From: a virus
Direction: 5' to 3' (one strand)
DNA length: 22,979 bases
Virus record (IMG/VR): IMGVR_UViG_3300047547_000443
Coordinates: 1-22,979 of that record
In this document: one piece after another, positions 1 to 22,979 of the stretch
How positions within the stretch are numbered: the stretch's first letter is position 1
Layout: every line of letters begins with the position of its first letter
Position numbers and translations under genes: made by a program
Notes under the pieces: model-generated
What the model was told of the DNA's origin: nothing
Database searches by the model: none
Seen by the model: the letters and a program-made list of their open reading frames with translations, nothing else

Positions 1-251
1 GCCGAGGTGTAGCCCGTTCCGAAATTGGTCATCGTCACGCCGATCACCTGCCCCGCACTGATAATCGCCGTGCCCGCCGCGCCAGAACCACCGCCGCCGG
101 TAAATCCCACGGTTGGCGTCGAGGTGTAGCCCGAGCCGCCGTTGGTCACGACGACGGATTCAACAACCTTCGTTCCCCCGGTCAGGCCGGTCACGCGGGC
201 GGCCAAGCGAACGCGGTCGCCGATCTGGTGCAAGATGTCTGTCAGTTTCAT
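1..251 (-). CDS. Glycine-repeat tail protein, cut by the window edge
   Basis: The first 83 codons of a gene starting at ATG 251, overlapping the tip protein stop (ATGA). It begins [20 protein letters not shown]. From about residue 30 it shows the repeat [20 protein letters not shown] with a [11 protein letters not shown] stretch, then [16 protein letters not shown] running off the window. This is the same repeat type as in the tip protein upstream. The rest, including any receptor-binding domain, lies outside the window. Confidence 0.75.
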
Positions 252-2635
252 GGTGTGTCGGTGTAGGTCAGGCTGTTCGTCTCAATCATTTGCCCCAGCA
301 CGAGGTTGAACCCATCGACGAGCAACGTCTGATTTGCCGTGGCCGTCCCGTCATATACCGCCCCGAGAGCTAGGTCAAGGTCAGCCGCAAGGGACAACCC
401 CGGGCCTTCGACCAACTGGCCCAGCAGAACCTCTGCCCACTCGGCCATTGTCAGAGCTTTGACGCCCCACTCGACGCTGTAGGTGCCACTGGCGTCCATC
501 GTCGTGTCGTTGCGATCGAACCAAACTTCGGTCGCGCTCGACAGGTCTTTGAACTGAAAATGATTCGAGGTCGTGACCTTCACCCGCCGCTTTTGATCGG
601 TGTCCTGCCGGCTGTTGCCATACGGCTGCTCGAAATGCAGCGTCCGCGGGTCTTTGCCCTCGCCGTTGTAGATCGCAAAGTCCTCTTCCTTGCCGAAGTA
701 AATCGCGTCCGTCGGATAGCGCCCAGCCGTTGCCCCGCGCTGGTAGTCCAGCGCGTCAGAATCGTAGGCCGCGAGTTCGACCTCGATGTCGAACGTCCTA
801 GTCGCCGGCTGTGCGAAATACCCGCCCTCGGCCTTGTGGAACCACAGCCCGGGCACGCTGTGGGTGTTGGCCGATGGGCTGACCCTGCGCTGGCCCGTGA
901 CCCCGATTAGATCGAACTCGTCCTCCGCGCTGACCGCCATTTGCTCCGCGTTATCCACGTCAAAGCGCACGCGCAAGATCGCCCGGTCGGGCGCGATGCG
1001 CGTCCACGTCACGATCTGGCCGTAAATGGGGAAGCTGTCCCGCAGCATAATCTGGCGGTAGGCTTGAACCGTCGAATCCCATGTCCACCAGACCTTGAGC
1101 GATCGGGCCGTGGGTTCGGGCTTGGCCACCGCACAAAGAAAACCATCGTCCTCGCGCAGGCCCGTGGGCAAGACCAGCAGCCGGGGCTGTGCCGCGGGGA
1201 TGGCAAAGGCCGAGGTGCCGGATTGGTCGAGAAAGGCCGGCGTGAGAAAGAAGTCCGGCGGGGGAACGTAGTCGTTAGACTCGTCACGGGTTTCCTCCAG
1301 CACGAGCGTCAATTCGACGTCGGGCTTGATCGGGCCGCCGATCTGGCGCTCGGTCACGCGGCACAACCGGTCGGTGATTCCCAACTTGGCCGAGGTGACG
1401 AACACCCGGCCCCCGGGCTGGAGCGTCTCCCACTTGGGCAGCAATTTCACGGTGAAGACGAACGGGGGTTTGCCCGCCTTGATGCCAACGCGCTTGGCCA
1501 CGATCTTTGCCACCTCGCGGTCGGTGATAAACGGGTAGTTCACCTGACGATCGACCGACTGGCCGACGACCGCGGCGTTGGCCGCGTGATCGTAGGGCTC
1601 GACCCCTTCCTCAAATTTGTTCGCCCGATCGGTGAAGACCAGCCGCGTTGAGTTCCACGTCTCGCTGTAGCCGCGATTGACCGGATAGGGCTCGTCGGTG
1701 AAATCGTCGTCGCCCAAGTGCGGCAGGCCCGTCGTGTCCTCCTTGCGGATTAAGGTCAGCCCGATCTGGCCGGCGACGAATCGCGGAGCGGCATCGACGT
1801 AGGGTAGCAACTTGCCGATGACCTCGCGCACGGTCTGAACGCTGTCAAAGACAGGGCTGGCACCCACGCCCTCGCCCACGACGGTATTGCACGCGGCGAT
1901 AAAGTCCGCCTGATTCAGATGCGCGGGGTCAAGGCCCATGCCATAGAGGGTGTTCGTCAGCCAGTCGTAAATCACCTCGGGCAAGATCGCGTCGCCGTTG
2001 ATCTCGTGAAAGACGTAGGCCGTGGCCGCCGCTGCCCCGCTGCCAAAGGTCACGGCTGGAGCGCTGGTGTAGCCCGTGCCCTGTGTGTTGACGACGATCG
2101 ACGTAACGACGCCCGCGGTAAGCACCGCCGTCGCGCTCGCGCCCGTGCCACCGCCGCCGGTCAGAATCACCGACGGTGGGCTGCCGTAGCCCGTGCCGCC
2201 GGCTGTGACGGCAATGCGTGTCACCCTCCCGGTCAAGGGCAAGACCGAGGGAAAGCGGCTGACGAGAAACAACAAGGTCGGCGGGGTCGTCTGGGTGCCG
2301 AACGCCACGTCCTCGCAAACGGCGTAGGCCAGCCCAGCGTAGCTGGGCATGGGCGCGGTGACCGGCCCGAGGCCTTGGTTAATCAGAATCGACGCCAGCA
2401 GCGGGTCAACCGTTTGGCCGGTCGTTCCCCAGTAGAACCGGACGGCACCGATCGTGGTCGTCAGATCGGTCTTGCCCTGTCCGTCCATCGCGCTTGACCT
2501 GTAGATCGGCCCCGTCCAGATCACGGTGTCGCCGTTCTTGATCTCGTGCAAGACATCCACCGGCCCGCAACAAACGACCTGTGCGATCGAGCCGAAGTAG
2601 TTGAACCCCGTTGTGACTTTGCTGGAGCCGCCCAT
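248..2635 (-). CDS. Tail tip attachment protein, J-like (Phage-tail_3 type)
   Basis: A 795-residue protein that likely forms the tail tip and contacts the host. The N-terminus ([20 protein letters not shown], then [19 protein letters not shown]) is the usual opening of this family. Residues 138-208 are two glycine-rich repeats ([20 protein letters not shown] and a second [13 protein letters not shown]) that interrupt the family sequence. Then come [37 protein letters not shown] and [20 protein letters not shown], typical of the tail_3 region, and a C-terminal part with beta-rich sequence. It starts on the ATG sharing one base with the previous stop and ends in ATGA with the next gene. Confidence 0.85.
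2012..2224 (-). repeat. Region encoding two glycine-rich GTGYxSxPxV repeats
   Basis: Two tandem units within the tip protein, each of the form VTxIxVxxxGTGYxSxPxVxxxGxG followed by an Ala-rich stretch. The same unit appears at the start of the next gene at the left window edge. Confidence 0.75.
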
Positions 2636-2859
2636 TATTTGCCCACCTCGGTTGTGATCTTCACCGAGCGAAAGCCGAAGATCGGAGTGATGATGATTCC
2701 GCTGACGTGCTTGGGCGTGCCGTAGATCACGCGCACGGGCTCCGCCTGCTCGGTCGAACTAAAGTCCGCGGCGTTGATCTGGAATTTGCGGCCCGGGCTT
2801 TTCTTCGCCGGCTGGCCGATCGTCCCTATACCCCGCCAATGGTTCTCAAGTGGTTTCAT
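2635..2859 (-). CDS. Small tip-associated protein
   Basis: A 74-residue protein starting [20 protein letters not shown]. Residues 41-56 read [16 protein letters not shown], which resembles the N-terminal segment of lambda J-like tip proteins (PVVYG-type motif). The next gene begins with the part that normally follows, so this may be the N-terminal piece of a split tip protein or a separate assembly factor. It overlaps the peptidase stop (ATGA) and the next start (TAATG), so all three are coupled. Confidence 0.7.
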
Positions 2860-3311
2860 CGCACGCGCCAGACGCCGAAAATGTGGTTGCCTATCGACGG
2901 GTCGGCCAAGCTCGCACAGCCGACTTTCGTCAGACAGTGCCAGACCAGCGGAGGCTTGGCAACGATCGCAAAGTGATGCAACGCCCGGCCTGTTGAAAGC
3001 AGGAGCAAATTGCCGCGGGTGATCTGGTGCGGGCGGCTGTAGCCATAGCGCCATGTGCGCTCAAGTTCCGGCACTGTCGCCACCGCTTGCTCGAGTATGG
3101 CCAGCATGGACTCGCCGCCGCCCCTGATGGTGTAGCTCTGCGGAAAGACCGCGGGCGAAATCGCACCGACGTTCAACAGCACTTGGTGCGCGAACTGGAC
3201 GCAATCAACTCCCGAGCCTTTGATGCACGCCCGGGCAACGAACGGAGTGTGTTTCCAGCTTTCGAGTTCGCCCAGCAGGCGGTCGAAATTCGCGTCGTCG
3301 TCGAAGAACAT
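2856..3311 (-). CDS. NlpC/P60-type tail peptidase
   Basis: A 151-residue cysteine peptidase-like protein from ATG 3311. The active-site context HTPFVARACIKGSGVDCVQF places the catalytic cysteine at C37. The second catalytic region is HHFAIV, with H112 or H113, preceded by RGNLLLL where most relatives have G-D. Such proteins sit at the tail tip and cut peptidoglycan during infection; the gene transfer agent equivalent lies in the same place between hub and tip protein. Its TGA overlaps the next ATG (ATGA). A longer upstream frame lacks a sensible start. Confidence 0.85.
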   Translation of the reverse strand: MFFDDDANFDRLLGELESWKHTPFVARACIKGSGVDCVQFAHQVLLNVGAISPAVFPQSYTIRGGGESMLAILEQAVATVPELERTWRYGYSRPHQITRGNLLLLSTGRALHHFAIVAKPPLVWHCLTKVGCASLADPSIGNHIFGVWRVR

Positions 3312-3342
3312 GCCGGTGGATACTCCAGCCCGGCCCCGAGGT

Positions 3343-4761
3343 CTAGCCCTTCTTACCGCCGCCGGCCTTTGGCACCTCAAGCGCTTGGAATTGCGGGTTG
3401 CGGTTCGGGATGTAGGGGAACTGAATCGTCCGCCCGAGGTTGTTGAACTTGTTCAGACAGGTCAGGATTCGTTTGTTGCAACCGGCGGTGGCGCTGATGT
3501 CCTGCCCGATCGCGGCGTTGAGGAACGGCTCGTCCAGATACAATCGGCTGCCGGCCTCGCCTACGACCAGCCGGCGTTCGTTCCCAACCGTGACCGTGCC
3601 CAGCGAGAACCAATTGGCGTCGCCCTCAGCACTGGCCTTGATGCCAAAGGCCGCGGCCTCGACCCAGTCATCGCCCAGCCCGCCGATCGTGCCCACGGTG
3701 GTAAAGGCGGCCTCGCTGACCGCACAATTCTGGTCAAACAACCTGTGCACGCACGTCCGCTGGCACATGACCTTGGGCGAGTTCTGTTCGCCGATGCGAA
3801 AGATCGACGTCGCATTGACTCTGACCTTGCCGCCCGGTGGATACTCCGCGTTCTCAAGCCGACCAAAGTAAATGGGGTTGGCGCGGTCGATCGTCAGGGT
3901 GTCGGCGTCGAGTTTGAAGATCGACAGGCTCATGTTTTCCATCGCGTTACGATCAACCCAGTAGCGCAGCGGATGGGCCGCGCTTTCTGTGCTGGTGCTG
4001 ACCTTGATCGCCTCGCTGATGAAGTCCAGCCCGCTCTGTAGCCGGTCGTGCGAGATCGGGTCTGGCGTCCACATCGAACCCTCGTTGTCGATCACCGCCT
4101 CAGTCCAGTTCGTCAGCCGCCAGACGGTAGTCCCCCGGGTGATTTCGTAGCACCAGATAGGCCTGCTGGTGCTGCTCGACCCGCTGTATTCCGCCGGCAG
4201 TTCCTCGAACTTGATCTCGCACCTGACCGCCCCGTCGGTCAGAAACTCGTAGGACAATTCGCCGCCCAGCCGGCAGAACAACATCGGGCAGACCATTGTC
4301 TCACTCAGGCTGAACGTCCCCAGCGCCTCGTTCAGCGTCAGGCGTTCGCGCAGGCTGACGATCGCCACGCCGTTGATCTTGTGCGCTTCCAAGGCCGTGG
4401 GAGAGATCACAGCACAAAACCCGTGCTGTTCGCCCGCGACGAACATCGCGGTCAGCCCGATCGGTGGGATGTCCACCGTGGTTGAACTCGGGGTCAGGCC
4501 GTCGGCAAAGAGATCACCCATCCAGACCGGGAGCCAAAAGCCGTCCAACTGGCCACGGCGGCTGGCAAAGAAGTCGCGAAAGGCCCGCCACTCCGCCCGG
4601 GTGCCAAAGAGGAAAGGCAGGGTCACCCTGCGCTTGAGCTTGGTCGTCGCCCGCCAAGGGGTGGCGATCACGCCGTCGAGCTTGAGATCGTCCAACTGGC
4701 CAACGCGCAGGCTCGAGTGATCGGGCCGCACGTCAAAGACTGGGCGTCCGAGGAAGTTCAT
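3343..4761 (-). CDS. Tail hub protein, DUF2163/BR0599 type, with fused N-terminal domain
   Basis: A 472-residue protein from ATG 4761, two bases after the preceding stop. The C-terminal part (about 195-472) is the hub family found in gene transfer agents and siphoviruses: IWCYEITRGTTVWRLTNWTE, ISFFR-type strands, and cysteines C333, C337, C346, then C428 in AGCNKRILTC (C435), ending with FPYIPNRNP. In the related lambda gpL the conserved cysteines bind an iron-sulfur cluster, so metal binding is likely here. Residues 1-190 are a separate domain with TLPFLFGTRAEWRAFRDFF and GFWLPVW, similar to distal-tail-like proteins. It precedes the peptidase and tip genes, the normal order. Confidence 0.85.
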   Translation of the reverse strand: MNFLGRPVFDVRPDHSSLRVGQLDDLKLDGVIATPWRATTKLKRRVTLPFLFGTRAEWRAFRDFFASRRGQLDGFWLPVWMGDLFADGLTPSSTTVDIPPIGLTAMFVAGEQHGFCAVISPTALEAHKINGVAIVSLRERLTLNEALGTFSLSETMVCPMLFCRLGGELSYEFLTDGAVRCEIKFEELPAEYSGSSSTSRPIWCYEITRGTTVWRLTNWTEAVIDNEGSMWTPDPISHDRLQSGLDFISEAIKVSTSTESAAHPLRYWVDRNAMENMSLSIFKLDADTLTIDRANPIYFGRLENAEYPPGGKVRVNATSIFRIGEQNSPKVMCQRTCVHRLFDQNCAVSEAAFTTVGTIGGLGDDWVEAAAFGIKASAEGDANWFSLGTVTVGNERRLVVGEAGSRLYLDEPFLNAAIGQDISATAGCNKRILTCLNKFNNLGRTIQFPYIPNRNPQFQALEVPKAGGGKKG

Positions 4762-4763
4762 GC

Positions 4764-6188
4764 TTACGAGAAATCCCTGTCCCAAGTGTAGCGGAACCGG
4801 CAGGAGAGGGTGAACAGGCTGGTCTTTTCCTGCGGGTGGTTGAATAGGAAACGAATCCCGCCCTTGCCCACGGTCGAACCCGAGTTCGTAATCGCGATCG
4901 TGCGGATGGCCGAGCTATTGCCCTCGCCAGCGGTCAACGAGACGCTTTTTGTCCGCGTGAACGACCCAGCGACGTAGGTGTCGAGGACAAGAGACTTGCT
5001 GACGACCGTTCCCGCCCACGTCGCACTGATGCCGATCGGAAAAGCGACGTGGGCCGTGCTGTCGGTGCCGAAAAAGATAAAGCCCGTCGCGCTGGGTTCG
5101 CAGCCGGTGTTGGCCACACCGCCCGGACTGTCGGTGCCGAACTGGGTCTGTCCGCCGGCAGTGGTAATGCACATGATGCCCACCTGTGGAAGCTGCTCGG
5201 TGCCCAAGGTGTTCGTCTTCACATACACGCCCGAGCCGTTGGTCGTGATGTCGATCGCACCGCCGCCGGGGCTGGCCGCGACCTTGAACGTGTTGGCCGC
5301 ATCGACCACGACGTAGTAGCTGGTGCCGAACGTCAGCCCGCCCGGGGCGCTGGTGCCGCCAAAGACGATCTCGGTGTCGGCGGGAAAGCCGTGGGCCGTC
5401 AGCGTGATCTTGTCCGTCGTGCTGTCGGCGGTGACATTCTGCTGGAGGCTGGGCCAACCAGTGATCGGGAACTTTTTCGTCCGCGGCGATGTCGGGCTGA
5501 GGGTGATAACGAAGTCATAGACGACCCGGATTTGCTGGCCGATCAAGACCGTGACCGCGCCCCCGCTGAACAGCGCCCGGGTGTTCAAGTTCGCCGCGAC
5601 GGTCGCGGTGTGGCTGAACCCCACTTCGGCGTAATTCACATTGGCGACCTCGACTGGAAAGTCGTATGTCCGGCGGTGTGTCAGGGCCGAGCCGGCCAAG
5701 GTCGAGCCGCAATTGCCCGAGCCCGTCAGATATGTGTTGCTCCGCCGGCTTTCGCTCGTCAGGCCCGTCTGGGTCACACGATACATCTTGAACACCTGAC
5801 CGACGGCCACGCCCAAGGCCGAGGCCAGCGTGACCACAGTCGTCGAGGTAAAACCCGTGATCTTCGCCTTTTCGCCCGTGACACAACGCAGGAGCTTGCC
5901 CACGTCGCCCGCGGCAAAGATCGGGGCCGAGGCCGTGGCGGTCGTGCCCGATGTCGTGACGGTTATCACGCCCGAGTCGTCCTCGGTCGGGGTGTTGCCC
6001 GTGCCAACCGCGCAGTGCGTAAATAGGTTGACCAGATTGTCGATCGCGAACCTGTCCATGCCTTGATCGAGAATCAAGTTCGCCGCCCACGGCGTTTCAA
6101 AGACAACGCGGCCATTTTCAATCACCTGTGCCTTGACCCGGTTGGACAGGCCCATGACCGGCTGTTGGAGATCAAACACTTTTTTCAT
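4764..6188 (-). CDS. Modular tail protein with inserted beta domains
   Basis: A 474-residue protein starting MKKVFDLQQP at ATG 6188. The core pattern, CAVGTGNTPTE followed later by TGLTSESRRSNTYLTGSGNCG, recalls tail proteins encoded near tip genes. Two blocks look like modules: residues 73-138 (TTSGTTATASAPIFAAGDVG, then ITGFTSTTVVTLA) and residues 255-325 (STTDKITLTAHGFPADTEIV, then LTFGTSYYVVVDAANTFKVA). Both are short beta cassettes that recur in many phage tail proteins. The C-terminus (GGIRFLFNHPQ onward) is again beta-rich. Host-surface interaction or a structural tip role is inferred. Confidence 0.7.
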   Translation of the reverse strand: MKKVFDLQQPVMGLSNRVKAQVIENGRVVFETPWAANLILDQGMDRFAIDNLVNLFTHCAVGTGNTPTEDDSGVITVTTSGTTATASAPIFAAGDVGKLLRCVTGEKAKITGFTSTTVVTLASALGVAVGQVFKMYRVTQTGLTSESRRSNTYLTGSGNCGSTLAGSALTHRRTYDFPVEVANVNYAEVGFSHTATVAANLNTRALFSGGAVTVLIGQQIRVVYDFVITLSPTSPRTKKFPITGWPSLQQNVTADSTTDKITLTAHGFPADTEIVFGGTSAPGGLTFGTSYYVVVDAANTFKVAASPGGGAIDITTNGSGVYVKTNTLGTEQLPQVGIMCITTAGGQTQFGTDSPGGVANTGCEPSATGFIFFGTDSTAHVAFPIGISATWAGTVVSKSLVLDTYVAGSFTRTKSVSLTAGEGNSSAIRTIAITNSGSTVGKGGIRFLFNHPQEKTSLFTLSCRFRYTWDRDFS

Positions 6189-6193
6189 ACGCG

Positions 6194-7207
6194 TCAGGGA
6201 TAGCTACCGGAATCTGCCGACAAGTCCAGCGTGAGTTTGTCGATCTTGTTGTCGCCGCTGACGACCGTCTGGACATACAGGCCGTCCTCGACCGACTGGT
6301 CGAGCGTGAGTTTGTCCGCCGCCGAACCGCCCAGCACTCCCGACGGCGGGATGATGACGGTCAGGACAAACGCCCCGTCTTCCGCCGACTGGTCGAGCAA
6401 CAGCTTGTCCGTCGGGGCCGAGGCCAGAATGACGGTTGTGGTGAAAGCCCCATCCTCGACCGACTGGTCAATCAACATCTTGTCCGCCACGCCCGGGCTG
6501 ACGATGCCGCTGAACAGATCGCCGCCGTCGGCGCTCAAGTCCAGAACGAGCTTGTCCCGTGCCTCGACCAGATCGGGTTCGTAGTTGTTCGATCGCATCC
6601 AAACCTGCCGACCGTCGGTGGCAATGCCGTAGGCCAGCATGTAGTTCACGCCGTTTATCCGGCCATACTCCGCAAGCTGTAGCCGGGCCAAGGCCACGCC
6701 CGTCGGAAACCCGCTCAGGGCGTATTCGACTCCAAAGTTCTCGCGCTGGAAACGGGCGTAAAGGACGGTGCCGCCGGCCTTGAGATAGAGGCAACAGACA
6801 TCGGTGTTGCCCGTAGTTCTCACGACCGTCCCGTTGTAGAAAAGCACGGGCGAGATCCCTGCAAATGTGTATTCGGTTTTGACCGAGGCCACGAACTTGC
6901 GGATGGAGATCGTCGTCGCGTCCTTTTGGAAGGCCACGACCGGCAGCGCGTCTTGATCGAAGGCCAAGGCCAGCCGGGCCGGGCGAATCCAAGTCGCCCC
7001 GTCTTTCATCAGCAACAACTCGTCGCCCAAGTCGTCCCGCATGGGCACCAGCGGTTCGAACTTCGCCAGCCGCACGCGATCGCTGCTGACCCACGCGCCC
7101 CAGCGGTGGCGAAACTGTTGAACCTGTGTCGAGGCGTAGTTCAGCGGGCCGTGGGCAAAGGCGTAGCCGCCGTCGGCCAATGGTCGGACTGAGGGAAAGC
7201 TAATCAC
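6194..7207 (-). CDS. Baseplate/tip protein with five C-terminal DKLxLDxSxxDG repeats
   Basis: A 337-residue protein of unrecognised family. Residues 1-215 look like a beta-rich globular part (LALAFDQDALPVVAFQKD, ISPVLFYNGTVV), possibly propeller-like. Residues 218-337 hold five imperfect repeats starting near 218, 242, 267, 298 and 323, built on DKLxLDxSxxDG followed by beta-prone residues. It starts at a GTG overlapping the previous stop and lies between the distal-tail-like gene and a modular beta protein. A structural tip or host-contact role is plausible but not shown by any known motif. Confidence 0.68.
   Translation of the reverse strand: MISFPSVRPLADGGYAFAHGPLNYASTQVQQFRHRWGAWVSSDRVRLAKFEPLVPMRDDLGDELLLMKDGATWIRPARLALAFDQDALPVVAFQKDATTISIRKFVASVKTEYTFAGISPVLFYNGTVVRTTGNTDVCCLYLKAGGTVLYARFQRENFGVEYALSGFPTGVALARLQLAEYGRINGVNYMLAYGIATDGRQVWMRSNNYEPDLVEARDKLVLDLSADGGDLFSGIVSPGVADKMLIDQSVEDGAFTTTVILASAPTDKLLLDQSAEDGAFVLTVIIPPSGVLGGSAADKLTLDQSVEDGLYVQTVVSGDNKIDKLTLDLSADSGSYP
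6197..6556 (-). repeat. Region encoding five 24-31 residue protein repeats
   Basis: Each unit encodes DK(L/M)-x-(L/I)-D-(Q/L)-S-(A/V)-(E/D)-(D/G/S)-G followed by a short beta-prone stretch. Spacings between unit starts are about 24, 25, 31 and 25 residues. Units 2 to 4 are the most alike (DQSxEDG); units 1 and 5 carry DLSAD instead, so the array has distinct ends. Confidence 0.75.
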
Positions 7208-7863
7208 AAGACCGGCCCTCCCGCGCCAACAAGTTCAAGCGGCTGCAATTCGTAAGCCTGAGTCCCGCCCGCCGCCTGCTCGAAATACGGTTCGTCGGCG
7301 TAAAACCGTTCGCTGAAATCGACCTTGAACTCGTCGTTCGCGTCGGTCAGCGATCGACTGTCCGGACGCTTGAGCGCCCCTGTGGTGACCGGCACCAGCC
7401 AAGTGCCGGCTGGCCAGTTCGTGGCTAGACCGGTCGTGAACTGGACGGTCGAGGCCGAGGCAATGGCCACGCGCACGAGTTCGAACGTGTCAAATGCCGA
7501 CCACAACATCGCGTATGGGAGGATGTCGAACAGCGTCGCCCCGAGGTCGTCGATCGTGACGTAGGGCGTGCCCTGAACGCCCGGGCTTGCGAGCTTGGCC
7601 GCCAGTGGCCAGAACCCGCAGGCAAAGGGCAAGGCCTCGGGCGTCTCCAAGACCTTCCGGATGTAACCCATTTCCTGAGCCGTCAGCGTCAGCGTTTTGT
7701 AGCTGATTGACCACAAGCTGCGGTGCCGGTCGGCCCGGCGATCTTCCGCCGTCGATAGCGCCTCGCGCACCAACCCGCCGTGATCTTCGGCGATCTTTGG
7801 TGCGGTTTTCCAGTTCGGGGGAATGGTGAAGACCGGGACGGGCGTTGTTCGGTAGTAGATCAC
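7204..7863 (-). CDS. Distal-tail-like baseplate protein
   Basis: A 219-residue protein directly after the tape measure, where distal tail proteins are usually encoded. Residues 45-90 read RHRSLWSISYKTLTLTAQEM, then a helix and FACGFWPLAAK. The N-terminal part of the hub protein downstream has the same kind of pattern (TLPFLFGTRAEWRAFRDFF, then GFWLPVW), so the two may share a fold. The C-terminal half is beta-rich and ends with DEPYFEQAAGGTQAYELQPL. It starts at a GTG overlapping the tape measure stop. The function is inferred from position and this resemblance. Confidence 0.65.
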   Translation of the reverse strand: MIYYRTTPVPVFTIPPNWKTAPKIAEDHGGLVREALSTAEDRRADRHRSLWSISYKTLTLTAQEMGYIRKVLETPEALPFACGFWPLAAKLASPGVQGTPYVTIDDLGATLFDILPYAMLWSAFDTFELVRVAIASASTVQFTTGLATNWPAGTWLVPVTTGALKRPDSRSLTDANDEFKVDFSERFYADEPYFEQAAGGTQAYELQPLELVGAGGPVL

Positions 7864-10859
7864 GCGGCCAATGAATTGCCTCGGCGCGAGAGTTCGTCAA
7901 TCAAAACCTGTATCCCGTCCCGCCGCATGAACTCCCGCTCTTGGTTGCGGCTGTCCAAGACGCCGATGTTGATGTTCGTGGCGCTCGCAGCCGCGGCCCC
8001 GACCAGCCCGCCGTCGGCGAAGCTCAATCGGCCAACCCGTGGGCTGGCCCGCTGTTGGCTGGCGAAAAAGCCCTCCAGATTTCCCGACTGGACTGCCTGA
8101 TGCAGGCCGGCGAACCACCCCGCCCCAAGCTGGGCCACAGTCTGGGCGTCGAAGATATACTCGCCCGTCGCCACCATCGCCAACCGGTTGTCGCTCGTGC
8201 TGGGCGCTCCGGGCACCAACCCGCCCTCGTTGAATCCACTGAGGCCAGAGAGCGAGAAAGCGCTGAGGATGGGGCTGATTGCCGCCGTGGCCGAGATCAA
8301 GGCCGCACTGCCCAGCCCCGCCGCTGCCCCGTAGGTCGCGATCGTCGCGGCCAAGGCCGCGGGTGCCCACATGGCTGCGCTGGCCGCTGCGATCGGTGCG
8401 GAGGTCGCCAACGACGCGGCCATGATGGCCTTGCCCGCGACGGCCATTAGAAGCTGTGTCGCAATCCAGCGCACGCCGATCTGGACAATCGCGCCCACGA
8501 CCGAGGTCAAGATCGACAGGCCGATCTGGCGCAAGGCCTGCCCCCAAGTCTGGGTGCCGACGATCAAGCCCGTAATCCCTTGGCTGATGCTGCCGATCGC
8601 ACTGTTGAACACGTCCTTGAACGTGCCGGCGATCGACGTGGCCGTGATCTGTGCCTGCGATTTCAACTCGCCGAAGACCTGTGCAAAGTTGTCGGTGAAG
8701 CTCGCGGGGTCGAGCGGTTGCTTGCCCTGTTCTGCCGTCTGTTGGCCTTGCAGCCCGGCGATCTGGCCGCGTAGGTTCCCCACTTCCTCAGGGCTGAACA
8801 AACCGGGGCTGGCGGCGTTCAACGCCTCGACTGTGGTCAGAATCGCCTGCAATTTCTCCTGCTCGCGCACGAGATCGCCGATATATTCCGCCCGGGCCAC
8901 GCGCTCGCGCTGAATGTTCTCGGCGTTCGTGATGAACCCACGGGCTTGGAGCGCTTGGTTCCGATCAAGCACCTCCTGCAGTTTGGTCTGGGCCGCCTGT
9001 TGTTTCTGTTCGACGTCCGCCACTTGCTGGGCCACCGCCTGTTTGCGCTGGGCCGCGATCTGATTCTCCAGCGCCAGCGTCGCGGTAAACCGTCGCTGTT
9101 CGATCTCGGCCAGCCGCTTGTTCAGGTTCTCGGCATTGACCAGCAGATCGGCCTCGGCCTTGGCCCGGGTCGTCGGGTCTTTCGTCGCGTCCAGCACGCT
9201 CTGTAGCGCCTGCCGCTGACTCTCGGCCTCGCGCTGGGCAAAATCGGTTTCGATCGCGAACCGCTTTTCGTTGATCGAAGTCTGTTCGGCGGAAAAGGCC
9301 TCGATCGAAACCTGCCGGCGATCAAGGCTCTGCTTTAGCAACGTCTCCTGCTGGTCGAGCGAGTTCTTGAACAACTGCGCGGTCGTGTCGTTCTGGGCCT
9401 TGGCCACCTCAGCCGCCGCCGCCGCTTGGGCCTTGAGCAAGTTCTCGTCCGGCAGGGGCGTCAGCACCTTTTTGCCCGCCGCACGGTCAGCCGCCTCTCG
9501 CTGGGCACGGTCAAGGGCGATGACATCCGCGGCCACCCCACGCAAGAGCGACGACTGTTCAGCCGCGCTCTTTTTGTCGATCACCTCGACCGTTTCCTTC
9601 GCACCGTTCTGACGGCCAGCCGTGCGCGTCTCGCCCGGGACAAAGACCTCGACCGATCGTTTGGTTTCGGCGAACGCCGCGTCTATCCGCGCCCGCAACT
9701 CCTTTGCCTTGGACTCGGCGATCTTCCCCGCGGCTGTGAGGTCGTTGATCTTGGCAATCAACGACTCCTTGAGGTTCTCGTTCGCGCCCGTCAGCCGCTT
9801 GGTCGAAAGCGCTTCCTCCTGAGCCGCCTTGTAGGCTTTCCACGCCTCGACCCCGGCGACGATGATGGCCACCGCCCCAGCCGCGCCAGCGGTGTAGGCC
9901 GCCCACGGCGTCGAGGCCACAAGCTGAATCGCAGCAAGATAGTCCTTGGCGTTCTTCACCGCCCCCAAGCCCATGACCGCCGCAGCCAACTGGCCGGCAA
10001 TGACGTAGGCTTTCCACGCGGCTGTCGCGGCGATTATGACCACCGACAGCGCCCCGACCAACTTGAACAGATCGGCGACGATCTCCTTGTTGTTAATCAG
10101 CGTCTGCTGGAGGCTGATAAGCGTCGGCAGCGCGTCGGCGACCAAGGTGTTGACCGTGCCCTGCAAGATCGCCTTGAGCCGGGTCATGTTGTCGTTGAAC
10201 TTCTCACTCGCCTCCGCCGTCGGCCCCTTGATCTCCAGCCCGAACGCCCGGGCCTCGTCCGCCTGCGCGTGCAACGCCGCGCTGCCTTGGTTCAGAAAGG
10301 CGATGAAGTTCCGGCTGCCACGACCGAACAACTCCTGCGCGATCACCGCCTTTTCCGCCGCGCCCTCGCTGTTGGCAAAGGCGTCGGCGATGGCGTCGAT
10401 AGCTGCAATGGGGTCTTTGAGTTGCGAGGGGTCGATGCCCAGTTGTGCGAAGCGCTTGGCCGCGTTCGAGCCCGCGGTCTGGGCCTCGGCCAGACTGCGG
10501 TTCAGCACCGAAAGACCGAGGGAAAATTCCTCCTGCGAGACGTTCGCCAGATCGGCGGCAAAGGCGTAGGTCGAGAGCTTTTCCGTCGTCGTCCCGAGGG
10601 CGTTCGCCTGTTTGTTCAGCTTGTCCCCCGTCTCGATCGCGTGCCGGCCCATCAGCACCATCGCCGCCACTACCGCCGTGGCCGTGACCTTGATGCCCAA
10701 CAGCAGCTTGTCATGTTCTTGGAGAAAACCGTTCAGCCGGGCGACCACGCCCTGCTGGCGCTGGGCGGCCTTTGTGATGTCGTCGATCTGCTTGGAGGCA
10801 TTGGCCAGCGCGGACTTGGCGTTCTCTACCGCCTCAAGGATGATTTGGATTTTCTCCAT
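7860..10859 (-). CDS. Tape measure protein
   Basis: A 999-residue protein that sets tail length and is ejected with the DNA. Residues 1-70 are helical with heptad-like spacing, followed by GDKLNKQANALGTTTEKL, a common tape measure segment. Hydrophobic, possibly membrane-inserting segments occur near residues 54-73, around 265-345 and in a long Ala-rich stretch at about 770-880. The middle (about 470-720) is charged coiled coil rich in Gln and Ala. Near the C-terminus, GFNEGGLVPG followed by NRLAMVATGEYIFDAQTVAQLG is the typical tape measure tail motif. Its stop overlaps the next GTG start (GTGA). No lytic enzyme domain is visible. Confidence 0.93.
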   Translation of the reverse strand: MEKIQIILEAVENAKSALANASKQIDDITKAAQRQQGVVARLNGFLQEHDKLLLGIKVTATAVVAAMVLMGRHAIETGDKLNKQANALGTTTEKLSTYAFAADLANVSQEEFSLGLSVLNRSLAEAQTAGSNAAKRFAQLGIDPSQLKDPIAAIDAIADAFANSEGAAEKAVIAQELFGRGSRNFIAFLNQGSAALHAQADEARAFGLEIKGPTAEASEKFNDNMTRLKAILQGTVNTLVADALPTLISLQQTLINNKEIVADLFKLVGALSVVIIAATAAWKAYVIAGQLAAAVMGLGAVKNAKDYLAAIQLVASTPWAAYTAGAAGAVAIIVAGVEAWKAYKAAQEEALSTKRLTGANENLKESLIAKINDLTAAGKIAESKAKELRARIDAAFAETKRSVEVFVPGETRTAGRQNGAKETVEVIDKKSAAEQSSLLRGVAADVIALDRAQREAADRAAGKKVLTPLPDENLLKAQAAAAAEVAKAQNDTTAQLFKNSLDQQETLLKQSLDRRQVSIEAFSAEQTSINEKRFAIETDFAQREAESQRQALQSVLDATKDPTTRAKAEADLLVNAENLNKRLAEIEQRRFTATLALENQIAAQRKQAVAQQVADVEQKQQAAQTKLQEVLDRNQALQARGFITNAENIQRERVARAEYIGDLVREQEKLQAILTTVEALNAASPGLFSPEEVGNLRGQIAGLQGQQTAEQGKQPLDPASFTDNFAQVFGELKSQAQITATSIAGTFKDVFNSAIGSISQGITGLIVGTQTWGQALRQIGLSILTSVVGAIVQIGVRWIATQLLMAVAGKAIMAASLATSAPIAAASAAMWAPAALAATIATYGAAAGLGSAALISATAAISPILSAFSLSGLSGFNEGGLVPGAPSTSDNRLAMVATGEYIFDAQTVAQLGAGWFAGLHQAVQSGNLEGFFASQQRASPRVGRLSFADGGLVGAAAASATNINIGVLDSRNQEREFMRRDGIQVLIDELSRRGNSLAA

Positions 10860-10862
10860 ACC

Positions 10863-11213
10863 TTAGCCGGCGTAGCCGCGTCGGGCACCGAGCTTCAACA
10901 GCCGATCGACGACCGACTGGCGATTCTTCGCCGGGTCTTGATCGGGCACACCGTTGATCTGGGCCAGCAGCTTCGTCACTTGCGCGTTATACGTCCCGCC
11001 GCCTTTCTTGTCCAACACGGATACGATCGACAGCCGAAAGTTCTCGAGTTGGGCCAAGCTCGCCCGGGCCTCAATGCGCTCGTCCCGCTGCTGGGCCAGA
11101 CGATGAAAAAGCCGAAGCCGGTATAGGCTACTGCGCCTCAGATCGGCATCGGCATGTCCAACGGAAAGTAGGAACTCGAAGACCTCGGCTAGGCCTGCTG
11201 TTCGGCCTTTAGC
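10863..11213 (-). CDS. T-part of the tail chaperone, made by probable -1 frameshift
   Basis: An open frame in the -1 phase relative to the upstream chaperone. After the upstream stop, the first possible ATG, GTG or TTG lies well inside the coherent sequence FRLSIVSVLDKKGGGTYNAQ, so independent initiation is unlikely. The best shift site I see is GGAAAAG (11219-11213), resembling the lambda GGGAAAG: the A-site AAG slips well to AAA, but the P-site GAA to GGA pairing is imperfect. The fusion would be about 235 residues. The T-part ends four bases before the tape measure ATG. Frameshifting is inferred from gene order and frame. Confidence 0.65.
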   Translation of the reverse strand, partial: AKGRTAGLAEVFEFLLSVGHADADLRRSSLYRLRLFHRLAQQRDERIEARASLAQLENFRLSIVSVLDKKGGGTYNAQVTKLLAQINGVPDQDPAKNRQSVVDRLLKLGARRGYAG

Positions 11214-11569
11214 TTTTCCATCGCGTCGCCCAAGACCTTGTCCAGCACGCCGCCTTGACCCATCGCTTTGAGCGTGTCCGCCTGCCACCGGAACCACGTC
11301 TGAAAGGAGGTAAAATTTAGCTGCCTTCCTTTGTTCATCACGGCGATGAACGAATCTTCGGACAGCCGGGCAACCCAGTCCGCCGGGCGATCGGTGTAGA
11401 TCGCGACCTCAGCCTTGGGCTTTCCCCAAGCCTTGCCCAGCCCGTCCATGTCGCAGATCGGGATGCGGCGGACAAAGATTTCCTCGTCGGGTTTGACCTC
11501 GACGCCCTTGGGCTGGCGGAAACTGACCGTCAATTTCTCGCCGTCCATCAGGTCGGTGATCTCGCTCAC
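11189..11569 (-). CDS. Tail assembly chaperone, gpG-like
   Basis: A 126-residue protein starting at a GTG (MSEITDLMDGEKLTVSF) that overlaps the preceding stop. It precedes the tape measure gene, as chaperone gpG does in lambda. The beta-rich first half (KLTVSFRQPKGVEV, then EEIFVRRIPI) and helical second half fit the group. A second open frame in the -1 phase overlaps its 3' end and has no good start of its own, which is the hallmark of the G/GT frameshift pair. The protein would coat the tape measure during tail assembly and be absent from the finished tail. Confidence 0.75.
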   Translation of the reverse strand: MSEITDLMDGEKLTVSFRQPKGVEVKPDEEIFVRRIPICDMDGLGKAWGKPKAEVAIYTDRPADWVARLSEDSFIAVMNKGRQLNFTSFQTWFRWQADTLKAMGQGGVLDKVLGDAMEKLKAEQQA

Positions 11570-11811
11570 AGGCTAGAGGGTGGGGTTGCGGCTTTGTTCT
11601 GGGGCGCGTCCTTTTTGCCCGGCAAGGGCTGGTCGAACAGGCCGGCCACGAACTCGGCCTCAGGGCCGCCGTTGGCAATCATGGTCTTGATCGCCGCCGG
11701 GCCTTGGCCGTCGGGGACGAGCGCAAGGTGGCTGATGATTTCGGTTTTGCGGGCTTCGGAAAGTCCGGTGAAGCCCTTGGAGAATTTGTCGGCCTTGGAT
11801 GGTAATTGCAT
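11566..11811 (-). CDS. Small protein between tail tube and tail chaperones
   Basis: An 81-residue protein beginning MQLPSKADKFSKGFTGLSEA at ATG 11811. The middle is helical (SEARKTEIISHLALVPDG) and the C-terminus is Pro/Lys/Ala-rich and probably disordered. I do not recognise the family. The start follows the hairpin by 17 bases and an A-rich leader with no Shine-Dalgarno sequence. Its TGA overlaps the GTG start of the next gene (GTGA), so the two are coupled. A tail assembly role is inferred from location. Confidence 0.68.
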   Translation of the reverse strand: MQLPSKADKFSKGFTGLSEARKTEIISHLALVPDGQGPAAIKTMIANGGPEAEFVAGLFDQPLPGKKDAPQNKAATPPSSL

Positions 11812-11828
11812 AGTTTTGTTTGGTCTTT

Positions 11829-11858
11829 GCCCGGGCAATGCTGGCCCATTGCCCGGGC
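11829..11858 (-). other. Hairpin between tail tube gene and downstream genes
   Basis: A perfect 12-pair inverted repeat, GCCCGGGCAATG with CATTGCCCGGGC, around a 6-base loop. On the minus strand it is followed by A-rich sequence, not a T-tract, and then the ATG at 11811. It may stabilise the 3' end of the tail tube transcript, attenuate transcription, or keep the next start region unpaired. Confidence 0.6.
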
Positions 11859-11894
11859 CGGGTCAACCGATAGTTGGGCGGCCAGCCCAGTGAA

Positions 11895-12713
11895 TTAAAT
11901 GCCGGCGTTGTCGTTCGAGTCGCGCAGCAAGACCGTGCCGACGGTGTCGGTCACCAGCACGTCCAGCGTGATCTCGCTGAACTTCTGGCCATCGACTTCG
12001 CTCGAACTGTCGAGCGTGACCTCGCACGAGAATCCCTCGTGAATCAACACGGCCTTGTTCGCCGACTCTTGGTCGAAGATCACGAGCTTGCCGAAGCCCG
12101 TTTTCTTCGGCGAGGCCATTGGCGTGATACCGGCGTAGTTGAAGGCGTCGCCGGCCACGATCGCCGCACAGGTGATCGTCGGGGTCAGATCGGCGGCTTG
12201 GGCGGTCAAGAACTTCACGCGGGCGAGCAGGAGATCAAGAACGAAGTCCGTCCCCTCGACCTTGGTCGCGATCGTGACCGTCGTCAGGTTCAACAGGCGA
12301 GCGCCAGCCGAGGTCTTGATGTCATACCACTTGCCGATCACAGCCGGCGTGGCGGTGAAGCCCAAGACCTGACCAGCCACGGCGGACAATGCCGACTGCA
12401 AGTGGCCGGTCGTGCTGGAGCCGCCGTAAAGGATTTCGAGGTTCTTCCGGTTCCACTCGTCCACCTTGATCTTGTAGCGGAGCTTGTTCTCGGTGTTGAT
12501 CGTCTTGTCCACCCGGCGGACGCCACGATAGGAGCCAAAATGTTCTTCCTTCGAGTTTTCCTGCGAAGGGGTTGAAGCAACGATGTTGCCGAAGTCGAGA
12601 TAGCCACGGGCTTGGGCATTTGCCGCGCTGGTGGCGTCTTCGGAAAAGCTGAACTCGCCTGTGCCGATCAACAGTGCGACCAGATTATGTGCGGGGTCAA
12701 CTTGAGTGCTCAT
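11895..12713 (-). CDS. Major tail (tube) protein
   Basis: A 272-residue protein that polymerises into the tail tube. Position after the tail terminator candidate and before the chaperone and tape measure genes is diagnostic. The beta-rich sequence, the RRVDKTINTENKLRYKIKVDEW stretch in the middle third, and the C-terminal FSCEVTLDSSSEVDGQKFSEITLDV fit tube proteins. The start ATG 12713 has an A/C-rich leader without Shine-Dalgarno sequence. A hairpin lies 37 bases after the stop, as often seen behind highly expressed structural genes. Confidence 0.83.
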   Translation of the reverse strand: MSTQVDPAHNLVALLIGTGEFSFSEDATSAANAQARGYLDFGNIVASTPSQENSKEEHFGSYRGVRRVDKTINTENKLRYKIKVDEWNRKNLEILYGGSSTTGHLQSALSAVAGQVLGFTATPAVIGKWYDIKTSAGARLLNLTTVTIATKVEGTDFVLDLLLARVKFLTAQAADLTPTITCAAIVAGDAFNYAGITPMASPKKTGFGKLVIFDQESANKAVLIHEGFSCEVTLDSSSEVDGQKFSEITLDVLVTDTVGTVLLRDSNDNAGI

Positions 12714-12734
12714 AGTGTTCGATGATGTTTTTGG

Positions 12735-13187
12735 TTAGGCCCGTCGCTGGGCAATGCCCCTTACGGCTGGCGTTGCGCTGATAATTACCTGTGCATTGAG
12801 ACTGCCGTCAACAGTGAAATTGCCTTCCGTCCGCCAATCGAACGGTTTTATCGTGCCGGCCAAGGCCGCGACGACCCCGCTGGTATTGAGTTGCAGCGAG
12901 TCCATGACCTTTTCGACCCACTGCAAATTTACCACCACGCCCTTTTCCCTCGCGCTGGCGACGAGCAGCATTATCTCGATCGTGCCGAAAATCTGTTTCG
13001 CCGGCTTGTAGCTCTCCTTGATGTTCGGGATAAACAGCCGGGCGGTCGGCAGATCGGTCAAGGCCTCGCCCTCGATCACTGGGGTCTTTACCCACTTCAC
13101 GCCCCGGAGAATCCTACCACTCACGTCCGCGCTGTGGTAGTCCATGCGTGCAATCAGATCGGCCAAGATCGTCGAATACATTCCCAT
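12735..13187 (-). CDS. Tail terminator (tail completion) protein candidate
   Basis: A 150-residue protein placed directly before the tail tube gene. Its size, the N-terminal helix (MYSTILADLIARMDYH), the central strand (GTIEIMLLVAS) and its position fit the lambda gpU-like proteins that cap the tail tube and fix its length together with the tape measure. Direct sequence signature is weak, so the call leans on gene order. The ATG at 13187 is one base after the previous stop. Confidence 0.68.
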   Translation of the reverse strand: MGMYSTILADLIARMDYHSADVSGRILRGVKWVKTPVIEGEALTDLPTARLFIPNIKESYKPAKQIFGTIEIMLLVASAREKGVVVNLQWVEKVMDSLQLNTSGVVAALAGTIKPFDWRTEGNFTVDGSLNAQVIISATPAVRGIAQRRA

Positions 13188-13188
13188 G

Positions 13189-13830
13189 TCACTTGGCTTT
13201 TACAGCCGATCGAAGGTGCTTGTCCATCAAATCCCGCAGCCGGGCTTTGGCCTTGGGCCGTTCGCTGGCCACGATGTGCCGGGCACGGATGCCACGGACG
13301 CGCTTGGCCAAGATGTAGTCTATGCCGAAGACGAACACGCTTTTGCTGTTCTTCACCTTGCCCTTGCGCACCGACTGCCGGCGTTGAACGATCGCCCGCG
13401 CACGCTCCCAGTAGGTTTCGCCCTTGACCGTGAATTGATCGACGACGCCGAACTCGGGCTCGCCCGCTGTGGCATTGACCGCCCGCCGGGTCAGGGGGAT
13501 GAACAGAGCGGCCTTGGCCCGGCGTTCGCCCGGGCGGAGCGGGCCGATCAACTCCCGCGGGCCGTGGTCTTTCGTGCCTTCCTCCAGAAAGAGCATGATG
13601 GGATTTTCGTTGAAGACCACCCGCGCACCCGGAGCGATCTTGCTGACCAACCAGCTACGGCGGACTTGGCCGAACCACCGCTTGGGAGTCTTGCGAATGA
13701 GGGAGCCCTGCGTTTCGAACGCCGCCCGATCGACCACCGCGTCAATCTTTTCGATCGACAGCGCCTCGGCCACGGCCCGGAGCATGGCCTTGGCCTTTTC
13801 ACCCTTGGCGCGGATGCGAACGGTATTCAT
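13189..13830 (-). CDS. Neck protein, HK97 gp10-like
   Basis: A 213-residue basic protein. RKTPKRWFGQVRRSWLV, followed by FNENPIMLFLEEGTKDHGP and LFIPLTRRA, is the pattern of the gp10-like minor tail/neck family that joins head and tail. The C-terminus is lysine/arginine-rich and unusually long (VFVFGIDYILAKRVRGIRAR onward), suggesting extra contacts or DNA binding. It sits between the connector and the tail terminator candidate, the usual position, with one base between its stop and the next ATG. Confidence 0.82.
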   Translation of the reverse strand: MNTVRIRAKGEKAKAMLRAVAEALSIEKIDAVVDRAAFETQGSLIRKTPKRWFGQVRRSWLVSKIAPGARVVFNENPIMLFLEEGTKDHGPRELIGPLRPGERRAKAALFIPLTRRAVNATAGEPEFGVVDQFTVKGETYWERARAIVQRRQSVRKGKVKNSKSVFVFGIDYILAKRVRGIRARHIVASERPKAKARLRDLMDKHLRSAVKAK

Positions 13831-13861
13831 GGGCCGAAGGTCTGGCCCAGCACTGGGGAGG

Positions 13862-14788
13862 TCAAATCAAAATCGGCAGGCGCTTACCCAAAAGCTGGTA
13901 AACGGTCTTGGGGATTTCGGTGTCGATCACGCTCTGCTTTTGCCCGTCCAGACCGGCGATCTCTGTCCGGTTCTTGCCGCTAAATGCCGCGGCGACCAGC
14001 CGGGCGGAGGTGCTTATGCGCGAGGGCAGGTTGGTCGGCACCGCCGAGCTATCGACCGCCGAAGCGATCGGCGTCAAGGTGTTCGCCCCATCGGTGTCGT
14101 CCGCGGTGTAGGCCAGCACGACCGTGCCACTGACGCCGCTGTTGTTCACCGCGGCCAAGGTCAGCGTGCCCGGTGCGGCGATCGCCAGCGTGCCCTGAGC
14201 GACGATGTTGGTCATTGCCGCCTCAAGGGCTAGGCGAACACGGGCCAGCCCCGCCCCAACGTCCGCCAATTGCCAGTAGAGGGTTCGCCCGGCCATGCCC
14301 GACAGCGCCCATGCGCTCAACTGGTTGGCCGTGTCGCCCGCCTCGGTCACCGTCTGAACCGCCGGCTGGGGATAGCCGAACTCGCCCTTGATCGACAGCC
14401 GGGCATCGACGGTGGGACTCCAGATGCCACGCCGGCTGAACAGCCGTCCGGCTTTCTCGTTCAGCCCGATCACATAATCAACGTCCACGGTCAAGGCCTC
14501 GCCCGCGAGAACGACTTCGGTCAGGCGAATGACCGGGCTGTGCGGGAGATAAAGGTCGTTGCCGTAGAACCGCCCGTTGAACTCGTCGAACAACAACGGC
14601 GTGACCGTGTGGTCGTGATAGAAGTAATCGCGCTGGGTGTAGTCGTCCACCCAGCGCGACGCCCGATCAATTGCCCGCCTCAGTTCGTCCGTCAATACCG
14701 CGTCGCCCTGAACGTCCTCGGGCTTGAGCTTTAACTCGCCAACGAGTTCGTCCAGCGACAGGTATGGATTGACGGCGGTGTAGGACAT
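13862..14788 (-). CDS. Head-tail connector (adaptor), HK97 gp6-like, with an internal insertion
   Basis: A 308-residue head completion protein that binds beneath the portal. The N-terminal half (to about 140) has the family's helices (LTDELRRAIDRASRWVDDYT) and the beta region LPHSPVIRLTEVVL, DYVIGLNEKAGRL and RLSIKGEFGY. The C-terminal helix region (LPSRISTSARLVAAAFSGKN, then IPKTVYQLLGKRL) completes the family pattern. Between them, at about 140-252, is extra sequence rich in Ala, Thr and Gly, including a beta-like stretch (TLTLAAVNNSGVSGTVVLAY). Typical relatives are shorter, so the insertion looks like an added surface domain. The start follows the preceding stop by four bases. Confidence 0.82.
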   Translation of the reverse strand: MSYTAVNPYLSLDELVGELKLKPEDVQGDAVLTDELRRAIDRASRWVDDYTQRDYFYHDHTVTPLLFDEFNGRFYGNDLYLPHSPVIRLTEVVLAGEALTVDVDYVIGLNEKAGRLFSRRGIWSPTVDARLSIKGEFGYPQPAVQTVTEAGDTANQLSAWALSGMAGRTLYWQLADVGAGLARVRLALEAAMTNIVAQGTLAIAAPGTLTLAAVNNSGVSGTVVLAYTADDTDGANTLTPIASAVDSSAVPTNLPSRISTSARLVAAAFSGKNRTEIAGLDGQKQSVIDTEIPKTVYQLLGKRLPILI

Positions 14789-14792
14789 GGCC

Positions 14793-15497
14793 TTACGAGG
14801 TGTAGCCGCACGCGATCTTCACCGCCGCCAGCTTTTCCGCCCGCTTGGAATGGGGCGCGACCTCGACGACCTTGCCCGCCGCGGCCAGCGTGGCGATCAC
14901 TTCGTCCAACTCGGCAATGGTCATCGCCTCCAGCGTTTCCGCCGCCGGCAGATCAAGCACCGGGCCGGCCTCGCCCGTCGCGTCGGGCTTGCCCGTGTCG
15001 CCCGCGCCACCATCAGCGCCAGCGGCTTCGGTCTGCGTTTCCTCGGCCTCGCCCGTTTCGTCGTGCGGGTTGATGCCCAGCGCGAGTTCAATCGCGGCCT
15101 TGATCACCTTGCGCGATGCGTCGGTCTTGAACTTGACCTCCGTCCCGCGCTCGCGCAGGCCCGTGGCGTAGTCCAGCAATTCAGCGCGGCTCATTTCATC
15201 CAACTCGACCTTGGCCGTGGTCAGATTGGCCTTTTCCAGATCGGCCAGCCTGTCCTTTTCCGCCTGTTCGAGCTTGGCCAAAATCTTTTTCTGCTCGGCC
15301 TCAACCAGATCGTCAAAGCCATCGGGGAGCGCGAGCTTGCTCGGGGTGAACTTCGCCTTGGGGTCGAAGGGTTTGAACCGCTTGTCGCCTTGGATGCCCT
15401 CGGCCTCTTTGCCCGTCAGTTCAAGAACGTCGCCGCGGGTGACAGTGCCAAAGCGCCCAAGCTGAACCTCTGGCCCGATGTAGTGGAATTTTCGCAT
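14793..15497 (-). CDS. Acidic head protein with two HeH/LEM-like segments
   Basis: A 234-residue protein. Residues 1-45 are a small beta-rich segment (GRFGTVTRGDVLELTGKEAEGI), residues 65-95 are a charged helix, and residues 100-137 (MSRAELLDYATGLRERGTEV onward) look like a helix-extension-helix or LEM-type module. A low-complexity Glu/Thr/Gly/Ala linker spans about 143-180. A second similar helical segment (MTIAELDEVIATLAAAGKVV) is at 192-232. Such proteins often sit between capsid and connector genes in siphoviruses; a head accessory or DNA/protein-binding role is inferred. The ATG lacks a Shine-Dalgarno sequence; its leader is A/C-rich. Confidence 0.72.
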   Translation of the reverse strand: MRKFHYIGPEVQLGRFGTVTRGDVLELTGKEAEGIQGDKRFKPFDPKAKFTPSKLALPDGFDDLVEAEQKKILAKLEQAEKDRLADLEKANLTTAKVELDEMSRAELLDYATGLRERGTEVKFKTDASRKVIKAAIELALGINPHDETGEAEETQTEAAGADGGAGDTGKPDATGEAGPVLDLPAAETLEAMTIAELDEVIATLAAAGKVVEVAPHSKRAEKLAAVKIACGYTS

Positions 15498-15534
15498 GAT
15501 ATTTTTAGTGGGTTGAATTTGTTACTCGCGCCCG

Positions 15535-15563
15535 GTTGTAACTCCCGCCCGGACTATGGTCAA
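15535..15563 (-). promoter_or_regulatory. Candidate sigma-70-type promoter for the connector/tail block
   Basis: Directly after the terminator the minus strand shows TTGACC (15563-15558), 5 of 6 bases of the -35 consensus. A 17-base spacer leads to TACAAC (15540-15535), 4 of 6 bases of the -10 consensus. Transcription would start near 15528, giving a leader of about 30 bases to the ATG at 15497. Placement right after a terminator strengthens the call. Confidence 0.5.
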
Positions 15564-15565
15564 CG

Positions 15566-15596
15566 AAAAAGGCCCGGGCAACTCGCCCGGGCCTTT
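15566..15596 (-). terminator. Strong intrinsic terminator after the capsid gene
   Basis: The minus strand has a perfect 12-pair inverted repeat, AAAGGCCCGGGC with GCCCGGGCCTTT, around a GAGTT loop. It is followed by a run of five T on the minus strand (15570-15566). It lies 15 bases past the capsid stop, as expected for a terminator limiting transcription into the following genes. Confidence 0.88.
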
Positions 15597-15611
15597 GAAT
15601 CGTTCAGTCGC

Positions 15612-17279
15612 TTACGCCGTGTAGTTGTAGCCGACGGCGACGGTCTTGATCGTGGCCGAGGGCGTTTCCACCGGCTGGAACGCCTTACGGAACGACGCGA
15701 CGATCTTGTTCGTCTGGGTCGTGATGTCGCGATCGACCTCCAGCGTGAAGCTCCGGCGGTTGCCCAACATGAACTGGCGGTGATTGACCAAAAGCACCGA
15801 GCCCTTGGTCGTGGTCACGCCGTCGTTCACGCCCGTGGCGTTCAGGTCTTCGCGGTTTTCCTCGGACACGACGATCGGGATACCGAGGTAGCTGTTGATA
15901 AGACCAGTGACGGTCGTCGCACCAGCACCGCGTTTGTCGATCGTGATAACCTCGTCAAGGTTGAGGAAGTCGTTTTCACCCTGCGGGCCGACAATCCAAG
16001 CCAGATCGCTCGGGCGACGGCCCCACTTGCCCAGCTTTTTCTTGATCGCAATCAAGTTCGCACGGCTGATGCCGCCAGTGGACAGATCGACTTTGAGCGT
16101 CGATTGCGCCAGCGCCAACTTGCGCAGACCCATCCACGACTTGGCCGCGTCGTTCGTGATCGCAGCGATGTCGGTGTCCATGTGCGTGCCCGTGGTGTCG
16201 CCGTTGATGATTGCCCGTTCCAACGCCTGCGCACCGGCCTCGCCAAGCAAGGTCTGGAGCAAAGGCAGGAGCGGGATAATCGCGTCCTCGTTCGCTTCGT
16301 AGCTGTAATCGACCTGAGCCATCAGCTTGACCGTGGTCAGCGTGGACTTGGCCGTTGCCGGCGTGCTGCCCGTGCCCGCCGTGTTTTGCGTCGCGTTCTT
16401 GAAGAACGTCGGGCGCGTGGTGGACAGCGGCAGATCGAACGGGTCTGTCGGCATGTCGATCTCGTTGGCCATCATCAGGGCCGCGATCTGGCTTTCCAGA
16501 TACAGCCGGCGGAGCAATTCGCTGGCGAGGTCACGCGGCACCCATTCAGCGCCAGTGCCCGAGCCGGTGCTGGTCAGGGCTTTGAGGCCCATCGTCTTCG
16601 CCGCGAGGAACATGTTGTCCCCGAGCTTTTCACCATGCTCGATCGCCTTGGCCTCAATGCCTTCGTTCATCGGCTTGCGCAGGAGGACGTTCAGCAATTG
16701 CTTGAAGTGCAACGGGAGGTTGCCCTTGGTCAGTGCGAAGGGCACGACGATCAAGCCGTTCTTGTCGTGGCCACTCGCGCCCTTGCCCTCGCCGCCCTCG
16801 TCTTCGGTGCCAGCCCCAGCCCCGCCCGGGAGCTTGGTCGGCATCTTCAACGCCTTGATCTGGGTGTCCACGACCTCGGTCAAGATGGTCTTGATCTGGG
16901 CCGCGTCTGGTGCCTTGGTGCCATCGACCTTGTGCTTGGCCAACGCCGCATCGACGATCGCCTTGATGCCGGCTTCGGTCACTTGGCTCTTGAGGTGTTC
17001 GGGCAATTTCGCCGCCAGCACGTCCTCGACGGACTTGGTCAGCATCGCCTGCAGTTCGCCGAGTTCGATCACTGGCGCGGCTTTTTCCGCCGGCAGTTCG
17101 ACCTCGTCCTCGTCCTTTTTGCCGTCGGCCTCAAAGCCGTCGAGCAAGGCCAACTTGGCCTGATAATCATTGAGCGCGGCCTTTTGATCGGCCTCGGCCT
17201 TCTTTTCTTTCTTGGTCAGCAACCACGCGGCCTTGGCGTCGGCGACCATTTTGCGAAATTCTTTGAGTGTCTTTTTCAT
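15612..17279 (-). CDS. Major capsid protein, HK97 fold, with fused scaffold-like N-region
   Basis: A 555-residue capsid precursor. Residues 1-150 are charged and helical (coiled-coil-like) and resemble the HK97 delta domain that acts as internal scaffold. A glycine/acid-rich linker at 151-173 probably lies near the cleavage point for the neighbouring protease. The shell domain follows, with an N-arm and E-loop region, EWVPRDLASELLRRLYLES, then AIINGDTTG, WIVGPQGENDFL, GIPIVVSE and the C-terminal DITTQTNKIVASFRKAFQPV. The start ATG 17279 has no Shine-Dalgarno sequence; the leader is A/C-rich. A strong terminator lies just downstream, consistent with a separate abundant transcript. The exact cleavage residue cannot be read from sequence. 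Confidence 0.93.
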   Translation of the reverse strand: MKKTLKEFRKMVADAKAAWLLTKKEKKAEADQKAALNDYQAKLALLDGFEADGKKDEDEVELPAEKAAPVIELGELQAMLTKSVEDVLAAKLPEHLKSQVTEAGIKAIVDAALAKHKVDGTKAPDAAQIKTILTEVVDTQIKALKMPTKLPGGAGAGTEDEGGEGKGASGHDKNGLIVVPFALTKGNLPLHFKQLLNVLLRKPMNEGIEAKAIEHGEKLGDNMFLAAKTMGLKALTSTGSGTGAEWVPRDLASELLRRLYLESQIAALMMANEIDMPTDPFDLPLSTTRPTFFKNATQNTAGTGSTPATAKSTLTTVKLMAQVDYSYEANEDAIIPLLPLLQTLLGEAGAQALERAIINGDTTGTHMDTDIAAITNDAAKSWMGLRKLALAQSTLKVDLSTGGISRANLIAIKKKLGKWGRRPSDLAWIVGPQGENDFLNLDEVITIDKRGAGATTVTGLINSYLGIPIVVSEENREDLNATGVNDGVTTTKGSVLLVNHRQFMLGNRRSFTLEVDRDITTQTNKIVASFRKAFQPVETPSATIKTVAVGYNYTA

Positions 17280-17319
17280 GGGATATTCGATGTTGTGTTG
17301 TTCGTCCGTTCCATTCGCC

Positions 17320-18003
17320 TTACGCCGCTAGTCCCGTTTGGTTTTGCGCCCGTTCAGCGAGCAGGAAATCGTAAAAGCTGCTTGCGCCCGACTTAATGAA
17401 CTTCCGCTCGACCTCTGTCAATGCCCGAACGCTGAACAGCGCATCGGGGTTTGCCGGGATAGGCGTCAGGCTGCCCTCCCACAGATCGACTTTGAAAATG
17501 CCGCGCCCGTCCTCCTTGTAGTGGAAAACCCCGCCCATGCTCAACGTCCGGAGGTGGCCCTCGGCGACCTTGAACCGCACCGACTGAACGTCCGGGGCGT
17601 TGGACAGCAAGCCCTCGACGAACAGCCCTTTCGTGTCCTCGCGGATGTCGATGAAGCTGCCGCTGAGGAACGACGTGTTGTTCACATGGTCGCGGAGCAT
17701 GACCGGGTTCTGTTTGAACCGCTTGAGCGTTTCCGTGAACGCTCCATTTTCAACGTAGTCGCCTTGGCGATCGCTGGCGGTCGTCCCGACGAAGGTCGAG
17801 AGATAGCCCTTGAACCGCACATTCTGGTAGTCGGTGATCGTGTCGCCGTCCTTGATAGTGTCGAACGCCTTCACGTCCTTTGCGCCCAGATCAAGCACGG
17901 CCTCCCAGCGCTTGAGCATCGTTTCGGCGTCGGCGGGCACGATCTTGCCCGGCACGATCGCTGGGGCGGGGATTGACCGGTTGCGCACGAGGACAAATTT
18001 CAT
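17320..18003 (-). CDS. Prohead protease, HK97 gp4-like (peptidase family S78)
   Basis: A 227-residue maturation protease that cleaves the capsid scaffold region after prohead assembly. The start MKFVLVRNRS at ATG 18003 is chosen because upstream sequence lies in the terminator. Catalytic residues fitting the family are H106 in MLRDHV and S155 in LRTLSMGG. E176 precedes SLTPIPANPDA, the motif typical of the family. The early segment GYLSTFVGTTASDRQGDYV also fits. The capsid gene follows 40 bases later, the standard order for HK97-type phages. The first 60 residues are less typical and may be a short extension. Confidence 0.92.
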   Translation of the reverse strand: MKFVLVRNRSIPAPAIVPGKIVPADAETMLKRWEAVLDLGAKDVKAFDTIKDGDTITDYQNVRFKGYLSTFVGTTASDRQGDYVENGAFTETLKRFKQNPVMLRDHVNNTSFLSGSFIDIREDTKGLFVEGLLSNAPDVQSVRFKVAEGHLRTLSMGGVFHYKEDGRGIFKVDLWEGSLTPIPANPDALFSVRALTEVERKFIKSGASSFYDFLLAERAQNQTGLAA

Positions 18004-18009
18004 GCGCTG

Positions 18010-18039
18010 GCTATCGCACGCGCACGGGCAGGCGGTCAA
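18010..18039 (-). promoter_or_regulatory. Possible promoter for the protease/capsid block
   Basis: Just after the terminator, the minus strand has TTGACC (18039-18034) as a -35 candidate. After 18 bases comes GATAGC (18015-18010), a weak -10 preceded by a TGC extension. Transcription would begin close to the protease ATG at 18003, giving a leaderless or very short-leader RNA. The -10 match is poor. Confidence 0.25.
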
Positions 18040-18052
18040 GTGAAAAGGCAAA

Positions 18053-18072
18053 GGCCGGGGTTTCCCCCGGCC
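18053..18072 (-). terminator. Hairpin terminator with GAAA tetraloop
   Basis: The minus-strand RNA forms a perfect 8-pair stem, GGCCGGGG with CCCCGGCC, closed by a GAAA (GNRA) loop. It is followed by TTTGCCTTTT, an imperfect T-tract. It sits after the minor head gene and before the protease gene, where it would reduce read-through from the packaging block. Confidence 0.7.
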
Positions 18073-18227
18073 CAGCACGACCGACTGTGATACGCCTTGT
18101 CGCGGGCGCTCAGAAGGTGCGGGCGGCCAACTTGGGGTGCACGGGAACCGCCCACAGACGCACAGCCTACGCCAACCCTAAACCCGTGCGGTCGAAAAAT
18201 GGCAGGGAGGCCAAGGCCGCGCAAGCG

Positions 18228-19079
18228 TCAATCGCGGAAGCCCGACGGGACGAGCGTGCCCGTGTGGTTCGGATGGAAACCCACGGCCAGAAAGGCGTCG
18301 AGTTGGGTGATCGGCAAGTCCGGAAAGTTGCAAGTGCTTTCGCCGTTGAATTGCGGACTGTTGGGCTCGCGGGCCTCGCACCCGATCACGCTCAAATGGG
18401 TTAGCGTCTCGCTGGCCTTGAACGCCGTGGCCGCGCCCTCAGTCCACGCGTTGTTCAGTTCGGTGCGGGCGACCGTCAGTGCGCGGTTGCCAAAGATCGG
18501 GACGACGTCGCGCTCCAAGGCCGCCGCGGTTTCGCTGACGTTCAGCCCGCCCGCGATCGACCGCCTGACGCTGTTGATGATGTTGTCCTTGGTCGTGTCG
18601 TTGATCGCCGTGACCTTGGTCGCGATCGTCCGGGCCTTGCGTGCGATCTCCGCGTTGTTGTCGATCGCCGTGTGGCCAAGCAATTCACTGACCGTGCCGT
18701 AGCCCTTGGCCATGACCGACTGAACGCTGGGCATGACCTCGGTCACGATCTCAAGGTTGGCCCCTCGAAAGACGCTCTCGATCGCCTCCAGCCACAAGCC
18801 CTCGTGCTGGGGAAACTCTAAGTCCACGACCAGATCGGCCTTGGCCGCCTTGTTCGTCGTCGCATGGCGAACGACCGCCGCCAGTTGCCGGCGAAAGAGG
18901 TCGCGGGAGGTGCGGGCCAAGATCGGGACGGCCCGGCGTTGGGTAATCATGGCCAAGCGGTTGACGGCAAACACCAGTTGGTGGCCATGCCGGGCGAACG
19001 TCTGGGCGTTCCAACCTTCCTTGGGGGCTTTCAATCCTCCGGTGATCGCGCTGACCGTCTGTCGGCTATTGAGTGGCAT
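18228..19079 (-). CDS. Minor head protein, SPP1 gp7 / Mu F-like
   Basis: A 283-residue head morphogenesis protein. The C-terminal third carries the family signature: RALTVARTELNNAWTEG, then VIGCEAREPNSPQFNGE and VGFHPNHTG near the end. The N-terminal two thirds are helical. Members of this family associate with the portal and a few copies are packaged in the head. The ATG at 19079 overlaps the end of the preceding gene by 14 bases. After its stop comes a 224-base interval before the protease, so this is the last gene of the upstream block. Confidence 0.87.
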   Translation of the reverse strand: MPLNSRQTVSAITGGLKAPKEGWNAQTFARHGHQLVFAVNRLAMITQRRAVPILARTSRDLFRRQLAAVVRHATTNKAAKADLVVDLEFPQHEGLWLEAIESVFRGANLEIVTEVMPSVQSVMAKGYGTVSELLGHTAIDNNAEIARKARTIATKVTAINDTTKDNIINSVRRSIAGGLNVSETAAALERDVVPIFGNRALTVARTELNNAWTEGAATAFKASETLTHLSVIGCEAREPNSPQFNGESTCNFPDLPITQLDAFLAVGFHPNHTGTLVPSGFRD

Positions 19080-19350
19080 CGGCGGGAGCTTCCACAGGTT
19101 GGGCCGGCTCGTCGAGTTCGATGTCGTCCAAGCAGCCCTCGCTCATAGTGCCCGCCAGCACGAGCGTCTGGCCGCCGATGAACTTGTTTTCCCGCGCCTC
19201 GATCTTGCCCCAAGGCCCGCCGCACTTTGGGCATCGCTGGGTTTCATCCACGGCCACGATCTCGACCGCCAGCATCACTCGACGCACTTTCAACTGGCCG
19301 CGTAGGCCGACGAGTTTTTCCGCTGGTAGGGTTGAGGCTTTGTCGCTCAT
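19066..19350 (-). CDS. Small CPKCGG-containing protein of unknown function
   Basis: A 94-residue protein that starts on the ATG sharing one base with the portal stop. It has one CPKCGG motif near residue 40, which could be half of a zinc site or act in a dimer, and an acidic, proline-rich C-terminus. I do not recognise a family. Position between portal and minor head protein, with overlaps at both ends, makes expression likely. A structural or assembly role is inferred from context only. Confidence 0.7.
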   Translation of the reverse strand: MSDKASTLPAEKLVGLRGQLKVRRVMLAVEIVAVDETQRCPKCGGPWGKIEARENKFIGGQTLVLAGTMSEGCLDDIELDEPAQPVEAPADATQ

Positions 19351-20660
19351 TAGTTCGTGACTCCAAACTCAAGCAGCCGGCGGGTGTGCCGTTCGAGAAT
19401 CGCCGCCGCCTGTGCCTGCTGGCCGGTCGTCTGGGCCGGCAAGCCCGCCAACTCCAGCGGGACGAGGCTGCTGTTGATGTAATGCAGATCGAACAACGGG
19501 TCGTCCTTTTTCTGCATCCCCGCCAGTTCACGAAGTTCGTTCAGGCTCAGTGCCCCGCGGTCGAACAGCGGGACGTAGTTCGTCGTGACGTTCGCAATAT
19601 CGGTCAGGCCCGACACCGCGTAGATCAATTCGAGGGTCTGGTCGAAGCCTTGCACCAGATCGGCGGTAATGGTGTCGCTGATGAACTTGCACAGGGGCTT
19701 TACCGCATAGCGGCGGAACCTCAGGTCGTCGATCTGGGCCGTGGCGTAGTTCGCCGCCTCGCGCACGCCCGCGACGGACAACGGCACGCCGTGCTGCATG
19801 AAAATCTGTTCGACCGACCACTTTTCCTTTTCGATGTCCTGCATTTCCTGAGCGCTCAAGCCCAGTTGTTCGTGCCGCCACTTGCCCGTCAGCCACGCGG
19901 TCTTGCCCGAGTTCGCGGCACCGCCATATTCCTTGTGCCACTTGGCCTTTGCCTCGTCGAACTTCACTTGGTCTGTGATCTGGTCTTCGCAGATCAAGAT
20001 GCCGCTGGGGCTGGCCCCATTTTTCCAGAACTTTGCCTTCCACGTCTGGTGGTTGATGTAGTCCTGAAACAAGTCCTCGCCCGACTCGATCTCGCCCAGC
20101 CCCCAGAACTCGTTGTCCGGATGGGGCAGGCGGAAGTGCATTATCTCGAAAGTCTCAAACGGAATCTCAAGCCCTTGGTTCGGCTGGTAGGTGTAGCCCG
20201 TGACCCCCAGCCGCGGGTCGGTCACGATCTTGATGCGTTTGGGGTTGAGCAGGAACAACTGCTTGGGCCGGTCGCCCTTGGCGTTCGGCTGGTCTTTCGC
20301 CCAAAAGGCGTTGCCCGTCAGCTTGAGGTGCATGACCGTTTTGTAGGTCATTTCGCCAAAGCTGTCGAAGGGGTTGGGCGTGGTCAGGAGCTTGGTGATC
20401 TCGCGGTTGATCACAGGCTTGCCATCGCCACCGACCCGGCGGAGGACGGTCGGCGTATCGAGCACGACCTTGGCCACCAGATCGCAGGCTTTCCACGTCG
20501 CCCAGACCTTTTTTGACCCCGCCCGGAGATAGCTCTCGTAGTTCCGAAGCTCCGACAATTCAATGCCGGCCAACATCCCACCGAACACGTCCTCAATGCG
20601 ACTGACGGTCTTTCCCCCGCTGAGAAAATTCCGGAGGGCGAGCTTGGTGCGGTCGAACAT
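19350..20660 (-). CDS. Portal protein, HK97 family
   Basis: About 436 residues from the ATG at 20660 (MFDRTKLALRNFL). The dodecameric portal sits at one capsid vertex, docks the terminase and is the channel for DNA entry and exit. Family signs include LTTPNPFDSFGEM near the first quarter, LTGNAFWAKD, a mid-region MHFRLPHPDNEFWGLGEIES, and the C-terminal SLNELRELAGMQ. An in-frame GTG at 20675 would add five residues but falls inside the upstream hairpin, so the ATG is preferred. No Shine-Dalgarno sequence precedes it; the leader is A-rich. Its TAA overlaps the next ATG (TAATG), indicating translational coupling. Confidence 0.93.
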   Translation of the reverse strand: MFDRTKLALRNFLSGGKTVSRIEDVFGGMLAGIELSELRNYESYLRAGSKKVWATWKACDLVAKVVLDTPTVLRRVGGDGKPVINREITKLLTTPNPFDSFGEMTYKTVMHLKLTGNAFWAKDQPNAKGDRPKQLFLLNPKRIKIVTDPRLGVTGYTYQPNQGLEIPFETFEIMHFRLPHPDNEFWGLGEIESGEDLFQDYINHQTWKAKFWKNGASPSGILICEDQITDQVKFDEAKAKWHKEYGGAANSGKTAWLTGKWRHEQLGLSAQEMQDIEKEKWSVEQIFMQHGVPLSVAGVREAANYATAQIDDLRFRRYAVKPLCKFISDTITADLVQGFDQTLELIYAVSGLTDIANVTTNYVPLFDRGALSLNELRELAGMQKKDDPLFDLHYINSSLVPLELAGLPAQTTGQQAQAAAILERHTRRLLEFGVTN

Positions 20661-20671
20661 GCTTGTTTTTT

Positions 20672-20690
20672 GCACAGCCCGGGCCTGTGC
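20672..20690 (-). other. Intercistronic hairpin before the portal gene
   Basis: The minus-strand RNA can pair GCACAG with CTGTGC around a GCCCGGG loop. It is followed by an A-rich run and the portal ATG at 20660. No T-tract follows, so it is not a standard terminator. It may insulate or regulate portal translation, or mark an mRNA processing point. Confidence 0.4.
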
Positions 20691-20704
20691 GCAATGAAAT
20701 CCGT

Positions 20705-21094
20705 TCAGAACGAGCCCATGCTGTCACCGACGACCAGCAACAGATCAACGACCTCGCGCGTGCGATGGGCCGGACAGAGCGACCACTCGTGGGCGATGCC
20801 GTGGCCGACGCGCGCCCCGCCGCTGGTGAAGACCTTGCACGTCTCGTGCTGGCACTTGTGCTGGTGTTCAGCATCGGGGTTGTCGTCGAAGAACGTCAGC
20901 GTGGTGTCGAGCAAGTAGCGTTTCATGCACGCGTAAGCCTCGTCCTTGGTCGCGTGGCCGTCGGCGTGACAGGGGCTGGTGAGATCGGCGCAATATCCCT
21001 CGGGCGTGGTGATTCCCGCCCGCATGTTCGTGTAGTGCCAGCGCCCCGAGGGCCGGCCTTCGCGCATCAACTGGCGGGGCTGGTGGTAGTTCAC
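20705..21094 (-). CDS. Small Cys/His-rich protein of unknown function
   Basis: About 129 residues from the GTG at 21094, which begins MNYHQPRQLM; an ATG at 21067 would give 120 residues. I do not recognise the family with certainty. The protein holds three groups of possible metal ligands: C35, C42, H43, H47; H77, H79, C81, H83, C86; and H98, H102, C107, H110. It also contains HATKDEAYACMKRYLLD, a helical stretch seen in small phage proteins of unknown role. It lies between terL, whose stop is 5 bases upstream, and the portal gene. A zinc-binding protein acting in packaging or head assembly is possible but is inference from position and composition. Confidence 0.7.
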   Translation of the reverse strand: MNYHQPRQLMREGRPSGRWHYTNMRAGITTPEGYCADLTSPCHADGHATKDEAYACMKRYLLDTTLTFFDDNPDAEHQHKCQHETCKVFTSGGARVGHGIAHEWSLCPAHRTREVVDLLLVVGDSMGSF

Positions 21095-21099
21095 GCGGC

Positions 21100-22470
21100 T
21101 CAAGCTACAAGTATCACCCGACCGAGGGCAATCATTTCGTAGGCTCCGGTCAGCGCGTCCACGCCGTCGTCGTATCGGCCCTCGGGAAAGTTCTCCAACT
21201 CGCGCAATAGATCGTCGTTCCACGGGCCTTTCACCATTTTGATGTTGCCCGCCTCGGCCTGTGCGCTCACGGGCTTGCACCGCGTCTGCTTGTCCCCGGT
21301 CTTCGTCTCATACCGAACGTTGAACCCGTCGAGCTTGACCGCCGTAGATCGGGCCTCATTCACGCCCGCACTGCCCGGGTCTTGCTGGTAGCCGACCGAG
21401 ACGTTGGTGCCGTCCTGACGGGCCGTCCCGACCATCGCACGGTCAACGGCCAAGGGCGTGGCGAACATCCGCTCGAAATGTTCGATGTAGTAAACGCCGT
21501 CGAGATCACGCGAGAGCTTAACCGTCGCCGTGCTGTCGGGGTCTTTGCCCGGCTTTTGCTCGCCCGCAGCCCTGTCCCAGAAACGCACCCGAGCGCTGAC
21601 CTCAGCCGGTGCGGCCTCGACGAACCCGCCAAAGTAGTGGCGCTTGAAGAACATGCCAGCACTGGGCCGGACATTCCAGTTGCCGTTCAGCAATTGCTCG
21701 CGCTCGACCAGCGGCAGCGCCTTGAGGTTCGCCAAGTAGCTCGGGTCTGACAGCAGGAGGATTTTGTTGTCGAAGACCGAGGCCGGGATGAAGGTCACGC
21801 TCTTGGGCTCGGCCTCAGCCCCAAACCTCGCCACCAGTTCTTCGCGTTCAAACCCCCAGACAAACTCGTCGTTGTGCCGGACGAACCAACGAATCACGCC
21901 CGCGCGCTTGGGGTTGGGCAGGCCCGTGCGGTCGTCAATCCACCACGCGATGAACTTCCGCACCCAGCTATCGGGGTCGGGGTTGGTCGTGGCCCGGATG
22001 TAGCCGGCGATGCCCGACGTAGATCGGTTGCGCCCGACCATATACCAGAACTGCTTTTCGGTGAAGTGCGTGAGCTCGTCGAAGCCGATGAAAGGAATTT
22101 GCGACCCCTGCCAGTCCAAGCGGTTCTTCTCATGCTCCATGTGCGCGAACTTGATCTTCGCCCCGGAGGGAAAGCCCCACGTCAGGCTTTGCCCCAGCCC
22201 GCGGCCACTGACCAGCGGGTAGAGATCGCCCGCCGTATCCCAAAGGCCGCCCTCGACTTTGATCTGGGTGGTCGTGCGGCGAAAGATCACCCCGCCAAAG
22301 GCCGGGTTGTGAATGTGCCGCAGGGGTTCGAGCAACAGCCCGTAGGACTTCCCGCCTAGTTAACCACCAGCGGCCCCTCCGTAAATTGCTATGTCCGCGT
22401 CGGTGCTTAGGAACGTCGTTTGCGGGCCTGCCTGAGGTTTTATTTCTGTGCCACTGGTGATTCTAACCAC
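21100..22470 (-). CDS. terL: Terminase large subunit, interrupted by an in-frame stop in Walker A
   Basis: ATP-driven DNA-packaging motor and nuclease that loads the genome through the portal. The N-terminal segment from a GTG at 22470 runs through IKPQAGPQTTF and ADIAIYGGAAGG, then meets TAA at 22362-22360. The same frame continues with LGGKSYGLLLEPLRHIHNP and stays open to 21100. Downstream are Walker B (IGFDE, residues 83-87 of the post-stop part), a TTNPD motif, and an RNase H-like nuclease domain with D254, QDPG (318-321) and a terminal YDDGVDAL. Without nine bases in the Walker A region the product would be about 453 residues, a usual length. Because the stop separates the start from all catalytic residues, the gene needs recoding or is broken. 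The GTG start is uncertain; it overlaps the HNH stop, suggesting coupling. Confidence 0.9.
22354..22365 (-). other. Candidate stop-bypass (recoding) site in terL
   Basis: On the minus strand the codons are GGT TAA CTA GGC, preceded by GGT and followed by GGG AAG TCC. A ribosome stopping on GGT and resuming after GGC would skip TAA CTA and make GGAAGGGKS, the standard terminase P-loop. GGT and GGC are normally decoded by one glycine tRNA (anticodon GCC), so matched take-off and landing codons are present. Reading through TAA instead would give GGAAGG-X-L-GGKS, which formally fits GxxxxGKS but adds three residues between strand and loop. The role is inferred; only the sequence arrangement is directly seen. 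Confidence 0.45.
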
Positions 22471-22978
22471 CCCCCTTCCGCTTGAGCCAGCGTGCGGGAT
22501 AGTGCCCGCGTTTGAACTGGCCAGTTGTGCCTGTCGAGTCGGCGTAGGATTTGATGCCCAGCTTACGACGGTTGCGGGCAATGGTTGTTTTGTTCGTCCC
22601 GGCCAGATCGGCCAGTGCGTGATCGGGCATCTGGCCAAGCTGGGCCACGATCTCCGGAGCAAGCGTCAGCCGGTTCCAGCCGGCCATTGGCGGGACGACG
22701 CCACGGCCTTTGGCGTGCATGTCGCGGTTGTTGTCCCCGCGAGTGCCGGTGAAAAGATGGCCGGGATTGCAGCATGGTGGGTTGTCGCATCGGTGAAGCA
22801 CGCACTTGCCGTCAGGGATTGGCCCGTTGGTAAGTTTCCACGCGACCCGGTTTGCCTTGGTCGTTCCGTCCTTTCCACCGACTACGCCGTAACCTTTTTC
22901 GTTCGTGGCCGCCAGCCAAGGCCAGCACTCGTCCGGCCCTCCGCGCTTGACCTTGCTCCAGAATAATTCGGCGTCCAC
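22463..22978 (-). CDS. HNH homing-type endonuclease
   Basis: A 171-residue HNH nuclease of the kind found free-standing or in introns of phage genomes. The N-terminal part has the usual opening (FWSKV, then CWPW near residue 18). The nuclease core lies at about residues 60-84, with H62, the CNPGHL segment (N71, H74) and the GDNN tail at 81-84. Cysteines at 59, 65, 69 and 70 could support a metal site. Residues 107-142 read as a helix-turn-helix (ALADLAGTNKTTIARN), a likely DNA-recognition domain. It starts at a GTG one base from the window edge; the first residues fit the family, but a longer form cannot be excluded. Its stop overlaps the probable GTG start of the terminase gene. A mobile role, cutting terminase DNA of rival phages, is inferred from family and position. 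Confidence 0.88.
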   Translation of the reverse strand: MDAELFWSKVKRGGPDECWPWLAATNEKGYGVVGGKDGTTKANRVAWKLTNGPIPDGKCVLHRCDNPPCCNPGHLFTGTRGDNNRDMHAKGRGVVPPMAGWNRLTLAPEIVAQLGQMPDHALADLAGTNKTTIARNRRKLGIKSYADSTGTTGQFKRGHYPARWLKRKGGG

Positions 22979-22979
22979 A

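Follow-up and report, generated by a model that had tools for sequence, protein, structure and literature searches.

Candidate stop-hops in phage terminase Walker A loops and their association with homing endonucleases

The interrupted terminase gene

The window, that is, the whole stretch of DNA analyzed here, is an entire IMG/VR record of 22,979 nt and a single metagenomic contig. Its minus strand encodes an HNH endonuclease (22463–22978; Pfam HNH_3, 3.5e-12), whose start lies past the contig end and whose stop codon (22465–22463) overlaps the start of the terminase gene terL. The N-terminal part of terL (22363–22470, minus strand) comprises 36 codons, from a GTG start at 22470 to ...DIAIYGGAAGG, and was assigned from its open frame and its homology to the N-termini of relatives. 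The original prediction had placed an in-frame TAA within the Walker A motif of this gene, and we confirmed it on the minus strand at 22362–22360. The strand reads GCC GCT GGT GGT (22365–22363), TAA (22362–22360), CTA (22359–22357), GGC (22356–22354), GGG (22353–22351), AAG, TCC. The remainder of terL (21100–22353, minus strand) is intact and encodes an ATPase domain with Walker B (IGFDE) and an RNase H-like nuclease (WDRAA, DDGVD), as indicated by Pfam and by alignment with loci L228, L057 and L105. Its frame is open down to a TGA at 21102–21100 and matches Terminase_6N (2.9e-24) and Terminase_6C (8.8e-14). With both domains and their motifs, the product classifies as a Terminase_6 large subunit. 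The terminase homology that had been claimed for both sides of the interruption is borne out by the N-termini of relatives before the stop and by these Pfam matches after it.

Relatives of the window terL at 44–60% identity carry an unbroken YGGAA[GF]GGK[ST] loop in every case where the P-loop is present, and the loop was intact in 77 of 78 relatives in a set fetched without regard to it. Since the loop of the relatives is uninterrupted, the window carries a 9-nt insert, TAACTAGGC (22354–22362, minus strand) or an equivalent alignment. Removal of these nine bases yields the usual P-loop, YGGAAGGGK[ST], just as had been expected. Comparison with 32 other sites, described below, suggests the following division of the minus strand. 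The GGT at 22363–22365, encoding the second of three loop glycines, would be the take-off codon, with the TAA right behind it. The sequence TAACTA (22357–22362) would be an untranslated gap, and GGC (22354–22356) the landing codon, followed by GGG AAG TCC (G-K-S).

Two other explanations of the stop were rejected. TAA ends 9 of the 24 listed open frames in the window and is the normal terminator of other genes there, so it is not reassigned. A self-splicing intron is rejected on the small size of the insert (9 nt) and on Rfam, which at the gathering score gave no match to a group I or group II intron in the window and eight endonuclease-bearing or related loci. When the insert of the window was searched for as an exact sequence, no further copy turned up.

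Elsewhere in the window, the tail module contains overlapping frames (10863–11569, minus strand; 11189–11569 and a −1 frame to 10863) that resemble a lambda G/GT-type tail assembly chaperone, with candidate −1 slippery sequences at 11426 (GGGAAAG) and 11318 (AAATTTT).

Stop-containing inserts recur in terminase Walker A loops

We searched IMG/VR for terminase loops carrying an insert of 2–32 nt, with the prefixes TAT and TAC, and then for loops with TAA or TAG. The TAT-prefixed scan was complete and left the inserted bases unconditioned. As the scans covered these two prefixes and, when directed at stops, TAA and TAG, the catalog is incomplete and its count is a lower bound. It lists at least 33 distinct terL genes, counting that of the window, in which a short insert interrupts the same Walker A loop; the other matches to the broad pattern, mostly unrelated proteins or terminase loops that are intact, were not counted.

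The inserts follow one plan. In all 33 listed genes a stop codon comes directly after one of the three glycines of the AAGGGK run (Gly 5, 6 or 7 of YGGAAGGGK). A second GGN lies 5–10 nt past the start of the pre-stop glycine codon in 32 of the 33. The predicted hops measure 5 nt (11 sites), 6 nt (8), 7 nt (3), 8 nt (3), 9 nt (6) and 10 nt (2), though the search pattern permitted inserts of 2–32 nt. Examples include GGC TA GGC AAG (L111), GGT TGA GGT AAA (L126), GGC TAAT GGC GGT AAA (L228) and GGC TGAAGAG GGC GGG AAA (L071). Two consecutive stops are present in L190 (GGC TGATAA GGC AAA) and L108 (TAG TAG). The proposed hop would rebuild the canonical loop at 32 of the 33 sites, the sole listed site without a GGN landing being L114, which would land on CGA.

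The placement of the stop exceeds chance: in the complete TAT scan it was the first codon after a glycine in 19 of 20 distinct disrupted terL loops, where about 1 was expected (binomial P ~1e-24). At the 12 sites on Gly 7, the third glycine, the search pattern itself required a landing GG; at Gly 5 or 6, where the pattern left the landing free, the GG was present in 20 of 21 sites. No stop-free terL insert was seen in the complete TAT scan, from which the loop seems intolerant of extra residues. Among the matches listed for the TAC scan, the only one was a 2-nt homopolymer in L140.

In three groups of separate records the insert is identical (L047/L082/L104, L149/L208/L229 and L062/L083/L129). 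One scan of GTDB (TAT prefix, TAA and TAG stops) returned eight chance matches with no terL among them and thus no such site in bacterial genomes. Queried with the C-terminal portions of L163, L241 and L240, phage records yielded relatives, and the eight inspected, which are related to L163 or L241 at about 57–62% identity, all have intact loops.

Two further interrupted terL genes were noted. L395 (~422–470, plus strand), from a set without the landing condition, carries a 4-nt insert, GGT TAG C AAA, with the stop directly after the loop glycine, no GGN landing and a subsequent frame open for 421 aa. In L044 (~4001), terL is broken just ahead of the Walker B segment (FDELTSF) by an intein-end-like sequence.

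The downstream frame is preserved

From the GGN-AAR onwards, nearly all loci on sufficiently long contigs have an open TerL frame of ~370–500 aa, and the frame is kept after the insert irrespective of insert length modulo 3. Exceptions are L127, which is broken, and L071 and L230, where another stop follows shortly after the insert. The nearest terL to that of the window (L228, 62% aa identity) carries the 7-nt insert GGC TAAT GGC; owing to this length its frame relation differs from that of the window, while the design of stop and glycine is kept. A second complete terL, which had been named as evidence that would speak against a functional interrupted gene, was searched for and not found: 17 of 18 records searched had one terminase match each, and no intact second copy was seen in their contigs.

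The best evidence for long maintenance of the insert is provided by the clade of L115, L133, L241 and L250 (tree support 100), all four of which have the insert at the same glycine. Within this clade dN is ~0.16–0.28 and dS is ~1.7 or saturated, with mainly synonymous changes both before and after the stop, whereas simulated neutral drift at divergence of this order introduced ~14–18 new stops per gene. An insert at the third glycine is shared by L240 and L053/L121, between which protein identity is down to 44–48%. On the terL tree as a whole the insert needs 15 state changes, at least 9 of them forced by well-supported branches, so it was repeatedly gained or lost. Comparison of the loci thus shows a recurrent sequence pattern followed by preserved frames.

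The dN/dS values of L062/L086 and L230/L241 were set aside because the N-termini are identical; for L062/L086 the low value may therefore predate the insert. Over the first 25 terL codons of L061/L062/L070 and L064/L092, synonymous differences are less frequent ahead of the stop than behind it, which could be due to co-conversion with the insert or to constraint on the mRNA.

Glycine codons tend to match across the stop

The GGT take-off and GGC landing codons of the window can be read by the same tRNA. Across the catalog, the two codons belong to one wobble class (both pyrimidine-ending or both purine-ending) at 27 of 32 sites; among the glycine pairs of intact loops the share is 62% (P=0.012). 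The pyrimidine bias of the take-off codon alone is not significant (P=0.09). We looked for helper signals as well. Shine-Dalgarno-like sequences are not enriched at insert sites over intact loops (P=0.15), and RNA structure upstream or downstream does not differ from that of intact loops; neither kind of stimulatory element is common to the insert sites.

Endonuclease genes next to interrupted terL genes

The original prediction tied the stop to the neighboring HNH gene, and the statistics back this link. An endonuclease gene or remnant lies directly upstream of terL in 10 of 33 listed insert loci and in 2 of 194 intact ones (P=6e-8). A Pfam scan of the upstream open frame in 29 insert loci identified HNH_3 in six and GIY-YIG in two, and endonuclease tails are left upstream of terL in L190 and L228. 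The C-terminal tail of the window HNH protein is 60% identical to the remnant in L228. Several subfamilies are represented among the upstream endonucleases. L070, L071 and L190 encode related GIY-YIG-type proteins, yet their terL genes are not closely related. In about two thirds of the insert loci, no endonuclease gene adjoins terL.

L071 and L088 contain a second copy of the terL N-terminus upstream of the endonuclease, which ends inside the P-loop. Between this truncated copy and the copy leading into the stop insert, 14 of 28 codons differ synonymously and only 1–2 otherwise. Such truncated copies fit an endonuclease that targets the P-loop and travels with a recoded, insert-bearing terL start. 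It is plausible that the insert would confer immunity to the neighboring endonuclease.

Relatives of the window HNH protein (L271–L350) are mostly encoded away from terL. Only those in L318 and L323 lie near a terminase loop, both loops are intact, and in L318 the HNH gene is upstream of the intact P-loop. The combination of HNH gene and intact P-loop, which had been named beforehand as counting against the prediction, is found in L318.

Other upstream sequences deserve mention. L411 and L414 have endonuclease-like sequence ~600 nt upstream of intact terL loops, and in L196 (1798–2403, minus strand) the gene immediately upstream of the insert-bearing terL encodes a serine recombinase (Pfam Resolvase), at the position that an endonuclease occupies in other loci.

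Proposed mechanism and alternatives

Sequence comparison suggests that the stop in the window lies in a minimal translational-bypass, or stop-hop, site, a reading to which we assign a probability of about three in four. The ribosome would read terL to the P-loop glycine GGT and stall with TAA in the A site. The peptidyl-tRNA-Gly would then release GGT and re-pair with GGC, six bases beyond the end of GGT, and decoding would restart at GGG AAG TCC, giving an unmodified Walker A loop, YGGAAGGGKS. We infer the hop itself, its efficiency and its cause from this comparison. Known synthetic stop-hops are inefficient, at ~1%. As to the cause, HNH and GIY-YIG homing endonucleases, often encoded just upstream, may target the conserved DNA of the P-loop, and the insert would break this target while being invisible in the protein. 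Loci with the insert and no endonuclease might belong to phages that have lost the gene or to immune descendants.

The claim that the window holds a minimal stop-bypass element with glycine codons thus has strong comparative support in at least 33 terL genes with inserts of any length modulo 3, a stop after glycine, a GGN landing, intact flanks and maintenance within one clade; the matched landing fails at L114. Equivalent inserts at the same spot in more than 30 other phages suggest ribosomal hopping, and bypass is favored because one mechanism fits every insert length. By contrast, readthrough of the stop or ribosomal frameshifting, giving a TerL with one to three extra loop residues, is improbable. 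It would keep the frame in the window, where the insert is 9 nt, and the resulting GG-X-L-G-GKS still fits GxxxxGK[ST]; for L395 a +1 shift is simpler than a hop. However, readthrough with three extra residues, one of the alternatives raised with the original prediction, cannot account for the inserts of 5, 7, 8 and 10 nt, each of which would require a different shift. The double stops in L108 and L190 would also have to be passed, and extra residues seem not to be tolerated, given that the complete TAT scan has no sense-codon insert.

A dead TerL, whether a null mutation, a decaying prophage or a cheater phage, had likewise been considered. The stop does lie in frame in an essential motif, and L071, L230 and L127 have further lesions, but random null mutations would not place a stop after glycine in 33 of 33 listed genes together with a new GGN. 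The downstream frames are intact, one clade retains insert and frame at saturated dS, and the searched records showed a single terminase match each in 17 of 18 cases, all of which makes this explanation very unlikely. An assembly or sequencing artefact could be suspected from the status of the window as a lone metagenomic contig; inserts of the same kind in unrelated contigs and identical inserts in separate records render an assembly error extremely unlikely, and the records of L163 and L196 have IMG numbers that we take not to be of the metagenome type. The remaining alternative accepts the bypass and differs on its cause only: the hop would lower TerL dosage and the endonuclease link would be incidental. 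We consider this unlikely. About two thirds of the insert loci do lack a directly upstream endonuclease, but adjacent endonucleases are strongly enriched and two terL copies are truncated at the P-loop beside one. Moreover, dosage control would not require the same three codons every time. Returning to the bypass reading, we lean towards a natural class of stop-hops that evolved repeatedly in phage terminase Walker A loops. Homing endonucleases that attack the best conserved DNA of terL would have spread these sites or favored them by selection, and the hop would keep the gene both cut-proof and functional.

Comparison with known systems

What is known of bypassing in bacteria and phages comes essentially from T4 gene 60, and all known stop-hops are those of synthetic constructs (PMC5009743); according to this 2016 review, no natural in-frame stop-hopping was known. 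We found no paper describing stop-hops in terminase P-loops in the searchable open-licence literature. Together, the window and the other loci would represent the first natural stop-hops to be recognized, with a link to neighboring selfish cutting enzymes. If true, dozens of very short natural hops in an essential enzyme would mean that ribosomes can skip stops with almost no signal. The same hops would account for terL genes that automated annotation is bound to label as broken, and would serve as a compact and testable model for the influence of selfish endonucleases on essential genes.

The closest parallel is T4 gene 60 with mobA, which shares a glycine take-off codon followed by a stop (GGA-UAG), a matched landing codon, an essential phage gene and an upstream homing endonuclease, and for which protection from cleavage has been proposed (PMC5009743). 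In all 33 listed terL sites the stop is directly 3′ of the take-off codon, as in gene 60. Gene 60 differs in its 50-nt gap, its take-off stem-loop and its nascent-peptide signal (PMC5009743), whereas the terL sites have gaps of 2–7 nt and no common stimulator was found in them, and the event took place many times over. Synthetic stop-hops over matched codons work (Weiss et al. 1987, as summarized in PMC5009743) and, in that summary, likewise have matched codons flanking the stop and short hops of 5 or 6 nt, but they are laboratory constructs. The byp elements of Magnusiomyces capitatus mitochondria are also numerous short inserts skipped in translation; they are mitochondrial and present an unused codon in the A site, whereas the terL sites have a normal stop, occur in phages and affect one protein motif (PMC5009743). 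In Streptomyces phage Hau3 a bypass has been proposed in a terminase gene too, although at a UUA codon and not at a stop in the Gly-rich loop (PMC5009743). Finally, intron-less homing in phages (PMC2988022) similarly involves free-standing endonuclease genes beside a conserved target gene, while the terL target differs in holding a stop-containing insert that the ribosome would have to skip.
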